From Chitinophagaceae bacterium (GTDB lineage Bacteria; Bacteroidota; Bacteroidia; Chitinophagales; Chitinophagaceae): a stretch of DNA of 64,000 bases. Below the pieces are notes generated by a model. The model did not search any database. It was given only the letters and a program-made list of their open reading frames with translations, and had not been told where the DNA came from. Both the position numbers and the translations under genes were made by a program. The stretch spans positions 1-64,000 of the forward strand of contig JAIEMP010000012.1 in NCBI GenBank assembly GCA_019752045.1. The letters run 5' to 3'. Shown one piece after another: positions 1 through 64,000 of this stretch (positions are counted from its first letter, which is position 1; each line of letters begins with the position of its first letter).

Positions 1-84
1 TCATCACTCATCACTCATCACTCATCACTCATCACTCATCACTCATCACTCATCACTCATCACTCATCACTCATCACTCATCAC
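1..84. repeat. Tandem heptamer repeat, 12 copies of TCATCAC
   Basis: Twelve perfect copies of the 7-bp unit TCATCAC run from the first base of the window to 84 and may continue to the left. The last copy contains the stop codon of porQ (TCA at 81-83, TGA on the minus strand). Degenerate runs of the same motif occur at 14254-14277 and 39109-39138. The unit is 7 bp, so any change in copy number left of 81 would lie outside the gene. Confidence 0.95.
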
Positions 85-1148
85 CACCCCACTTTCTCTC
101 CCCAATCGCCCAGGCCAACCAATTTATTAAGCGGAATATTTAATCCGAGCTGATTATATGCAATGTTGCTTTGCAGAAATGTTCTTGCATAACGCAACTG
201 CAACTTAGGTAAGATCACTCCTATTCCTAAAGAAAATCCGGTTAGACCGTTTGCTGCATTATTTATCCGCAATTCTTTTCCCCGCAAATAATTATATGCT
301 GCCGTTACTTCTACCCGGCCTCCAATGAATACCTGTGTTGAAAATACAAAATGCTGAAACAGTTTATCGAACGTAAACTTTTTGTTTGCTGCATTATCAA
401 TCCCATTATCATTATTAAACAAGGTATCGTTATAGTTGATATTGAACCGGTGCAGATGATGTGCTGTTGCTGAAAACTGAATGGGTGCTTTTGCCAAACG
501 TTTTGAAATACCGATCTGCAGATCAAATGGCAGCTCTTCCGGTTCGGCAGGATTATATCGTTTTAATTGCCCGCCCATATTAACTGCAACAATACTTGCC
601 TGTAAAAAATTCGCCGTGTCTCTGTACAATACTCCTACATCAGCAGCAATAGCATTGGAACGGTAAACGCCGTAATTGCTGGCCAGGTATTTTAATGACA
701 TCCCGTATTTCCAACGGTTGAGATATTCACGACTTGCAGAAACCTGCACAACAAAATCTCTTGGTCTGTAAATGCCTTCAATGTTTCCTGACGGATCTGT
801 TTGCGTTGTATTGCCGTAATCAAGATAAAAAATACCTGCAGCAAAATTGGTTTGCAGTTTCGGATGCCTGTAAGCAAGCATCCAGTGCACATTTTTTACA
901 CCTGCATATAACAAATTAAAGTTGGCTGCCATTTGGCCATGCATCAACGAATCTAACTGAGCAGGGTTTTGAAAAGCAAGAGAAAGGTCATTTGATTGAT
1001 TGGTAATATTTACTCCGCCCAATGCTGCCGCTTGCGGTGATGCAGGGAACCGAAGAAACTGATAAGCCGTTCGGCCACCTAATGTTTGTGCAAACAGGTT
1101 AACAGAAATAAAATACATCCAGCAAAAAACAATCAATCGCAGCATCAT
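81..1148 (-). CDS. porQ: Type IX secretion system protein PorQ
   Basis: 355 residues with a Sec signal peptide (about 1-20, ending FISVNLFAQ). The mature protein begins LGGRTAYQFL and continues with many short amphipathic strands, as expected of an outer membrane beta-barrel. The opening GGRTAYQFLRFPASPQAAALGG and the NPAQL motif are typical of PorQ, which is tied to the Bacteroidota type IX secretion system and its cell-surface attachment of cargo. It stands alone here, with no other por genes nearby, which is usual because por genes are scattered. Two adjacent ATGs (1148 and 1145) are possible starts. The stop codon lies inside the heptamer repeat at 1-84. Function is from family knowledge. 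Confidence 0.85.
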   Translation of the reverse strand: MMLRLIVFCWMYFISVNLFAQTLGGRTAYQFLRFPASPQAAALGGVNITNQSNDLSLAFQNPAQLDSLMHGQMAANFNLLYAGVKNVHWMLAYRHPKLQTNFAAGIFYLDYGNTTQTDPSGNIEGIYRPRDFVVQVSASREYLNRWKYGMSLKYLASNYGVYRSNAIAADVGVLYRDTANFLQASIVAVNMGGQLKRYNPAEPEELPFDLQIGISKRLAKAPIQFSATAHHLHRFNINYNDTLFNNDNGIDNAANKKFTFDKLFQHFVFSTQVFIGGRVEVTAAYNYLRGKELRINNAANGLTGFSLGIGVILPKLQLRYARTFLQSNIAYNQLGLNIPLNKLVGLGDWGEKVGW

Positions 1149-1231
1149 GTATAAACAGTAAGAGAATGTAATTTACTCAAAAACCATGGAGAGGACAGGC
1201 CGGTTCTAAAAGTCGGTGGAAACATATATGC

Positions 1232-1260
1232 AAAAAAATTCCCCCATGGAGATGGGGGAA
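1232..1260 (-). terminator. Intrinsic terminator of lon
   Basis: Read on the minus strand, a 9-bp perfect stem (TTCCCCCAT at 1239-1247 with ATGGGGGAA at 1252-1260, loop of four) is followed by seven T residues (1238-1232). It lies about 140 bp past the lon stop codon. Confidence 0.8.
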
Positions 1261-1396
1261 ACTCTTTTAACCCTTAAAACAACCAACATGAAATAGGGAC
1301 TATTTCCTGTTTGTTGCAATATTAACGAGTGAAAGTTTTCGTAGTTCAATTATGGTCAAAACTTATTATGAGCGGTCTTATTTGTTGATAAATAAC

Positions 1397-3799
1397 TCAA
1401 ACCAATGCAAGTTCCAGTACCTGCTGCATTGTTTTTACGTAATGAAACTTCATGCCCTTTATGTAATGAGCATTGATCTCCTGCACATCTTTTTCATTTT
1501 GCCAACACATAATAACTTCTTTAATACCTGCCCGTTTTGCTGCAAGAATTTTTTCTTTAATACCACCTACAGGCAGCACTTGACCACGTAGAGTAATTTC
1601 GCCCGTCATTGCAAGGAATGGTTTTACTCTCCGTCCTGTAAATGCACTTGTAATGGAAGCCAGCATGGTAATACCTGCACTGGGGCCATCTTTTGGCACT
1701 GCACCTTCGGGTACATGCAGGTGAATATTTTTTTTCTGAAAATCTTCGGGATTAATATCTGCTTTACGGGCATTGGCCTGTAAATAACTCAAAGCTGTAG
1801 AAGCACTTTCTTTCATTACATTACCCAGGTTGCCGGTTAAACGTAATTCGCCTTTTCCTTCTGCCAAACTGGTTTCAATAAACAAAATATCACCACCCAC
1901 TGCTGTCCATGCAAGCCCAACTGATACACCGGGCATATTGGCGGTTTTATAAAGTTCATTGCTGTATCGTGGTTTGCCGAGTATCCGTTCAACATCATTG
2001 GCAGTTAATGTAGGTTTAATTTTTCCTTTGATAGCCACTTCTTTTGCCTGTGAACGCATCAGCGATGCTAACTGACGATCGAGTTCACGTACGCCACTCT
2101 CTCTTGTATAATCTTCAATTACTTTACGCAAAACAACATCACTGATTTTAAACGGCATTTTCAACAAACCATGTGCTTCCGTTTGTTTTGGTACCAGATA
2201 ATTTTTTGCAATCTCTATTTTTTCCTCCACTGCATATCCGCTGAGATCAATTATTTCTAAACGGTCTCTCAATGCCGGTTGAATAGAAGCCAATGTATTG
2301 GCTGTTGCTACAAACAATACTTTGCTGAGGTCGTATTCCAGCTCCAGATAGTTATCGTAAAATGTATGATTCTGTTCAGGATCCAGTAACTCAAGCAAAG
2401 CGCTTGAAGGATCGCCACGAAAATCATTTCCCAGTTTATCAATTTCATCCAGTATCATTACCGGGTTGGATGTTTTTATTTTTCTGATTGATTGTAAAAT
2501 GCGGCCCGGCATTGCACCGATATATGTTTTACGATGACCACGGATTTCACTTTCATCATGCAATCCACCCAAACTGATGCGGATATATTTACGTCCTAAT
2601 GCCGATGCTATACTTTTTCCTAATGATGTTTTACCAATTCCCGGAGGGCCAAGCAAACAAAGAATCGGGCTTTTCATATCGCCCTTTAATTTTAATACAG
2701 CCAGATATTCCAGTATCCGTTCTTTTACTTTTTGAATACCGTAATGATCATGATCCAGTACTTTTTTTGCTTTCTTTAAATCGTACTGATCGTTGGTGTA
2801 AACACCCCATGGCAAATCGAGCAACAGATCCATATGGTTATACACTACAGAATAATCAGGGGTAGACGGATGCATGCGTTCCAGTTTTTCAATTCCTTTG
2901 CGGAACATTTCTTTTGCAGCATCGCTCCACTTCATCGTTTCTGCTTTCTTCTTCATTTCCTGCAACTCCAGATCATTACTGTCTCCTCCCAACTCATCTT
3001 TAATGCTTTTCATTTGCTGCTGCAGAAAATATTCCCGCTGTTGCTTATCAAGCTCTGTTCTTGTTTTGTTGGTTACTTTATTTTTCAGTTCAGTGTACTG
3101 CAATTCTTTTTGCAACAACGTTAGCAACAGCTCTGCTCTTTGCTTAATGGTTTGTGTTACAAGTAAGCGTTGTTTTTCTGAAATATCACTGTTAAGATTA
3201 TTACTTACAAAGTGTACTAGAAAAGCAGGATTCTCAATATTTTTTAAAATGATGGATGCTTCACTGGGAATGTTGGGAGAAAGCTGAATGATCTGTGCAG
3301 CCATATCTTTGATTGATCCTGCAACAGCTTTAAAATTTTCATCTTCCGGTGTGGGTTCTTCTTTCAGCACTTCAATAGCTGCTTTAAAAAACGGATCTTC
3401 TGATGTTATGGAATTGATCTTAAACCGTTTCTTACCCTGAATAATAACAGTGGTTCCTCCATCGGGCATTTTAATCAGTTTCACCACTTTGGCAATGGTG
3501 CCGATTTCTTCGAGATCAGTAACTGTGGGATCTTCCACATTGCTGTCTTTTTGTGCAACAACACCCACCAGTTTATTGGTTTTGTAAGCTTCGTTTACAG
3601 CCTGAATACTTTTATCACGCCCAACAGTGATTGGCAAAACAACCCCTGGAAAAAGAACCGTATTACGTAAAGGAAGTATGGGCAATTCATCAGGAATATC
3701 TACTTCTTCATCTTCTGCTTCGGCCTCATTAAGAGGTATAATGGGGAGAAAATCAAGATCCTCATCTACCGGTCTCAGGAATAAATTCTTTTCGTTCAT
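1397..3799 (-). CDS. lon: ATP-dependent Lon protease
   Basis: 800 residues from the start chosen at 3799 ([10 protein letters not shown]); the open frame extends 25 codons upstream, but that extension looks unrelated to Lon. Domain order is an N-terminal LON substrate-binding domain ([20 protein letters not shown]), a coiled-coil middle region, an AAA+ module with Walker [10 protein letters not shown] and Walker [10 protein letters not shown], and a C-terminal peptidase domain. The catalytic dyad is visible: Ser in DGPSAG (about residue 707) and Lys in GGIKEK (about 750), 43 residues apart. Lon degrades misfolded and regulatory proteins in the cytoplasm. A hairpin at 3828-3848 lies in the leader, and a terminator follows at 1232-1260. 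Confidence 0.97.
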
Positions 3800-3827
3800 A
3801 GTTAATTCTTTAGTCAAAATGACAGCT

Positions 3828-3848
3828 AAGCCCCTGTAAAAGGGGCTT
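3828..3848 (-). other. Hairpin in the lon 5' leader
   Basis: Perfect 8-bp stem AAGCCCCT (3828-3835) with AGGGGCTT (3841-3848) and a 5-base loop, 29 bp upstream of the lon start codon. On the minus strand no T tract follows, so it is not a convincing terminator for the phosphatase gene upstream. It may act as a leader structure or a weak transcription pause. Confidence 0.5.
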
Positions 3849-3959
3849 TCTGTATTGCATTGCAGAAGTGCCAAGATTAGTGCCAGTTGAAATTCAACTG
3901 CTAAATCTTCAGTATGCTGTTGAATTTAATTTTCGGTTGAATGTTTCTCTACAGACAAA

Positions 3960-5606
3960 TTATTGAACAATGGAGAGTATGGGTTTACCCACACAACCAT
4001 TGGGCATTTGAATACGTAGCAATGCAGCCAGCGTTGCAGCAATGTCTGTCATATGCAATTGCTGATTGGTTTTACCCGGCTTAATACCCCAGCCATACCA
4101 TACAAGCGGAATATGACTATCGTATGGGTTCCATAAACCATGTGTGGTTCCAACACTGCCGCCATCAATCCATCCTGGTGAAAAAATGAGTTGAATATCG
4201 CCACTGCGCTTTGGATGCCATCCGTTGGCAAGCCGGTTTTTTACATCCATCTGCATGGGCTGTTCCATCAGTTCATCTATTTCAAATACACGATCTATGC
4301 CTTGTATATTTTTTGCATAACGGATCACATCAGAAACAATGTTATCTCTGTCAAGCTTGGAAGAATCAATTTCATTATGGTTTAAACTGATCTGGTAATT
4401 ATAAGCACTCAGCACTAAACCGTTCTTTCCATATTTCTCCTTCAGTATAGTATTTAAATCACTAACCAGTTTATTATCATCAACAGCTCCTCCGGGTAAT
4501 TTATGCTCAGTTAAAAAACCGGGCACATGTGCCACACCATGATCTGCCGTTAAAAAAGCCAGATACTGATCTTTGCCCACCATCTTATCCAGATACTCAA
4601 ACAACTCTCCTAAATCTTTATCTAAGCGTAAGTAAGTATCTTCTACTTCAATTGAATTTGGACCAAAGGAATGACCCACATAATCCGGACTTGAAAAACT
4701 TACTGCCAAAAAATCGGTAATACTATCCTTACCCATTTCTTCATATGCAATGGCATCTTTGGCCATCATCATCGTCATGGTATTTCCGTAAGGTGTAACT
4801 GATACAGCGCTGTAATTCTTACCCGTAAAGCGTTTCAGATCATACGGAAATCCTTTTTGATCCGAACCGAATGCTTTTGCTTCGTAATTATTTTCATCTT
4901 TAGTGCTTTGCGTATACGTGTTGATGGGGTATAAAGTATTCCATCCTTTCTCATAAAAAGCATCGGTAACTTTTTTACTGTTGAAATTTTTTACCCATTG
5001 AGGTAAATCGTTCATGTAGTAGGTTGATGTAATCCAGTTGCCTGATCCGCCATCGTACCAGTAAGCAGCATTAGCACTATGCCCTGCAGGTAAAATACCA
5101 CCACGGTCTTTAATGGCAATACCAATTACTTTATTCCGAAAATTTGTTGCCAGTCTTAATTCATCACAAATGGTTGTTGCAAAATTATTGCGTGGACTCA
5201 TTTCGCCGGCTGCCGATGAGCTGCCCACCGTTTTAACCGTTTTATCTTCACTGCAATAAACCGTTCGGTTCTTTTCATAATCCCACCAGGCATTTCCGGT
5301 AATACCATGAATGGCAGGTACCGATCCGGTATAAGCCGTTGTATGTCCGCAGGCAGTAACAGTTGGAGCATAAGGGATAAATGTATTTTCACAATTGAAC
5401 CCCTGGTTCATCATACGTTTAAAACCACCATTGGACGCATAGCGATCGTGGTAGCGATAGAGAAAATCCCAGCGCATTTGATCTACCATAATACCAATCA
5501 CCAGTTTGGGCCGGCGAACCGATGCGTCTGTTTTTGCTGCAGTGGTTTTCTGTGCATCACTGTTGAAGACAAGTAAAAAAAGCAGGGCTGAAAAAATCAA
5601 TCGCAT
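3960..5606 (-). CDS. Secreted alkaline phosphatase, PafA-like
   Basis: 548 residues with a signal peptide (MRLIFSALLFLLVFNSDAQ). The mature part is an alkaline phosphatase superfamily (nucleotide pyrophosphatase/PafA type) fold: first metal-binding Asp in IGIMVDQMRWD (D42), a Thr nucleophile region PTVTACGHTT (81-90), and metal ligands in SPDYVGHSFGPNS and TADHGVAHVPG. Such enzymes release phosphate from organic monoesters in the periplasm. The Thr-type nucleophile fits the calcium- or zinc-dependent PafA group rather than PhoA. The protein is full length for the family. It is transcribed toward lon with about 160 bp between, and diverges from the PLP enzyme gene at 5753. Confidence 0.88.
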   Translation of the reverse strand: MRLIFSALLFLLVFNSDAQKTTAAKTDASVRRPKLVIGIMVDQMRWDFLYRYHDRYASNGGFKRMMNQGFNCENTFIPYAPTVTACGHTTAYTGSVPAIHGITGNAWWDYEKNRTVYCSEDKTVKTVGSSSAAGEMSPRNNFATTICDELRLATNFRNKVIGIAIKDRGGILPAGHSANAAYWYDGGSGNWITSTYYMNDLPQWVKNFNSKKVTDAFYEKGWNTLYPINTYTQSTKDENNYEAKAFGSDQKGFPYDLKRFTGKNYSAVSVTPYGNTMTMMMAKDAIAYEEMGKDSITDFLAVSFSSPDYVGHSFGPNSIEVEDTYLRLDKDLGELFEYLDKMVGKDQYLAFLTADHGVAHVPGFLTEHKLPGGAVDDNKLVSDLNTILKEKYGKNGLVLSAYNYQISLNHNEIDSSKLDRDNIVSDVIRYAKNIQGIDRVFEIDELMEQPMQMDVKNRLANGWHPKRSGDIQLIFSPGWIDGGSVGTTHGLWNPYDSHIPLVWYGWGIKPGKTNQQLHMTDIAATLAALLRIQMPNGCVGKPILSIVQ

Positions 5607-5713
5607 AAAAACAATTTAGGGGGTAAAGATACCTGTTGAACAAATAGCATAAAATGGTTTTATTTGTACGGAATGCGGCTTATTTTGGCCATGAATCGTA
5701 GGACACAAAACCT

Positions 5714-5721
5714 TACCTTTG
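5714..5721 (+). promoter_or_regulatory. Bacteroidota -7 box for the alpha-oxoamine synthase gene
   Basis: TACCTTTG matches TAnnTTTG and lies 31 bp before the start codon at 5753. No TTG stands at the usual spacing; the nearest is at 5685-5687, 26 bases away. Confidence 0.5.
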
Positions 5722-5752
5722 CCGCAATTTTTACACATAACAATTCGATAAT

Positions 5753-7054
5753 ATGGCAGATATTTTTGAGAAGCTGTTGAAAAATTCAGGCCCAATCGGG
5801 CAGCACAGAGAGAGGGCACATGGCTATTTTGCATTCCCAAAGCTGGAAGGTGAAATTGGCAGCCGCATGATCTTTCGTGGCAAAGAAAAAATCGTCTGGA
5901 GTCTCAACAACTATCTTGGTCTTGCCAATCATCCCGAAATCCGCAAGGTAGACGCAGAGGCTGCCAAACAATTTGGAATGGCGTATCCCATGGGTGCCCG
6001 TATGATGAGTGGCAACTCCAATCAGCATGAGCAACTGGAAAAAGAACTGGCAGAGTTTGAAATGAAAGAGGATGCCATTTTAATGAATTTTGGTTACCAG
6101 GGGATCATGAGTGCTATTGATGCTATATGCGGCCGTCATGATGTAATTGTGTATGATGCAGAAAGTCATGCCTGCATTATTGATGGATTGCGTTTGCACC
6201 CCGGTCACCGTTATGTATTTAAGCACAACGATCTGGAAGATTGTGAAAAACAATTACAACGTGCAACAGCATTAATTGAAAAGCAAGGTGCTGGTGGTAT
6301 ACTGCTCATTACCGAAGGAGTTTTTGGTATGGCGGGAGATCAGGGTAAATTAAAAGAAATAGCAACCCTTAAAAAGCAATATGATTTTAGATTAATGGTT
6401 GATGATGCACATGGTTTTGGAACATTGGGTAAAACAGGAGCCGGTGCCGGAGAAGAACAGGGATGCCAGGATGAGATTGATTTATACTTCAGCACATTTG
6501 CTAAATCCATGGCCTCTATTGGTGCATTTATGGCGGGGCCAAAAGGAATTATTGATTATATCCGTTACAATATCCGTTCTCAAATTTTTGCAAAGAGTTT
6601 GCCTATGCCTATTGTCTTGGGTAATCTCAAAAGACTTGAAATGCTGAAAACGATGCCCGAGCTGAAAGACAAACTCTGGAGCAATGCACGTAAACTGCAG
6701 AATGGATTAAAAGAAAGAGGATTTGATATTGGAAAAACAGACAGCCCTGTTACTCCTGTTTATATGACTGGTGGTGTTGAAGAAGCAACCGCAATGGTCA
6801 TGGACCTGCGTGAAAACTATCACATCTTCGCTTCCATTGTGGTGTATCCGGTTATTCCAAAAGGCCATATCATTTACCGTTTGATACCTTCTGCTGCACA
6901 TACCGATGCAGATATTGAAGAAACTTTACAGGCCTTTACTGAAACAAAAGCAAAATTAGATGCCGGTGCTTATAAAGTAGAAGCCATCCCCGATATGACG
7001 GATGTAAGCGGCAAGCGGTTTGATTACATGTTACAAACTCCCAGAAATAAATAA
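5753..7054 (+). CDS. PLP-dependent alpha-oxoamine synthase (serine palmitoyltransferase-like)
   Basis: 433 residues of the aminotransferase class I/II, alpha-oxoamine synthase group, which includes serine palmitoyltransferase, 2-amino-3-ketobutyrate CoA ligase and 8-amino-7-oxononanoate synthase. Visible motifs are SLNNYLGLANHP near residue 50, DAESHACIIDG (PLP-stacking His139), VDDAHGFGTLG (217-226) and the PLP lysine in STFAKSMASIGAF (K251). These enzymes condense an amino acid with an acyl-CoA and lose CO2. Bacteroidota carry such enzymes for sphingolipid or sulfonolipid base synthesis, so serine palmitoyltransferase or a close relative is the favoured reading. Exact substrate specificity cannot be read from sequence. 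It is monocistronic and ends at a bidirectional terminator. Confidence 0.8.
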   Translation: MADIFEKLLKNSGPIGQHRERAHGYFAFPKLEGEIGSRMIFRGKEKIVWSLNNYLGLANHPEIRKVDAEAAKQFGMAYPMGARMMSGNSNQHEQLEKELAEFEMKEDAILMNFGYQGIMSAIDAICGRHDVIVYDAESHACIIDGLRLHPGHRYVFKHNDLEDCEKQLQRATALIEKQGAGGILLITEGVFGMAGDQGKLKEIATLKKQYDFRLMVDDAHGFGTLGKTGAGAGEEQGCQDEIDLYFSTFAKSMASIGAFMAGPKGIIDYIRYNIRSQIFAKSLPMPIVLGNLKRLEMLKTMPELKDKLWSNARKLQNGLKERGFDIGKTDSPVTPVYMTGGVEEATAMVMDLRENYHIFASIVVYPVIPKGHIIYRLIPSAAHTDADIEETLQAFTETKAKLDAGAYKVEAIPDMTDVSGKRFDYMLQTPRNK

Positions 7055-7080
7055 CTTACTGTTCTTTTGCAGTGTTATAA

Positions 7081-7110
7081 AAAAATCCTCTGCAAGCAGA
7101 GGATTTTTTT
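7081..7110. terminator. Bidirectional intrinsic terminator
   Basis: A7-9 tract, then stem TCCTCTGC (7086-7093) with GCAGAGGA (7096-7103), then seven T residues (7104-7110). It lies between convergent genes ending at 7054 (+) and 7131 (-) and can serve both. Confidence 0.92.
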
Positions 7111-7130
7111 AACTGATTATTCAGATAATC

Positions 7131-7847
7131 TTATTTTTCGTTTGTTCCATTTTCAGGAATGTTAAACAATGCAGCTACTTGTACATAGCTCATAGATTTT
7201 ATTTGTTGAACAGTGTAACCTGCAGCAGGGCCATTCATAATACGTCCGCCAGCTGTACCCCCCGGAATAATTACATAACGAAACTGACCGCTTTCAAAAC
7301 GACCGTTTTCTGATGCAGCCCATGAACCAAGTTCCAAACGAGATGCAAAATAAATTACACGTCCGGGTCTTAAAGCCAAATCTAAGGTGATTGACCAGTA
7401 TACATTTGTACCTGATAATACTGTTGGCATACTACTCGCTGCAGCGGCTGCAGTTTGTTTAAAAAAAGAAATAACAATACCTTGATCAACAATATTTGCT
7501 GTTACTGAATTTGTAGCAACAAAGCCTCTGCGTCCGGCAGCACCTGTTGTGTTTACACCTCCGGCATATAAACCAGTTGTATCAGCCCAGTTTGCAATTG
7601 TTTGCCAATTAGAATAAATAACATTCGTTAAAGCACCTGCGGGACCTTGTGGACCTACCGGACCCTGAAGACCTTGAGGACCGGTAGCACCAACCGGGCC
7701 GGAAGGACCGATAATACCTTGTTGCCCCTGAGGACCGGCAGGACCTTGTATACCCTGTGGACCTGCTGCACCTGTATCACCTTTACAGGCCGAAAAAAAT
7801 AATGCGACTGCGAGTAGAGCAGTCATTGAAAGGAAACATCTTCTCAT
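7131..7847 (-). CDS. Collagen-like repeat lipoprotein
   Basis: 238 residues. A lipoprotein signal ends FFSAC with lipid-anchor Cys21. Residues 23-73 are 17 uninterrupted Gly-X-Y triplets, rich in GPQ and GPA (for example [16 protein letters not shown]). The remaining 165 residues form a globular C-terminal domain with several predicted strands and Trp-rich stretches; I do not recognise it. By analogy with other bacterial collagen-like proteins, the triplets may form a trimeric stalk displaying the C-terminal head at the cell surface. It stands alone between terminators and lolA. No sorting signal other than the lipobox is seen. Function is unknown. Confidence 0.85.
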
Positions 7848-8023
7848 AATTGTATTTGTTTAAAGTGTTGAAAAGAATAGGAAACCGGAAAATGGCAGTT
7901 CAGATATATTGGAGGTACACAAGAATACAAAATCATCAGTAAATAAAAAATAGTTATTAAAATTAAAACAGCCGCCAGAAACTGACAGCTGCGATATATA
8001 TAAACTGAATAGTATCAGTTCAG

Positions 8024-8704
8024 TTATCTCAGATCAACAACTTCAACACCCGGATATTTTTTCTTATCAAACACAAATTCAGCATCTTTTACATTGGCAT
8101 TGCCATTCAAAGAAGAAACAGTGTAGGTATATTTATTCCCACTCTTTTCCATCACCCTTGTACTGTAAATGGATTGTGTTTTTTTATCCACCCATACCAA
8201 TACTTTAAAAAACGATTTTGTTTTATCATAAGGTGTTAATTCAATTTCCTGTAATATCTTACCCGCTTCTTTTTTCTCTCCGTTTAATTTATACAAAAAA
8301 TCTTTGTCGTAAAAATTCGAAAATAATTTCTGCGGAGTAATTGAACTTTGCGATGGATCGTATTTTGAAATCGTTACTTCATTGGCAGCTTTATCATAAG
8401 TCCAGATATTTATTCCATCACAAAAGATTTCCTGCCCGCCTGCAATATTTACACGGTACTTGGTACCCTTTGTAAACAAGGAGCCTTTTTTTATACCCAG
8501 CACTTTTCCCTTGCCATCTTCATTCTTAAATGAAAACAACGCTTGTACAGCTTTAAAAGTTTTAAATTTTGCACTTACCGCATCCAGTATTGTTTTAGCT
8601 GCAGGATCACTTTGACCCATGTTCTTTGGTTGTGCAAATCCGTTAACAGCAACCAGCAATGTCAGAAAGAATGATACAATTATCTTCATACTATCGGTTT
8701 TCAT
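8024..8704 (-). CDS. lolA: Outer membrane lipoprotein carrier protein LolA
   Basis: About 227 residues, with signal peptide MKTDSMKIIVSFFLTLLVAV...GFAQ. The mature protein has the LolA pattern: an N-terminal helix (ILDAVSAKFKTFKAVQALFSFK), then strands with KGSLFTKGTKYRV and DGINIWTYD, resembling the half-barrel that carries lipoproteins through the periplasm. It lies 84 bp downstream of ftsK on the same strand; ftsK-lolA adjacency is also known in Enterobacteria, which supports the call. The frame is open to 8770, but a -7 box at 8727-8734 lies inside that extension, so the start is 8704, or 8689 (MKIIVSFFL). Confidence 0.85.
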   Translation of the reverse strand: MKTDSMKIIVSFFLTLLVAVNGFAQPKNMGQSDPAAKTILDAVSAKFKTFKAVQALFSFKNEDGKGKVLGIKKGSLFTKGTKYRVNIAGGQEIFCDGINIWTYDKAANEVTISKYDPSQSSITPQKLFSNFYDKDFLYKLNGEKKEAGKILQEIELTPYDKTKSFFKVLVWVDKKTQSIYSTRVMEKSGNKYTYTVSSLNGNANVKDAEFVFDKKKYPGVEVVDLR

Positions 8705-8726
8705 GTTCTGTTCAAAATTGAGGCCG

Positions 8727-8752
8727 CAAAGATAAGCAGATGTATCTGCAAA
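8727..8752 (-). promoter_or_regulatory. Candidate lolA promoter with palindromic operator-like site
   Basis: On the minus strand TATCTTTG (8734-8727) matches the TAnnTTTG -7 box, 23 bp before the start at 8704. Just upstream sits GCAGAT-GT-ATCTGC (8736-8749), a 6-bp-arm palindrome that would be covered by polymerase. The nearest TTTG (8752-8749) is only 14 bases from the -7 box, shorter than usual, so an activator or repressor may act here. Inference only. Confidence 0.4.
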
Positions 8753-8788
8753 TACATTTTCGGTACGCATTAATCAAACTTTAACAGC

Positions 8789-11326
8789 TCAGCCCATCAT
8801 CTGCAAGTGCTGATCAAGTTCTGCTTCGGTTTTAATTAGTACATCTCTTGCTTTGCTTCCCTGGCTGCCACCAACAATACCTGCTGCTTCTAATTGATCC
8901 ATCAGCCGCCCCGCCCTGTTATACCCCAGTTTCATGCGTCGCTGCAAAAGTGAAGTGGAACCCACCTGATTTTGCACAATCAGTCTTGCTGCATCTTCAA
9001 ACAAAGGATCACGGTCACTCATATCAAAATCCCGGCTTTCCAGTTCTTTCTCATCTACATATTCGGGCAACAAAAACGGTTGAGGATATCCTCTTTGTTT
9101 GCTGATGAACGAAACAATATCATCCACTTCGGGCGTATCAACAAAGGCACATTGTAAACGGGTTAGCTCTCCGTTATAACTGATGAGCATATCCCCTTTA
9201 CCAATCAATTGCTCGGCACCTCCGGTATCAAGAATTGTACGGCTGTCAACTTTTGACGATACTTTAAACGCAATCCTTGCAGGAAAGTTGGCTTTAATTG
9301 TACCTGTGATAATATTCACGGATGGACGTTGTGTAGCGATGATGAGATGAATACCTACTGCTCTTGCCAACTGTGCCAAACGGGCAATGGGCATCTCTAC
9401 TTCTTTACCTGCTGTCATAATCAAATCGGCAAACTCATCAATCACCAACACAATAAATGGAAGGTATTGATGCCCTTTTTGCGGATTGAGTTTGCGGCCA
9501 ACAAATTTGTCGTTGTATTCTCGCAGGTTTCGGCAACCGGCTTCTTTCAACAGATCATACCGGTTATCCATTTCAATACACAATGCATTGAGTGTATTAA
9601 TTACTTTCTTGGTATCAGTAATAATGGCTTCTTCTTCGCCCGGCAATTTTGCAAGGAAATGATTCTCGATGTGACGGTACAAACTCAACTCTACTTTCTT
9701 GGGATCAACCAACACCAGTTTCAATTGCGATGGATGTTTTTTATACAACAACGAAACAAGAATCGCATTCAACCCAACTGATTTACCCTGCCCTGTTGCA
9801 CCAGCCATTAACAAGTGCGGCATGGTTGTTAAATCAACAATAAAATTTTCATTATCAATTTTTTTACCAATTGCAATGGGCAATCCAAAGTTGTTGTGTT
9901 GAAACTTATCCGATGCCAGTAATGTTTTCATACTCACCACCGTCTTCTTTACATTGGGCACTTCAATACCAATGGTTCCTTTACCTGGAATGGGTGCAAT
10001 GATGCGGATACCCAATGCTGCAAGACTTAATGCAATATCATCTTCCAGGTTTTTAATCCGTGAAATACGAACACCTGCAGCAGGTACAATTTCATACAAG
10101 GTTACAGTAGGACCAACCGTTGCAAATATTTTCTGGATTTCAATATCGTAGTTGCGGAGCGTATTGATGATCTGATTTTTATAGTTCTCCAGTTCACCTG
10201 CATCCTGTATAATTTTTTCACTGCCGTGATTCTCTAATAAATTAAGCGAAGGGAATTTATAATCTTTCAAATCAAGAAAGGGATCATAGGGAGGTAGATT
10301 TTCAACCACCTTATTTTCTGCAACAGTTTCATCTGTTGCATCGGCATCTTCATTTGCATTTTTTATTTCAAGTGCAAGATCATTAGCTATCTCTTCTTTC
10401 GATTGTTTTTTTGTTTTTTCCGGTTCAGGAATGCTCATTTGTACAAAGGGCTCTGCCTGCAGCTCAGGTTCAATTACTTCATTTGTGATTGGTCTGTTAT
10501 CTGCTGCTGCATCTTCCCGTTCTGTGATGGAGAAATCGTGTAATGGATTTTTCTTTTCTTCAACACCGTCGGCTAAAATCAACTTTGCTTCGCCTTTTAA
10601 CTGATTATTGATTTTTGCAACATCATCCTGTAATGAATCTGATAATACAACCGGAGTTGTTTCGCCTTCATCTAGATCATCTGTAACCGTAGATTCTTTT
10701 AGTTTTTTAGCAGGTAACTTAAACACTGGATTAAACCGCCAGATGGCGTATGACACCGCTGCGAGTAATAAAATAATAGCAGTGCCTGTTTTACCGGCAA
10801 AGCCCATGAGCCATGACGATGCATAATTCCCAAAAGCCCCTCCCCACGGGAAACCCAGTTGCTGCATAAAAAAAGAAAAGAAAACCGGTAATATGAGCAA
10901 CCCGACTAACACATACTTTATATTACGTGTTATGGAGAACAGCTTTTTACCAAAGAGCAAATTAGCTCCAATTATAAAAAAGAAGGTACAAATGAGAAAA
11001 GAAGCTACACCAAAGCCTTTATAAAAAAACAAATGTGAACTCCATGCACCAAAACGGCCAAGCAGGTTTTGTACCTGCATATCTTCTTTCAGTAATACAT
11101 TCCATGAGTGACGGAGTACCTTATCCTGATCTTCCTGCCAGGTAAATAAATAAGAGGTAAAAGAAATAAACAAAACTACTGCCAGCAACAGGAAAATGAT
11201 ACCGGTAATTTTATGTGTACGCTCATCCTTTACCAATTCTTTTACCGATACTTGTTCTTCCTTGTCCTGCTTCATTTGCCCGGAGCCTTCTTTTTTCTTC
11301 TTTTCTTTTATGCGCTTTTCGGCCAT
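8789..11326 (-). CDS. ftsK: DNA translocase FtsK
   Basis: 845 residues from the start at 11326 (MAEKRIKEKK). Four N-terminal membrane segments (for example GIIFLLLAVVLFISFTSYLF) are followed by an acidic linker of about 200 residues, then the motor: FtsK alpha domain, Walker A GATGQGKS (about residue 500), Walker B LVIDEFADL, and a C-terminal winged-helix gamma domain (LLQRRMKLGYNRAGRLMDQLEAAGIV) that reads KOPS-like polar sequences. It pumps chromosome ends apart at the division septum. The frame is open to 11362. A -7 box (TATCTTTG, 11339-11332) ends five bases before the ATG, implying a nearly leaderless mRNA or use of Met at 11275 (MKQDKEEQ). lolA follows. Confidence 0.95.
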   Translation of the reverse strand: MAEKRIKEKKKKEGSGQMKQDKEEQVSVKELVKDERTHKITGIIFLLLAVVLFISFTSYLFTWQEDQDKVLRHSWNVLLKEDMQVQNLLGRFGAWSSHLFFYKGFGVASFLICTFFFIIGANLLFGKKLFSITRNIKYVLVGLLILPVFFSFFMQQLGFPWGGAFGNYASSWLMGFAGKTGTAIILLLAAVSYAIWRFNPVFKLPAKKLKESTVTDDLDEGETTPVVLSDSLQDDVAKINNQLKGEAKLILADGVEEKKNPLHDFSITEREDAAADNRPITNEVIEPELQAEPFVQMSIPEPEKTKKQSKEEIANDLALEIKNANEDADATDETVAENKVVENLPPYDPFLDLKDYKFPSLNLLENHGSEKIIQDAGELENYKNQIINTLRNYDIEIQKIFATVGPTVTLYEIVPAAGVRISRIKNLEDDIALSLAALGIRIIAPIPGKGTIGIEVPNVKKTVVSMKTLLASDKFQHNNFGLPIAIGKKIDNENFIVDLTTMPHLLMAGATGQGKSVGLNAILVSLLYKKHPSQLKLVLVDPKKVELSLYRHIENHFLAKLPGEEEAIITDTKKVINTLNALCIEMDNRYDLLKEAGCRNLREYNDKFVGRKLNPQKGHQYLPFIVLVIDEFADLIMTAGKEVEMPIARLAQLARAVGIHLIIATQRPSVNIITGTIKANFPARIAFKVSSKVDSRTILDTGGAEQLIGKGDMLISYNGELTRLQCAFVDTPEVDDIVSFISKQRGYPQPFLLPEYVDEKELESRDFDMSDRDPLFEDAARLIVQNQVGSTSLLQRRMKLGYNRAGRLMDQLEAAGIVGGSQGSKARDVLIKTEAELDQHLQMMG

Positions 11327-11331
11327 AAAAA

Positions 11332-11339
11332 CAAAGATA
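11332..11339 (-). promoter_or_regulatory. -7 box at the ftsK start
   Basis: CAAAGATA on the plus strand reads TATCTTTG on the minus strand, a perfect TAnnTTTG. It lies five bases from the ftsK ATG at 11326. A TTG (plus-strand CAA at 11356-11358) is 16 bases upstream, slightly short of the usual spacing. Confidence 0.5.
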
Positions 11340-11422
11340 AAGAATGCAACCATCCCAACCACAGAGAAAAGACTGGCACAAAAAGCCGAAATGTTTTATC
11401 TTAATCGCCGAACAGACGCTTT

Positions 11423-13336
11423 ATGAGAAAACGATCCCTGCTTACCTGTCTTTTATTGCTTTACATGATTACGGCATTTGCACACAGCGATACCATGTTA
11501 TCGGTTATCCGTACATCCAACGTCGTAAACCTGCACTACCTGCCGCAAAACATGCACGTGTTTATTGATACAAACAGCAATATGCCGCTTCAGGATATCC
11601 GGGGTATTATGTTCCTTCATCTCAACGAAGAGCCCAAGAAAAAGGTATCAAAATCGCTGATGATTGATGCAAGAATTTATTTGCTGATATGGATTGAAAA
11701 TGATGAACAGATTCCCCGTTCCTTTTATATTACTCCGGGCACCTATTCTACCGAAACAATTCTGTATACCAGAGATTCCATTAGCAATGAATGGACAGAA
11801 ATTCCAAGTCAGATTGCAAAAGACAAAAGTGAAAAGTCGTACCGTTTTTTTACCATACCTGCAGGAAAAGAAATGCAGATACTTGTACGATGTAAATATG
11901 CCAGAACAAATATTATTACACTTAATCCATATCTCATTAATCCCATTTTTTTTGATGACCATGTCAATAACATTCATACCAACTGGTTTGGAGTGAACAC
12001 CTTTACCTATGTTTTGTGCGGATTACTTTTTATGATGATTCTGTTTTCAATGGCGAACTATGTGCAGAATTATAAAAGGGAATTTCTGTATTATTCTGTG
12101 TATGCTTTTTCAATGGGGCTGTTGCTTTTTTTAAAAGCTGTTTTGTACAAACGCTCTACTCAGTTTAATTTTTTTAATGAAGAGTATCTTGATTATTTTC
12201 TGCAAATCACAGGTTACATTTTTTACATTGGTTTTACAAGAATGTTTTTGGGTACACCTGTAAACTACCCCCTTCTAAACCGTTTGTTTATTATTGCTGA
12301 GTTTGTGTTAGGTGGATTTCTTTTGTTGTTCAGTATTTTTTACTTTGGCAAATTCCCATTTGTATATCTCACCACTACCGAAAACATCAGCAAATTCTTT
12401 CTCATTTTTCTGGGTATCATGTACCTGATTCTCGGATTAGTTAACCGTAATAAACTTATGAATTATTTGCTGGCAGGTAATATTTCAAACCTTGTGATGG
12501 GCAGTATTTCACAATACATTGTGTTGGTTCCTTCTACTACACTGCTACCTGCAACCGGTATTTTCAGACAGTCGGTTTTATTTTTTGAAGTAGGCATTTT
12601 ACTAGAGCTTGTTTTCTTTCTCTTTGGACTGGTATATAAAAACAAAGTGGAGCTGATTGAAAAAGTAAAAATGAGAGAAGCGATAAAACTGGAAGCTGAA
12701 CGGCAGGAATATGAGAAAGAACTTGCTGTGTTAAGAGCCCAGCAGGATGAACGAAGCCGTATATCAGCAGATATGCACGATGAGCTGGGCAGTGGTGTTA
12801 CGGCTATTCGTTTACTGAGTGAAATTGCACGACAGAAATCAAAAGAACATCCTATTGACGAAATACCCAAGATCTCTTACAATGCCAATGAGCTGATGAC
12901 AAAGATGAACGCCATCATCTGGAGTATGAATGCAGGAAATGATACCGTTAACAGTCTGGTAGCATATATCCGTTCGTATGCATCGGAGTACCTTGATAAT
13001 TTTAAAATGGATTATAAAATAAAAGTAGCGGCAGAAATCCCCAACACAGAAATATCAGGCGTACGGCGCAGAAATGTTTTTCTGGTATTAAAAGAATCGC
13101 TGAACAATGTAATGAAACATGCCAATGCAGAAGAAGTAATAATCAGCATTGATTTTAATGACAACAACATTATCATTGAAATTAATGATAACGGAAAGGG
13201 AATAGATCCTGAAAAACTCAATCAGTTTGGAAACGGTCTTAAAAATATGCAGCGACGCATGGAGAGCATTGGTGGAACGTTCGATATTTCTTCCGGCACC
13301 GGAACAACTGTAAAATTAACGGTACCTATTCATTAA
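11423..13336 (+). CDS. Membrane sensor histidine kinase, 7TM-DISM type
   Basis: 637 residues. A signal peptide (MRKRSLLTCLLLLYMITAFA) is followed by a periplasmic beta-rich 7TMR-DISM extracellular domain (about 25-185), then seven or so membrane helices (about 195-410), a coiled coil (about 415-445), and a HisKA_3 dimerisation domain with phospho-acceptor His in SADMHDELGSG. The HATPase_c domain shows the N box KESLNNVMKHA, G1 INDNGKGID and G2 FGNGLKNMQRRM. This is the NarX/DesK-like class. No response regulator lies next to it, so it is an orphan here. Its ligand is unknown. The last 11 bp overlap the convergent DUF423 gene. Confidence 0.9.
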   Translation: MRKRSLLTCLLLLYMITAFAHSDTMLSVIRTSNVVNLHYLPQNMHVFIDTNSNMPLQDIRGIMFLHLNEEPKKKVSKSLMIDARIYLLIWIENDEQIPRSFYITPGTYSTETILYTRDSISNEWTEIPSQIAKDKSEKSYRFFTIPAGKEMQILVRCKYARTNIITLNPYLINPIFFDDHVNNIHTNWFGVNTFTYVLCGLLFMMILFSMANYVQNYKREFLYYSVYAFSMGLLLFLKAVLYKRSTQFNFFNEEYLDYFLQITGYIFYIGFTRMFLGTPVNYPLLNRLFIIAEFVLGGFLLLFSIFYFGKFPFVYLTTTENISKFFLIFLGIMYLILGLVNRNKLMNYLLAGNISNLVMGSISQYIVLVPSTTLLPATGIFRQSVLFFEVGILLELVFFLFGLVYKNKVELIEKVKMREAIKLEAERQEYEKELAVLRAQQDERSRISADMHDELGSGVTAIRLLSEIARQKSKEHPIDEIPKISYNANELMTKMNAIIWSMNAGNDTVNSLVAYIRSYASEYLDNFKMDYKIKVAAEIPNTEISGVRRRNVFLVLKESLNNVMKHANAEEVIISIDFNDNNIIIEINDNGKGIDPEKLNQFGNGLKNMQRRMESIGGTFDISSGTGTTVKLTVPIH

Positions 13337-13724
13337 CCGATGAAGTACGTAAACCAAGCAACAACCCCACCCAGCCAACAATAAAACAAACCCCACCAAA
13401 AGGTGTAACAGCACCCAGCCAGCTGACAGCTTCAACAGCGGCTGCTTTTAAAAAAGTGAGTGTGTATAAAGATCCGCTGAATAATACAATGCCTGTTATA
13501 AATAAATAACCTGCACGTTTGTACCAACTGTTATGATTTTGTTTCATCAGTAACCCTGTTAATGCCAGAGCAAATACATGAAAGAACTGATACAGCACAG
13601 CCGTTTGATAGGTTTGTAAACTCCTTTCATCCAGCAGTTCACGTAAAGCATGCGCTCCAAATGCTCCCATGCCAACAGCAAGTGCAGCAAGTAAAAATGA
13701 GATTTTAAGAAATTGATTACCCAT
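13326..13724 (-). CDS. DUF423 family membrane protein
   Basis: 132 residues with four predicted membrane helices. The family signature is clear near the N terminus: AVGMGAFGAHALRELL followed by YQTAVLYQFFHVFALALTG. DUF423 proteins (YgdD-like) are small inner membrane proteins of unknown function. The start codon overlaps the end of aroK by 8 bp, so the two are probably co-translated. The 3' end overlaps the convergent kinase gene by 11 bp, leaving no room for a separate terminator. Confidence 0.88.
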   Translation of the reverse strand: MGNQFLKISFLLAALAVGMGAFGAHALRELLDERSLQTYQTAVLYQFFHVFALALTGLLMKQNHNSWYKRAGYLFITGIVLFSGSLYTLTFLKAAAVEAVSWLGAVTPFGGVCFIVGWVGLLLGLRTSSVNE

Positions 13725-14223
13725 GTCGTCTGATCATTTTTTGAAAATTTTCAAGACTCACGGATTGTGCAGGTAAATGATACATAGCCTGCACATAGTA
13801 TTCTTCCCGTTGTTTTAATTTTTCACTGATATGCTCCTCCAGTAAATGATCCGGTACCTGTGCAATCAAGGGTCTGGTTTCTTTTTCGTTTTGCAAACGT
13901 TGTACAAGCAATGCCGCATTCGCTTTCAGATAAATGGTTACGCCATGTGCATTCATCCATTTCATGTTGTTGTGAAAGCAGGCTGTGCCGCCTCCGCAAC
14001 TCAAAATAAACTGATCTTTTTTTTCAAAAGAATGCAACATTGTTTTTTCCTGTTTACGAAATGCAGCTTCTCCTTTCTCTTCAAAAAGAGCAGTGACCGT
14101 TTTTCCTTCCTGCTTTTCAATTTCAGCGTCGAGATCGTAAAAGCTGATGCCAAACGCTTCGCTCCATTGCTTACCCCAGTGCGTTTTTCCGCTACCCATA
14201 AAACCAATGATAAAATAACGCAT
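13717..14223 (-). CDS. aroK: Shikimate kinase
   Basis: 168 residues, the usual length. P-loop GFMGSGKT (7-14), substrate-binding DLDAEIE (30-36), an Arg in AAFRKQE (R56) and the shikimate-binding GGG in LSCGGGTACF (77-79) are all present, as is the lid Arg region (KETRPLIAQ). It phosphorylates shikimate at the 3-hydroxyl, the fifth step of the chorismate pathway. It is the first gene of a pair with the DUF423 gene (8-bp overlap). A degenerate heptamer repeat lies just upstream (14254-14277). Confidence 0.94.
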   Translation of the reverse strand: MRYFIIGFMGSGKTHWGKQWSEAFGISFYDLDAEIEKQEGKTVTALFEEKGEAAFRKQEKTMLHSFEKKDQFILSCGGGTACFHNNMKWMNAHGVTIYLKANAALLVQRLQNEKETRPLIAQVPDHLLEEHISEKLKQREEYYVQAMYHLPAQSVSLENFQKMIRRHG

Positions 14224-14253
14224 GAAGGTTTTGTTGTTTGATACGAAGGTAAT

Positions 14254-14277
14254 GAGTGATGAGTGATGAATGATGAG
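14254..14277. repeat. Degenerate GAGTGAT heptamer repeat
   Basis: GAGTGAT-GAGTGAT-GAATGAT-GAG, about 3.4 copies of the same 7-bp motif (opposite strand) as the perfect array at 1-84. It lies 31 bp upstream of the aroK start codon. Confidence 0.75.
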
Positions 14278-14351
14278 TTAGCTTACTTTATTTCGGATCT
14301 CTGCACAAACTCATGGCCTGATAGCTATCGTCTCATCTTTCATCACCGATC

Positions 14352-14382
14352 AAAAAAAAAGCCCATCGTTAAAACGATGGGC
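14352..14382 (-). terminator. Intrinsic terminator of rpsA
   Basis: On the minus strand a 10-bp perfect stem (GCCCATCGTT at 14361-14370 with AACGATGGGC at 14373-14382) precedes nine T residues (14360-14352). It lies 25 bp after the rpsA stop codon. Confidence 0.93.
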
Positions 14383-14406
14383 CTGTATTAAAAATCCGGT
14401 TAAGTA

Positions 14407-16323
14407 TTAACCTTCTTTTTCTTCACTCTTTGTTTCATCAGCTGCACCGCCGTCTAATTTTTTCTTCAGATCGGCTAATACACCTAAATCACCAAGTGTT
14501 GTTTTCTCTACTTTGCTTTGTACGTCTTTTACTGCTTTCTTTGTGCGTACTGCATCGGCTTGCTTTTCTTTGAACTCAGCATTCTTTTCGTCAGCAATTG
14601 CCTTTTCCCAAATGCGTGCATGGCTGATAACAACACGCTTTTCATTGCGATCGAATTCAATCACCATGAACTGTGCTGTTTCATCTGCAGCTACCTGCTT
14701 ACCATCTTCTTTGTTGGTATGACGGTTAGGAGCAAATCCTTCAATACCGTATGGCAATTGAACTACTGCACCTTTATCATCTTTCTTGGTAACATGGCCT
14801 TCGTGAATAGTTCCGATAGCAAATGTTTCTTCCAATGCATTCCAGGGATCTTCTTCTAATTGTTTATGTCCTAACTGGAGTTTGCGGTTTTCTTTATCAA
14901 TGCTCAGGATCATGACGTCAATTTCCTGCCCAACTTTTGTGTATTCGCTTGGGTGGTTGAAACGCTTGGTCCAGCTGAGATCACTGATGTGAATCATACC
15001 ACCAATTCCTGCTTTCAGTTCTACAAACACACCATAAGGAGTAATGTTTTTCACCAAACCTTTATGCTTGCTTTCAACAGGGAATGTATCTTCAATAGTG
15101 CTCCATGGATCCTGACTCATTTGCTTAATGCTCAAGCTCATCTTACGGGCATCTTTATCAAGCGTTACAATTTTCGCTTCATGTTCGTCGCCCATTTTGA
15201 AGAATTCTTTTGCATTAACCGGCGTGTTAGCCCAGCTGATTTCACTTACGTGAACCAGACCTTCTACACCAGGCATGATTTCTAAGAAAGCACCATAGTC
15301 TTCAATGTTTACAACCTTACCTTTCACGGTGTTACCTTCAACGATTGTTTCGCTGAGTGTATCCCATGGGTGTGGAGTTAATTGTTTCAGACCAAGGCTG
15401 ATACGTTTTTTATCATCGTCGAAATCAAGAACTACAACGTTCAGTTTCTGATCCATCTTCAACACTTCTGTTGGATGGTTGATACGGCCCCAACTGATAT
15501 CTGTGATATACAACAAGCCATCAACACCACCCAGATCAAGGAACGCACCGAAATCGGTGATGTTCTTAATAGTACCTTCCAGTACCTGACCTTTTTCAAG
15601 CTTGCCCATGATCACTGCACGTTGTGCTTCAATATCGCTTTCAATGAGTGCTTTGTGACTTACAACAGCGTTCTTAATGGTTTCGTTAATCTTCACCACT
15701 TTAAACTCCATTGTTTTGCCAACAAACTGATCGTAATCGGTTACAGGCTTCACATCAATTTGTGAACCCGGTAAGAATGTTTCCATTCCAAACACATCAA
15801 CGATCAAACCACCTTTTGTTTTACTTGTAACAGTACCGGTAACAATTTCGCCGGTTTTGTGCACTTCCATAATACGCTCCCATGCACGTGTAATGCGTGC
15901 AAGTTTGCGGCTGAGGTGTAAGTGACCTTCTCTGTCTTCTTTTTCAACCACCATTACTTCAACAGTGTCGCCGATTTTTAAACCCGGCAAATCACGGAAC
16001 TCGTTCAATGAAACAAGACCATCACTTTTAAAGCCGATGTTTACAACCACATCTGTTTTTGTTAATGCCACAACCTGGCCATCAACAATTTCAGCATCGT
16101 TTACCTGCTTAAACGTACCATCATACACTGAATCGTACTTTTCACGTTCTTCTTTGCTGTAGATTGCTACGTTGCGCTTGTCAACGCTCCAGTCAAAATC
16201 ATCATGAGCAGTTTGCTCCACCACAGGTGCCTTTGTTATCGCTGCAGAAGTTTCGGCAACAGTTGTTGCTTCCACGTTCTCCTGTGCATCAGCGTTTGAG
16301 TTAACAATTTCGTTTTCTGACAT
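14407..16323 (-). CDS. rpsA: 30S ribosomal protein S1
   Basis: 638 residues from the start at 16323 (MSENEIVNSN); the frame is open to 16389, but the promoter at 16360-16390 lies in that extension. Six S1/OB repeats are visible, the third to fifth best conserved (for example NITDFGAFLDLGGVDGL, NIEDYGAFLEIMPGVEGL, NITPYGVFVELKAGIGGM). An acidic N-terminal tail of about 45 residues and a Lys/Glu-rich C-terminal tail flank them. S1 helps load mRNA on the small subunit. In Bacteroidota, where Shine-Dalgarno sequences are rare, it is thought to be important for start selection. It is monocistronic, with its own promoter and terminator. Confidence 0.96.
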   Translation of the reverse strand: MSENEIVNSNADAQENVEATTVAETSAAITKAPVVEQTAHDDFDWSVDKRNVAIYSKEEREKYDSVYDGTFKQVNDAEIVDGQVVALTKTDVVVNIGFKSDGLVSLNEFRDLPGLKIGDTVEVMVVEKEDREGHLHLSRKLARITRAWERIMEVHKTGEIVTGTVTSKTKGGLIVDVFGMETFLPGSQIDVKPVTDYDQFVGKTMEFKVVKINETIKNAVVSHKALIESDIEAQRAVIMGKLEKGQVLEGTIKNITDFGAFLDLGGVDGLLYITDISWGRINHPTEVLKMDQKLNVVVLDFDDDKKRISLGLKQLTPHPWDTLSETIVEGNTVKGKVVNIEDYGAFLEIMPGVEGLVHVSEISWANTPVNAKEFFKMGDEHEAKIVTLDKDARKMSLSIKQMSQDPWSTIEDTFPVESKHKGLVKNITPYGVFVELKAGIGGMIHISDLSWTKRFNHPSEYTKVGQEIDVMILSIDKENRKLQLGHKQLEEDPWNALEETFAIGTIHEGHVTKKDDKGAVVQLPYGIEGFAPNRHTNKEDGKQVAADETAQFMVIEFDRNEKRVVISHARIWEKAIADEKNAEFKEKQADAVRTKKAVKDVQSKVEKTTLGDLGVLADLKKKLDGGAADETKSEEKEG

Positions 16324-16359
16324 AAAATGATCCCGATGTTGTTTTTTAGTTCGGGGTCG

Positions 16360-16390
16360 CAAAGTTAAGGTTAAAAGGCTTGCGGCCAAA
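16360..16390 (-). promoter_or_regulatory. rpsA promoter
   Basis: Minus strand: TTTG (16390-16387), 19-base spacer, TAACTTTG (16367-16360). This matches the Bacteroidota TTTG/TAnnTTTG consensus exactly at ideal spacing. Transcription should start near 16353, about 30 bases before the start codon, which fixes the rpsA start at 16323. Confidence 0.85.
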
Positions 16391-16515
16391 GGATTTGAAG
16401 GGGAAAAATCTCCTCTCCCAAAGCTTTTATCTACCCTTTTTCTGTTTTACAGGCTTAAACAAGTTGGTTTTACCCGAAACAGGCAACGGAGCGCCCCAAA
16501 AAGTGCTGACCTTAC

Positions 16516-18999
16516 CTATTTCTGACCGGTTATTTTAGGCTTACGTTTCCGTTTTTGTTCAGCCTCTTCATCCTCTTCAGCAATTTTTACAAACGCACTT
16601 CTGCGGGGTGCCGGCATCACTGCATCTTCCCCCTTCACTGCTTTCCAGATTACTTCGCTGAAAAGCAGATCGGGTATACGGTCTTCTTTTGTAAAATCGA
16701 AACTGTTGCTGAGTCGTGCAGTGTTACTGTTACGGGTATTTATTTCATTTAAATCTACAGAAACGGGAACAGCTGTAAAAGAAGTGTAATCGGGATTGGC
16801 CGTAAACGATCGCCACATAGGTGTTGCAGCGGCATCGTACTGACTCATAGGCGGTAACCCTAAAATAAGTTCGATAGTGCGTAACATAGAGGAGGTTGAA
16901 TACATGGTATGATCTGTATAACCCCGCTTTACAAACGGACCTGCAACGTAGGCAGTAGTGCGGTGAGCATCTACATGATCGGGCCCGTTCTGTGCATCAT
17001 CTTCAACAATAAACACCACACTCTCTTTCCAGATGGGACTTTTAGATAAATATTCAACAAACAGTCCAACAGCCAGATCATTATCTGCTACATGTGCAAA
17101 TGGAGTTGGTCTGCCTGTTCGCAATCCTTCAGTATGATCGTTACCAAAACGCATGGAGTTAAAACGTGGCACAGCATTTACAGCCAGCAGTGAATCGAAC
17201 TCACGGCGCCATTGATAAAAGCGGGTGGTATCTCTTACACTTAAATTGTAACCGGTATAATATGGACAGAAATGATTTTCCAACGCAGGAATATTTGCTT
17301 TACCCCCATCTGCAAACTCACCATAAGTGCGGTAGCTTACGCCGGCACGTTTACAGTAATCCCAAATAAATCCTCTTTTAGGATTGGCAACTTCCCGTTT
17401 TCCTTCGCCGGGATATGTACCGCCTCTGCCACCATAACTGGTGACCCAGTTCTTTTCTAAAAAATCGGTGGCGTGTGCAGAAGTGCTCCAGTTATGACCA
17501 TCGGCACTTACTTCTCCATCGGCATAAAAATTATCGAGCAATACAAATTCGTTCACAAGCTTGTGTTGGTTGGGTGTAATTTTTTGTCCGAATAAAACCA
17601 GACTGGTATCGCCGTTGCCTTGAGGCACATCGCCCAATACCTGATCGTATGTGCGGTTTTCTTTAATGATATAAAACACATACTTAATTGGTGTGGCATC
17701 GCCTTTCTTCATGGGGATAGGATTTCCTTTTTCACCTTCGGCTGTTTGTTCTTTTAGTTTTGAATAGGGTGTGTTTTTGTACACTGCCTTTGAATATACA
17801 GCCAGCATTGCATCAGTTGGTTCATCAACAATACTCATGGTGCCTTTCATTAAACCACCTATATAACCAGAACGAACTTTTACAGATGTATCGCCCACAT
17901 GACGTTCTACCGTTTGTTCAGGTTTGGATGGATTGGGGCCGGTGGGGTTAGCGAAAGAAGAAAATCCTTTGCCATTGGCTACGTATATTTTTTTACCCAC
18001 CACTTTGATGTTGGTTGGATACCAGCCTACAGGTATATATCCTTTTGATTTGCTTTTACCACGCTCAGATACATCAAATACGGCCAGGCAGTTATTATCT
18101 GCATTTGCAGCATACAATGTTTTTTCATTTTGCGAAAGTGCAAGTCCGTTCGCTGTTGATCCTGCAGGTGCATCAGCAAACAACGCTGTATTTAACACTT
18201 CAAGCACTTTACGCTTTTTAATATCAATAACAGATACACTGTTATCGTTTGCATTTGCTACAAACAACAAGGTGCCGTTTTTATTTAGCAATAATTCGTT
18301 GGGATTGTCACCGGTAGAAATGGATGCAACCATTTTCTTTTGCTTTGTATCGTATACTGCAATTTCATCTCCGCCCCATACAGAGATGTACAATTCTTTT
18401 TTATCGGGAGATAAGATACAGGCATACGCTTCAGCAGAGAGCTGCAGTTGCTGAACAATTTTTTTGGTTGAAAGATCAATCACATACAATGCATTGTTTT
18501 CTTTTGTAACCACAAACATCATGTTAGCTGCATCATCCATTGCAATACCGGCAGGTGAAATTTTTTCGGGCCACTTTGCTCCCAGCTTAATACTGTCTTT
18601 TAAAATCAGTTTATTATTGCTGATGCTGTATTGCAGTATCCAGTTATCATTTCCGCCCGATGCATAGAGAGAGCGCCCATCTGCGCTGAATGTTAATCCG
18701 TACCATGATTTTGGAATGATCACATTATCCGCAATGGTTTCTGTTTTAAGATCAATGAGCTGCAGACTCTGCACACTCTGTCCGTTATTGGTTACTGCCA
18801 TCCATTTTTTATTTGCCGATACAGCAAGGTTCAGCGGAAAATCACCTAACGGAAGTGATTGTCCTGCAGGTGATAGCTGCCAGCCATTTGGCAAACGAAC
18901 ACGCTTATTGTTTAGTTCGGTTTCAGGATTGTTTACCTGCTGTGCCTGTAAGCAAATGACAGAACATAAAAATGAAATAACAATTACAATCAATTTCAT
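16516..18999 (-). CDS. Secreted YncE-like beta-propeller / phosphoesterase fusion
   Basis: 827 residues from the start at 18999 (MKLIVIVISFLCSVICLQAQ signal peptide); the frame is open 20 codons further up, without signal-peptide character. Residues about 40-390 are YVTN/YncE-type propeller repeats (IDLKTETIADNVIIP, FVANANDNSVSVIDI, LYAANADNNCLAVFD). Residues about 440-780 are a phosphoesterase domain of the acid phosphatase/phospholipase C group, with FYIIKENRTYDQVLGD near its start and FIVEDDAQNGPDHVDAHRT later. The C terminus is highly charged (EEDEEAEQKRKRK). The substrate is unknown. This fused architecture is common in Bacteroidota and Acidobacteria. It is probably periplasmic or surface exposed. 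Confidence 0.85.
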   Translation of the reverse strand: MKLIVIVISFLCSVICLQAQQVNNPETELNNKRVRLPNGWQLSPAGQSLPLGDFPLNLAVSANKKWMAVTNNGQSVQSLQLIDLKTETIADNVIIPKSWYGLTFSADGRSLYASGGNDNWILQYSISNNKLILKDSIKLGAKWPEKISPAGIAMDDAANMMFVVTKENNALYVIDLSTKKIVQQLQLSAEAYACILSPDKKELYISVWGGDEIAVYDTKQKKMVASISTGDNPNELLLNKNGTLLFVANANDNSVSVIDIKKRKVLEVLNTALFADAPAGSTANGLALSQNEKTLYAANADNNCLAVFDVSERGKSKSKGYIPVGWYPTNIKVVGKKIYVANGKGFSSFANPTGPNPSKPEQTVERHVGDTSVKVRSGYIGGLMKGTMSIVDEPTDAMLAVYSKAVYKNTPYSKLKEQTAEGEKGNPIPMKKGDATPIKYVFYIIKENRTYDQVLGDVPQGNGDTSLVLFGQKITPNQHKLVNEFVLLDNFYADGEVSADGHNWSTSAHATDFLEKNWVTSYGGRGGTYPGEGKREVANPKRGFIWDYCKRAGVSYRTYGEFADGGKANIPALENHFCPYYTGYNLSVRDTTRFYQWRREFDSLLAVNAVPRFNSMRFGNDHTEGLRTGRPTPFAHVADNDLAVGLFVEYLSKSPIWKESVVFIVEDDAQNGPDHVDAHRTTAYVAGPFVKRGYTDHTMYSTSSMLRTIELILGLPPMSQYDAAATPMWRSFTANPDYTSFTAVPVSVDLNEINTRNSNTARLSNSFDFTKEDRIPDLLFSEVIWKAVKGEDAVMPAPRRSAFVKIAEEDEEAEQKRKRKPKITGQK

Positions 19000-19063
19000 A
19001 ACAATTCGGTTTAGATGCTGAGAATGAATAAAGCTACATGTAAAACAAACATCCTGCATATTT

Positions 19064-19094
19064 CAAAAACCCCTTTTGGAATGAGGGGTTTTTG
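19064..19094 (-). terminator. Terminator after the TonB receptor gene
   Basis: An 11-bp perfect stem CAAAAACCCCT (19064-19074) with AGGGGTTTTTG (19084-19094) and a 9-base loop. The A/T arms give a T tract in either direction. It lies 52 bp past the stop codon of the receptor gene and before the start of the next gene. Confidence 0.85.
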
Positions 19095-19145
19095 AACGCT
19101 GCCTGATGATAAGGCACGGAATAAACGGTTTCCGCATCAGTTAAA

Positions 19146-22100
19146 TTAAAAACTGTAACGGGCTCCTATTTGTATTTGAAAGGGTGTGCCGTTTGCCTGC
19201 ACAACACCTACATTTTCATTTACTCTGTAATTGTATTGTTTGGTTGCCTGATCGAACCCGGTTACAAATAATAAAGTTTGATTGCCTTGGTTAAAATTTC
19301 GTCCCCACTTTTTGTTGAGCAGATTGGCAAAGTTGAACACATCTGCACTAAGTGTAAACTTCTGCTTTTTAGAAATTTTAAAATCTTTGGTGAGACGGAT
19401 ATCAATGACGCCGGCAAAAGGATTTTCGCCACCATTACGGTCTGCAATTTTGCCCAGATTTTTTCTGATATAGTCTTTAATTCTGTTATCCGGGTTATTT
19501 AAAACTTTTTCCATTGAAGTTCTGATGGATGAGGGTGTTTTTGAATCGAACGGATTAAAAATGAAAGCAAGGTCATTATCATTACCCGGTCCGCCAACAA
19601 AATCGCCATTGATATCTGCATCAACTGTAAGACTGAAACGTGTACCACCAACTCCTGTAAAACGGCCGCTCAATGAAAATCCTTTCCATGTTGGTGTTGA
19701 TCCAAACACAACAATTTTATGTCTGAACTGGTTATCAGAAAAATTGATTTCACTTAAATCACGGGGATCTGATTTTACAGGCCGGAATGTAGAGGTGTTT
19801 GCAACATTACCGTTGTACGATGTATTGTCTCTTGTAACATTGTATGTATAACTTACATTGATATATCCGTCTTTGTAATACCTGTATTCTGCATCTGCAA
19901 TTGCTGTGTTGGAATACAACAATGCACCATTGGTAAATTCAAGTGTTCTTCCTACTGCCTGTGTTTTACGACCTAATACATTGTTGGTGATACCTGCAGA
20001 TGAAATAGAACTTGCAGGAACAAAAACTCCTCTGTTGTTTTCATTTGCCAATGTAAAGAAAGGCTGATCAACTAAATTTCTGTCGAGATATACGTAGTTA
20101 TTATAGGTATACGCAAAAAGAAAATTAGCTCCAACACGTAACTTACCCTGTAATAAAATCTTATTGTAAGAAAGGTTGGCTTTAAAAATAGATGGCACCT
20201 GCAAATCAGCATCGTTCAGGTTAATTGTAGAAACAGTTGGTACTCCTGCAATTAATCCCGGCGCTGTTGAGGGATTATCTCTGTATGATGGAAAATCAGG
20301 AACAGGAACACGGTTAATGCTTCCGTCTGTAGGGCGGGTAACATCAATTGCTGCAACCATTGTTCCGCTGTTTTGAATATTATTTACCTGTGCATAGGTA
20401 ATGGGATTGGCAGAGAATAATCCTGCGCCAAATTTTATAATGTCTGTACGCTTTCCCTTTACATCCCATGTAAGCTGAATACGTGGTTGAATATTATTCC
20501 AGTCGGTAGGATTATTATCTGTACGCAAACCGAGTTCTTTCTCTACAACCGGATTGTAATCACCTGCTGTTAAGTAACTGGTAACATCCCATCTTAATCC
20601 AACTGTTGCTTCAAGATTTTTAACAGGAAAAAACTGCATTTCTCCAAATAACGATCCATTGAAAACATATTGCTGAACAGAAGGTACTCCTTTCAACGGT
20701 ACTTCTCTTGCATACCTTGATGGATTGAGGTTATCAAAATCGGCAAGGCTGTTAAAAATAAAACGGCCATTCTGTTCATTGGAAATATATGTGTCGAGAT
20801 AGGTTAATGTATTATCTGTACCAAATGTAAAATTGTATTTCCCTTTTGTTATAAAGGTTGTATTGATCAGTTGCCATTGATTCTCCAGATTATCTTCGGG
20901 ATTAAACCGCTGCCCGCCAAGTTGAACGTTTGTGTTGCCCTGTGTACCGTTGGGCAATGTAGAACGCACAGTTACAATAGCTCTTGGAATATTTGCAGAA
21001 GGCAATTCTTTATTAGGTATATAATTTCTTGTAGCGGTCTGGTACTGTACTTTTAATTCGTTGAGTACATTCGAACGCACCTGTGTTCTTAACGATAACA
21101 GCGTGCTGTTTTCCTGCGATTTAAAATCGCCCCATACTTCGTACAGGTTGATATTGTTGTTATCATTTACACTGGTGGGATCGTTCCAGTTACTGAAGTT
21201 ATTACGGAGTGTTAAGCGGTTTTTTTCATTGATCTGCCAATCGAACCGCAGCAAAAAAGTATTGGCTGTTGTTTTTCTGCCAAACTCACCTGTCTGTTTG
21301 TTATTACTTAATCCATATTTTGCCCGTGCAATCCGCAACACATCATCTAATGCCTGTTTACTGATACGCAATGCAATTTCATCTGCTTCAGTTTTTATAT
21401 CTGCGATAAAAAAAGGTGCAGAAGCATCTTCACGGTCGAATGCAGTAAAGAAGTGGAGTTTATTTTTAATGATGGGTCCGCCAAGACTGAATCCGTATTG
21501 ATTGTTGGTAAACTTCTGTGTTCTTCTGTTGCCTCTGATATCAAATTTACTCGACAATGCATCAGATCTGAAATAGTTAAATACACTTCCGGTAAGGTTA
21601 TTGGTACCCGATTTTGTAACAGCGCTGATGGTACCACCACCCTGCCTGCCTTGTGTTACACTGTACACGTTGGTGATAATTTCAAACTCACGAATAGCTT
21701 CCATTGATAAAGAAAACGGGCCTCTTCCTATTTCACCACTGGTTAAATTATTTCTTGCACTAACCCCGTCAATTAAATAGTTAGTTGAAGAAAAACGCTG
21801 TCCGCCTAAATTAGCACCATTTGCTAATGGAGAAAGTGAAGCCAGGTTACTGAAGTTTCTGTTTTGTGCAGGTATTTGACGGATAGTGCTTGATGAAATA
21901 GCAGTACTTGCACCAAAGCGATCAATTCTGCTTGTTAATGTATTTGAACGAATCACCACTTCAGCAAGATCAGAACTGTTTTCTGTGAGTACAAAATCAG
22001 CAATCACCTGGTCACCGAGGTTGATCGAAAGATTCTCCTTCATCTGTTTTTTGTACCCCACAAAACTTACCTCCACTATATAAGGTGAGCCCAAGGGCAA

Positions 22101-22322
22101 CTGTCTGAAATAATAGTTCCCCTTTGCATTGGTTTGTGTACTCGACTTAAAACCGGTAGAGGTGTTTGTAATCATTACAGTAGCACCTGCCAACGGCTTT
22201 TGTTCATTATTAAGTACTGTTCCCGTTACCGATGCATCGGTAGACTGACTAAACACATCTGTTAAAAGCATTGATTGAAAAACAAAGAAAACGAAAAGGA
22301 AAATCTGAATACTTTTTTTCAT
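19146..22322 (-). CDS. TonB-dependent receptor with CarboxypepD_reg-like domain (Oar type)
   Basis: 1058 residues. A signal peptide (about 1-25) is followed by a carboxypeptidase regulatory-like domain (about 30-115: GTVLNNEQKPLAGATVMI, VSFVGYKKQ), a plug domain (QIPAQNRNFSNLASLSP, STNYLIDGVSARNN, GGGTISAVTKSGTNNLTGS) and a 22-strand barrel ending in the aromatic terminal strand QIGARYSF. This is the Oar-like subgroup, not SusC: no SusD-like gene is next to it and the plug has the Oar pattern. It moves a large or scarce substrate across the outer membrane using TonB energy; the substrate is unknown. It is monocistronic, with a 307-bp upstream gap. Confidence 0.92.
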   Translation of the reverse strand: MKKSIQIFLFVFFVFQSMLLTDVFSQSTDASVTGTVLNNEQKPLAGATVMITNTSTGFKSSTQTNAKGNYYFRQLPLGSPYIVEVSFVGYKKQMKENLSINLGDQVIADFVLTENSSDLAEVVIRSNTLTSRIDRFGASTAISSSTIRQIPAQNRNFSNLASLSPLANGANLGGQRFSSTNYLIDGVSARNNLTSGEIGRGPFSLSMEAIREFEIITNVYSVTQGRQGGGTISAVTKSGTNNLTGSVFNYFRSDALSSKFDIRGNRRTQKFTNNQYGFSLGGPIIKNKLHFFTAFDREDASAPFFIADIKTEADEIALRISKQALDDVLRIARAKYGLSNNKQTGEFGRKTTANTFLLRFDWQINEKNRLTLRNNFSNWNDPTSVNDNNNINLYEVWGDFKSQENSTLLSLRTQVRSNVLNELKVQYQTATRNYIPNKELPSANIPRAIVTVRSTLPNGTQGNTNVQLGGQRFNPEDNLENQWQLINTTFITKGKYNFTFGTDNTLTYLDTYISNEQNGRFIFNSLADFDNLNPSRYAREVPLKGVPSVQQYVFNGSLFGEMQFFPVKNLEATVGLRWDVTSYLTAGDYNPVVEKELGLRTDNNPTDWNNIQPRIQLTWDVKGKRTDIIKFGAGLFSANPITYAQVNNIQNSGTMVAAIDVTRPTDGSINRVPVPDFPSYRDNPSTAPGLIAGVPTVSTINLNDADLQVPSIFKANLSYNKILLQGKLRVGANFLFAYTYNNYVYLDRNLVDQPFFTLANENNRGVFVPASSISSAGITNNVLGRKTQAVGRTLEFTNGALLYSNTAIADAEYRYYKDGYINVSYTYNVTRDNTSYNGNVANTSTFRPVKSDPRDLSEINFSDNQFRHKIVVFGSTPTWKGFSLSGRFTGVGGTRFSLTVDADINGDFVGGPGNDNDLAFIFNPFDSKTPSSIRTSMEKVLNNPDNRIKDYIRKNLGKIADRNGGENPFAGVIDIRLTKDFKISKKQKFTLSADVFNFANLLNKKWGRNFNQGNQTLLFVTGFDQATKQYNYRVNENVGVVQANGTPFQIQIGARYSF

Positions 22323-22629
22323 TGCAGCAGTTTTACTGTTAATTAAGAAAGTGAAAAAAACATGCTACTCACTCTAAACATCATCTAAACTTTGCTTACA
22401 GATATTTAGTATAAGTAACAGGCTGCAAAACTGCAGTTGCTATGTGACCGAATTCTTAATGGCACATTAACAAACAATGAAAAGAATGTTATGAAAACAA
22501 AAATGAATTAAAAGCAAAGCCTTTTATGCGCTTAAAGCATTATAGAAAATTAACAATAGCTGCCGGAGAAATGCCAATGAGTTTACAGTATCACTAACTG
22601 TTATGCAGAAACTTATTTAACTATGTATT
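22323..22629. other. 307-bp spacer without recognisable gene
   Basis: AT-rich gap between the TonB receptor gene and the TspO-like gene, both on the minus strand. No open frame of note, no tRNA and no clear TAnnTTTG promoter were found. It must hold the receptor promoter, which may depend on an alternative (ECF) sigma factor. Terminator-like structure is not evident. Confidence 0.6.
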
Positions 22630-23403
22630 TTACTTGATGTCCTTTTTTACAAGACCAATAAGACCAGCCAGTAAAACAAGACCACATGAAACCCCTGCTG
22701 TATAACTCACAGTTACAGTATCCTGCTGACCTTTATAAATTCCGAACAAGGCCCATCCAACTACAACTGCAAAAGCTGCTTCCCGTTTTACCAAACTAAA
22801 CCAGCAACCGAGTAAAGCGGCAATTACAATCATGATGCAACTCCATAACCACGGCTGCATGCCAAACCCTTTCCAATCTATATCAACCAAAACGGCTGTT
22901 GTGTTTGCAATGCTTGCTACGCAGATCCATGCCAGATACATCACAAAAGGAATATAAAGAAGCAAAGTTGCTCTGGTGTTCAACTGCATTTTTGCAGCCT
23001 GCATACTGCGGTAAATAGTTATTAATGTACTCAGCAGCCAGAACATGATCAGTAATGCAGCAACCGGCAACAACTGATGCCACATAATAATCCAAACAGC
23101 ATTTAATGTACAGGATAAAGTAAAAAATGGCGCCACTTTACGTATATGATTAAACAGTATTGTTTGTTTTTGTTTCCAAAGAATGATACCGGAATAAATA
23201 ACCCAACCGAGTAATAGCAAATACAGTATACCCCAGATACTAAAAGTAAATCCTGCGGGTACAAAGAGATTGGGATACATGGCACTGATTTCTCCTGTAT
23301 TGTATCCATTCAACGGCAATGCATTGGCCAATGTATTTACAAGAATCATAACACTGTAAAACAAAACCTGTAATACAGCAACCGATTTCGAATGACGCAG
23401 CAT
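22630..23403 (-). CDS. Tryptophan-rich TspO/MBR-like membrane protein
   Basis: 257 residues with about seven to eight membrane helices. The stretch PNLFVPAGFTFSIWGILYLLL matches the conserved TspO/MBR helix-1/2 motif, and Trp and Tyr are enriched throughout (AVWIIMWHQLLP, VMYLAWICVAS). TspO-family proteins bind porphyrins and related molecules. This longer version (257 against about 160 residues) carries extra C-terminal helices, so its ligand may differ. The plsC-like gene is upstream on the same strand with 25 bp between, so the two may be co-transcribed. Confidence 0.75.
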   Translation of the reverse strand: MLRHSKSVAVLQVLFYSVMILVNTLANALPLNGYNTGEISAMYPNLFVPAGFTFSIWGILYLLLLGWVIYSGIILWKQKQTILFNHIRKVAPFFTLSCTLNAVWIIMWHQLLPVAALLIMFWLLSTLITIYRSMQAAKMQLNTRATLLLYIPFVMYLAWICVASIANTTAVLVDIDWKGFGMQPWLWSCIMIVIAALLGCWFSLVKREAAFAVVVGWALFGIYKGQQDTVTVSYTAGVSCGLVLLAGLIGLVKKDIK

Positions 23404-23428
23404 AAAAACAGTTTACAAGATCAGCAAA

Positions 23429-24340
23429 TTATTTCCATAATACATAGGCCCTTGCCAAAAGAGGCAATAACACAACAATCAAAAGCGCCCACCACAACCC
23501 AAAGAAAGCGCCGGTAACGATAGCAATGCTTAACAGATAAACAGGATACAAAAAGGCGATCATGCAAAACAAAATACTATCGTAATGTATTTCGCCTTTG
23601 AGTTTATAAGCCAATTGCTGTACCGGTAAATAAAATAAAAAATGGGTGGCTATTGCCAGCAAAGCCGGTAATAATAAGAATGCTTTGTTTATAGTTGGTA
23701 CAGGTTGTTGATGTATTTCGGAAAGTATCTGTAACTGATCGCCCGTTTCTTTGTTGATTGCATTCATCCGGGCACCTGTTTCATCTATCCCGTTTAAAAC
23801 TTCTTTTCCAAACACTGTTCCAAAATGAATATCAACTTCTTTAGGAAAAGAAAAGAAAGAGCTGTAACGTAACCATACGGGCAGGCATTGAATGTTCAAC
23901 CCATCTTCCAATGCCTGTATAAACATGCGTGGCGCTCCTTTTTTTAAAGGAAGCTGCAGACTGGTTTGATATTTACAAAACCCTTCCACAAAAATGAGTA
24001 CATGTTCTCCACGCAGCAGTATTTGTCTGCACTCTTCAAATGTCTGATCATTTTTTCCAAGATTATCTTTTCCGTCTCTGATGCGGTAAATGGGAATCAT
24101 ATTCACTGAACGAAGTATAGCACGTACCCATGCTTTTTTAAACACATCACTCCGTGTAATGAAATGCACCCGTTGTTTCATTTGCGCTCCTACCAGTATG
24201 GCATCTAAAAAAGAATTGGGATGATTGCATCCAATGATCAAAGGTGTTTTAATTTCTCTTGCTTCACGGTTATAGAGTGAAAACCGTTTGCAAAACAGCC
24301 AGACTGTGAAAAGGGTGAGGTTCTTTACAAATAAATACAT
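23429..24340 (-). CDS. PlsC-type lysophospholipid acyltransferase
   Basis: 303 residues from MYLFVKNLTL at 24340; an upstream Met at 24391 would add 17 residues. The acyltransferase motif I is NHPNSFLD (H-X4-D), motif II region RSDVFKKAWVRAILRSVNMIPIYR, and motif III FVEGFCKYQ in place of the usual FPEG. Two membrane helices at the C terminus (about 215-300) follow the catalytic domain. The enzyme transfers an acyl chain to a lysolipid such as 1-acylglycerol-3-phosphate. The C-terminal membrane extension suggests a Bacteroidota-specific branch that may act on another lipid. Confidence 0.82.
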   Translation of the reverse strand: MYLFVKNLTLFTVWLFCKRFSLYNREAREIKTPLIIGCNHPNSFLDAILVGAQMKQRVHFITRSDVFKKAWVRAILRSVNMIPIYRIRDGKDNLGKNDQTFEECRQILLRGEHVLIFVEGFCKYQTSLQLPLKKGAPRMFIQALEDGLNIQCLPVWLRYSSFFSFPKEVDIHFGTVFGKEVLNGIDETGARMNAINKETGDQLQILSEIHQQPVPTINKAFLLLPALLAIATHFLFYLPVQQLAYKLKGEIHYDSILFCMIAFLYPVYLLSIAIVTGAFFGLWWALLIVVLLPLLARAYVLWK

Positions 24341-24455
24341 CAGGTTTGTTCGGTTATGCTGGCAAATTAAGGGAAATAATTGAACAGCCATGAGCCCTGC
24401 TTAAAGAACGGATGCATAGAAATTTCGCTTAACTTTCTCGTCTAAACGTTTTTTT

Positions 24456-26171
24456 ATGAAACATTGCTTTCTGTTAAGTCTTGTCCTTTTTATTTGCGGG
24501 TTGCAGTTACAGGCACAAACCAAGGTGCTGGTTCCTTACCCTTCTCAATTTGGAAATAAACCTTTGGATGGCCGCCTGCTGCTTTTGCTCAGCACCAATA
24601 AGAATGCTGAACCAAGATTTCAGATCAGTGATGGGCCACAAACTCAACAGGTATTTGGCATCAATGTAGATAACTGGATGCCGGGCCAAACAAAAACCAT
24701 TGACTTTAAAGCTTTCGGTTACCCTGTTGAAAACATGAAACAACTTAAAGCCGGTACGTATTATGTACAGGTGCTCCTTCACAAGTATGAAACATTTAAA
24801 CGAAAAGACGGACATACTGTAAAACTGCCAATGGACAGAGGCGAAGGACAGCATTGGAACACAGCACCGGGCAACTTGTACAACAAACCCGTGCAACTTC
24901 GTCTCAGCAATACCGGTAGTGAAGTAGTAACCGTAAAACTCGATAGCAAGATCCCTCCTATTGATTCTCCAAAAGACACGAAGTATATCAAACATATTAA
25001 AATACAAAGCAAACTGCTAACAGAATTCTGGGGGCGCCCCATGTATATTGGTGCACATGTTTTGTTGCCCGAAGGTTGGGATACACATCCAACAGTAAAA
25101 TATCCATTGGCTATTTTTCACGGACATTTTCCTGATGACTTCAGTGGTTTCAGAACCGATCCGCCAGATCCAAATCTGCAACCCGATTATATTGCTCGGT
25201 TTAATCTCAGTGGATACAACCGCATTGTACAACAGGAAGCCTATAATTTTTACAAACAATGGAGCGGTCCGGATTTTCCCAGAGTGATTGCCATTGAAAT
25301 ACAACATCCCACTCCATACTACGATGATTCATATGCTGTAAACAGTGCCAACAACGGACCTTATGGTGATGCCATTGTGTATGAATTGATTCCTGAAATT
25401 GAAAAACGTTTCAGAGGCATTGGTGAAGGATGGGCAAGATTTATGTATGGCGGCAGCACCGGAGGATGGGAAGTATTGGCAGCGCAAATTTTCTATCCAA
25501 CTCAATTCAATGGTTGCTACAGTGCATGCCCCGACCCGATTGATTTCAGAGCATATACGGTGATTGATATTTATAAAGACAAGAATGCCTATTACCAGGA
25601 AGGACCTTTCCGTAAAACATTAAGACCGGGCCACAGAAATTATCTGGGCCATGTTGATTCTTATATACGTGACAGTAATCTGCGGGAACTTGCATTGGGT
25701 ACCAACAGCCGCAGTGGTGATCAGTGGGATGTTTGGGAATCTGTTTACTCACCTGTTGGTGACGATGGCTATCCAAAACCTATCTGGAATAAATACACAG
25801 GCGATATTGATACAAGTGTTGCTGCTTACTGGAAAGAGCATTACGATCTGGGTCATATACTTGAACGTGACTGGAGTAAGATTGGTGATCATTTAAAAGG
25901 AAAAATAAAAATCTATTGCGGTGATATGGATAATTATTACCTGAACAATGCGGTGTACTTGATGGAAGAACGCTTAAAAAAATTAACTAATCCAAAAGCC
26001 GATGCATTTGTTGATTATGGCGACAGAGCAGAACATTGCTGGAATGGTGATCATACACAACCAAATTACATCAGCCGATTACGATACAATCAAATGTTTA
26101 TTACACGCTGGGCCGAAGAAGTAAAAACAAGAAGCCCGAAAGGTGCCGATCTTACAAGTTGGAGATACTAA
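24456..26171 (+). CDS. Secreted alpha/beta-hydrolase (putative esterase)
   Basis: 571 residues with a signal peptide (MKHCFLLSLVLFICGLQLQAQ). An N-terminal beta-rich domain (about 25-175) precedes a hydrolase domain opening GAHVLLPEGWDTHP and YPLAIFHGHFPDD. The nucleophile elbow is YGGSTGGWE (Gly-X-Ser-X-Gly type). A late His in AEHCWNGDH is a candidate for the triad. This resembles the esterase D/feruloyl-esterase-like group of secreted hydrolases; the substrate is unknown. It is monocistronic and ends in a bidirectional terminator shared with the next, convergent gene. Confidence 0.75.
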   Translation: MKHCFLLSLVLFICGLQLQAQTKVLVPYPSQFGNKPLDGRLLLLLSTNKNAEPRFQISDGPQTQQVFGINVDNWMPGQTKTIDFKAFGYPVENMKQLKAGTYYVQVLLHKYETFKRKDGHTVKLPMDRGEGQHWNTAPGNLYNKPVQLRLSNTGSEVVTVKLDSKIPPIDSPKDTKYIKHIKIQSKLLTEFWGRPMYIGAHVLLPEGWDTHPTVKYPLAIFHGHFPDDFSGFRTDPPDPNLQPDYIARFNLSGYNRIVQQEAYNFYKQWSGPDFPRVIAIEIQHPTPYYDDSYAVNSANNGPYGDAIVYELIPEIEKRFRGIGEGWARFMYGGSTGGWEVLAAQIFYPTQFNGCYSACPDPIDFRAYTVIDIYKDKNAYYQEGPFRKTLRPGHRNYLGHVDSYIRDSNLRELALGTNSRSGDQWDVWESVYSPVGDDGYPKPIWNKYTGDIDTSVAAYWKEHYDLGHILERDWSKIGDHLKGKIKIYCGDMDNYYLNNAVYLMEERLKKLTNPKADAFVDYGDRAEHCWNGDHTQPNYISRLRYNQMFITRWAEEVKTRSPKGADLTSWRY

Positions 26172-26172
26172 T

Positions 26173-26204
26173 AAAAATGCCGGGTGAAAAACCCGGCATT
26201 TTTT
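26173..26204. terminator. Bidirectional terminator overlapping a stop codon
   Basis: A 13-bp perfect stem AAAAATGCCGGGT (26173-26185) with ACCCGGCATTTTT (26191-26203), loop GAAAA, T tract on both sides. It begins two bases after the + strand stop and contains the first base of the convergent minus-strand stop codon (26203-26205). Confidence 0.92.
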
Positions 26205-27168
26205 ATTTAATGATATCCTGCATTTGCGAAACTAATTTTCCTTTTTCATCAAAGACCATTGTTTTTATTTTCCCTGCCTGCTCAACTACTACCTGAAACA
26301 GATTGGGATTTTTAGGCTTTTCAATTCTAATGATGTCTTTCGGATTTGTTTGCGGAAAGCGTTTTAAAATTTCTTCCTGTACCGGTTGTGGCGTTTCATC
26401 TCTGCGTACAGGAGTTCTTGTATCAACCCGTTCTCCATTGCTGTGATACGTAGCAGTAGAATTCCAATTGCTGTTACCAAATGTTACAGTCCAGTCGCCT
26501 CTGTTTTTTGTCCACACTGCATTCATTGCATTTGGATAATCTCTGTTGAATGAGTTACGTACCTGTGTAGGAATATTGATTCTTGTTTTACTGTTACCAT
26601 TTCCATTACCATTCTCATCATCCTCTTTTTTAAACTCTTTCTGTTTATCCTTTTTATCTTTTTTATCTTTCTTAAATTCATGATCATCATCATCATCATC
26701 ATCTTTTGATGATTCATGTTGTTTACTGCCGGGAACAGTTTTACTGTTCTCTGCACCGCCACCTGATTGGCTGGTGGATGGTGGATTCGTTTGTGATGAA
26801 GGTGTTTGTGATTGTGAACCGGATCCACTGCTTTGACCTGATGTGGGTTCGCCACCTGTTGTTGGTTGTGTTTGACCTCCTGATGTTGATCCGCCGGAAG
26901 TTGGACTGCCTGCTGCATTACCAGCTTGAGATGGTGCAGGTGAACCGCTTTGTGTTGGAAACGATCCCGCTTTTGACGTATCACCGGATTGATAAATAAC
27001 CGGTTTTTGTTTGTTGTTCACTTCAGGTTTACCTCCCTGATTTGCCGGAGCAGGCACAGAAGATTTGATCTCTTTCTTTTCTTTTTCCTTTTTATCTTTT
27101 CCTTTTCCTTGCGTGAAACCTGCCAAGGTAACGATCAGAAAAGCCAACAGAGTAAATATTTGTTTCAT
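26203..27168 (-). CDS. Exported low-complexity protein with PepSY-like C-terminal domain
   Basis: 321 residues. A signal peptide (MKQIFTLLAFLIVTLAGFTQ) is followed by Lys-rich sequence, a Ser/Gly/Gln/Thr-rich disordered stretch (about 65-145), an Asp run of seven (DDDDDDDHE) within a Lys/Asp-rich region (about 155-185), and GNGNGNSK. The last 120 residues form a compact domain (SFNRDYPNAMNAVWTKNRGD, WNSTATYHSNGERV, EILKRFPQ) resembling the PepSY-like/DUF2874 proteins exported by Bacteroidota, often seen as two alpha-beta repeats. Function is unknown. The acidic segment could bind Ca2+ or other cations (inference). Confidence 0.75.
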   Translation of the reverse strand: MKQIFTLLAFLIVTLAGFTQGKGKDKKEKEKKEIKSSVPAPANQGGKPEVNNKQKPVIYQSGDTSKAGSFPTQSGSPAPSQAGNAAGSPTSGGSTSGGQTQPTTGGEPTSGQSSGSGSQSQTPSSQTNPPSTSQSGGGAENSKTVPGSKQHESSKDDDDDDDHEFKKDKKDKKDKQKEFKKEDDENGNGNGNSKTRINIPTQVRNSFNRDYPNAMNAVWTKNRGDWTVTFGNSNWNSTATYHSNGERVDTRTPVRRDETPQPVQEEILKRFPQTNPKDIIRIEKPKNPNLFQVVVEQAGKIKTMVFDEKGKLVSQMQDIIK

Positions 27169-27234
27169 GTGTTAATATTTGAATGTTGAATAATTTTCTT
27201 TTAGATCAATATTTGTACCAAAGGGTTGCACAAT

Positions 27235-28524
27235 TTATTTTGCCATTTGCCTTACGGCTGTTATCAATCTGTCAAGATCTTTGGTTGAGGTGTACACATG
27301 CGGTGTAATTCTTACACAATGTATATTTTCCCAATCAATTGCTACTGTATGTATCCGGTGTTTTGAATGCAATGTATTGGCAACCTCTGCCGGCTTCATT
27401 CCTTCAATGGCAAGTGAGGTAATGGCACAATAGCTTTTTTTATTTTTTGATTGATGGAACGAAACTTTTGGCAGATCACTCACACGGCTGTTCCAGTAAT
27501 CAGTTAAAAACCGAAGCCGCTCTTCTTTTCGTTTTGAACCAATCACATTGTGAAAATCAACTGCATTACCAATGGCCATTTCGCTGGCAAAAGAACGGGT
27601 GCCGAGACTTTCGAATTTGCGGATATCAGTTCCATCCGGTTCATTGTTGCTGAGCAGGGCCCAGATATTTTTGATTTTTTCTTTTTTGATCCAGAGTAAT
27701 CCGCTGCCAAACGGTGCACACAACCATTTGTGCAGAGAAGTTGCAAAATAATCGCAACCCAGATCCGGAATCTTGAAATCAGTATGAGCAAATGTATGTG
27801 CACCATCTCCAATTACTTCAATACCACGCTTGTGTGCTTCATCTGCAATTTTACGAATAGGTAAAATTTGTCCTGTCCAGTTAATTAAATGTGTAACATG
27901 TACAATTTTTGTTCTGGATGTAAATGCCTTTACATATTGCTGAACAATTGCATCTTCGTCTTCTTCCGGCAAATTCAAGTTCAACCAAACTAATTTTATG
28001 CCATCTCTTTTTTCACGTTGCTTCCATGCATTGATCATATTGGGATAATCCTGTTTGGTTAATACCACTTCATCACCGGCTTTTAAATTTAAACCAAAGA
28101 TGATTGTATTTAATCCTTCTGTTGCATTTCGGTTGATGGCCAGTTCTTCTGCATCGCATCCGGCAAGCTCTGCAAGTTTACCACGCAGCGCTTCTCTTCC
28201 TTCATCAAGTGTCCGCCACATATAATAAGAAGGAGCTTCATTGCTGAACTGATAAAAACGGATATGAGCTTCCTGCACAACTTTTGGCTGGGGACTTACT
28301 CCACCATTGTTCAGGTTTAATAAATTGGGCGATACCGTGTATTGTTCTTTTACCCAACCCCATAAATCTTCATCGCTCATTGCCTCATGGGGATGAAGTG
28401 ATTGAAACTGCTGCATTTTTTGTTCTGCATCTTTTGCAAATACCGAATTTGTAAAAGGCAAAAAAGTAAATGCACCTGTTGCTGCAGCAATGTTGCTGAT
28501 AAAATTTCTACGGGAAGATGGCAT
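27235..28524 (-). CDS. Tat-exported class V PLP aminotransferase
   Basis: 429 residues. A twin-arginine signal (SSRRNFISNIAAATGAF) opens the protein. The rest is an aminotransferase class V / cysteine desulfurase-like fold: LNNGGVSPQP (71-80), NATEGLNTII (133-142), GDGAHTFAH with Asp240 and the PLP Lys in ATSLHKWLCAPFGSG (K266). It lacks an evident desulfurase catalytic-Cys loop, so it resembles the isopenicillin N epimerase-like group rather than NifS/SufS. Export by Tat fits a cofactor-bearing enzyme folded in the cytoplasm. The substrate is unknown. The upstream gap holds the palindrome at 28555-28617. Confidence 0.85.
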   Translation of the reverse strand: MPSSRRNFISNIAAATGAFTFLPFTNSVFAKDAEQKMQQFQSLHPHEAMSDEDLWGWVKEQYTVSPNLLNLNNGGVSPQPKVVQEAHIRFYQFSNEAPSYYMWRTLDEGREALRGKLAELAGCDAEELAINRNATEGLNTIIFGLNLKAGDEVVLTKQDYPNMINAWKQREKRDGIKLVWLNLNLPEEDEDAIVQQYVKAFTSRTKIVHVTHLINWTGQILPIRKIADEAHKRGIEVIGDGAHTFAHTDFKIPDLGCDYFATSLHKWLCAPFGSGLLWIKKEKIKNIWALLSNNEPDGTDIRKFESLGTRSFASEMAIGNAVDFHNVIGSKRKEERLRFLTDYWNSRVSDLPKVSFHQSKNKKSYCAITSLAIEGMKPAEVANTLHSKHRIHTVAIDWENIHCVRITPHVYTSTKDLDRLITAVRQMAK

Positions 28525-28554
28525 GCTGAATTGGTTTGCTTAAAGATAGAAAAT

Positions 28555-28617
28555 AACTTTGCCAAAGTTTTAAACGCTTTAGCCTATTTATCAAACGAGT
28601 TAAACTTTGGCAAAGTT
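28555..28617. repeat. Intergenic palindromic element with 16-bp perfect arms
   Basis: AACTTTGCCAAAGTTT (28555-28570) is the exact reverse complement of AAACTTTGGCAAAGTT (28602-28617), with a 31-base loop. Each arm is itself nearly palindromic (AACTTTG-C-CAAAGTT). No T tract follows, so it is not a simple terminator. It sits between the HI0933-type gene and the Tat aminotransferase gene. Its form resembles REP-like dispersed elements. Confidence 0.85.
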
Positions 28618-28630
28618 TCTATCCGTGTTT

Positions 28631-29890
28631 CTATCCTGCAGCAATGCTTTTGGCCGCAATAAATCCACTGGTCCACGCATGTTGAAAATTAAACCCACCT
28701 GTAATACCGTCTACATCAAGTATTTCACCGGCAAAAAATAAACCGGGATGCAGTTTGCTCTGCATCGTGTTCGAGTCTACCTGTTTCAGATCCACACCAC
28801 CTGCAGTAACAAATTCTTCTTTAAAAGTTGTTTTTCCTTTTACATGAAATTCGTGATTCACTAAAAGTTGAACCAATTTGTTTTGCTCTTTTGAAGGCAG
28901 ATCAGCCCAGCGCCACTCTTCTTTTACACGAGCTTCCTGTAAAAGAAATTGCCAGAGTCTGTTGGGCAGTTGAAATAAATTATTGTTGATGATCTTTTGC
29001 GTTCCATTATTGTTTCTGGTGAATTGTAATTGTTCTTTTACTTCCTGTTCCTTTTTTTCACTCAACCAATTTACAAGAATAGTAAAGTCATAATTTTTCT
29101 CTTGCAATTCTCTAGCACCCCAGGCAGATAATTTTAAAACACATGGTCCGCTCATTCCCCAATGTGTAATCAACAACGGACCTGTATTTTTTAATTTGGT
29201 TGATCGAATTTTAATGGTTGCATCCGGCACTACTACACCCATCAACTTTGTAATGGGATGATTGGGCATATTAAATGTAAACAACGATGGCACAGGAGTA
29301 ATAATGTGATGACCTGTTTCCTTCAACCAATCGAATTGCTGCAGCTTGGGAAAACCACCACTTGCCACACAAACAAAATCAGCTTCCAGTATCTCATGAT
29401 TACTCAATTCCACTTTCCATTTACCCTCCATAGCTTTTGCGTCGGAGGGTTTTCCATTTTCCACTTTCAACTTTTTCACTTCTCTGTTCATGAGAATTTC
29501 AACACCGTAAGTATTCACTTCTTTCAACAGACAATCTATAATGGTTTGTGATGAATTGGTTACAGGAAACATCCGTCCATCTTCTTCTGCTTTCAGTTTT
29601 ACTCCTCTTGATTCAAACCATTCAATGGTATCGGTTGTAAAAAACTGGTGAAATGCTTTGCGTACAAAATGTTCACCACGGGGATACCGTTTACTCATCT
29701 CCTGTATGTCAAAGCAAGCGTGGGTTACATTGCAACGACCGCCGCCACTTACTTTTACTTTGGATAACAGCTTACCTGATTTTTCCAGTAAGGTTACGTG
29801 TAAAGAAGGATTTAACCTTGCAGCGTTCACTGCACAAAAAAAACCGGCAGCGCCACCACCAATCACTATTAATTTCTTTTTTTTAAACAT
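28631..29890 (-). CDS. HI0933/BaiN-type FAD-dependent oxidoreductase
   Basis: 419 residues. N-terminal Rossmann motif IGGGAAG (10-16), then KVKVSGGGRCNVTH (45-57), characteristic of the HI0933/YhiN family, an insert domain in the middle, and the C-terminal FAD motif FFAGEILDVDGITGGFNFQHAW. Members are flavoproteins of mostly unknown role; BaiN is proposed to act on bile-acid intermediates. Residues 148-155 (PSDAKAME) are coded by a small palindrome (29423-29450) that looks inserted into a beta hairpin. The start is two bases past the stop of the upstream gene, so the two are probably translationally coupled. Confidence 0.9.
   Translation of the reverse strand: MFKKKKLIVIGGGAAGFFCAVNAARLNPSLHVTLLEKSGKLLSKVKVSGGGRCNVTHACFDIQEMSKRYPRGEHFVRKAFHQFFTTDTIEWFESRGVKLKAEEDGRMFPVTNSSQTIIDCLLKEVNTYGVEILMNREVKKLKVENGKPSDAKAMEGKWKVELSNHEILEADFVCVASGGFPKLQQFDWLKETGHHIITPVPSLFTFNMPNHPITKLMGVVVPDATIKIRSTKLKNTGPLLITHWGMSGPCVLKLSAWGARELQEKNYDFTILVNWLSEKKEQEVKEQLQFTRNNNGTQKIINNNLFQLPNRLWQFLLQEARVKEEWRWADLPSKEQNKLVQLLVNHEFHVKGKTTFKEEFVTAGGVDLKQVDSNTMQSKLHPGLFFAGEILDVDGITGGFNFQHAWTSGFIAAKSIAAG
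29423..29450. repeat. Small palindrome inside a coding sequence
   Basis: ACCCTCC (29423-29429) and GGAGGGT (29444-29450) are perfect inverted repeats around a 14-base loop. Both flanks carry simple TTTCCA/CCACTTTC-type sequence like that of intergenic spacers. Translated in frame on the minus strand, it gives PSDAKAME within the HI0933-type protein. Confidence 0.6.
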
Positions 29891-29892
29891 GC

Positions 29893-30753
29893 TTACCAGT
29901 TAAAGCCGGGAAAAACAAAATACATTACCTGCCATTTACCAAACTCATTGGAAAAATAAATTTTAAACCCGCCTTCAATCAATTGAACCTCTCCGCTTTC
30001 AAGCACTGCATTATATTTTACTCCGCCCTCGGCATGGCCCATCCCTTTACTTTGTACATCATCCCATTGAAAAGCAATATCCATTACTGCAAAACGACAG
30101 TCTTCAAATTTCCGGTAACTGTCAAAAAACAATTGAAGTTTATATAACACATCTGATTTTGAAATCAAGGATGGTGCAGGACCATCCGGTAAAATCATTT
30201 GCTCAGAAAGTATCATAGAATTTTCATCAAAGCTTTGTTCGAACCAATGTTTCAAAAACTCCATCATTCCTTCTTCAATATCTGCTTTGTGATTAGGATG
30301 AAATTCTTCGTAACTGAAATTTTTACTCATCCCTTCCACATCCATATCATCTGTTTCATGTTCAAATAATTCTTCTGTAATAAACTGATAGATCAGTTCG
30401 GCCGGGTACTTTGCCTTTACATGCAGCAGTACATTTTTTTCCTGCATCAACAGCAGCAGCCGTTTTAATTCAGGCTTCACTTCATCCACACCTAATTCAG
30501 CAAAAGGTTTATATGCAGGTTGGCCCAGCAAATCGTACACTTTTACCATTTTCCTGTTCTGGTATTGTGCTTCAAATGCAAGGATATTCTGCAAAAAAGC
30601 ATGCTCCACTTCAGGTGTGAGTTCAGCGCCCGTTTCGCCAAACATAGCACCAAACTCTGCCTGCATTTTCAGTTTCAGGATTTCATTTTCTAAACGAAGT
30701 TTTTCCCGTTCCTCTTCGTTTAGTTCTTCATTCCGGTTGTGATCGTTTGACAT
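29893..30753 (-). CDS. Conserved protein of unknown function
   Basis: 286 residues with no signal peptide and no membrane segment. An acidic, Glu-rich N-terminal coiled coil (NEELNEEEREKLRLENEIL) is followed by helical sequence and a C-terminal domain (about 205-286: LQLFFDSYRKFEDCRFAVMD, GHAEGGVKYNAV, KIYFSNEFGKWQVMYFVFPGFNW) that has the strand pattern of an NTF2/SnoaL-like fold. I do not recognise the family beyond that. It lies 2 bp before the HI0933-type gene and 35 bp after the M20 peptidase gene, suggesting one transcript. The product is probably cytoplasmic. Confidence 0.75.
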   Translation of the reverse strand: MSNDHNRNEELNEEEREKLRLENEILKLKMQAEFGAMFGETGAELTPEVEHAFLQNILAFEAQYQNRKMVKVYDLLGQPAYKPFAELGVDEVKPELKRLLLLMQEKNVLLHVKAKYPAELIYQFITEELFEHETDDMDVEGMSKNFSYEEFHPNHKADIEEGMMEFLKHWFEQSFDENSMILSEQMILPDGPAPSLISKSDVLYKLQLFFDSYRKFEDCRFAVMDIAFQWDDVQSKGMGHAEGGVKYNAVLESGEVQLIEGGFKIYFSNEFGKWQVMYFVFPGFNW

Positions 30754-30788
30754 ATCGTATCGCTTTGATTAAAAAACTTTACTCTATA

Positions 30789-32321
30789 TTATTTCATCAT
30801 CATTAAAGCAGCAAAGGTTTCAATACCATTTCTGAAATTGAGCAAACGGATATTTTCATTTTCTGCATGCTGATTGTTATCATGATTAGCAATAGGAACT
30901 GAAATTGTTTTTGCGTTGAGATATTTTTCAAATACATACAAAGGCAAACTGCCTCCTGCAGTTGGTATAAGCACCACCTGTTCACTTGTAGTTGATTGTA
31001 CTGCTGCAATTACTTTTTGTGCAATGGGCAAGTCCATTTGTGTTTTTTGTGCATTATAACCACTGCTCAAAGTTACTTTGGCAATTTTTGAGTACTTGCT
31101 TCTCTCTTCTTCCGTAGGTTCACGGTCAATAACATAATAACCCTGTGCTTTAATATGGGCAATCACTTTTTGCTGCTGTCGTTGATAATCATTCCCTGCC
31201 ACCAAACGCAGGTCCAACACTGCTGTAGCTGAAGTGGTAATGACGTTGCTTGCATTTTTACCAACACCGCCACTTTGAATACCGTTTATATTGAGTGATG
31301 GCAAACTAATTGCTTCAGCTAAACTTATTCCTTTCATTTCCTGTTCCGGGAAACCCAATTCCTTTTTCATTTGCACATCCACAAGTGGTACAAGGGCCAA
31401 TGCTTTTTTCTCTGCTGCTGTTAATGGTATTACATCATCATAAAAGCCCTTAATGGTTACCTTACCATTCTCATCTTTCATTGATGCCAGCAATTTCACC
31501 AGCATCATGGGAGGACTGGGTGCCCAATTACCATAATGTCCGCTGTGCAATGGACGTTTACTTCCATATACAGTTATATCTACATGTGCATCACCACGCA
31601 CACCAAACACTACTTGTTTAAACCCTGATTGATGTACAGGTCCATCACAAATGATCCACAGATCACTTTTTAACAATGAAGAATAGTTCTGAAATATTTC
31701 ATGTAAATGATCACTGCCTGCTTCTTCTTCTCCTTCAAAAAAGAATTTGATATTAACTGTTGGTTTCAGTCCTGTTTTCATCAACGCATCATACGCATTT
31801 AAGATCGCCATTACACCAGCTTTATCATCGCTTGCACCTCTTGCATAAATTCTGTTTTGAAGATCGTAAGCTTGTGTTGTTGGAAAGTTGATGATGCTTC
31901 CACCTTTTTCCATTGATTCACTCATCAGTACAGGTGTAAAGGGTGATAATCCTTTTGCCCATTGTGCAGGAATCACCGGCTGCCCGTCATAATGTGCATA
32001 GAAGATGATGGTTTGTGTAGCGCCCGGAATAATTACTTCACCATAAACAGCAGGAACAGCTTTGGTTGTTGTTGGAAACAGCAGTTGCACATTTTGAATA
32101 CCACGATTGCTCATGGCACTCATGATAAACTCCGCATTCTTACGAATGTTCGGTGAATCGCTGGCAATATTGGGGATTGAAAGAAAAGATACAAACTCGT
32201 TAATGATGGCATGCTGGTTGTTTTCAAAATGTTTACGCACTTTCAACAACTGCGGCGTTTGCGCCAATAAAAAATGAGTGCAGCAGATGGCAACACTCAT
32301 GAATATTATTTTTTTGATCAT
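30789..32321 (-). CDS. Exported M20-family metallopeptidase
   Basis: 510 residues with a signal peptide (MIKKIIFMSVAICCTHFLLAQ). M20 zinc ligands are visible: FYAHYDGQP, ARGASDDKAG, the catalytic Glu and next ligand in FEGEEEAGSDH, and a late His in SVPIANHDNNQHAENE. A lid/dimerisation domain sits between about residues 235 and 400. The family removes residues from short peptides or hydrolyses N-acyl amino acids. Substrate is unknown; export suggests peptide scavenging in the periplasm. It is 34 bp downstream of map, with a small hairpin (32321-32341) between. Confidence 0.88.
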   Translation of the reverse strand: MIKKIIFMSVAICCTHFLLAQTPQLLKVRKHFENNQHAIINEFVSFLSIPNIASDSPNIRKNAEFIMSAMSNRGIQNVQLLFPTTTKAVPAVYGEVIIPGATQTIIFYAHYDGQPVIPAQWAKGLSPFTPVLMSESMEKGGSIINFPTTQAYDLQNRIYARGASDDKAGVMAILNAYDALMKTGLKPTVNIKFFFEGEEEAGSDHLHEIFQNYSSLLKSDLWIICDGPVHQSGFKQVVFGVRGDAHVDITVYGSKRPLHSGHYGNWAPSPPMMLVKLLASMKDENGKVTIKGFYDDVIPLTAAEKKALALVPLVDVQMKKELGFPEQEMKGISLAEAISLPSLNINGIQSGGVGKNASNVITTSATAVLDLRLVAGNDYQRQQQKVIAHIKAQGYYVIDREPTEEERSKYSKIAKVTLSSGYNAQKTQMDLPIAQKVIAAVQSTTSEQVVLIPTAGGSLPLYVFEKYLNAKTISVPIANHDNNQHAENENIRLLNFRNGIETFAALMMMK

Positions 32322-32355
32322 ACACTTTTATTAGAAGTGTAATTTACTGAATCGG

Positions 32356-33162
32356 TCAGTAATATGATGCATCCAGATTGGGATTTGCTTTTTCGGCTGC
32401 TTCAATGGCAACAAAGGAAGAAAGAATATCGGCCTTCCCTTTCTTTACACATACATCATGTTCATAATGTGCAGAAGGCTTGCCATCGGCAGTACGGATA
32501 GTCCATCCATCTTCGTCGTGATACACTTCTTTTACACCCATATTGATCATAGGTTCAATGGCGATTACCGTTCCCTCTTTTAATTTTGAACCTGTTCCCC
32601 TCTTACCAAAGTTAGGTACCTGCGGATCTTCGTGCAGATTTCTTCCAATACCATGACCCACCAGTTCTCTTACCACACCATAACCATGTTGCTTTTCTGT
32701 GTAATCCTGAATAGCAAAAGCAATATCACCAGTACGGTTACCGTGTACAGCTTTTTCAATGCCTTTGTACAACGACTCTTTTGTTACCCGCAGTAATTTT
32801 TTTACTTCATCTGTTGTTGATCCTATGATAAAGGTGTAAGCACTATCTCCATGATAACCGTTTTTGAATACACCCACATCAACAGAAACAATATCACCAT
32901 CCTTCAAAACTTTGTTTGTAGGAAAACCATGCACCACTGCATCGTTCACCGAAATACAACTTACAAAAGGATAACTGTTCTGGTAATTTTTGAAATTAGA
33001 AGCTGCACCATTATCTAATATAAACTGCTCGAGTCTTGCATCTACCTGCATGGTGGTAACACCTGCTTTCAGCATTTTAGCAGCCTCAGCAATTGCATCA
33101 CCTACCAGCAATGCACTTTTACGGATCAACTCAATTTCTACCGGTGAACGATAATGAATCAT
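32356..33162 (-). CDS. map: Type I methionine aminopeptidase
   Basis: 268 residues. Metal ligands of the pita-bread fold are present: VDVGVFKNGYHGDSA (two Asp), GHGIGRNLHEDPQ (His), MINMGV preceded by IAIEP (Glu) and the final Glu in YEHDVCVKKG. The conserved His is in DAVVHGFP. It removes the initiator Met from new proteins. It follows secY, as in many Bacteroidota, but a terminator-like hairpin separates them. The usual next genes (infA, rpmJ, rpsM) are not found here. Confidence 0.96.
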   Translation of the reverse strand: MIHYRSPVEIELIRKSALLVGDAIAEAAKMLKAGVTTMQVDARLEQFILDNGAASNFKNYQNSYPFVSCISVNDAVVHGFPTNKVLKDGDIVSVDVGVFKNGYHGDSAYTFIIGSTTDEVKKLLRVTKESLYKGIEKAVHGNRTGDIAFAIQDYTEKQHGYGVVRELVGHGIGRNLHEDPQVPNFGKRGTGSKLKEGTVIAIEPMINMGVKEVYHDEDGWTIRTADGKPSAHYEHDVCVKKGKADILSSFVAIEAAEKANPNLDASYY

Positions 33163-33174
33163 AAAACAAGTATT

Positions 33175-33204
33175 AAAAAACCCCGGCTATTGATGCCAGG
33201 GTTT
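33175..33204 (-). terminator. Terminator-like hairpin between secY and map
   Basis: Minus strand: AAACCCTGGC (33204-33195), loop ATCAATA, GCCGGGGTTT (33187-33178) with one G-T pair, ending in six T residues (33180-33175). This has all parts of an intrinsic terminator and lies 21 bp after the secY stop. Confidence 0.75.
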
Positions 33205-33224
33205 ATCTTATATTAATGTGTTTA

Positions 33225-34565
33225 TTAAATGCCTGCTGAAGATACTGTCTGGCGACCCTGAATTTTTCCGCCTTTCATTAATCCATCGTATTGTCTCATC
33301 AACAAATGTGTTTCAATTTGCTGTAAGGTATCTAAGATTACACCAACCATAATCAATAAGGATGTACCGCCAAAGAATGTTGAGAAACCGCTGGTTACTC
33401 CTAAATTCTTAGCAATACCCGGTAAAATACCAACAATTGCAAGGAACACAGCACCAGGTAAAGTAATACGATCCATTATCTGGCCAATATAATCTGCAGT
33501 AGGCTGTCCCGGTTTTACACCCGGTACAAAACCATTGTTCTGTTTTAAGTTATCTGCAATCTGTTTAGGATTAAAAATCAAAGCTGTGTACAGGAATGTA
33601 AATCCAATTACAAGAATCGAATAGATGACCATGTACCAGATATTTCCATGATCGCTCAACGTAGCTGCAATACCTTTTGTAGCATTAAACCCTGTTAACA
33701 AAGTAGGCAGGAACATGATAGCCTGTGCAAAGATGATGGGCATTACACCAGAGCTGTTTACTTTAATAGGTAAGAACTGGCGTGCACCACCAAATTGTTT
33801 GTTACCAACAATCTGCTTGGCATAGTTGATAGCGATTTTCCGTACACCTTGTACAAGAATGATGAGTCCCATAATGATTGCAATCAAAATAGCAATCTCG
33901 ATCATAAACATTAATAAGCCACCACCAACATTACCCGATTTGGAATCAAATTCGGCAGCAATAGATGCAGGGAAGCGTGCAAGGATACCAATCATAATAA
34001 TGAGTGATGTACCATTACCTAAACCTTTATCCGTAATACGTTCGCCTAACCACATCACAAATAATGTACCTGCAGTTAAAACAACTGTTGTAGACAACCA
34101 GAAATAAGCGCTGAACGATTCAATGATTGCACCTTGTGCAATTTCAGGACTCTTTAAATAAGTTACATATGCGCTTGCCTGGAAAATGGTTACAATTACG
34201 GTGAGGTATCTGGTCCATTGATTGATCTTTTTACGTCCGCTCTCACCTTCCTTCTGCATCTTCTGTAACTGCGGAACAAGAATGCTCATCAACTGCATAA
34301 AGATGGAAGCAGAGATATAAGGCATAATACCCAACGCAAAAATAGATGCACTCGAAAATGCACCACCTGCAAACGAATCAAAAATACCGAGGATCCCTTC
34401 TTTTGCTTTTGAGTTTAAAGCGCTCAACCCGTTTGGATCAACGCCCGGCAAAACAATATGTGAACCCACACGATATACAAGAAGCAAAAGAAGCGTGTAA
34501 ATGATCTTACTCTTCAACTCATCAATGCTCCAGATATTCTTTAGGGTTTGTATCAGTTTTTTCAC
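33225..34565 (-). CDS. secY: Preprotein translocase subunit SecY
   Basis: 446 residues with ten membrane helices, the usual SecY topology. Conserved landmarks are the N-terminal amphipathic helix (MKKLIQTLKNIWSIDELKSKI), GSHIVLPGVDPNGL, and the plug region FDSFAGGAFSSASIFALGIMPYISASI. The cytoplasmic C-terminal tail ends MRQYDGLMKGGKIQGR. SecY forms the protein-conducting channel with SecE and SecG. Terminator-like hairpins lie on both sides of the gene (34594-34622 and 33175-33204), suggesting its dose is set apart from the ribosomal proteins. Confidence 0.97.
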   Translation of the reverse strand: MKKLIQTLKNIWSIDELKSKIIYTLLLLLVYRVGSHIVLPGVDPNGLSALNSKAKEGILGIFDSFAGGAFSSASIFALGIMPYISASIFMQLMSILVPQLQKMQKEGESGRKKINQWTRYLTVIVTIFQASAYVTYLKSPEIAQGAIIESFSAYFWLSTTVVLTAGTLFVMWLGERITDKGLGNGTSLIIMIGILARFPASIAAEFDSKSGNVGGGLLMFMIEIAILIAIIMGLIILVQGVRKIAINYAKQIVGNKQFGGARQFLPIKVNSSGVMPIIFAQAIMFLPTLLTGFNATKGIAATLSDHGNIWYMVIYSILVIGFTFLYTALIFNPKQIADNLKQNNGFVPGVKPGQPTADYIGQIMDRITLPGAVFLAIVGILPGIAKNLGVTSGFSTFFGGTSLLIMVGVILDTLQQIETHLLMRQYDGLMKGGKIQGRQTVSSAGI

Positions 34566-34593
34566 TGGAAAATTCTTTTTTAAATAATTGCTG

Positions 34594-34622
34594 AAAAGAA
34601 AAAAGACGCACTTTCATGCGTC
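34594..34622 (-). terminator. Terminator-like hairpin between rplO and secY
   Basis: Minus strand: GACGCA (34622-34617), loop of six, TGCGTC (34610-34605), then TTTTTTCTTTT (34604-34594). It lies between the rplO stop (34642) and the secY start (34565). It probably works as a partial terminator, because secY needs transcription from upstream unless it has a promoter of its own. Confidence 0.75.
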
Positions 34623-34641
34623 GGGCAAATATCGGGAAAAA

Positions 34642-35091
34642 TTACTTCACAAGTTCAACGCTACCACCGGCTGCTTCAATAGCAGCTTTTGCTTTTTCAC
34701 TTAGTGCATTTACCTTGAATGTAAGCTTGGTTTTAATTTCTCCGTTGGCAAGAATTTTCACTCTGTCTGTACGGTTAATTAATCCATTTACATAGAGGTT
34801 TTCAACTGAAAACTCACTGATGGCATACTTTTCAGCCAACTGCTCCACCTGTCCCAGATTAAATACACGGTATTCAACACGATCCGGGTTTTTGAAGCCA
34901 CGTTTAGGAACACGACGCTGAATAGGCATCTGTCCACCTTCATGCGCCATTTTGCTTTTATAACCGGCACGGCTTTGACCGCCCTTGTTACCTTTAGTAG
35001 ATGTACCACCCTTACCGGATGCTTCACCACGACCAATACGTTTTTCTTTGTGAGTAGAACCTTCAGCAGGTTTTAATGTGTGCAGTTTCAT
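34642..35091 (-). CDS. rplO: 50S ribosomal protein L15
   Basis: 149 residues. The Gly/Lys/Arg-rich N-terminal arm (RIGRGEASGKGGTSTKGNKGG) threads into 23S rRNA, and the C-terminal globular domain ends in AIEAAGGSVELVK. Typical length and sequence. It is the last ribosomal protein gene of the cluster before secY, with a terminator-like hairpin after it. The 132-bp gap upstream to rpmD carries TTTGAAAAT-type simple sequence. Confidence 0.97.
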   Translation of the reverse strand: MKLHTLKPAEGSTHKEKRIGRGEASGKGGTSTKGNKGGQSRAGYKSKMAHEGGQMPIQRRVPKRGFKNPDRVEYRVFNLGQVEQLAEKYAISEFSVENLYVNGLINRTDRVKILANGEIKTKLTFKVNALSEKAKAAIEAAGGSVELVK

Positions 35092-35223
35092 TTGCTTTTA
35101 TTTTGTACTTACGCTCCGAAAGCATTCAGAGCTCGCTTTGAATAATTTGAAAATTTATGAATTTGAAAATCTGAAAATGAAAGCACCAAAATTTATTGAT
35201 GGGCTCATGTTCAAACAATCAAA

Positions 35224-35406
35224 TTAAGCTAACTCTTCAACCTTTAACAGGTGATTCACTTTCTGAATCATTCCAAGAATCTGAGGAGTTCCTACTACCT
35301 CATTGGTAGAATTTGTTTTGTTTAAACCCAAAGCCTTCAGTGTCTGCTTCTGGCGTTCCGGTCTGTCAATTGGGCTTTTAACTAAAGTAATTTTTATCTT
35401 TTTCAT
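35224..35406 (-). CDS. rpmD: 50S ribosomal protein L30
   Basis: 60 residues, the normal size. MKKIKITLVKSPIDRPERQKQ is followed by LKALGLNKTNSTNEV and VNHLLKVEEL, the full L30 pattern. It binds 5S/23S rRNA on the large subunit. It lies 86 bp from rpsE; that spacer holds an imperfect inverted repeat (35418-35484). Confidence 0.96.
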   Translation of the reverse strand: MKKIKITLVKSPIDRPERQKQTLKALGLNKTNSTNEVVGTPQILGMIQKVNHLLKVEELA

Positions 35407-35417
35407 TTGAAATTCAG

Positions 35418-35484
35418 TTTAAGGTTTGAAGGTTTAAAGTTTAAGGTATCCAAAACATTCAACCTTCAACTTGAAACATTAAAC
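35418..35484. repeat. Imperfect inverted repeat, rpsE-rpmD spacer
   Basis: GTTTAAGGTTTGAAGGTTTAA-type arm (35417-35444) pairs imperfectly with TTCAACCTTCAACTTGAAACATTAAAC (35458-35484). One of a set of self-complementary spacers in the ribosomal cluster. No T tract of terminator type follows. Confidence 0.65.
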
Positions 35485-35492
35485 GTATTTTC

Positions 35493-36011
35493 TTATCCGT
35501 TAAATACTCTCTTTAATGCAAGGCTGCGTGTTTTAGATACATTGATGGGCTCACGCAACATAGCGAGTGCTTTGAATGTAGCTTTTACCACGTTGTGCGG
35601 ATTTGCTGAACCAAGTGATTTTGCCAATACGTCTGTAACACCTGCGCTTTCCAATACTGCACGCATACTGCCTCCGGCAATTACACCCGTACCATGAGCA
35701 GCAGGCTTAATTAATACTTTAGCAGCACCTTCTTTGGCCAGTTGATCATGAGGAATAGTACCTTTCATCACAGGAACTTTGATCAGGTTCTTCTTTGCAT
35801 CTTCAATTCCTTTTGCAATAGCCTGTTGTACTTCTTTGGCTTTTCCTAAACCATGACCCACAACACCATTTTCATTTCCTACGACAACCAGTGCAGAAAA
35901 GCTGAAAGCACGGCCACCTTTTGTTGTTTTCACAACACGGTTGATAGCAACAACTTTTTCTTTCAGTTCCAAATCTCCGGCTTTCACTTTGTTTGTAATT
36001 ACTTGCGACAT
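35493..36011 (-). CDS. rpsE: 30S ribosomal protein S5
   Basis: 172 residues. An N-terminal double-stranded RNA-binding fold ([26 protein letters not shown]) with [17 protein letters not shown] leads into the C-terminal domain ([19 protein letters not shown]). S5 helps keep decoding accurate and takes part in mRNA unwinding at the entry channel. It lies between rplR and rpmD in the standard spc order. Confidence 0.97.
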
Positions 36012-36039
36012 TTATAGTGTATTAAATGTTTACGATTGA

Positions 36040-36399
36040 TTAGAATTTTAAACCAGCTTCACGTGCAGCTTCAGCAATTGCTTTTACACGACCATGGTAT
36101 AAATAACCACCACGATCAAAAACAACTGTTGACAATCCAAGATCAGTTGCTTTGCGTGCAATTGCTGCACCTACCAACTTACTCTGTTCAATTTTAGTTA
36201 CTTTTTGTGCCTGGATGTCTTTGTCTTTTGATGATGCAGAAGCAATGGTTTTGCCTGTTACATCATCAATTAACTGAACATAGATATCAGAGTTGCTGCG
36301 AAACACACTTAAACGTGGTCTCTCAGTAACACCAGCTACTTTCTTGCGAACTGCGTAGCGGATCTTTTGTCTTCTGATTACTTTATTATCTGTTTTCAT
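36040..36399 (-). CDS. rplR: 50S ribosomal protein L18
   Basis: 119 residues. A basic N terminus ([15 protein letters not shown]) is followed by the 5S rRNA-binding core [20 protein letters not shown] and the C-terminal [25 protein letters not shown]18 anchors 5S rRNA in the large subunit. It sits 28 bp from rpsE and 117 bp from rplF; the longer gap carries the inverted repeat at 36437-36515. Confidence 0.97.
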
Positions 36400-36436
36400 C
36401 TTTCTTTATTTAGCTCTCCCGATTCTGCCGGAAGAA

Positions 36437-36515
36437 AATTTGAGAATTTGTTATTTGAAATTTGAAGATTGCACTCATATAATTTTCAAATCATCCAATC
36501 TTTAAATCTTCAAAT
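36437..36515. repeat. Inverted repeat of TTTGAAAAT-type sequence, rplF-rplR spacer
   Basis: AATTTGAGAATTTG... (36437-36470) faces AATTTTCAAATC...TCTTCAAAT (36481-36515), an imperfect inverted repeat with 34-35-base arms and a short loop. It fills most of the spacer and ends two bases before the rplF stop codon. Confidence 0.75.
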
Positions 36516-36516
36516 C

Positions 36517-37071
36517 TTATTTACCTGCTGCTTTACCTGCTTTACGACGGATAAATTCACCGGCATATTTCACACCCTTTCCTTTGTATGGTTCAGGCTT
36601 ACGTAAGCTGCGGATTTTTGCTGCTACAGCGCCGAGCAATTGCTTGTCAATTCCTTCGAGCATAATGGTTGGGTTTTGACCCTTCTCCTGTGCAGTTGCT
36701 ACTTTTAATTCTTTTGGAACATCAAAAATGATGTTGTGCGAATAGCCTAAAGCAAGATCCAGCACATTACCCTGGTTTGCCGCTTTATAACCCACACCCA
36801 CTAATTCCAGTTTCTTTGAAAAACCTTCAGTAACACCAGCCACCATGTTTGAAACCAATGAACGGTACAAACCGTGCATAGCACGATGACGACCCTGATC
36901 TGTTGGACGGTTGAAAGTAACCTCACCATCTTTAACCTCAACTGTGATATCACGGTCAATGCTTTCTTTCAACTCACCTTTAGGGCCTTTTACAGTAACC
37001 ACGTTATCTTTTCCAAGAGTAACAGTAACTCCTTGTGGAATAACAATCGGTTTTTTACCTATACGAGACAT
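36517..37071 (-). CDS. rplF: 50S ribosomal protein L6
   Basis: 184 residues with two related alpha-beta domains. MSRIGKKPIVIPQGVTV opens domain 1. Domain 2 ends in the signature KIRSLRKPEPYKGKGVKYAGEFIRRKAGK, which contacts 23S rRNA near the factor-binding site. Length and sequence are typical. Confidence 0.97.
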   Translation of the reverse strand: MSRIGKKPIVIPQGVTVTLGKDNVVTVKGPKGELKESIDRDITVEVKDGEVTFNRPTDQGRHRAMHGLYRSLVSNMVAGVTEGFSKKLELVGVGYKAANQGNVLDLALGYSHNIIFDVPKELKVATAQEKGQNPTIMLEGIDKQLLGAVAAKIRSLRKPEPYKGKGVKYAGEFIRRKAGKAAGK

Positions 37072-37097
37072 ACAATTAGAAATTTAGAATTTAAAAA

Positions 37098-37191
37098 TTT
37101 GAAAATGAAGCTTCACGTTTTCAGTTACCGTATAGAGAACTTTATATGATCGTGTTGCCTTGCTTTTAGAGACTGATTGAACCATTTTCAA
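37098..37191. repeat. Short inverted repeat, rpsH-rplF spacer
   Basis: TTTGAAAATG (37098-37107) and CATTTTCAA (37183-37191) are complementary across 75 bases, in a 164-bp spacer. This is the weakest member of the spacer-repeat set. The rest of the spacer shows nothing recognisable. Confidence 0.45.
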
Positions 37192-37235
37192 CTTTCAACC
37201 CATCTTTTATATAAAACCCTTTTCGGGAATTTATC

Positions 37236-37634
37236 TTAATAGATATAACAAAGAACTTCACCACCTACATTGCTTGCCTTTGCCTGCTTATCTGTCATTA
37301 CACCTTTAGATGTGCTGATGATTGCAATACCTAAACCATTCTTTACACGACGGAACTCTTCCGGCTTAGAATACTGACGTAAACCCGGACGGCTTACACG
37401 CTCCAAAGACTGGATAGCAGGAATACGTGTTTGAGGATCGTACTTCAAGGCAATTTTAATAACGCCTTGTTTGTTATCATCTTCAAACTTGTACTTTAAG
37501 ATATATCCCTGATCGTATAAAATTTCGGTGATACGCTTTTTAAGATTGGAAGCAGGAATTTCTACAATTCTGTGACCTGCCATCTGAGCATTACGAACAC
37601 GTGTAAGAAAATCTGCAATAGGATCTGTAACCAT
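37236..37634 (-). CDS. rpsH: 30S ribosomal protein S8
   Basis: 132 residues. VTDPIADFLTRVRNAQMAGH opens the N-terminal domain, and the C-terminal signature GLGIAIISTSKGVMTDKQAKASNVGGEVLCYIY is complete. S8 binds helix 21 of 16S rRNA early in assembly, and in E. coli it represses the spc operon; whether it does so here is not visible. It lies in the standard place between rpsN and rplF. Confidence 0.97.
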   Translation of the reverse strand: MVTDPIADFLTRVRNAQMAGHRIVEIPASNLKKRITEILYDQGYILKYKFEDDNKQGVIKIALKYDPQTRIPAIQSLERVSRPGLRQYSKPEEFRRVKNGLGIAIISTSKGVMTDKQAKASNVGGEVLCYIY

Positions 37635-37724
37635 TTTATTCTTTAATTGAATGATTTAAAAATTGTTTACGAGATGTGCATCATATTCAATACCTGCACA
37701 CCATCCCTTTCGGGTTTAATTATT

Positions 37725-37994
37725 TTACCAGCTGGCTTTTTTAACACCTGGTATTTTACCGTTCAGCGCCATATCACGGAACATCACACGGGAAAGTCCG
37801 AAGTAACGCATGTAACCTCTTGGACGGCCGGTTAACTGGCAACGGTTCTTTAAACGTACCGGAGATGCATTCTTTGGTAATAAATCCAAAGCAGCATAAT
37901 CACCGGCAGCTTTTAAAGCAGCACGCTTTTCAGCAAACTGAGCTACCTTTTTTTCTCTTTTGTGTTGACGGGCTGTTATTGATTTTTTAGCCAT
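37725..37994 (-). CDS. rpsN: 30S ribosomal protein S14 (zinc-independent form)
   Basis: 89 residues, the long form. Only one Cys is present ([20 protein letters not shown]), so the zinc ribbon of short S14 proteins is absent. The C-terminal [11 protein letters not shown] is conserved. The gene is in its normal spc position between rplE and rpsH. Confidence 0.97.
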
Positions 37995-38005
37995 AATTGT
38001 ATTTT

Positions 38006-38069
38006 AAAAATCCAATATTCAAAGACCAAATTCCAAGTTTGTTATTTGGACATTGGCCTTTGGGTTTTT
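38006..38069. repeat. Imperfect inverted repeat, rplE-rpsN spacer
   Basis: AAAATCCAATATTCAAAGACCAAATTCCAA (38006-38036) pairs imperfectly with TATTTGGACATTGGCCTTTGGGTTTTTA (38043-38069). It differs in sequence from the TTTGAAAAT-type repeats but has the same place and form. Confidence 0.65.
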
Positions 38070-38073
38070 ATTA

Positions 38074-38643
38074 TTAGTCTTTTTTAGCATTTTTAAACGG
38101 CATTCCCATTTCCTTCAGCAACTCATACGCTTCTTCGTTTGTTGAAGCAGTTGTTACAAAAGTGATATCCAAACCGGTAATCTTATTTACTTTATCAATA
38201 TCAATCTCAGGGAAAATGATTTGCTCAGTTAAACCCATGGTGAAGTTGCCACGACCGTCGAATGACTTATCGTTAACACCTTTAAAGTCACGTACACGGG
38301 GTAATGAAGCGGAAATTAATCTGTCCAGGAATTCATACATATTTACACCACGTAATGTAACACGGGCACCAATAGGCATGTTTTTACGAAGCTTGAAGTT
38401 AGAAATGTCTTTCTTAGACATTGTTGCTACTGCTTTCTGACCACTGATGGTTGTTAATTCATCAATAGCAATATCAACTAACTTCTTATCGTTTACCGCT
38501 CCGTTTACGCCACGGTTCAGGCAGATCTTTTCCAACTTTGGAACCTGCATGATGCTTTTATACCCAAAACGTTTCATTAAAGCAGGTATTACTTCTGATT
38601 TATACTTGCTTGCCAAACGGGGTGTATATTTTACAGTACTCAT
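38074..38643 (-). CDS. rplE: 50S ribosomal protein L5
   Basis: 189 residues. Visible motifs are [37 protein letters not shown], the P-site loop region [24 protein letters not shown] and C-terminal [26 protein letters not shown]5 binds 5S rRNA and contacts P-site tRNA. It lies 27 bp from rplX. Confidence 0.97.
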
Positions 38644-38670
38644 TTTCTACTTGTTTTAACCTTGGTTAAA

Positions 38671-39003
38671 TTATTTTACAGGCTGACCTGATTTTTTTGA
38701 AACCCTTACCAGCTTACCTGTTTCACGGGTACGCTTTACTTTAGTGGCTTGCTTACCATCCCACAACATCACGTTAGAGATGTGAATGGGGGCTTCTTTC
38801 TTTACAATACCACCTTTTGTATTTTGAGCACTCGGCTTTGTGTGTTTGGTTACGATGTTTACACCTTCAACCAATACACGTGCAGCGTCAGGAAATACTT
38901 CCAGAACAGTGCGTGGCTTCTTTACATCTTTATCATCACCGGCAATAACAACTACTGAATCGCCTTTTCTGATGCTAAACTTGGGTTTAAATCTGTTACT
39001 CAT
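38671..39003 (-). CDS. rplX: 50S ribosomal protein L24
   Basis: 110 residues. The KOW motif IRKGDSVVVIAGDDKDV is followed by RVLVEGVNIVTKHTKPSAQNTKGGIVKKEAPIH, then a basic tail. L24 starts assembly of the large subunit. Normal length and position between rplN and rplE. Confidence 0.97.
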   Translation of the reverse strand: MSNRFKPKFSIRKGDSVVVIAGDDKDVKKPRTVLEVFPDAARVLVEGVNIVTKHTKPSAQNTKGGIVKKEAPIHISNVMLWDGKQATKVKRTRETGKLVRVSKKSGQPVK

Positions 39004-39108
39004 TTTCGTTTACTTTATCTCGGTTAGAGATTGTTGTTTATATTTTTACCGGCTTCCGGTACATTTATCATCTGTTGTTGCGTCGCACTATTCATTAATC
39101 AGTTCAAT

Positions 39109-39138
39109 ACTCATCACTGATTATTCATCACTCATTAC
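39109..39138. repeat. Degenerate TCATCAC repeat at the rplN 3' end
   Basis: ACTCATCACTGATTATTCATCACTCATTAC carries two TCATCAC units and related TTATTCA/TCATTAC units. It overlaps the rplN stop codon (39135-39137), as the perfect array at 1-84 overlaps the porQ stop. Confidence 0.6.
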
Positions 39139-39503
39139 AGTACTTCCGGCGCCAATGAAATAATTTTCATGTAGCCTTTATCACGCAATTCTCTTGCTAC
39201 CGGCCCGAAGATACGTGTACCACGAGGCTCATCAGAAGCATTGAGAATAACCACTGCGTTATCATCGAAACGGATGTAAGAACCATCCTTACGACGTAAT
39301 TTATTTTTAGTACGTACAATCACAGCTTTTGCTACGGTACCTTTTTTAATACCACCGCCGGGTAATGCATCTTTAACTGTAACAACAATCTTGTCGCCAA
39401 TCTTAGCATAATCCTGGCCGCTGTTTCCTAATACTTTGATGCAAAGCACTTCTTTGGCACCACTGTTATCGGCTACGTTTAATCTACTTTCTTGCTGAAT
39501 CAT
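39135..39503 (-). CDS. rplN: 50S ribosomal protein L14
   Basis: 122 residues, the usual length. [26 protein letters not shown] and [32 protein letters not shown] are textbook L14. It forms an inter-subunit bridge with 16S rRNA and is the docking site of the silencing factor RsfS. The stop codon is overlapped by a TCATCAC-type repeat, and 100 bp of self-complementary spacer precede the gene. Confidence 0.98.
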
Positions 39504-39510
39504 TTTTTTT

Positions 39511-39595
39511 AGCTTTTAGCTATTAGCTTTTAGCCGATAGCAATTAAAAACATTTTTATTTTTTGTCTCAGCTAACAGCTTGCAGCTATCAGCTA
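39511..39595. repeat. AGCT-rich inverted repeat, rpsQ-rplN spacer
   Basis: AGCTTTTAGCTATTAGC... (39511-39540) faces CAGCTAACAGCTTGCAGCTATCAGCT (39569-39595), an imperfect inverted repeat made of AGCTNNTAGC units. It fills the 100-bp gap between rpsQ and rplN and is unrelated in sequence to the other spacer repeats. Confidence 0.75.
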
Positions 39596-39603
39596 GTGGC
39601 ATT

Positions 39604-39861
39604 TTATTTTGCTTTCTCTACAACCTCAACCAGTCTCCAACGCTTTGTTTTGCTCAGGGGACGGCTTTCCATAATCTTCACTGTATCGCCAATACCGCAC
39701 TCATTCTTTTCATCATGAGCATGGAACTTAGTCGTTTTCTTAACGAACTTTCCATAGATAGGGTGTTTCACTTTACGTTCAACAGCTACGGTAATGGTTT
39801 TATCCATTTTGCTGCTGGTTACAACACCTGTCTTCGTTTTGCGCAAATTTCTTTCTAACAT
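39604..39861 (-). CDS. rpsQ: 30S ribosomal protein S17
   Basis: 85 residues. An OB fold with [32 protein letters not shown] and [29 protein letters not shown], the full S17 signature. It binds the 5' domain of 16S rRNA. Normal order between rpmC and rplN. Confidence 0.98.
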
Positions 39862-39915
39862 TTTTTGCTTTTTTTCAGTTCATGGAGCCAAAGGCTCCAT
39901 TGTTTATTCACTGGG

Positions 39916-40125
39916 TTATGCGCCCAATTTTTTTTTGCTTAATTCTGTTTTTAAACGGGCAATATCACGGCGAAGGCCACGGATGCTTACCGGATTCTCC
40001 AGTGGAGAAATGGCGTGTGCAAACTCAAGCTTCTTCAAACGCATTTCATCTTCCTTAATGCGTGCTGTGAGATCTGAAACATTCAGTTCTTTTATGCTCT
40101 TTAAATAATCAGTTGTCTTTGCCAT
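39916..40125 (-). CDS. rpmC: 50S ribosomal protein L29
   Basis: 69 residues forming two long helices (IKELNVSDLTARIKEDEMRLKKLEFAHA and IRGLRRDIARLKTELSKKKLG). It sits near the peptide exit, next to L23. Normal size, 30 bp from rplP. Confidence 0.97.
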   Translation of the reverse strand: MAKTTDYLKSIKELNVSDLTARIKEDEMRLKKLEFAHAISPLENPVSIRGLRRDIARLKTELSKKKLGA

Positions 40126-40155
40126 GTTAATCAGTTTAATCAGTTCAACTTTTAA

Positions 40156-40575
40156 TTACGCCATTAAATCTCTGCGTATAATGAATTTTGTTTTGATGGG
40201 GAGCTTTTGTGCAGCTAAACCCATTGCTTCTTTTGCTACAGCTTCTGTAACACCATCAGCTTCAAACAAAATACGTCCCGGCTCAATGATAGCTGCCCAT
40301 CCTTCGGGGTTACCTTTACCTTTACCCATACGTACTTCTGCAGGTTTACGGGTAATTACTTTATCAGGAAACACACGGATCCACACATTTCCTTCACGCT
40401 TCATAGCACGTGTCATTGCCTGGCGTGCACTTTCAATCTGGCGGTTGGTTAACCATACCGGCTCCAATGCTTTTAATGCATAAGATCCAAATGAAATACT
40501 GCTGCCACGCTTAGCCACTTCACGGATACGTCCTTTCTGTGATTTTCTGTGTTTTGTTCTTTTCGGCTGTAACAT
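40156..40575 (-). CDS. rplP: 50S ribosomal protein L16
   Basis: 139 residues. [35 protein letters not shown] and [25 protein letters not shown] are diagnostic. L16 orients the A-site tRNA near the peptidyl transferase centre. It lies between rpsC and rpmC. Confidence 0.98.
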
Positions 40576-40643
40576 TGTTTAAATATGTTTCGTGTTACTG
40601 TTTGTTGTTTAATTGGTACTGCATTCGTACCGCATCGTTCTGT

Positions 40644-41435
40644 TTATCCTTTTCTGCTGTCTCTGCGCTGACCACCACCTTGTCCACCACGACGGTCATC
40701 TCTTCTGTCACCGCCTCTTCTGTCGCCACCGCTATCTTCACGACGGTCTTTGCGATCACTTACATCACTCTTACCACCAATGAAATTCGGGTTCAGGTCT
40801 CGCTTGGTTAATACTTCACCTTTACAGATCCAAACTTTAATACCAATTTTACCATACACTGTTAAAGCAAACAGGTTAGCATAATCAATATCCATACGGA
40901 ATGTATGTAATGGGGTACGCCCCTGCTTAATTTCTTCAGTACGTGCAATTTCAGCACCACCTAAACGACCGCTTACTTTTACTTTAATACCTTCTGCACC
41001 CATACGTAATGCAGAAGCTATGGCCATTTTCACCGCACGTTTGTAGTTGATACGATTTTCGATCTGACGAGCGATCGTATCGGCAACAATGGTTGCATCC
41101 ACTTCCGGACGACGAATTTCCAGGATGTTGATCTGTACATCTTCTTTACCGGTCAATTTCTTCAACTCTTCTTTAATACGATCAACTTCACCACCACCTT
41201 TACCAATGATAATTCCCGGCTTAGATGTATGGATAGTTACAATCAACTTATTTAACGTACGCTCAATTACGATTTTTGAAATACCGCCTTTGTTAATACG
41301 GGCATTCAAATATGTTCTGATCTTGTTGTCTTCGATCAGTTTATTAGCGTAGTCTTTTTTACTGGCATACCAGTTACTATCCCATCCGCGGATGATCCCT
41401 AACCTGTTACCAATTGGATTTGCTTTCTGACCCAT
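40644..41435 (-). CDS. rpsC: 30S ribosomal protein S3 with RG/D-rich C-terminal tail
   Basis: 263 residues against about 210-235 in most bacteria. The KH domain motif is [20 protein letters not shown], followed by [26 protein letters not shown] and the C-terminal domain [12 protein letters not shown]. The last 45 residues are a disordered tail of Arg, Gly and Asp ([21 protein letters not shown]), which adds to the size. S3 forms the mRNA entry tunnel with S4 and S5. The tail resembles an RGG-type RNA-binding region; similar tails may occur in relatives, which I cannot check. Confidence 0.97.
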
Positions 41436-41443
41436 AGAATGGT

Positions 41444-41800
41444 TTAAATTTTATCAATTAATTTTTTATCTACAATAATGGTTACGTGGTTACTGCGCTT
41501 TCTTACTCTGTAAGCACGACCCTGCGGTGCAGGACGTAAACGTTTTACCATACGGGCACCATCTACAAAAATTGTTTTTACAATCAATGATGCATCTGCA
41601 GCGCTTTGTCCACTGTTCTTTTGTTCCCAGTTACTGATGGCGCTTTTTAATAACTTTCCCAATGGTGTTGCAGAATGTTGCGGATGAAACTCCAGCAATG
41701 CCAGGGCTTTTTCAACATCCATTCCACGTATAACATCGGCCAGCAAACGCATTCTGCGTGGCGATGTGGGATAATTTCTGAGTTTTGCTACTGCTTCCAT
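41444..41800 (-). CDS. rplV: 50S ribosomal protein L22
   Basis: 118 residues from the start at 41800 ([20 protein letters not shown]); the frame is open 18 codons further up, into the spacer repeat, and that part is not ribosomal. The core [21 protein letters not shown] and the exit-tunnel loop region [25 protein letters not shown] are complete. The extended hairpin loop lines the peptide exit tunnel. It is 8 bp from rpsC. Confidence 0.97.
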
Positions 41801-41815
41801 TTTATATTCATTTGT

Positions 41816-41878
41816 AATTTGAAGATTTGAAAATCTGATGATGGAATCTTCCAATTTTCAAATACCTAATCTTCAAAT
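41816..41878. repeat. Inverted repeat, rpsS-rplV spacer
   Basis: AATTTGAAGATTTGAAAAT (41816-41834) is complementary in two blocks to ATTTTCAAAT (41854-41863) and ATCTTCAAAT (41869-41878). It occupies most of the spacer before rplV and ends close to the rpsS stop. Confidence 0.75.
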
Positions 41879-41882
41879 GCTA

Positions 41883-42155
41883 TTATGCAATCTTCTTACT
41901 TGAGTGTCCTCTGAAGTTTCTTGTTGGTGCAAATTCACCAAGCTTATGGCCTACCATAAATTCTGTTACGTAAACAGGAATAAACTTGTTTCCGTTGTGC
42001 ACAGCAAAAGTGTGACCAACAAAATCAGGTGTAATGGTAGAGCGGCGACTCCATGTTTTTATTACGCCTTTCTTTGATTTGCCTTCATTGATCGCTAACA
42101 CCTTTGTTTCGAGGTGAGCTGCTACGTAAGGACCTTTTTTTATCGAACGAGCCAT
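41883..42155 (-). CDS. rpsS: 30S ribosomal protein S19
   Basis: 90 residues. [41 protein letters not shown] and [18 protein letters not shown] are standard. S19 binds the head of the small subunit with S13. Inverted-repeat spacers lie on both sides. Confidence 0.98.
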
Positions 42156-42167
42156 ATTAAATGATTC

Positions 42168-42241
42168 AATTTGAAAATTTGATAATTTGAAAATGTTTCG
42201 CTTTTAATGTGGATATGAAAACCATTTTCAAATTTTCAAAT
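42168..42241. repeat. Inverted repeat, rplB-rpsS spacer
   Basis: AATTTGAAAATTTGATAATTTGAAAATG (42168-42194, direct copies of a TTTGAAAAT unit) faces CATTTTCAAATTTTCAAAT (42223-42241), where 10 to 19 bp can pair. It fills the 101-bp gap between rplB and rpsS. Confidence 0.8.
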
Positions 42242-42256
42242 CCCACAATCTTCAAA

Positions 42257-43096
42257 TTATTTTGCAGGTTTGCTGCCATCTTTACGCTGAAGAATAAGCT
42301 TGTTAGAACCTTTATGCTTTGTACGTGTTTTTTCGCCTTTTGCATATTTACCGGTTCTGCTGCGTGGATGACCACCGCTTGAACGGCCTTCACCACCACC
42401 CATTGGGTGATCTACAGGGTTCATTGCCACACCACGTGTACGTGGGCGAACACCTTTCCAACGGTTTACACCTGCTTTACCTGCAGTTTCCAAACTGTGA
42501 TCGCTGTTAGATACCACACCAACTGTTGCATAACAATTGATGAGTACTTTACGCAATTCACCACTTGGCATTTTTAATACCGCATACTTTCCTTCTTTGT
42601 TGGTTAACTGTGCGCTTGTACCTGCACTGCGTACCAACTTACCACCTTGGCCAGGCTGCATTTCAATGTTGTGCACGTTTGTACCCAACGGCATGTTCTT
42701 CATCTGAAGCGCATTACCTAATTCAGGTGCAATTGCATCGCCCGATAAAATAGTTGTACCAACTTTTAATCCGTTTGGAGCAAGGATGTAACGCTTTTCA
42801 CCATCAGCATAATGCAACAATGCAATAAATGCTGTACGGTTAGGATCATATTCTATTGTTGCTACTTTCGCAGGAACATCTTTCTTGTTACGTTTAAAAT
42901 CAATTACACGGTATTTCTTTTTGTTACCGCCGCCAATGTAACGCATAGACAAACGTCCCTGTGCATTGCGGCCGCCTGTAGACTTTACACTTTCGAGCAA
43001 AGACTTTTCAGGAGTGTCTGTTGTAATTTCTGCATACGCATTCCCGATTCTCCATCTGGTTCCTGCAGTTACCGGTTTGTATTTCTTTAATGCCAT
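42257..43096 (-). CDS. rplB: 50S ribosomal protein L2
   Basis: 279 residues. The RNA-binding core [22 protein letters not shown] and the C-terminal signature [24 protein letters not shown] (with the conserved His next to the peptidyl transferase centre) are complete. Normal length, between rplW and rpsS. Confidence 0.98.
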
Positions 43097-43164
43097 TTTA
43101 AAAATCTTTTCAGTTTATAATGTCAATTCTTTGCGGCGTTTGACCCGCCATTCGTTTACTATAA

Positions 43165-43464
43165 TTATACTGTTCCGTATAAATCAATGTTCTCACCTTC
43201 AGCAACAGTTACGTATGCTTTTTTATACGCTGGTTTGCTGCCCTGGATATAACCGGCTTTGGTCATACGGTTTTTGCTTTTCCGGGGAGAAACCATTGTA
43301 CGCACATCGTCTACTTTTACATTGTAGAACTCTTCTACCGCTTTTTTAATTTCAAGCTTGTTGGCTTTACGACCAACACGAAAAGCGTATGTGTTTCTTT
43401 TTTCTGTTAAACGATTGCTTTTTTCAGAAACAATCGGCTTAATTAATATTTCAATCTGTCTCAT
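43165..43464 (-). CDS. rplW: 50S ribosomal protein L23
   Basis: 99 residues. ILIKPIVSEKSNRLTEKRNTYAFRVGRKANKLEIKKAVEEFYNVKV is the L23 core, with the loop region RKSKNRMTKAGYIQG that reaches toward the exit tunnel. It is the ribosomal docking site for trigger factor and SRP. 31 bp from rplD. Confidence 0.97.
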   Translation of the reverse strand: MRQIEILIKPIVSEKSNRLTEKRNTYAFRVGRKANKLEIKKAVEEFYNVKVDDVRTMVSPRKSKNRMTKAGYIQGSKPAYKKAYVTVAEGENIDLYGTV

Positions 43465-43495
43465 CTGGACGTTGTTTATTCAGTTCAATGATCAA

Positions 43496-44128
43496 TTATG
43501 CAACTGCTTCTTCTTCGTTGAAGATTTTCGCTGCACTTTCAGTTAACACGAGCACATCACTGTTGATGAGGTCGTAAGTATTTACATCAGCCAGCAAAGA
43601 ACCTGTTACTTTAGGCACGTTGCGGAGACTTAAGTATAAATTATCATTGTAGTCAGTAATCACAAACAATGTTTTTTTACCGGCTACATTGAGATTGCTG
43701 AGAAGACTCATGAACTCTTTAGTTTTAGGAGTCTCCATGTTGAAATCTTCAACAACCACAATTGCATTTTCTTTTGCTTTATAAGAAAGAGCACTCATTT
43801 TAGCGAGGTCTTTTACTTTACGGTTCAGTTTGAAATCATAACCATGAGGTTTTGGTCCAAAGATGGTACCACCACCCTTATACAAAGGGTTACGGATATT
43901 ACCTTTACGTGAACCACCGGTACCTTTCTGGCGGTGAAGCTTACGGCTTGCACCCTGAACTTCGGCACGGGTTTTAACTTTGTGTGTACCCTGGCGTTGA
44001 GCAGCCTGGAATTGTTTCACTGCGAGGTAAATCACATGATCGTTTGGTTCGATACCAAAAATCTCTTCCGGTAATTCGATCTTACGACCTGTTGCTTTTC
44101 CTGATTTATTTAAAACGTCTACTTGCAT
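43496..44128 (-). CDS. rplD: 50S ribosomal protein L4
   Basis: 210 residues. The N-terminal strand and the long exit-tunnel loop (RQGTHKVKTRAEVQGASRKLHRQKGTGGSRKGNIRNP) are typical, with globular C-terminal FNMETPKTKEFMSLLSNL. In E. coli L4 represses the S10 operon through its leader; here the leader is only about 24 nt, so that mechanism is unlikely (inference). It follows rplC by 20 bp. Confidence 0.97.
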   Translation of the reverse strand: MQVDVLNKSGKATGRKIELPEEIFGIEPNDHVIYLAVKQFQAAQRQGTHKVKTRAEVQGASRKLHRQKGTGGSRKGNIRNPLYKGGGTIFGPKPHGYDFKLNRKVKDLAKMSALSYKAKENAIVVVEDFNMETPKTKEFMSLLSNLNVAGKKTLFVITDYNDNLYLSLRNVPKVTGSLLADVNTYDLINSDVLVLTESAAKIFNEEEAVA

Positions 44129-44148
44129 GACTTCTTGAATTAGTTTGT

Positions 44149-44766
44149 TTACTTCTGGATGTATACGATTGAACCGTTGTAACCTGGTACAGAACCGCTC
44201 ACAAGGATGTAATTCTTTTCAGGGAAAATTTTCAATACTTTCAATCCTTTTACTTTTACTCTGTCTGCACCCATACGGCCAGCCATACGCATACCTTTCA
44301 TTACACGTGAAGCATCAGAAGAGTTACCAAGTGAACCCGGAGCACGCTGACGATCATGCTGACCGTGCGATTGTCCGCCAACACCGTGGAAGCCGTGGCG
44401 TTTTACAACACCCTGGAAACCTTTTCCTTTTGTGGTACCTACAACTTCAACTTTATCGCCTTCAGCGAAAATGTCTGTTGTGATCGTTTCACCAATATTT
44501 TTTTCGAGAGAATAATTGCGGAATTCTTTTACGAATCTCTTGGGAGAAGTGTTTGCTTTTGCGAAGTGATTTTTTTCAGCGGAAGTAGTGTTCTTTTCTT
44601 TCTTTTCGCCAAAAGCTAACTGCAGTGCGCTGTATCCGTCAGCGTCTTGTGTTTTCACCTGTGTAACAACACAGGGGCCAGCTTCAATGATGGTACAGCT
44701 CTGCTGTTTACCATCGGGACTGAAGATGCTGGTCATGCCAATCTTTTTACCAATAATACCTTTCAT
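44149..44766 (-). CDS. rplC: 50S ribosomal protein L3
   Basis: 205 residues. MKGIIGKKIGMTSIF opens the protein. The loop that reaches the peptidyl transferase centre contains VVKRHGFHGVGGQSHGQHDRQRAPGSLG and VMKGMRMAGRMGADRVKVKGLKV. Normal length. The 290-bp gap between rpsJ and rplC is unusually long for this operon and contains two inverted repeats. Confidence 0.98.
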   Translation of the reverse strand: MKGIIGKKIGMTSIFSPDGKQQSCTIIEAGPCVVTQVKTQDADGYSALQLAFGEKKEKNTTSAEKNHFAKANTSPKRFVKEFRNYSLEKNIGETITTDIFAEGDKVEVVGTTKGKGFQGVVKRHGFHGVGGQSHGQHDRQRAPGSLGNSSDASRVMKGMRMAGRMGADRVKVKGLKVLKIFPEKNYILVSGSVPGYNGSIVYIQK

Positions 44767-44830
44767 TTGTTTACAGTTTATGCCCTGTAAGGTTGTTGAG
44801 ACATGACGCTGGCGGCGTCATTCAATCCCC

Positions 44831-44887
44831 GTTTACCATCGACCTTTTCCTTTTTTCCACTTTGGATCGGAAGTACCGATGGTAAAC
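44831..44887. repeat. 11-bp inverted repeat in the rplC-rpsJ gap
   Basis: GTTTACCATCG (44831-44841) and CGATGGTAAAC (44877-44887) are perfect reverse complements around 35 bases. No T tract follows on the minus strand. Confidence 0.75.
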
Positions 44888-44913
44888 TAACCACGAAGGG
44901 CTAGTTTATATGT

Positions 44914-45055
44914 GCCCCCATCCCCTAAAGGGGGGTGAGGTAAATTTCTAAAAAATTCAGAGCTCTTTTTTCACAAATGTGATTGAGAGATGAACGATTA
45001 TTTATAATAAAGAACTCTTATGCTGTGCCTTTTCTCCCCTTTAGGGGATGGGGGC
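44914..45055. repeat. 20-bp perfect inverted repeat of CCCCTAAAGGGG type in the rplC-rpsJ gap
   Basis: GCCCCCATCCCCTAAAGGGG (44914-44933) is the exact reverse complement of CCCCTTTAGGGGATGGGGGC (45036-45055). The second arm starts one base after the rpsJ stop codon (45057-45059). The 102-base interior is plain AT-rich sequence with no open frame. Each arm also contains the short near-palindrome CCCCTAAAGGGG. This CCCCTTTAGGGG motif is a recurrent intergenic element in Bacteroidota as I remember it. Confidence 0.85.
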
Positions 45056-45056
45056 C

Positions 45057-45362
45057 TTATGCTTTAATTTCTACATCAACACCACTTGGCAAGTCAAGCT
45101 TACTCAGCGCATCAACTGTACGGCTGCTGCTGGTATAAATATCCAGCAAACGCTTGTGCGTACATAACTGAAACTGCTCACGGCTCTTCTTGTTTACGTG
45201 TGGTGAACGCAATACGGTGAAAATTCTCTTACGTGTAGGTAAAGGAATAGGTCCTGTTACTACTGCACCTGTACTGCGAACCGTTTTCACGATTTTTTCT
45301 GCAGATTTATCGACCAGGTTATGGTCGTATGATTGCAATTTGATTCTGATACGTTGAGCCAT
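45057..45362 (-). CDS. rpsJ: 30S ribosomal protein S10
   Basis: 101 residues from the start at 45362 ([20 protein letters not shown]); the frame is open 20 codons further, but the promoter at 45393-45423 lies in that part. [31 protein letters not shown] is diagnostic. S10 also serves as NusE in antitermination complexes. It is the first gene of the cluster here, with the str operon genes (rpsL, rpsG, fusA) absent upstream. Confidence 0.97.
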
Positions 45363-45371
45363 AAGATCTAC

Positions 45372-45388
45372 CCCAAATTTGAATTGGG
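45372..45388 (-). other. Small hairpin in the rpsJ leader
   Basis: CCCAA and TTGGG arms (5 bp, 7-base loop) lie just upstream of the rpsJ ATG in the short leader. The structure is weak; no long S10 leader of the E. coli type exists. Confidence 0.35.
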
Positions 45389-45392
45389 AGCG

Positions 45393-45423
45393 CAAAGGTA
45401 TGGGTTGAAATCTTTTCTGCAAA
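45393..45423 (-). promoter_or_regulatory. S10 operon promoter
   Basis: Minus strand: TTTG (45423-45420), 19-base spacer, TACCTTTG (45400-45393). It has the same form and spacing as the rpsA promoter. Transcription should begin near 45386, giving a leader of about 24 bases before rpsJ. Confidence 0.85.
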
Positions 45424-45482
45424 AAGTTTTAGATACTTTTTTAAAGAAAACAGGCAGAAAATTGGCAATTTGTATGATTTTA

Positions 45483-46127
45483 TTAAAAAGTAAACCCGGT
45501 CATCACCTGAAAAGCTCTGCTTCTCCAGGTATCACGGTTGTCAATATCGTTGAGATTGGTGAAACCATGCTCATATCTTGCACCTATGAATACAAAAGGA
45601 AGCTGAAACCAGATGCCCGTTACGCCAGAGAAATCGCCTTTCTTAAATATCTCGTTGCTGTTGCCTTGAATACCGGTGTTTTGATTAATGACCATACTTA
45701 ACTGAGGGCCTACCTGCCATTTTACCCGTTGGGAAGGGCCGATATCAATATTCACCAATCCAATTACTTTAATCATATCCATCCTTGCTTTTACCTGATT
45801 ATTTCCGCTACGAAGATCATCATAAATCTGACCTGCATCATCCGAATAGGTAGAACTGCTCTGTGCAAAATGCACTTCGGGCTGGATACCGATTCTTTTG
45901 GTGGGATTGAAAAGAAGAAATGCACCTAACTGGTAATTGAACCTGTACTCTTTGCTGAAAGATTTGCCATCAATACTGTTGATGTTTGCTGCTGCAATTG
46001 CACCAAATCGAAAAAAGCGCTCATGATCCTGCTCCATCTTCTCCTTTTTCTGTGCAAATAACATGTCTGAACTTAATAAACTCAAGCTCAACAAAACCAT
46101 TTTTACCGAAAAGAAGGAAGTATGCAT
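45483..46127 (-). CDS. Outer membrane beta-barrel (porin-family) protein
   Basis: 214 residues from MHTSFFSVKMVLL (46127); an upstream Met at 46151 is possible. The signal peptide ends DMLFAQ. The rest alternates short amphipathic strands (FNYQLGAFLLFNP, IGIQPEVHFAQSSS, FQLPFVFIGARYEHGF) and ends in an aromatic strand FQVMTGFTF, typical of small outer membrane proteins of the OmpA-like/porin-family (PorT-like) type. Function is unknown. It is divergent from the glutaminyl cyclase gene and upstream of rpsJ on the same strand, but rpsJ has its own promoter. Confidence 0.8.
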   Translation of the reverse strand: MHTSFFSVKMVLLSLSLLSSDMLFAQKKEKMEQDHERFFRFGAIAAANINSIDGKSFSKEYRFNYQLGAFLLFNPTKRIGIQPEVHFAQSSSTYSDDAGQIYDDLRSGNNQVKARMDMIKVIGLVNIDIGPSQRVKWQVGPQLSMVINQNTGIQGNSNEIFKKGDFSGVTGIWFQLPFVFIGARYEHGFTNLNDIDNRDTWRSRAFQVMTGFTF

Positions 46128-46258
46128 AACAATTGAACGTTTACTGTACATATTATGGTATAAAAATCCTGCCAGTTTCTTTCTTCAGCGTAACAGTTCA
46201 CATCTCTTTCACAATGGCCTGAAAAGCTTTTCCTTATTTTTGAACCAATCTAACAGTT

Positions 46259-47056
46259 ATGAAGTTTAGTTTCGCCCTGTTGCTCTCCGTTTTATTTATA
46301 GCCTGTAATAATGATCCCAAAACGGATACGAACGATCCGGTTTCTGCAGTACCCCCACCAGCAGCTCTCAGTTACAGTCTGGTGAATGTATACCCCCACG
46401 ACTCTGCTGCTTTTACTGAAGGATTGCAGTTTGTAAATGGTTTTTTATACGAAGGAACCGGACTGGAAAAGCAATCTTTTTTGCGAAAGGTTGAATTGAA
46501 AACAGGAAAAGTTTTAAAAGAGCACAAACTCTCTGATCAGTTCTTTGGTGAAGGTATTACCGTGCTGAACAATAAAATTTACCAGATCACTTATAAAAAT
46601 AAGCTGGGCTTTATTTACAACCTGAGTGATTTTAAGCAACTGAGCACTTTTGATTACAATATTGATGGCTGGGGTATGACAAATGACGGCACTCATTTAA
46701 TTGTAAGTGATGGAAGCAACAATATTTATTACTGGAACCCTGCCACCATTCAGGAAGTGAAACGCATCAGTGTACAGGATAATTATGGTATGAAAAACAA
46801 CATCAATGAACTGGAGTTCATCAATGGTTTTATATATGCCAACGTTTGGCAAACAGATGAGATTTTGAAAATTGATACTGCTACAGGAAATGTTGTTGGA
46901 CGACTGGATCTGAGCAGCTTAAAAACAAATTACCCCGAACTGGAAGATCCTGAAAAAAATAAAGTGCTCAATGGCATTGCATGGGACAGCAGCAGTAACC
47001 GTTTATTTGTTACAGGAAAAAACTGGCCCAAATTGTTTGAAATAAAATTAAACTAA
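46259..47056 (+). CDS. Glutaminyl-peptide cyclotransferase lipoprotein
   Basis: 265 residues. The lipoprotein signal MKFSFALLLSVLFIAC places the lipid at Cys16. The rest is the five-bladed propeller of the plant/bacterial glutaminyl cyclase family: YPHDSAAFTEGLQFVNGFLYEGTG, then FFGEGITVLNNKIYQITYK, WGMTNDGTHLIVSDGS and NELEFINGFIYANVWQTDEI. The conserved EGL and GxTG-like residues and the late LNGIAWDSSSNRLFVTGKNWP are present. It makes pyroglutamate at protein N termini; in Bacteroidota, periplasmic proteins often begin with Gln after signal-peptide cleavage. It overlaps the convergent phosphoribosyltransferase gene by 9 bp. Confidence 0.92.
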   Translation: MKFSFALLLSVLFIACNNDPKTDTNDPVSAVPPPAALSYSLVNVYPHDSAAFTEGLQFVNGFLYEGTGLEKQSFLRKVELKTGKVLKEHKLSDQFFGEGITVLNNKIYQITYKNKLGFIYNLSDFKQLSTFDYNIDGWGMTNDGTHLIVSDGSNNIYYWNPATIQEVKRISVQDNYGMKNNINELEFINGFIYANVWQTDEILKIDTATGNVVGRLDLSSLKTNYPELEDPEKNKVLNGIAWDSSSNRLFVTGKNWPKLFEIKLN

Positions 47057-47542
47057 GTACGCCCCTATTATTTCATCGCCCTGCTGTTCTACATAAATGT
47101 GCTCTTCCAGTGTTGTTGCAACTGAAAGACCTACATAATCCGGCTGAATGGGAAAAATTTTATGTGTGCGTTCAACCAACACCAGTGTTTGAATTTTCTT
47201 TGGCTGAAAATTTAAAAAAGGCTTTAACGCATACAACATGGTTTTACCGCTGTTGGCAACATCATCAATAAGCAAAATGGTTTGATTATTAAAACCAATC
47301 TCCCTGTCGAAAAAAACTTCAACAGGATATTTTTTATCCAGCGTTACTTCAACCAGTTCTACATGAATATTACTGATCTCCATCACCTGTTCTGCTAATA
47401 ATTTTGCAACAGTTAATCCACTTTGTCTTACCCCTGCAAAAAACATTTGCTGTTCATCATAATTCCGCTCAGCAATTTCATAAGCCAGGCGTTTGATCTT
47501 TCTGGCAGTGGTTTCTTTATCTAAAATGTATTTCTTTTCCAT
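47048..47542 (-). CDS. Phosphoribosyltransferase (PyrR-like)
   Basis: 164 residues from MEKKYILDKE (47542); the frame is open 33 codons upstream, without a convincing start. The PRPP loop ILLIDDVANSGKTM (the acidic pair then Gly-Lys-Thr) is complete, and the N-terminal helix and core match the type I phosphoribosyltransferase fold. It is closest in form to PyrR and the uracil/hypoxanthine enzymes. PyrR would bind pyr mRNA in other phyla; no pyr genes lie nearby, so nucleobase salvage is equally possible. Its 3' end overlaps the convergent glutaminyl cyclase gene. Confidence 0.8.
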   Translation of the reverse strand: MEKKYILDKETTARKIKRLAYEIAERNYDEQQMFFAGVRQSGLTVAKLLAEQVMEISNIHVELVEVTLDKKYPVEVFFDREIGFNNQTILLIDDVANSGKTMLYALKPFLNFQPKKIQTLVLVERTHKIFPIQPDYVGLSVATTLEEHIYVEQQGDEIIGAYLV

Positions 47543-47685
47543 AGCAAAAACTATTTGGTACAAGGTAGCCAAAGCAAAGTTAGGTATGGCATACATATCC
47601 CGATCGTTTTCTTTCTGAAGCCTAAAGTGGAAGTATGCCATACCTCACCTGTTAGTTCTTATCTTAGCGTAACAATTTATTTTGT

Positions 47686-49005
47686 ATGCAGATTGTTCAA
47701 CAGGTTTTATTTGCTATTTGTCTTGGTGCCGCCATTTGGTTCTTTAGTAAAAAGGTAAAAGAAATCAGACGAAATATTTTACTTGGTCTTGATGAAAATT
47801 TAACCGACAATCCCGGCCTGCGCTGGAAAAACATGCTGCTGCTTGCATTTGGCCAAAAGAAGATGTTTAAAAACCCGATGGTGGCCATTCTGCATTTAAT
47901 TGTGTATGCAGGTTTTGTAATTATTAATATTGAAGTACTTGAAATTGTACTGGATGGTGTATCGGGTACTCATCGTTTATTTCTACCGGTGCTGGGCGGT
48001 TTTTATACCTTCCTCATCAATTCATTTGAACTATTAGCACTGCTTGTATTAATTGCCTGTGTCATCTTTTTTGCAAGAAGGAATTTTATCAAACTCAAAC
48101 GTTTTATCAGTAAAGATCTTACAGGATGGCCGGCAACTGATGCCAACTACATCCTTATTACTGAAATTGTATTGATGAGTTTATTCCTGTTGATGAACGC
48201 TGCTGACCGTGCATTGCAATTAAACGGAGCCGCACATTATCATGAAACAGGAAACTTTGTGATCTCCGGTTTGCTTGCACCGGCATTAACCGGTTTGTCA
48301 ACTACAGCACTCATTGCAATTGAACGCAGCGCATGGTGGTTACATATACTCGGCATTCTTGCTTTCTTAAATTATCTACCATGGAGCAAGCATCTGCATA
48401 TTTTATTAGCCTTCCCGAATGCATGGTATGCGAGGTTGACCAATACAGGTGGAATGAGCAATATGACCTCTGTACAAAACGAAGTGAAGTATATGATGCA
48501 GCCGGAGCTGGCTCCTGCTGATGCAGCAGCTCCTTCAAAATTTGGTGCTAAAGATGTGATGGATCTGAGCTGGAAAAGTTTGCTGGATGCATACAGTTGT
48601 ACCGAATGTGGTAGATGTTCTTCTGCCTGCCCTGCAAATACAACAGGTAAATTATTAAGTCCGAGAAAGATCATGATGAGTACCCGTGACCGTTTAGAAG
48701 AAGTGGGGCGAAACATCAACCTTAATAAAGAATTTAAAGACGATGGTAAAGCATTGCTCAACGATTATATTACGGTTGAAGAACTTCGTGCATGTACAAC
48801 CTGTAATGCCTGTGTAGAAGAATGCCCTGTAAGCATCAACCCGCTTTCTATTATTTTAGAACTCCGCCGTTCTTTAATTATGGAAGACAGCAATGCACCC
48901 GGCGAATGGAACGCCATGTTCAGTAATATTGAAAATAATTTTGCACCGTGGAAGTTTAGTCCGGATGAACGGGATCAATGGGTGGAAGAAGTAAAAAGTT
49001 TGTAG
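47686..49005 (+). CDS. Membrane (4Fe-4S) protein, HdrC/GlpC-like electron carrier
   Basis: 439 residues. Five to six membrane helices (about 5-290) are followed by a cytoplasmic ferredoxin-like region with two 4Fe-4S sites, CTECGRCSSACP and CTTCNACVEECP. The arrangement (membrane anchor plus dicluster HdrC-like domain) is that of quinone- or heme-linked electron-transfer subunits. The CCG-domain protein that normally partners it is at 56232. Here they are split by the 7-kb minus-strand block. Redox partner is unknown. Confidence 0.88.
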   Translation: MQIVQQVLFAICLGAAIWFFSKKVKEIRRNILLGLDENLTDNPGLRWKNMLLLAFGQKKMFKNPMVAILHLIVYAGFVIINIEVLEIVLDGVSGTHRLFLPVLGGFYTFLINSFELLALLVLIACVIFFARRNFIKLKRFISKDLTGWPATDANYILITEIVLMSLFLLMNAADRALQLNGAAHYHETGNFVISGLLAPALTGLSTTALIAIERSAWWLHILGILAFLNYLPWSKHLHILLAFPNAWYARLTNTGGMSNMTSVQNEVKYMMQPELAPADAAAPSKFGAKDVMDLSWKSLLDAYSCTECGRCSSACPANTTGKLLSPRKIMMSTRDRLEEVGRNINLNKEFKDDGKALLNDYITVEELRACTTCNACVEECPVSINPLSIILELRRSLIMEDSNAPGEWNAMFSNIENNFAPWKFSPDERDQWVEEVKSL

Positions 49006-49073
49006 TTGATAGTTGAATATCAATTTCAATGCTTAGCACAATAGGGAAAAGTTTGAACCCTCAACTAAAATCA

Positions 49074-49769
49074 TCAATGAATATTTTTTTCCAACCCTCC
49101 TGTAATTTCTTCGGGATGTTCTAATTTATGGATGGCATCTTTGTGTTTAAAAATGCGGTAGAGTTGAAACAATGCGGTAATTAAAAATACGCCGCCAATA
49201 ATCCAGTTCAACATATTTTGGCTGGCATTTAAACGGTCAACCAATAACCTTCCGCCAAAAATAAAAACACAGTTGCCGGTAAATGTTCCAATACCAATTC
49301 CAATGATGTACAAATTATAATTCCATACACCCGGTTTTAATATTTGTTTGCTGAACAACACTGCACTCCATCCAAACCAGAAAGGAATCTGTACGGGATT
49401 GATGAGGCTCATGGTAAAACCAAGCAAGCCTCTGTGCATGGTATTGGAGAGCAGCACATTTTCTCCTTCGCCGGAGGGATGCGATGCTGCCCAGAAACTG
49501 GATGCTGCCAGGGCAAGTACAATGATCACCGTTATCCACTCCAGTGCTTTTAATAATTTTTCCTGTTTACGTACCCAATCCATTGCCACCAGTGATAAGC
49601 GTACATAAATAATTTCTGCCGTGAGCGAACCTGCAGAAAACCATAGTGCCGGCGATATGCCATCGGTAATACCGATTTGCATGGCCGCTATATTGAGCGT
49701 TCCCAATGGCAGTGAACCCAAAAAGCTGATAATAAAGCCCCACATTAAAATTTTAAGCACCGGCGGCAT
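49074..49769 (-). CDS. LysE/RhtB-family transporter
   Basis: 231 residues with six membrane helices. LGSLPLGTLNIAAMQIGITDG near the N terminus and SLINPVQIPFWFGWSAVL in the middle match the LysE family of amino acid exporters. Substrate is not evident. It is the last gene of the minus-strand block and ends 68 bp from the convergent Fe-S gene. It is separated from the ATP-grasp gene by 36 bp. Confidence 0.88.
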   Translation of the reverse strand: MPPVLKILMWGFIISFLGSLPLGTLNIAAMQIGITDGISPALWFSAGSLTAEIIYVRLSLVAMDWVRKQEKLLKALEWITVIIVLALAASSFWAASHPSGEGENVLLSNTMHRGLLGFTMSLINPVQIPFWFGWSAVLFSKQILKPGVWNYNLYIIGIGIGTFTGNCVFIFGGRLLVDRLNASQNMLNWIIGGVFLITALFQLYRIFKHKDAIHKLEHPEEITGGLEKNIH

Positions 49770-49805
49770 AAAACAAATATAAAGTCTTGCTATAAAAAAA
49801 GCAGA

Positions 49806-50876
49806 TTATAATTTTTCAGCAATGGCATCCAGCTTTTTTACAAGGGCAGTATTACTGCGAAACATTTTTTGTCCTTCTTTTAAACTCATGTACGGATGCC
49901 CCTTTGTATGATTTTGTTTGCTGATGCGGTACAGAATAAACCAATGCCGTATAATTTCTTTCCAGGCAAAAAAAAGTGAGTGCCCGGGATCATACATATG
50001 AGTTGGATCACTGCCGGCTCCATTGAGTTCAATTATGTGAAAGTTGATGCCGTTGTGTAAATCGTTCCAGTCATTATACATAATATCTAAACGTCCGTAA
50101 TAAAAACCGGGGATCTGTTTGCACACTGCATCCATGTTGTTGATGAACTGTTCATCGGCTTTATCTGTCCAGTCTAAAAACTTTGAACCTCTTGCATGAT
50201 TACCATAAGGAGCAAGAATCATCTCCTCTCCTTTTGCAAGCACCCGTTGCAAACCTGCTCCATGTATTTGCTGCAGAGCATTCATCTGTAAAATATAACG
50301 TGGCACTTCGCAAATGAGCAGGTACAAAGTTGAGATGCCATCGCCTGTTACTTTCATGGGTTCTTTTGCAACAATACCTGTAACTGTGCCATTGGTTTCA
50401 TTTGGCAAACGATGATAAAACACACCTACTTCGTGCTGATAAGGTGATAACTGCTGTACCAAAAAATCAACGGAACAAATTGCAGCGTAATGCTCCAGCT
50501 CTTCATCATCATGAATTTTTTTTACAGCTTTCCCTTGCATACCAATGGCAGGTTTTGCAATCAGCGGATAAGAAAACTGATATTGATTTTTCTGCTGTTG
50601 AATTATTTCAAACGATGTTCCTGCCTTTACAAAAAAGAAAGCCGGATAATACTGTTGCGGAATGAGCGGATAAATATCCTGTTTCATCTCCATCAAAAAC
50701 CCGCCATTGGCAATGGTTGGATTCGATGCAGAAAAAAAATATTTACCTCCTGCCCTGACGCACAATACAGCAAAAACAGGATAGATTATTCCGTAGATGG
50801 CATCAAAGTTCCAGTACTCCCAGTTTAACAGCCGAATAAAAAATGGATGATGAGAAAAGAGTTTACGCAGATTCAT
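49806..50876 (-). CDS. ATP-grasp-like protein, paralogue 1
   Basis: 356 residues from MNLRKLFSHHPF (50876). An N-terminal segment with NWEYWNFDAIYGIIYPVFAVLCVRA contains a hydrophobic stretch. The rest has ATP-grasp features: YPLIAKPAIGMQGKAVKKI, DFLVQQLSPYQHEVGVFYHR, and a metal-binding region FYYGRLDI... IIELNGAGSDPTHMYD. Sequences of this type are often annotated as D-alanine-D-alanine ligase-like, but the substrate is unknown. It is homologous to the protein at 55016-56056 (shared SNPTIA-GGF, TGTV-G, KVTGDG, GNHARGS/GNHNRGA and HFYYGRYDI-type blocks). Its start overlaps the end of the NRDE gene by 14 bp. Confidence 0.75.
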   Translation of the reverse strand: MNLRKLFSHHPFFIRLLNWEYWNFDAIYGIIYPVFAVLCVRAGGKYFFSASNPTIANGGFLMEMKQDIYPLIPQQYYPAFFFVKAGTSFEIIQQQKNQYQFSYPLIAKPAIGMQGKAVKKIHDDEELEHYAAICSVDFLVQQLSPYQHEVGVFYHRLPNETNGTVTGIVAKEPMKVTGDGISTLYLLICEVPRYILQMNALQQIHGAGLQRVLAKGEEMILAPYGNHARGSKFLDWTDKADEQFINNMDAVCKQIPGFYYGRLDIMYNDWNDLHNGINFHIIELNGAGSDPTHMYDPGHSLFFAWKEIIRHWFILYRISKQNHTKGHPYMSLKEGQKMFRSNTALVKKLDAIAEKL

Positions 50877-51603
50877 GTACAACAGATACAGGCATTGTAT
50901 GATTGGCCTCCTGTACAACTGTTTCGTTCGAAAGCAGATCTACATAAAGCAGTTTGGAAATATTATTTTTTTGCTCCAGCGAAGTGATGCTGACGGTTAA
51001 ATATTCATTCTCCCTGTTCATCATCACATCATTTGCCGAATCACCATCGCCTGCAAAGCGGTGAAAGTTAAGAATATTATCTGTATGTAAAACCGTGTGA
51101 TTTGTGACAAACTGTTGAAACCAGTGTTGCCTTTTTTTAATGATGTCATCTGCATACAATGTTGCAGAAGACCAGATGGCTGGTTGTTGAAGATCCAGTT
51201 CAGCAATTGTTTTTTCATGACCATCCCACTTTACATCTGCCAGCAAATGTTTTTCACGAATGATGAGCGTAAAAGGCTCTATCCCCTGTAAATGAATTTG
51301 CTCAAATGCAGCAATTGGATTTGGATGATCAAAAATATCAAGGAAAATCAATCCACGGCTTTTGCGGTAAGGCGGATTATATATATGATTGGTTGATGCA
51401 CCGTTGAGCAGCACCATGGCGTTTCCGTTTTCATGCAAGGCCATCCATGTACCACCTGCATTTCCATCTTTCGGAAATAAAATTTTACCCGAAGCATACT
51501 GAAACCATTGAGGGTATGTGGCACGAAGCCGAACCTGCTTTTCATCTCTGTTAGAGGTAAAAAAAAATCCGTTGTCAGTGGGTATGTATGTTACTGTGCA
51601 CAT
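50863..51603 (-). CDS. NRDE (TANGO2-like) family protein
   Basis: 246 residues. The start MCTVTYIPTDNGFFFTSNRDE carries the NRDE signature with Cys2, typical of the N-terminal nucleophile-like TANGO2 family; GGTWMALHENGNAMVLLNG is also characteristic. TANGO2 relatives are linked to haem and lipid handling in eukaryotes; the role in bacteria is unclear. It sits in a chain of overlapping genes: it overlaps the DinB gene upstream by 29 bp and the ATP-grasp gene downstream by 14 bp, so the three are probably translated together. Confidence 0.88.
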   Translation of the reverse strand: MCTVTYIPTDNGFFFTSNRDEKQVRLRATYPQWFQYASGKILFPKDGNAGGTWMALHENGNAMVLLNGASTNHIYNPPYRKSRGLIFLDIFDHPNPIAAFEQIHLQGIEPFTLIIREKHLLADVKWDGHEKTIAELDLQQPAIWSSATLYADDIIKKRQHWFQQFVTNHTVLHTDNILNFHRFAGDGDSANDVMMNRENEYLTVSITSLEQKNNISKLLYVDLLSNETVVQEANHTMPVSVVHESA

Positions 51604-52090
51604 GTTTTTTATACTGGATAGTGGATGATGCTACGCCAAAGTTTTCTGAAACCTCAGCTATAGAAAATTCTTTTAACCCAACTTTCATCAGGGCCATGTG
51701 ATGTACCGAATGTTCAAGATTATACATCAGCTCACGATAATAGTTGGTGGGCAGATCTATTTGAACGGATGCCTCATCGCCAAAATAGGAAATTAGCAAC
51801 AGATCTTTATTCTCAAGATCTATCGAATCGGTTAACTGCTGCAATAAGTTGCGTGCAAATTCTTTACTGGTTTCAATGGCAATGTCTCTTTTACGTTGAT
51901 CGTAACAAACGACTCCTGCTTGGTATCCGGATAACAAACATTGATACATCTCAACGACATGACGCATGTGTTGACCAATTGTAGCTCCCGATAAGTTCGC
52001 AGATACGGTGGTATACTCCTCATCGTTCAGTTGATCCAACACATTTGTAAGCTGTACAAATGATTCTTTAATTGCTTTTTTTAATTCCAT
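51575..52090 (-). CDS. DinB-like four-helix-bundle protein
   Basis: 171 residues. Four helices with metal-ligand histidines in GQHMRHVVEMY (His near residues 40-43) and HSVHHMALMKV (near 130), the DinB/YfiT pattern of thiol-dependent or metal-dependent enzymes. It is the first gene of the three-gene overlapping unit with NRDE and ATP-grasp. Substrate is unknown. The start at 52090 (MELKKAIKES) is 19 bp after the end of the YceI gene. Confidence 0.8.
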   Translation of the reverse strand: MELKKAIKESFVQLTNVLDQLNDEEYTTVSANLSGATIGQHMRHVVEMYQCLLSGYQAGVVCYDQRKRDIAIETSKEFARNLLQQLTDSIDLENKDLLLISYFGDEASVQIDLPTNYYRELMYNLEHSVHHMALMKVGLKEFSIAEVSENFGVASSTIQYKKHVHSNIHTH

Positions 52091-52109
52091 GGCATAAGAT
52101 TCTCTAAAA

Positions 52110-52655
52110 TTAATTTTTTTTGGTTAAAACATCCAGTTTTACTTTCAGATCGTTCGAAACGGTGTTTTTTCCACCAATACCAAAATCTCTGCGCTTTATT
52201 TTAAACTCTCCTTTAAAGCGGAAAGCTCCTGCTTCAGGTGTAATGGTAAAGGGAATAACAACATTCTGCGTTTTATCTTTAATTGTAAGTGCAGCAAACA
52301 ATACAAAATAGCCCGGTGTTACAGATTTAGCCACTTTTACAGAAACAAGTTTAATAAAAGGATATTTATTTACAAAAAAATAATCTTCGCCCCGTAGATG
52401 TTTATCTCTCAGCGAATTTTCTGTATTTACAGTTGAAGACTGAACAGTTACCTGAAAGGAAGAGGCTGAAAGATTTTTTTCATCAAATACAATCTGCCCC
52501 TGCAATCCTTTAAATAAACCTTCGACATCAAAACCCAGATTGGTAATTTCAAATATAACGGATGATCCCTTATCTACCGGGGTATATGTTTGTGAAAAGC
52601 TTATTGCAGATTGAAAGAGAACACAAACAGTAATTACTAATTTGATAATGGTCAT
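52110..52655 (-). CDS. YceI-family exported lipid-binding protein
   Basis: 181 residues with a signal peptide (MTIIKLVITVCVLFQSAISF). The lipocalin-like barrel shows SSVIFEITNLGFDVEGLFKG near the N terminus, HLRGEDYFFVNKYPFI (the D-x-F-x-x-x-x-P-x-I signature) and FKIKRRDFGIG near the C terminus. YceI proteins bind polyisoprenoids or related lipids in the periplasm, and are often linked to oxidative and acid stress. It ends the Crp-YHS-YHS-DoxX-YceI run. Confidence 0.9.
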   Translation of the reverse strand: MTIIKLVITVCVLFQSAISFSQTYTPVDKGSSVIFEITNLGFDVEGLFKGLQGQIVFDEKNLSASSFQVTVQSSTVNTENSLRDKHLRGEDYFFVNKYPFIKLVSVKVAKSVTPGYFVLFAALTIKDKTQNVVIPFTITPEAGAFRFKGEFKIKRRDFGIGGKNTVSNDLKVKLDVLTKKN

Positions 52656-52895
52656 TTAGTTTAGTTGAAAGGTTTTGCCAACTAAAAAAGCTGACATTTT
52701 ATTTCCTGATCGGCCGCTGGCCTCCGGAGTTTGCTGAATAATGAAAATGCATGTATAACCGGTAACTAAATTCCGCAACTCTGCTTTTATTTCAACTGTA
52801 AACCATCCTGCATACTGCTTTATTTTACGTTGAGTGTACAGCAGGCTCATAAAAGAAATTACGAAATTCAGTAACAGAAAGATGTTTGCCCTCAT
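52656..52895 (-). CDS. Small protein of unknown function, coupled to DoxX
   Basis: 79 residues. Its ATG overlaps the DoxX stop as ATGA (52892-52895), and its own stop abuts the YceI start (52655). A hydrophobic N terminus (MRANIFLLLNFVISFMSLLY) is a possible signal or membrane anchor, followed by YAGWFTVEIKAE, VTGYTCIFIIQQ and KMSAFLVGKTFQL, alternating like beta strands. I do not recognise it. The tight packing favours a real gene; its short length and lack of a known family argue for caution. Confidence 0.5.
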   Translation of the reverse strand: MRANIFLLLNFVISFMSLLYTQRKIKQYAGWFTVEIKAELRNLVTGYTCIFIIQQTPEASGRSGNKMSAFLVGKTFQLN

Positions 52896-53305
52896 TGCTT
52901 TTGTGTGATCGTTTTTAAAAGAACTTTACGGATCTGATCCTGGTATACATATAACAAAACAGCACTACAGATCAATACAATTACTGCATACAAAAACAGC
53001 AGCCCGCCGTCACCTTTTATTTCTATACCCAGTGTGGTTAAATGAAAAAAGATGGCTCCACTCATTAATCCTATACCAAGCAACGCACCAAATGCTGTTG
53101 TACGTGGCCATAGCAACAGGATGGATGCAATTAATTCAAACACACCGGTTCCAATACGGCCCCATGGCTCCATACCCAGTGTACTGAAAATATAAACGGA
53201 TTCTTCACTGCCGCTAAACTTAAAAAACAGAGTCTGCAACATAATAACGGCAGCTGCCAGACGCAGCACCCAGAATAATACATGAAGTGGTTTAATAATT
53301 GACAT
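52892..53305 (-). CDS. DoxX-family membrane protein
   Basis: 137 residues from MSIIKPLHVLFWVLR (53305); the frame is open to 53356, but that part overlaps the preceding YHS gene end. Four membrane helices with the DoxX pattern (LFFKFSGSE, GVFELIASILLLWPRT, GALLGIGLMSGAIFFHLTTLG). Family members are linked to redox and sulfur stress, with functions mostly unproven. It lies 27 bp downstream of the second YHS gene and overlaps the 79-aa gene by 4 bp. Confidence 0.85.
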   Translation of the reverse strand: MSIIKPLHVLFWVLRLAAAVIMLQTLFFKFSGSEESVYIFSTLGMEPWGRIGTGVFELIASILLLWPRTTAFGALLGIGLMSGAIFFHLTTLGIEIKGDGGLLFLYAVIVLICSAVLLYVYQDQIRKVLLKTITQKQ

Positions 53306-53331
53306 ATTGCTGATAATTGAAAATTGATTGG

Positions 53332-53769
53332 TTATGATTTTTTTACAACAGGCCATTTACTATTTGCTGAATCAATATATGCTGCTCTGTTTTTTTCCCA
53401 TATTTCTTTCACCTTCAGATTATAATTAAAATATAATTTATCATTCAGGATAGTCCATGTATCAGCCTGTGCAGGTGCTTTATACCCACGTGAAGTGCCA
53501 TAGGCACAATAGCCGCCATAAGCAGGTTCATATTTTTCTGGCGAACGTTTAAAACTGTCGAGATGCTGTTGAGATGAAAAGAGCCAGGTGGATTCTTTCC
53601 ATACAGTTGAATATGCTTCAATACCTTTAACGGGTTTGGTATCTGTGAAAAATGAAACCACATCGTATCCGCCGATAGCAATCCCTGAAGGAGAAAAAAT
53701 TTCAGGCTTTTGTGCAATGCTGATAATAGTCATCAGCAATAATCCCATCGTTAATGTAAACTTCTTCAT
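53332..53769 (-). CDS. Exported YHS-domain protein, copy 2
   Basis: 145 residues with a signal peptide (MKKFTLTMGLLLMTIISIAQ). The YHS-like domain follows: AIGGYDVVSFFTDTKPVKG, WLFSSQQHLDSFKRSPEKYEPAYGGYCAYGTSRG. The single Cys in the YGG-CAY motif and nearby acidic residues are candidates for metal or haem binding; function is unknown. It is 5 bp from the paralogue at 53775, with which it shares the GYDVV and P-KYEP-YGG-CAY blocks. Confidence 0.85.
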   Translation of the reverse strand: MKKFTLTMGLLLMTIISIAQKPEIFSPSGIAIGGYDVVSFFTDTKPVKGIEAYSTVWKESTWLFSSQQHLDSFKRSPEKYEPAYGGYCAYGTSRGYKAPAQADTWTILNDKLYFNYNLKVKEIWEKNRAAYIDSANSKWPVVKKS

Positions 53770-53774
53770 ATTTT

Positions 53775-54245
53775 TTATTTATGTATTTTGAGCCAATTAA
53801 CATCGGCCTTGGTTTTTAAAACAGCTTCCTCTTTGTTCCATGTTTTTAAAGTATTGTTGAATAACTTATTATAAAACAGGTAAAGTTTTCCGTTAACAAT
53901 TTTAAATGTTTCAGGATCTATGTCAACCTTTTCTCCTGTTGCACCCATAGCATAGGCACACCACCCACCATATTGCGGTTCATATTTTGCCGGTGCTTTT
54001 TTAAATTCATCTTTATTAGCTGCATTGGCAAACCTGTATTTAATTCCCTGATGAATAACAGTGTATTCACTGCTGCCTTTAATGGCTTTGTTTGAAGTAA
54101 AATAAGCTACCACATCATAGCCTTGTACAGCAATTCCATTGGAGAGATTAAAACCTGTGAGTCTTTTTTGATCTTGTGCATATACACTAGAGAAACTGCA
54201 AATTGCAAGGATGCATGTTGCAAGCATAACAATACTTTTTTTCAT
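53775..54245 (-). CDS. Exported YHS-domain protein, copy 1
   Basis: 156 residues with a signal peptide (MKKSIVMLATCILAICSFSSVYAQ). Conserved blocks are IAVQGYDVVAYFTSNKAIKGSSEY, YRFANAANKDEFKKAPAKYEPQYGGWCAYAMGATG. First gene of the run after the Crp/Fnr gene; a perfect -7 box (TAGTTTTG, 54270-54263) lies 18 bp before its ATG without a clear -33 element, as expected for an activator-dependent promoter. The neighbouring regulator is the obvious candidate (inference). Confidence 0.85.
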   Translation of the reverse strand: MKKSIVMLATCILAICSFSSVYAQDQKRLTGFNLSNGIAVQGYDVVAYFTSNKAIKGSSEYTVIHQGIKYRFANAANKDEFKKAPAKYEPQYGGWCAYAMGATGEKVDIDPETFKIVNGKLYLFYNKLFNNTLKTWNKEEAVLKTKADVNWLKIHK

Positions 54246-54262
54246 TGATTGTAATTATAAAA

Positions 54263-54270
54263 CAAAACTA
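54263..54270 (-). promoter_or_regulatory. -7 box before the YHS operon, no clear -33 box
   Basis: TAGTTTTG on the minus strand matches TAnnTTTG. Upstream within 17-23 bases no TTG is found; the region contains AAGCTT in GGGGGAAAGCTTC. The promoter may need an activator such as the Crp/Fnr protein coded next door. Confidence 0.4.
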
Positions 54271-54297
54271 AAGACGGGGGGAAAGCTTCTTTGTCAT

Positions 54298-55002
54298 CTA
54301 TCCGACAGCAAGGCTCTTTTGCAGAGATTTAACAGAAGGGATTTTTATAAACTGTCTTGTTACAGATACATAACCTGCATGTTCTAATTCATTCAGCATG
54401 GTTGTAACAGTTTGGCGGCTGCTGCCAATGAGCTGCGCAATATCTTCGTGAGTAAGAAAATTTTGAATTGTGTATTGATCTGCGTCAGCGCTCTCCCCTT
54501 CTTCTTTTGCCAGCATCATTAAAAAATGAATAAGACGTGTCTTGATGTCTTTATGTAAAAGATTCAACAAACGGTTTTCAAACTTGCGTAGTTTTTGCCC
54601 CACCTGTTTACTGAAATGAAATGCGATCTCAGGTTTTTTTCTTAAAAGTTTTTCAAAATCTTCAATGTTAAACGCACAGAGTGAAACATCACTTTTGTAA
54701 GCTTGTGCAAACTCGCCGTTTAAATTGTTGGGCTCAAGTGAAAACTGACCAAACACTTCTCCTTCACGTATGATTTCTTTTACCACTTCTTTTCCATCAT
54801 CATCAACAAAGCCGATTTTAATGGTGCCTCCTTTGAGAAAGTAAAGCTTATTATGAAAAGCAGAATCAAAATAAACGTACTGCCCTTTTTCTGCCTCAAT
54901 AAAATGATGCACCAGATTCAACTCTTCATACTCTTCATCAGTGATGTGTGAGAAGAGGTCGTAATTTCGTATCAGCAGAAATTTATTATCAGAGTTCATC
55001 AT
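54298..55002 (-). CDS. Crp/Fnr-family transcription regulator
   Basis: 234 residues. A cyclic nucleotide-binding-like barrel (GQYVYFDSAFHNKLYFLKGGTIKIGFVDDDGKEVV, REGEVFGQFSLEP) is joined by a long helix to a winged HTH_Crp domain (FLTHEDIAQLIGSSRQTVTTMLNELEHAGYV). No Fnr-type Cys cluster is seen at the N terminus, so it senses a small molecule or another signal rather than using an iron-sulfur cluster. It is directly upstream of the YHS genes on the same strand and is a likely regulator of them. Confidence 0.9.
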   Translation of the reverse strand: MMNSDNKFLLIRNYDLFSHITDEEYEELNLVHHFIEAEKGQYVYFDSAFHNKLYFLKGGTIKIGFVDDDGKEVVKEIIREGEVFGQFSLEPNNLNGEFAQAYKSDVSLCAFNIEDFEKLLRKKPEIAFHFSKQVGQKLRKFENRLLNLLHKDIKTRLIHFLMMLAKEEGESADADQYTIQNFLTHEDIAQLIGSSRQTVTTMLNELEHAGYVSVTRQFIKIPSVKSLQKSLAVG

Positions 55003-55015
55003 TTATTTGTTGAAA

Positions 55016-56056
55016 TTAGTCATATTCCTGCAGCAATTTAAAATGCTTCTGTGATTGTTTCAAAAAACGATACCCTTTCTGAAAACTCCAGTATGGATAA
55101 CCGTTGTTGTTGTTATACCTGCTTATTTCATACAACACCTTCCAGTGCTTCAGGATTTCCCGATAGGCATCTATCAACTTCATATGACAATCATAAATAT
55201 GGTTTGGTTCTGCTCCGCACCCGTTATATTCCAGTATCATAAAGTTTTTTCCTGCTTTCAGATCTTCAATGCTGGTAGTTTTAATATCGTACCGGCCATA
55301 ATAAAAATGTTTTGAGTATAGACTCAATTCATCAAACACTTGCTGCAACTGTTTATCAATTTCTGTATGTAAATTGGTAAAATGAGCTCCCCGGTTATGA
55401 TTACCTGCATAGGACAAATAAAAAATATGATCTTTCTCTATCATTCTGTTAAATCGGTGCCCATGGCGCCCCTTCATTTCTTCCATGCGATGTTTTGCAC
55501 GGGGGTGCTGTTCAATTAATTGTTCCAGAGTCAGCTTCCCATCTCCTGTTACGTGCAATAATTCTTTATAAATAAATCCGCTCACGGTTCCTGTTTGTTG
55601 TGTTGGATGGCGGTAATAAAACACACTTACTTCAACAGGCAGTTCTATTAAATCCTGCACAATGTATTCAACAGGTATCCGCTCATGGTATTTACGGAGC
55701 TGTTCTTCTGTATCAATTTTTCTGAACAAGATACCTTTCATACCAACATCAGGTTTTACAATAAATGGGTATTGAAAACCCGCCTGTTCAATTTGCATTT
55801 TTACTTCATCAAAAGAAAGGGTATGCAGAATGTAAATGGTACGGGGAACCGTATGAGGTGGCAACTGATCATACATTTCTTTTTTTCCTTCTCCTTCAAA
55901 ACCACCAAATGCAATGGTGGGGTTTGATGGAGTAAAAAACCACACAGCCCTGCTTTTGATCATATACCAAACCCATACAAAGCTGATGGGAAAGTAAATG
56001 AGGGCAAAGGGCCATAACTCCCAATTGGTAATTCGTTCAATTCTTTTTTTCAACAT
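55016..56056 (-). CDS. ATP-grasp-like protein, paralogue 2
   Basis: 346 residues from MLKKRIERITNWELW (56056). Hydrophobic segment LIYFPISFVWVWYMI near the N terminus, then ATP-grasp blocks: YPFIVKPDVGMKGILFRKI, EYIVQDLIELPVEVSVFYYR, KHFYYGRYDI and MILEYNGCGAEPNHIYD. Homologous to the 49806-50876 protein; the order of motifs and spacing agree over the whole length. The two genes sit near opposite ends of the minus-strand block, with seven genes between them. Substrate unknown; a D-Ala-D-Ala-ligase-like or carboxylate-amine ligase reaction is possible. Confidence 0.75.
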   Translation of the reverse strand: MLKKRIERITNWELWPFALIYFPISFVWVWYMIKSRAVWFFTPSNPTIAFGGFEGEGKKEMYDQLPPHTVPRTIYILHTLSFDEVKMQIEQAGFQYPFIVKPDVGMKGILFRKIDTEEQLRKYHERIPVEYIVQDLIELPVEVSVFYYRHPTQQTGTVSGFIYKELLHVTGDGKLTLEQLIEQHPRAKHRMEEMKGRHGHRFNRMIEKDHIFYLSYAGNHNRGAHFTNLHTEIDKQLQQVFDELSLYSKHFYYGRYDIKTTSIEDLKAGKNFMILEYNGCGAEPNHIYDCHMKLIDAYREILKHWKVLYEISRYNNNNGYPYWSFQKGYRFLKQSQKHFKLLQEYD

Positions 56057-56186
56057 GAGCCTCAAAGATAACAGGCTGCAGGAATATTTGAACAATGGGC
56101 GGCTTGGTTGTTTTTTACACAGTGAAAAAAAATTCTTAACCGAATAATTTCAAATACTGGAATGGTTAGTGAAAATTTTATAGCAG

Positions 56187-56214
56187 TTGTTTCATTGCTT
56201 TTGCCCTAGTTTTG
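56187..56214 (+). promoter_or_regulatory. Promoter for the CCG Fe-S protein gene
   Basis: TTG (56187-56189), 17-base spacer, TAGTTTTG (56207-56214). The expected transcript start is near 56221, which rules out the in-frame upstream Met at 56187 and supports the start at 56232. Confidence 0.65.
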
Positions 56215-56231
56215 AAAAAAAAATCTTTTGC

Positions 56232-57008
56232 ATGCATGTACCATCCATGGCTGAGATGACTGCCAATAATGAAACTCCTGAAGTATTATTCTGGGTTGGC
56301 TGTGCCGGCAGCTTTGATCAACGGGCGCAAAAAATTACAAAAGCTTTTGCTGCCATACTTCAAAAGGTAGGGATCAGGTTTGCTATATTGGGTAAAGAAG
56401 AAATGTGTACCGGAGATCCTGCACGCAGAGCAGGAAATGAATTTCTTTTTCAGATGATGGCCTATAATAATATACAGGTGCTCAACGGGTATGGCATCAA
56501 AAAAATTGTTACAGCCTGCCCTCACTGTTTTAATACATTAAAAAATGAATACCCCGCTTTAGGTGGCAGTTATGAAGTGATTCATCATACGACACTTTTA
56601 CAACAACTGATTGATGAAGGAAAGTTGAAATTAAAAGAAGGTGGTTCGTTTAAAGGAAAGAAAATTACTTACCACGACAGTTGTTATCTGGGAAGAACAA
56701 ACAATATTTATGAAGCCCCACGTAAAGTACTTGAAGCGCTGGATGCTGAACTGGTTGAAATGAAACGTTGCCGCAGCAATGGCCTGTGCTGTGGTGCAGG
56801 TGGTGCTCAAATGTTTAAAGAAGAAGAGAAAGGTGAAAGCAGAGTAAACAGAGAACGAACTTTTGAAGCAATTGAAACAGGAGCCGGTATTATTGCAGCT
56901 GCCTGTCCGTTTTGTAATACCATGATGACGGATGGTGTAAAGGTTGCTGAAAAAGAAGAACAGGTACAGGTGTTAGATATTGCCGAACTGATTGCAGCCA
57001 GCATATAA
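56232..57008 (+). CDS. CCG-domain Fe-S protein (HdrB/GlcF-like)
   Basis: 258 residues from MHVPSMAEMT (56232), fixed by the promoter at 56187-56214; Met at 56247 is an alternative. Two cysteine-rich CCG-type domains are visible: VTACPHCFNTLKNEYP with HDSCYLGRTNNIYEAPR, and NGLCCGAGGAQMF with AACPFCNTMMTDG. Such domains hold a non-cubane 4Fe-4S cluster and move electrons in heterodisulfide reductase and related systems. The membrane Fe-S protein at 47686 is the likely partner. Followed at 36 bp by a small membrane protein gene. Confidence 0.88.
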   Translation: MHVPSMAEMTANNETPEVLFWVGCAGSFDQRAQKITKAFAAILQKVGIRFAILGKEEMCTGDPARRAGNEFLFQMMAYNNIQVLNGYGIKKIVTACPHCFNTLKNEYPALGGSYEVIHHTTLLQQLIDEGKLKLKEGGSFKGKKITYHDSCYLGRTNNIYEAPRKVLEALDAELVEMKRCRSNGLCCGAGGAQMFKEEEKGESRVNRERTFEAIETGAGIIAAACPFCNTMMTDGVKVAEKEEQVQVLDIAELIAASI

Positions 57009-57044
57009 GCCTGCATCTTTTGTAAGCTGTTAAATCCATCAGGA

Positions 57045-57542
57045 ATGAAACGCCTCATTACAAGTTTTAACTGGAAGAATTTTCTGCAGCGCATGCTGCT
57101 CTTCTTTCTGGTATTCCTGATTATTCGTGTGTTGGTTGATTTTATTGAACGGGATATTTCCTGGAACCGAATTGTACAGCAAAGCCTAAGCCGCTATCTT
57201 ATTTTTGGAATGATCCTCGGTTTGCTGGATTCTGACACATGGCTGCTGAATAATACTGAAGGAACAAAAAAAGAAGAACCCGTTCGTTTTACAAATTTCA
57301 GAGCTGCACTTTTTCATTATGCCGGGGTTGCTTTTTTCATTTCTCTGCTTTGCGGTATTATTTTAATACTCATCAATTTTATTCGCTGGGGAATTGGAGC
57401 CGCCGGTTCAGCAAAAGACAATCCGCTTTTTCCTGAGTGGAATAAATACCTGCTGGTAACTGCCGTTATTGGAATTTGTTTTGCAGCTTACGATGCATTC
57501 AGAAATTATAACCGGTTACGGAAGAAAGAGGCACAAAATTAA
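57045..57542 (+). CDS. Small inner membrane protein of unknown function
   Basis: 165 residues with about four hydrophobic segments (MLLFFLVFLIIRVLVDFI, YLIFGMILGLL, YAGVAFFISLLCGIILILINFI, LLVTAVIGICFAAY). A charged middle region (TEGTKKEEPVRF) is probably in the cytoplasm. Not recognised. It follows the CCG protein gene by 36 bp and may be part of the same transcript. Confidence 0.7.
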   Translation: MKRLITSFNWKNFLQRMLLFFLVFLIIRVLVDFIERDISWNRIVQQSLSRYLIFGMILGLLDSDTWLLNNTEGTKKEEPVRFTNFRAALFHYAGVAFFISLLCGIILILINFIRWGIGAAGSAKDNPLFPEWNKYLLVTAVIGICFAAYDAFRNYNRLRKKEAQN

Positions 57543-57584
57543 TCATCCCGTTTTTGAAAAGAATCTCAGCTGTACCTTTGCAAA

Positions 57585-58097
57585 ATGAACTTAGCATACA
57601 AACATCTCCTGCCAACCGATTTTGCTCCCGATTCAAGAGTATGGGTATACCAATGCAGCCGACTTTTTTTTATGAGCGAAGTTTTGCAGGTTGAAGATTT
57701 GCTGAATCACTTTACCGCAAACTGGAAAAGCCACGGTACACCTGTAAAAGGTTTTGCCACTGTTTTCTTTGGGCAGTTTGTTATTCTGATGGCAGATGAG
57801 CAGGCAACAGGAGTAAGCGGATGCAGTACCGACAGCAGTGTAAGGCTGATAAAAGAAATTGAGCAACTATATAAGGTATCGTTATTTGAGCGGCAGAACC
57901 TTGCCTTTGTTATAAAAGAGAAAGTAGAGTTGCTTCCGTTAAGCCAATTACAATATGCAGCAGACCATAGGTTTATTAACGGCAACACGTTGTACTTTAA
58001 TAACCTGGTTCAAACAAAAGAAGAGCTGGAAAATAACTGGATTATCCCCGTTAAAGAAAGCTGGCTAACAAAAAAAATAGCCATCAGGCAGGATTAA
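57585..58097 (+). CDS. Conserved Bacteroidota protein of unknown function
   Basis: 170 residues, soluble, no signal peptide. DSRVWVYQCSRLFFMSEV, HGTPVKGFATVFFGQFVILMADE, TGVSGCSTDSSVRLIKEIEQLY and LYFNNLVQTKEELENNWIIPVKESW are conserved blocks that I recognise from Bacteroidota proteins often labelled ABC transporter ATPase. That label is wrong: no Walker A or ABC signature is present. The gene is third in the cluster with the CCG Fe-S protein, and similar pairing occurs in relatives as I recall. Function unknown. Confidence 0.75.
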   Translation: MNLAYKHLLPTDFAPDSRVWVYQCSRLFFMSEVLQVEDLLNHFTANWKSHGTPVKGFATVFFGQFVILMADEQATGVSGCSTDSSVRLIKEIEQLYKVSLFERQNLAFVIKEKVELLPLSQLQYAADHRFINGNTLYFNNLVQTKEELENNWIIPVKESWLTKKIAIRQD

Positions 58098-58402
58098 TTC
58101 CAAAGCCCTGTTTCCACTTATCCTCAGTACCACTTTCGGGCTTACAGTTGATGCCCCATAAACAACCATTTATACCCCTTTTTTTACAGCTCAACAGCCG
58201 TGTTATTGTCTTAACATTTTGTTGTTGCCATCTATCCATTCTCAGCTTTCTTTCATCCATTAATCAACGGAATTTTATAGAGCATATGTAACAATTGAAG
58301 TCGTTCATCGTCACATATGCATCAGATCTTTGAAAGAAAACAGAACCAGGCAGACTAAACTCTCAGTATTTATCTAATTTTCAAAATTTTTTGAAAATTT
58401 AG

Positions 58403-58433
58403 TTGGAAGATAGTTCTACCTGTTGTAACTTTG
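58403..58433 (+). promoter_or_regulatory. Distal promoter of the 58748 gene
   Basis: TTG (58403-58405), 20-base spacer, TAACTTTG (58426-58433), a perfect match to the Bacteroidota consensus. It lies just after an AT-rich palindrome that could bind a regulator. Confidence 0.75.
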
Positions 58434-58648
58434 CATCGTCAAACAAAAAAAGGTACCCAAAGCTCCGGTTAATACAGAAACACCGCCTTTGACAGTTTAC
58501 TTCGAAACATTAATCCCTGCTAAACTGCACGTTGACAGGTACCACGGTTAAAACAACCAAAACAACAACAACGATTTTGCCTTGATGGCCGGTTAAATTG
58601 AAAAATGAACCATTCATCAGCTTATAAAGCCAAACAAGGTATTATGTA

Positions 58649-58680
58649 TTGCAAAGTACCAGTTTTAAATAGTATCTTTG
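58649..58680 (+). promoter_or_regulatory. Proximal promoter of the 58748 gene
   Basis: TTG (58649-58651), 21-base spacer, TATCTTTG (58673-58680). Predicted leader about 60 nt, containing a small CCCGAAAGGG hairpin (58704-58713). Confidence 0.75.
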
Positions 58681-58747
58681 TTATACAATTGAAAGAATAA
58701 AAACCCGAAAGGGATAACGATAAGAACCTTAAACATCAAAAAAACAG

Positions 58748-59578
58748 ATGAAAACAAAATTAACAGTGAACACCGGTACAACCGGAACACTTAAACAGAA
58801 CAGAAATTTAACCGGCAGATTAATGCGCTTTACAGCAACTTTATTTTTAGCAGGTTTTGCCTTTGGAGCAATGTCTTTTACACAGGAAGACACAACAAAA
58901 AAAGAAGAAGAAAAAAACATTACACAGATTACTTCTGCAAAAGCAGACAGCTGTTGCACTATTACTTTTGTAAGTGGTATTCAACACATCGTAATTACAA
59001 ACAGGAATCCGTTTAATGCTGATGTACGTATTAATGATATGGACATCAACACATGGGTGAACAGTATGATGGCCTATTCGTATAAGAAAATACAGGTTTC
59101 ATCTATGGGCCTGGCAGATAATAAGATTGATGCTCAGTTTACAAAAACTGAAATGCTGAACCGTAAATTGGCCGTTGCTTACACTAAAAACCTTGAAATG
59201 GAAACATCGGCAGCAGATGCTGAATTGATGGATGTGTTTAACAAAACTGTTGCAGCACCTCTATACAGCAGACAATTAACTGCTCAGGCAAATGAAGCTG
59301 ACCGTTTAGCTGATGTAAGCTTCAATGATGAAGTTGAAAACAGGGTAAAAGCAGTACAGTTTGGCAAATCAATCCGTACAGAAAAAGAAAAAGCGGATGG
59401 TGAAATGGATTTTATGTTGCAGGCATCTGTATTGAAAAACTTTACGCCGGGCGCTGCAGTTGCAGCCGATCAGCAAATGGATCAGTTAATTCAAAATGGC
59501 GGACTGAAGAAAATACATCCTGTAACAGCAGAACAGGCGGATAAAGGGATAGATGTAATGATTAATAACAAGAACTAA
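58748..59578 (+). CDS. Exported or membrane-anchored protein of unknown function
   Basis: 276 residues. A Thr/Asn-rich cytoplasmic-looking N terminus (residues 1-25) precedes one hydrophobic segment (LMRFTATLFLAGFAFGAMSFT), then a soluble, highly charged and helix-rich domain with a Cys pair (ADSCCTITFVSG) and no recognisable motif. It may be an anchored periplasmic protein with an unusually long n-region. Two promoters and a terminator frame it as a single-gene unit. Function unknown. Confidence 0.8.
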   Translation: MKTKLTVNTGTTGTLKQNRNLTGRLMRFTATLFLAGFAFGAMSFTQEDTTKKEEEKNITQITSAKADSCCTITFVSGIQHIVITNRNPFNADVRINDMDINTWVNSMMAYSYKKIQVSSMGLADNKIDAQFTKTEMLNRKLAVAYTKNLEMETSAADAELMDVFNKTVAAPLYSRQLTAQANEADRLADVSFNDEVENRVKAVQFGKSIRTEKEKADGEMDFMLQASVLKNFTPGAAVAADQQMDQLIQNGGLKKIHPVTAEQADKGIDVMINNKN

Positions 59579-59610
59579 GATTTTCTCATATGCAGTTGGT
59601 TTAGGTAACG

Positions 59611-59640
59611 GGGTTGATTTCCATCAACCCTTCTTTTTTT
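59611..59640 (+). terminator. Intrinsic terminator of the 58748 gene
   Basis: Stem GGGTTGAT (59611-59618) with ATCAACCC (59623-59630), loop TTCC, then TTCTTTTTTT. 32 bp past the stop codon. Confidence 0.92.
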
Positions 59641-59717
59641 GGTAAATTTTTCTGAAAATTAAATCGCATCATGAATTATTACGAAGGTCCTCTTAAATTC
59701 GTTTTCAAATACTGTCA

Positions 59718-60500
59718 ATGAAACTCACTTTCTTATTTCATCTGCTATTGCTTACCGGCGCTCTGCATGCCCAACAAACAGTAAACGAAGCGGTGATTCA
59801 AATAAAAACAGACATCAGCAACCCCAATGATGCTGGTGGTGCCCCACCCGTTACAGGTGATGGTGAGCGGGTAATGATCAGAATGGGTGAAGGTGAAACA
59901 AAAGCTAAAATCTTTTTTAAAAATGGTATGACCAAAATAGAAAGTGATATGGGCATGGGTACCAGTCAGATGATTGTAGATAGTAAAACAAAAACCACCA
60001 CTACCCTTTTTGAAGCAATGGGTCGTAAAATGGGATTTTATTCTACTGATGATGAAATGCAGAAGATGATGAACGGACGGGATTCAGGTCGCCAGCGAAC
60101 GCAGCAATTTACCCCCGAGACATTTATTGAATATCTCAGTGAAACAAAAAAAATTGCCGGTATGGTTTGCAACAAAGCCATCATACGTTATAAAAACAGA
60201 AAAGATGAAGAAGTGCAGCAAACAGTTTGGTACAGTCCGGAGTTTGTTTTGGGTGAAGGTTTTCGTATGAGAGATATGATGCGTATAGCCAGTATTCCGG
60301 GTTTAAATAAACTGAAAGGCTTTCCCATGGAATTTGAAACAACCAGACCAAACGGTGCAAAGGTGTTTTACCAGGTAACCAAAGTAGATCTGAATGCGAA
60401 AATTGATGATAAAGTTTTTGTGATTCCGAAAGATTATGATGTTAAACCTATGAGTGAAATGGGCAATGGCGGTTTTCAATTCAGAATGAACGGACAATAA
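59718..60500 (+). CDS. Exported DUF4412/GLPGLI-like protein
   Basis: 260 residues with a signal peptide (MKLTFLFHLLLLTGALHAQ). The mature part has strands ESDMGMGTSQMIVDSKTK, KKIAGMVCNKAIIRYKNR with a conserved-looking Cys, VWYSPEF and KVFVIPKDYDVKPM. This pattern resembles the DUF4412/GLPGLI group of secreted Bacteroidota proteins. The C-terminal domain ends in a short Gly/Met-rich tail. Role unknown. It is a single-gene unit between terminators. Confidence 0.7.
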   Translation: MKLTFLFHLLLLTGALHAQQTVNEAVIQIKTDISNPNDAGGAPPVTGDGERVMIRMGEGETKAKIFFKNGMTKIESDMGMGTSQMIVDSKTKTTTTLFEAMGRKMGFYSTDDEMQKMMNGRDSGRQRTQQFTPETFIEYLSETKKIAGMVCNKAIIRYKNRKDEEVQQTVWYSPEFVLGEGFRMRDMMRIASIPGLNKLKGFPMEFETTRPNGAKVFYQVTKVDLNAKIDDKVFVIPKDYDVKPMSEMGNGGFQFRMNGQ

Positions 60501-60521
60501 TAATATCAAACCTATATATGC

Positions 60522-60549
60522 AAAGCCTCCCTCTGCGGAGGCTTTTCTT
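60522..60549 (+). terminator. Intrinsic terminator before argS
   Basis: Stem AAAGCCTCC (60522-60530) with GGAGGCTTT (60537-60545), loop CTCTGC, then TCTTTT. It lies 22 bp after the DUF4412-like stop. Confidence 0.9.
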
Positions 60550-60593
60550 TTGTAACCAACCACTATGCACAGCAAAGCATCAGTCATTTCATT

Positions 60594-60601
60594 TATTTTT
60601 G
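60594..60601 (+). promoter_or_regulatory. -7 box for argS
   Basis: TATTTTTG matches TAnnTTTG, 17 bp before the argS ATG; no clear TTG at the usual distance. The leader would be about 11 nt. Confidence 0.4.
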
Positions 60602-60618
60602 CCGCATAACTTAACAGC

Positions 60619-62394
60619 ATGGCAATACAGCAACAGATACAGGAGGCGGCGATTAAAAGTTTGGAACAGCTCTATGGTAAAACATTTACAGCAAAAGATT
60701 TTCAGATCAACAAAACCAAACCGGAGTTTGAAGGCGATTATACAGTTGTATTATTTTCTTTACTGAAGCCCTTATCAAAAAGTCCGGATGCGCTGGGAAA
60801 TGAACTGGGGAAACATATGGTTGAAAGTCATCCTTCCCTATTTACATCATACAATATAATCAAAGGATTTCTGAATCTTACTGTTGCAGATGCTTTCTGG
60901 ATGCAGGTACTGACTCAAAATTATAATGATGTGTGTTTTGGCAAAGGCGCATTGAAACACCAGAAAGTAATGGTGGAATATTCATCGCCCAATACCAACA
61001 AACCTTTGCATCTTGGTCACCTGCGGAATAATTTTTTAGGCTGGAGTACCGCCGCTATCATCAATGCCAATGGTTATGAAACCGTAAAGACCTGTATTGT
61101 AAATGACCGTGGCGTGCATATTTGTAAAAGTATGATTGCATGGCAACTGTTTGCCAATGGAGCAACCCCACAATCAACCAATACAAAAGGTGATCATTTT
61201 GTTGGCGATTACTATGTAAAGTTTAATGATGAGTATAAAGCGCAGGTTGAAACATTGATTGGTAAAGGTGTTGACAAAGCAACAGCTGAAAAAGAAGCAC
61301 CAATCATGAAAGCAACGCAACAAATGTTGCTCGACTGGGAAGCCGGAAAACCTGAAGTAATGGAGTTATGGAAAGAAATGAACAGTTGGGTATATGCCGG
61401 CTTCGATACCACGTACAAACGCATAGGCAGCGACTTTGATAAAATCTATTATGAAAGCAATACCTATCTGTTGGGAAAGAAAACAGTGCAGGAAGGGCTG
61501 TCAAAAAATGTTTTCATTCAAAAAGAAGATGGAAGTGTGTGGATTGATTTAACCGCCGATGGATTGGATGAAAAGATTGTGCAACGTAAAGATGGCACTT
61601 CTGTATATATAACGCAGGACATTGGTCTGGCACAGCAAAAATATGATGAATACAAAATAGATGAAAGTATTTATGTGGTTGGCGATGAGCAGAACTATCA
61701 TATGAAAGTGCTGCAACTTATTTGTAAAAAGCTGGGACTTCCTTATGCTGACAGTATTCATCATTTAAGTTATGGCATGGTTGAACTACCAACCGGTAAA
61801 ATGAAAAGCCGTGAAGGAACAGTTGTTGATGCCGATGATCTGCTCGATGAAATGGAACGTGTAGCGCAGCAAAAAACTGAAGAACTGGGCAAGGTTAAAG
61901 ACTTTACTGCAGAAGAGTTAAAAGAGTTATACAAAACGATTGGTCTTGGTGCATTGAAGTTTTATCTGTTGCGTGTTGATCCAAAAAAGAAAATGATCTT
62001 CAACCCGGAAGAGTCTATTGACTTTCATGGCTACACCGGACCATTTATTCAATACACACATGCAAGAATTAAATCAATTCTTCGCAAAGAAAAAGTACAG
62101 GCAGAAAAAGTACATGATACTAGCCTGCTTAAACTTGAAAAAGAATTATTGATTGATCTTGAAAATTTTCCATCCGTAATTGAGCAATCGGGTCATGAAC
62201 ATAATCCATCACATCTTGCCAACTATGTGTACAATGTTGCAAAAACCTTCAATTCGTTTTACACCGAACATTCCGTAATGAATGCAGAGAGTGAAGAGAA
62301 AAAGCAATTACGTTTACTCATTTGCGAATTAACAGCCAATGTAATTGCAAGTGGTATGCGGTTGTTGGGAATACATGTTCCGGAGCGGATGTAA
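60619..62394 (+). CDS. argS: Arginyl-tRNA synthetase
   Basis: 591 residues, the usual length. The N-terminal Arg-tRNA synthetase domain is followed by the class I core with the HIGH motif in SSPNTNKPLHLGHLRNN, the KMSKS-like loop GKMKSREGTVVD and the C-terminal anticodon-binding helical domain (DPKKKMIFNPEESIDFHGYTGPFIQYTHAR). It loads arginine onto tRNA-Arg. It is monocistronic, convergent with the porin gene 33 bp away. Confidence 0.97.
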   Translation: MAIQQQIQEAAIKSLEQLYGKTFTAKDFQINKTKPEFEGDYTVVLFSLLKPLSKSPDALGNELGKHMVESHPSLFTSYNIIKGFLNLTVADAFWMQVLTQNYNDVCFGKGALKHQKVMVEYSSPNTNKPLHLGHLRNNFLGWSTAAIINANGYETVKTCIVNDRGVHICKSMIAWQLFANGATPQSTNTKGDHFVGDYYVKFNDEYKAQVETLIGKGVDKATAEKEAPIMKATQQMLLDWEAGKPEVMELWKEMNSWVYAGFDTTYKRIGSDFDKIYYESNTYLLGKKTVQEGLSKNVFIQKEDGSVWIDLTADGLDEKIVQRKDGTSVYITQDIGLAQQKYDEYKIDESIYVVGDEQNYHMKVLQLICKKLGLPYADSIHHLSYGMVELPTGKMKSREGTVVDADDLLDEMERVAQQKTEELGKVKDFTAEELKELYKTIGLGALKFYLLRVDPKKKMIFNPEESIDFHGYTGPFIQYTHARIKSILRKEKVQAEKVHDTSLLKLEKELLIDLENFPSVIEQSGHEHNPSHLANYVYNVAKTFNSFYTEHSVMNAESEEKKQLRLLICELTANVIASGMRLLGIHVPERM

Positions 62395-62427
62395 TTATGA
62401 TTCTGCAATACCAAACGTTAAACGGAT

Positions 62428-63657
62428 TTAAAAATAAGTGGCAAAGCCAAATTGAATGCCGCCGAGTTTTGCCGGTGGGTTACCCAGCAAATCTGTTTTG
62501 AGCTGATAGCGATAATTTAACCGCAGTACTGTTTGTGCTGTCGGCCGCCAGCTTACAGCAGGTACAAAAGCAAAAAGATGATCAGCGATTGTTCCGCCGG
62601 TGGATTTAAAGCGCCCATTGTTCCAATCAACATATTCCAGGCGGAGTGCAACATTGAGCACTGCTTTTTCAAACCCAAACATCCGCTTTTTTAAAACGGG
62701 CTGTACAAGATCAATAAAACCACCTTGCTGTTTATGTCCAAACTGTTCTGTGTAAGTAGAAGGTACATCCACATTAATCCACGCCCACTCTGCATTTACA
62801 GCCGTATTTGTTTTTGGGATCGTTGTATTAAAATCAACAGCAACAACATGCAGCTTTCTTTTTTTATCCAGCATCAATCCATCCTCTTCAAACTTATTAT
62901 ACACGCCACCCATATAACTCAAACCTACTTCGCCAATCTTACGGTTACGAACAGCTGCCTTTGCTGTTACCATAGGAGATCCGTTAAAACTTTCTTCAAA
63001 CCGATCCTTGTTTAGTTTAGTAGCTGGTAAAAATGTTTTATTTTCTGTGTTGGCAATAACCTGATCATCAAACCCATTGGTTAAATAAACTTCATACGCA
63101 TAGGCCCATTCTTTAGTAAATTTTTTTCCAAAAATGCCAAACCCCACATTACTCCATGTAGCAGGCAATAACTGTGTGGCTGAAACGGGCCTGTCAACAA
63201 ACTCCCATTTTGGGCCATCATGATTTTGATTAAATGCACCAATGGGATTCATCACTACCCCACCTCTGAAGTTGAGTAAAGGACTCATTTCAATATCAAT
63301 GGAAGCAAATTCAATATTGATTTCTTTGGTGCCATCTTCAAATTCAATTTCAGTTAAAAACTTAATTCGCTTGGAAATAGCAGATGATACAAACAAGGTT
63401 AACCGCCGCATCTGAAACTGATGCCCCTCTGTAATACCATCTTCACCGAGGTATTGATAATTTGCTTCCGCATAACCACCCAATGCCACAGGAAGTTTTC
63501 CGATTTGTAAAAACGGGCGGTTGTATACAGCATCCAGATTCATTTGCATTCCTGAGGAATCTTTGGGAACTCTTCGCAACAACGATGGATCAATCTGGGC
63601 ATGGCTGCTCAGTGCAAACAGCAGCAATGCTGCACTATATAAAATATACTTTTTCAT
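62428..63657 (-). CDS. Outer membrane porin (OprO/OprP-like)
   Basis: 409 residues with a signal peptide (MKKYILYSAALLLFALSSHAQ). Many beta-strand blocks follow (GGYAEANYQYLGED, FQMRRLTLFVSS, RIKFLTEIEFEDG, RGGVVMNPIGAFNQNHDGPKWEFVDRP) and the protein ends in QFGFATYF. The pattern fits the phosphate-selective porin O/P group; substrate is unknown. The start overlaps the stop of the upstream Rieske gene as ATGA (63654-63657), so the two are translated together. Confidence 0.85.
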   Translation of the reverse strand: MKKYILYSAALLLFALSSHAQIDPSLLRRVPKDSSGMQMNLDAVYNRPFLQIGKLPVALGGYAEANYQYLGEDGITEGHQFQMRRLTLFVSSAISKRIKFLTEIEFEDGTKEINIEFASIDIEMSPLLNFRGGVVMNPIGAFNQNHDGPKWEFVDRPVSATQLLPATWSNVGFGIFGKKFTKEWAYAYEVYLTNGFDDQVIANTENKTFLPATKLNKDRFEESFNGSPMVTAKAAVRNRKIGEVGLSYMGGVYNKFEEDGLMLDKKRKLHVVAVDFNTTIPKTNTAVNAEWAWINVDVPSTYTEQFGHKQQGGFIDLVQPVLKKRMFGFEKAVLNVALRLEYVDWNNGRFKSTGGTIADHLFAFVPAVSWRPTAQTVLRLNYRYQLKTDLLGNPPAKLGGIQFGFATYF

Positions 63658-64000
63658 ACTTTTCGCAAATCAATAAATAATTCAGTCTCGTTTACAAATA
63701 CCGGAAATGTGCGCAGGTTTTTATCTGCAGGGCCATTTGTAACATCGCCTTTGTTATTAAACTCACTGCCATGTGCAGGGCATTGCAAATATTCGCCTGA
63801 TGCCTGCAGCTCAGTTCCCTGATGTGTGCAACGCATCCACAAAGCACTGTACTCCTGTTCAGAAAACCTGTACACACAAACAGGATATTGCAACGTATCG
63901 TTCCTGATAATGATAAAAGACCGGTAACTCATCTGATCGCCTTTCTTTATTTTAAATTCATCTTTCTGCACAATTAAACCATTCTCTGTAATTCTACCTG
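63654..64000 (-). CDS. Rieske-type 2Fe-2S protein, N-terminus cut by window edge
   Basis: The open frame runs past the window end; at least 115 residues are visible, and the true start lies outside. A GTG at 63971 is only one possible start; the codons upstream continue without a stop. The Rieske motifs are complete: CTHQGTEL and CPAHGSEF, the Cys-His and Cys-X-X-His pairs that bind the cluster, 16 residues or so apart. The small size suggests a soluble ferredoxin-type Rieske protein. It is translationally coupled to the porin by a 4-bp overlap, an uncommon pairing. Confidence 0.8.
   Translation of the reverse strand, partial: GRITENGLIVQKDEFKIKKGDQMSYRSFIIIRNDTLQYPVCVYRFSEQEYSALWMRCTHQGTELQASGEYLQCPAHGSEFNNKGDVTNGPADKNLRTFPVFVNETELFIDLRKV

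Follow-up and report, generated by a model that had tools for sequence, protein, structure and literature searches.

Six co-oriented genes at positions 52110-55002 of a Chitinophagaceae contig encode a Crp/Fnr-type regulator, two YHS proteins, a DoxX protein, a small protein and a YceI protein, and raise the question of whether they form a complete system in themselves or are one part of a larger gene set. The window analysed here is the whole 64,000-nucleotide stretch covering positions 1 to 64,000 of contig JAIEMP010000012.1 (assembly GCA_019752045.1). In this study, we report that the locus likely specifies an inducible pathway with envelope partners, a pathway whose chemistry and stimulus we infer and in which a small molecule or lipid with an amide link would be built or cut back.

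Gene content and extent of the locus

The genes of the locus are listed below in the direction of transcription.

55016..56095, minus strand: ATPg1, second ATP-grasp protein of the ATPg2 family, upstream of crp
54298..55002, minus strand: Crp/Fnr-family regulator, 234 aa (Pfam and family models)
53775..54245, minus strand: YHS1, secreted-type YHS protein, YGGWCAY (NF041384)
53332..53769, minus strand: YHS2, second YHS protein, YGGYCAY (NF041384)
52892..53305, minus strand: DoxX-family membrane protein (Pfam)
52656..52895, minus strand: 79-aa ORF, deletion remnant of c8 (comparison with intact c8 of close relative L288)
52110..52655, minus strand: YceI-family protein (PF04264)
51575..52090, minus strand: DinB-superfamily-like protein (Pfam models, scores under cut-offs)
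50863..51603, minus strand: TANGO2/NRDE protein, Cys-Ntn fold (PF05742, fold model)
49806..50876, minus strand: ATP-grasp protein ATPg2 (nearest, the cyanophycin synthetase ATP-grasp)
49074..49769, minus strand: LysE-type translocator (PF01810, 1e-12)

The six minus-strand ORFs of the original prediction were borne out on the sequence, as were the ATGA overlap at 52892-52895 between the DoxX gene and the 79-aa ORF and the zero-base gap (52656/52655) between that ORF and the YceI gene. The proposed end of the unit at 52110 did not stand, as the DinB, TANGO2, ATP-grasp and LysE genes (49074-52090) continue it beyond YceI, and gaps or overlaps of less than 60 bp carry the gene set on downstream to 49074 in the window. 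There is about an even chance that the six genes form the promoter-near portion of a longer operon that reads YHS1-YHS2-DoxX-[c8 remnant]-YceI-DinB-TANGO2-ATP-grasp-LysE and would probably be activated by Crp through the dyad described below. The likely regulated promoter sits between crp and YHS1, so that crp need not share a transcript with the rest. Besides Lacibacter loci, a small number of others also have ATPg1 upstream of crp. Scans for sigma-70-like promoters (26 matches against 23.2 in shuffles) and for terminators (4 terminator-like matches against 5.8) gave counts close to those of shuffled sequence and were thus uninformative here.

The small protein was reinterpreted. An intact c8 gene of 243 aa, outer-membrane-like, occupies the same place in a close relative (L288), and the 79-aa ORF matches both of its ends, with 56% identity over the N-terminal 34 aa and 57% over the C-terminal 46 aa. 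As the ORF also had no Pfam family, its reading as a real small protein was rejected in favour of a deletion remnant.

Probable promoter and candidate operator upstream of YHS1

Two elements were recognised in the stretch from the end of crp to YHS1.

54263..54270, minus strand: -7 box TAGTTTTG, fits Bacteroidota TAnnTTTG; no -33 box
54292..54307, minus strand: operator-like dyad TGTCGGATAGATGACA of the form TGTC-N8-GACA, sharing bases with the stop codon of crp

The -7 box had been described before as lacking a -33 partner, and this was correct: no TTG occurs at the -33 place. TAnnTTTG, which we take to be the Bacteroidota -7 consensus, occurred no more than 100 bp from YHS1 in 36 of the 91 upstream regions compared, against a mean of 4.0 and a maximum of 10 in single-base shuffles. 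The dyad was not revealed by a simple inverted-repeat search near the promoter and emerged only from comparison of the 91 upstream regions; 1.02 exact dyads are expected by chance within the window. The interval originally suggested for a Crp binding test, 54263-54297, takes in the -7 box together with the initial portion of the dyad.

For the count of motifs with and without crp, upstream regions that agreed in their last 60 bases were taken as one, and we omitted YHS proteins that lacked GGWCA, had no Met at the expected distance or had less than 100 bp upstream. This gave 101 regions, 90 of them in operon context, with loci L038 and L094 each counted twice. A crp gene was scored as nearby when a profile match below 1e-30 was located no more than 7 kb away, whichever the strand.

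In the window 21 bp separate the dyad from the -7 box that follows it, and the same spacing was found in 28 of the 29 regions, out of 101, in which both elements were located. The position of the dyad suits a class II Crp activator: its centre is near -41.5 relative to the inferred start site, in the position of the -33/-35 element, and such an activator on the dyad would explain the absent -33 box. As at class II Crp/Fnr promoters, some 40 bp separate the centre of the dyad from the inferred start downstream, the -33 box is absent and the regulator gene is adjacent; unlike at those promoters, a TGTC-N8-GACA dyad is coupled with a Bacteroidota -7 box. The TGTC and GACA half-sites presumably differ from classical Crp or Fnr half-sites.

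Where crp was nearby, 38 of 53 YHS1 upstream regions contained the exact dyad, and where it was not, 3 of 37 did (Fisher p 1.3e-9); 6 of the 15 crp-nearby regions lacking it had a site with one mismatch. An ECF-sigma-like promoter showed the reverse distribution, occurring in 16 of the 37 regions without crp and in none of the 53 with it (p 6e-8), for a pattern derived from and counted on one and the same set of sequences without a shuffle control. Neither motif was seen in 33 of the 90 operon-context regions. In five loci (L066, L071, L147, L148 and L149) crp sits beyond LysE and the dyad is retained before YHS1, hence the dyad is not merely the conserved end of the crp gene.

The regulator and its candidate regulon

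The regulator exceeded the cut-offs of HTH_Crp_2 (57.2 against 27 bits) and cNMP_binding (38.3 against 27.5 bits), which places it in the Crp/Fnr superfamily. It scored well below the equivalog cut-off of the cAMP-CRP model NF008732 (73.9 against 266 bits) and the cut-off of the Fnr model (43.3 against 228 bits), and it has no FNR-type N-terminal Cys cluster; its sole cysteine, Cys109, is retained in 57 of 58 Crp rows, a set that includes some genomes fetched twice.

The window's genome also has similar sites ahead of two other loci, and the genes of these loci belong to the operon in other species. In eight Lacibacter genomes, those of 14 having any exact site (the other 6 had none), 15 of 29 dyad-plus-box sites with at most one mismatch lay just upstream of YHS1 (8), c8 (4) or DM13 (3). 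Raw genome counts were rejected as operator evidence on their own, since a reversed-pattern control gave equal or higher numbers (29 sites against 43 with one mismatch, 25 against 33 for exact sites). The case for the operator rests for this reason on the position of the sites and the genes behind them. The dyad tracks the crp gene and recurs before related genes, and this comparative evidence supports the predicted control by a Crp-type regulator. The Crp/Fnr-family protein encoded just upstream would bind TGTC-N8-GACA about 40 bp before the start and activate the operon in class II fashion, and most likely also controls the two loci with similar sites elsewhere in the genome, where c8 and DM13 lipoproteins are encoded.

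Envelope proteins

YHS1 and YHS2 scored 141.5 and 138.6 bits against NF041384, about twice the curated cut-off of 70, and stayed below the gathering cut-off of 30.3 of the Pfam YHS model PF04945 (24.7 and 25.0 bits). Both have signal-peptide-like starts, judged by eye, and their mature part has a single Cys, within YGG(W/Y)CAY, as had been noted earlier; the Cys of the YGG-CA motif was present in all 23 aligned YHS rows, the one further row of the alignment being a non-YHS stretch. The table of a 2026 review gives an NF041384 YHS protein as a selenoprotein with the motif GxU. Compared with that protein, the window pair carries Cys in YGG-CA, and the two are paired in one operon behind one promoter. 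A PDB sequence search with YHS1 returned chance-level matches only (best E 0.13).

The DoxX protein was weak but above cut-offs with PF07681 (28.1 against 23.6 bits) and DoxX_2 PF13564 (28.6 against 26.3 bits); its ORF is open from 53356, and the start is more likely the ATG at 53305. YceI was clear with PF04264 (110.8 against 23.7 bits, 1e-31). YHS2 and YceI are optional in relatives, and some YHS genes stand alone outside the operon.

TANGO2, DinB, ATP-grasp and LysE proteins

The TANGO2 protein scored 46.8 bits against PF05742 (gathering cut-off 22.6). The best solved match of its model was human TANGO2 (8sv7, Z 23.4, about 16% identity), followed by CV2077 (Z 21.9) and acyl-CoA:isopenicillin N acyltransferase (Z 19.4); N-acylethanolamine amidase, acid ceramidase and bile salt hydrolase also have similar folds. 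With their lower Z, bile salt hydrolase and penicillin acylase are less likely identities for the protein. By sequence, a profile search of the PDB reached human TANGO2 at E 0.12 only, in an alignment spanning profile residues 12-67, whereas the fold comparison was clear. Cys2, R19, D20, E21 and N67 were invariant in 25 rows and again in 49 rows drawn from the 77 of 78 proteins holding MCT (the remaining one is cut at 106 aa), so that the Cys and the NRDE Asp of a Cys-Ntn enzyme are both in place. The window protein thus shares its Pfam family and, by model, its fold with human TANGO2 and bacterial HtpA; the NRDE motif and a counterpart of human Asn75 align, and Cys2 is kept. Unlike those proteins, it lies in an operon with an ATP-grasp enzyme and is fused to one in 4 loci.

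The DinB protein fell below the gathering cut-offs of PF12867 (21.5 against 24.8 bits) and PF05163 (21.0 against 23 bits), and its H41, H44, H127, H130 and H131 were invariant in 29 rows. LysE scored 48.4 bits with PF01810 (gathering cut-off 25.6).

ATPg2 (model pLDDT 93) matched cyanophycin synthetase best by structure (Z 17.4, 274 residues, rmsd 4.1), and that enzyme was among its best sequence matches. K108, D264, E283 and N285, presumably the catalytic ATP-grasp residues, are invariant, and fold and residues together assign it to the ATP-grasp superfamily. Its score with the cyanophycin synthetase model TIGR02068 was 27.5 bits against a cut-off of 850. Unlike cyanophycin synthetase, ATPg2 has 356 aa, a conserved N-terminal WEYW segment, no second ligase domain and other partners. 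Beside the TANGO2 fusions, a LysE-ATP-grasp fusion occurs in 1 locus. All 9 loci that were examined in the phylum's other classes have the ATP-grasp fused to VTT; DinB is adjacent in 7 of them, and 6 have an alpha/beta hydrolase above cut-off.

Conservation of the gene set

Among 195 family genomes, YHS was found in 57 and ATPg2 (counted above 425 bits) in 64. Both occurred in 52, within 8 kb of each other in 42 of these; ATPg2 was absent from 5 of the 57 YHS genomes and YHS from 12 of the 64 ATPg2 genomes. The Fisher p of this co-occurrence is about 1e-29 by genome and 8e-21 by genus, with descent ignored, and ATPg2 was present in 36 of 37 YHS genera. The composition of loci chosen by ATPg2 was counted in 61 out of 80, where the flanks reach 6.5 kb or more before the gene and 1.2 kb or more after it: TANGO2 was found in 60, DinB in 59, DoxX in 50, LysE in 40, YHS1 in 39, Crp in 35 and YceI in 30. 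TANGO2 stands immediately before ATPg2 in 77 of 78 loci holding both.

Proposed pathway and alternatives

In the pathway that we propose, the ATP-grasp enzyme would form an amide bond in the cytoplasm. TANGO2, as a cysteine Ntn enzyme, would cleave or transfer an acyl or aminoacyl group on the resulting compound, and DinB may act on the same compound with a bound metal. LysE would carry it over the inner membrane, to be handled in the envelope by DoxX, YHS, DM13, YceI and c8. More broadly, and tentatively, this may be one form of a new Bacteroidota envelope pathway in which ATP-grasp builds an amide on a lipid or small molecule, LysE or VTT/DedA moves it and TANGO2 or an alpha/beta hydrolase cuts it, with switch modules that can be exchanged, either Crp and its TGTC-N8-GACA site or an ECF sigma factor.

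A more specific version, in which an amino acid or peptide is joined to a membrane lipid or lipid amine, flipped and removed again, is rather unlikely. The ATP-grasp would be its synthase, VTT/DedA or LysE its mover and TANGO2 or the alpha/beta hydrolase its remover, a division of labour suggested by the VTT and LysE fusions, by the alpha/beta hydrolases in 6 of the 9 VTT loci and by the nearness of the TANGO2 fold to the amidase, ceramidase and bile salt hydrolase named above. YceI and DoxX, as the original prediction stated, are tied to lipids or quinones. The nearest ATP-grasp structures work on peptides and amino acids, and LysE proteins are usually amino acid exporters, both of which speak against a lipid. 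MprF-type aminoacyl-lipid systems, with a synthase, a membrane mover and a hydrolase, offer a comparison of function only; the window set has ATP-grasp in place of their tRNA-dependent synthase.

The original prediction of a periplasmic system for metal, thiol or quinone stress, read here as a self-contained Crp-YHS-YHS-DoxX-YceI unit whose downstream enzymes have no part in it, now appears unlikely. In its favour, the secreted-type YHS, DM13 and YceI proteins together with DoxX suggest envelope redox or metal work. The selenoprotein entry in the review table fits a redox Cys, and a peroxiredoxin-like gene stands behind one operator-like site in one Lacibacter genome, possibly by chance. A periplasmic system describes just one half of the set: DinB, TANGO2, ATP-grasp and LysE belong to the same gene set and have no secretion-signal-like start by eye, the gaps stay below 60 bp throughout the whole set in the window, and in the 61 loci DinB and TANGO2 are more constant than YHS1 and YceI.

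Improbable in our view is heme trafficking, with the TANGO2 protein acting like Shewanella HtpA and the operon moving heme for haemoproteins. PMC10470608 reports that bacterial TANGO2 homologs bind heme and aid cytochrome c synthesis, and DM13 is labelled an electron-transfer domain. According to the same paper, when six homologs were substituted for HtpA, one gave partial complementation and the other five failed, and the human TANGO2 crystal paper (PMC13044924) did not find a specific site for heme and makes the case for a Cys-Ntn hydrolase. No heme-synthesis or cytochrome-maturation gene is among the identified operon genes and repeated partners, for flanks partly identified, and the fusion of TANGO2 to ATP-grasp points to catalysis. 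Chance or lineage-wide synteny without functional coupling is highly improbable, as the association persists at genus level (36 of 37 genera), there are three kinds of fusion partner, two promoter types precede the same genes and the operator is common to unlinked loci, even though related genomes inherit gene order and the statistics ignore phylogeny.

Bearing on TANGO2

TANGO2 deficiency is a severe human disease, and the biochemistry of the protein is openly disputed, with views of it as a heme carrier, an acyl-CoA binder or an Ntn hydrolase. In open-licence PMC articles, among the matches listed for the wider searches, we found no description of the YHS-DoxX-YceI-DinB-TANGO2-ATP-grasp gene set, and no paper treating NRDE together with ATP-grasp was found in open-licence PMC articles. 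If the proposed pathway is true, TANGO2 would be an amidase or acyltransferase working with a ligase, which would bear directly on the disputed human role. TANGO2 is encoded beside an ATP-grasp of the amide-forming type, and in some loci the two share one polypeptide, so that its function is testable in bacteria, and the conserved operon with its predicted operator offers genetics and a substrate class. The comparison also yields a predicted operator for one Crp/Fnr branch of Bacteroidota, and it groups the YHS, DM13, DoxX and YceI families as members of a single candidate regulon.

Extent and conservation of the operon

The locus is read as an unusually composed envelope operon, probably inducible and switched by a Crp-type regulator or an ECF sigma factor, and the anatomy of operon and regulon described here is considered highly probable. 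The six open reading frames of the original prediction were all found on the minus strand at their positions, and family scans identified YceI, DoxX, two YHS proteins of family NF041384 and a Crp/Fnr regulator. The ATGA overlap and the zero-base gap between genes were as described, as was a -7 box lacking a -33 partner, and the YHS proteins have signal-peptide-like starts as judged by eye. The unit was said to end at YceI; this did not hold, as four more genes continue downstream with gaps or overlaps of less than 60 bp.

Features of the locus in the window
49074-49769, LysE, last of the added genes
49806-50876, ATP-grasp protein ATPg2, after TANGO2
50863-51603, TANGO2/NRDE protein, after the DinB-like gene
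51575-52090, DinB-like protein, downstream of YceI
52656-52895, minus strand, 79-aa open reading frame
53775-54245, minus strand, YHS1, first secreted-type YHS gene
54263-54270, -7 box, TAnnTTTG
54292-54307, dyad TGTC-N8-GACA, overlapping the crp stop codon
54298-55002, minus strand, Crp-type regulator
55016-56095, second ATP-grasp protein ATPg1, upstream of crp

The set from YHS1 to LysE would form one transcript. Its relatives place the window in the genus Lacibacter, family Chitinophagaceae. The same genes as in the window were found at two loci of relatives, L033 and L095. At the corresponding position, other relatives form a gradation from LysE-ATPg1 only (L220), through the addition of TANGO2-ATPg2 (L224), to the full set. 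The operon is flanked by two Fe-S protein genes, at 47686-49005 (plus strand) and 56187-57008 (plus strand); one product is a 4Fe-4S protein and the other is TfrB/HdrB-like, and each scores under its family cut-off.

The gene set is conserved across Bacteroidota. Among 195 genomes of the family, NF041384 was present in 57 and ATPg2 (>425 bits) in 64; the two occurred together in 52 (Fisher test uncorrected for phylogeny: p 1e-29 over genomes, 8e-21 over genera) and lay within 8 kb of each other in 42 of these, while five genomes had YHS without ATPg2 and 12 the reverse. An ATP-grasp alignment scan of named genomes gave at least 558 stretches encoding a relative. The best 80 of these were retrieved; they included Niastella, Flavihumibacter, Ferruginibacter, Flavipsychrobacter, Flavobacterium and Dyadobacter, and TANGO2 directly preceded the ATP-grasp gene in 77 of their 78 loci having both. 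Full flanks were available for 61 of the 80, where TANGO2 was found in 60, DinB in 59, DoxX in 50, LysE in 40, YHS1 in 39, Crp in 35, YceI in 30, DM13 in 16 and c8, an outer-membrane-like gene, in 10. Double-YHS proteins, with two YHS units in one chain, were also seen apart from the TANGO2/ATP-grasp operon (L075:6891-7838, L078, L080, L082 and L086), in a recurring neighbourhood with what we take to be GlcG-like and sugar-lactonase-like genes.

The 79-aa open reading frame

The 79-aa frame had been counted as a small protein. It has no Pfam family and matches the two ends of c8, with 56% identity over the first 34 aa and 57% over the last 46 aa, and is thus a copy of c8 that has lost its central part. 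In L288, from a close relative within Lacibacter, c8 encodes 243 aa and lies between DoxX and YceI. The window's genome also has an intact c8, next to a DM13 gene and on a different contig (L283). From one weak match below the cut-off and the look of its sequence, c8 resembles a secreted outer-membrane protein.

ATP-grasp fusions

Gene fusions link a single ATP-grasp family with TANGO2, LysE and VTT. TANGO2 and ATP-grasp form a single chain at L037, L039, L055 and L088, and LysE and ATP-grasp at L213, with Pfam support at L039 and L213. In other classes of the phylum, 30 genomes had an open frame of >800 aa with an ATP-grasp match of >270 bits. Nine of these loci were examined: the ATP-grasp follows a VTT (DedA) domain in all nine, an alpha/beta hydrolase exceeded the cut-off in six, and a DinB profile match adjoined in seven; on these counts the cross-class pair is DinB and ATP-grasp, with hydrolase and membrane mover exchangeable. 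DinB relatives, including those of other classes, shared invariant His residues (29 rows). Within this ATP-grasp family ATPg1 represents a second branch, scoring approximately 290-420 bits with the ATPg2 profile. It is found also where the TANGO2 operon is absent, and the LysE fusion of L213 involves ATPg1.

Predicted enzymes and proposed function

The ATP-grasp model (pLDDT 93.0) best matched cyanophycin synthetase (Z 17.4, rmsd 4.1, 274 residues), followed by glutathione synthetase, LysX/ArgX, RimK and D-Ala-D-Ala ligases. K108, D264, E283 and N285 were invariant in the alignments, and are presumably the ATP-site Lys and metal ligands. The TANGO2 model (pLDDT 92.8) best matched human TANGO2 (Z 23.4), then CV2077 (21.9), acyl-CoA:isopenicillin N acyltransferase (19.4), N-acylethanolamine amidase (18.6), ceramidase and bile salt hydrolase (17.7). 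Cys2, R19, D20, E21 and N67 were invariant in 25 rows and in a separate 49 rows drawn from proteins holding MCT, which 77 of 78 do.

Cys2, Asn25, Arg26, Asp27, Asn75, Asn157 and Lys166 of human TANGO2 have been compared with active-site residues of known Cys-Ntn hydrolases in an article that reports no specific heme site (PMC13044924). Heme trafficking has been argued for (PMC10470608), and the heme role has been challenged (eLife 2026, PMC12782551); the main text of the latter mentions no operon, gene cluster or ATP-grasp.

The pathway may make and trim an amide-linked compound, which the envelope proteins would use or sense. This amide chemistry is put forward tentatively, and we consider the joint statement of anatomy and chemistry evenly balanced, since the former is highly probable and the latter somewhat doubtful.

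The promoter region of YHS1

Comparison of 91 YHS1 upstream regions yielded the operator-like dyad TGTC-N8-GACA, and the TAnnTTTG box was present in 36 of them, against 4.0 in single-base shuffles. The dyad goes with the Crp gene: of 90 operon-context regions, 53 have crp no further than 7 kb away, and 38 of these carry the exact dyad, against 3 of the 37 that lack a nearby crp (p 1.3e-9). Of the 15 crp-bearing regions lacking the exact form, six had it with one mismatch. Where dyad and box were both found, their spacing was 21 bp in 28 regions and 22 bp in one. In L066, L071, L147, L148 and L149, where crp is found beyond LysE, the dyad is still located before YHS1, so that it is not simply the conserved end of the crp gene. 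At these loci, from Flavipsychrobacter and some other genomes, DoxX also lies on the far side of LysE.

The Crp-type regulator would bind the dyad. The dyad centre lies approximately 40 bp before the inferred start, as at class II promoters, and this placement would explain why no -33 box is present. Cys109 is conserved in 57 of 58 regulator rows, and the FNR Cys cluster is missing; redox sensing by Cys109 is possible, or it may just be a common residue at that place.

Sixteen regions carried TG(T/A)AAGG-N13-19-CG(T/C) instead of the dyad, a pattern derived from the same sequences on which it was counted and without a shuffle control. None of these had crp nearby, and in seven an ECF sigma gene lies at most 7 kb away; sigma and anti-sigma families were confirmed at L047. 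Neither the dyad nor the ECF-like pattern was found in 33 of the 90 operon-context regions.

A candidate regulon

The search for dyad plus box (at most one mismatch, 21-bp spacing) gave four sites in the window's genome.

Site 1, before the YHS1 operon
Site 2, before a c8-DM13 pair, contig C5
Site 3, before a DM13 gene, contig C16, one mismatch
Site 4, contig C3, inside a 476-codon open frame, no gene start close downstream

The exact site occurred in 8 of 14 Lacibacter genomes; in these eight, 15 of the 29 sites with at most one mismatch precede YHS1 (8), c8 (4) or DM13 (3). A reversed-pattern control gave 43 matches, so the number of sites alone proves nothing, and the case lies in the genes behind them: the c8 and DM13 genes concerned are kept inside the operon in other species. 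Together these sites outline a small candidate regulon around the dyad. In one Lacibacter genome, an exact operator-plus-box site (L267, G160:C1:4424908-4424952) lies directly before a gene that we take to encode a secreted peroxiredoxin-like protein, which may be due to chance.
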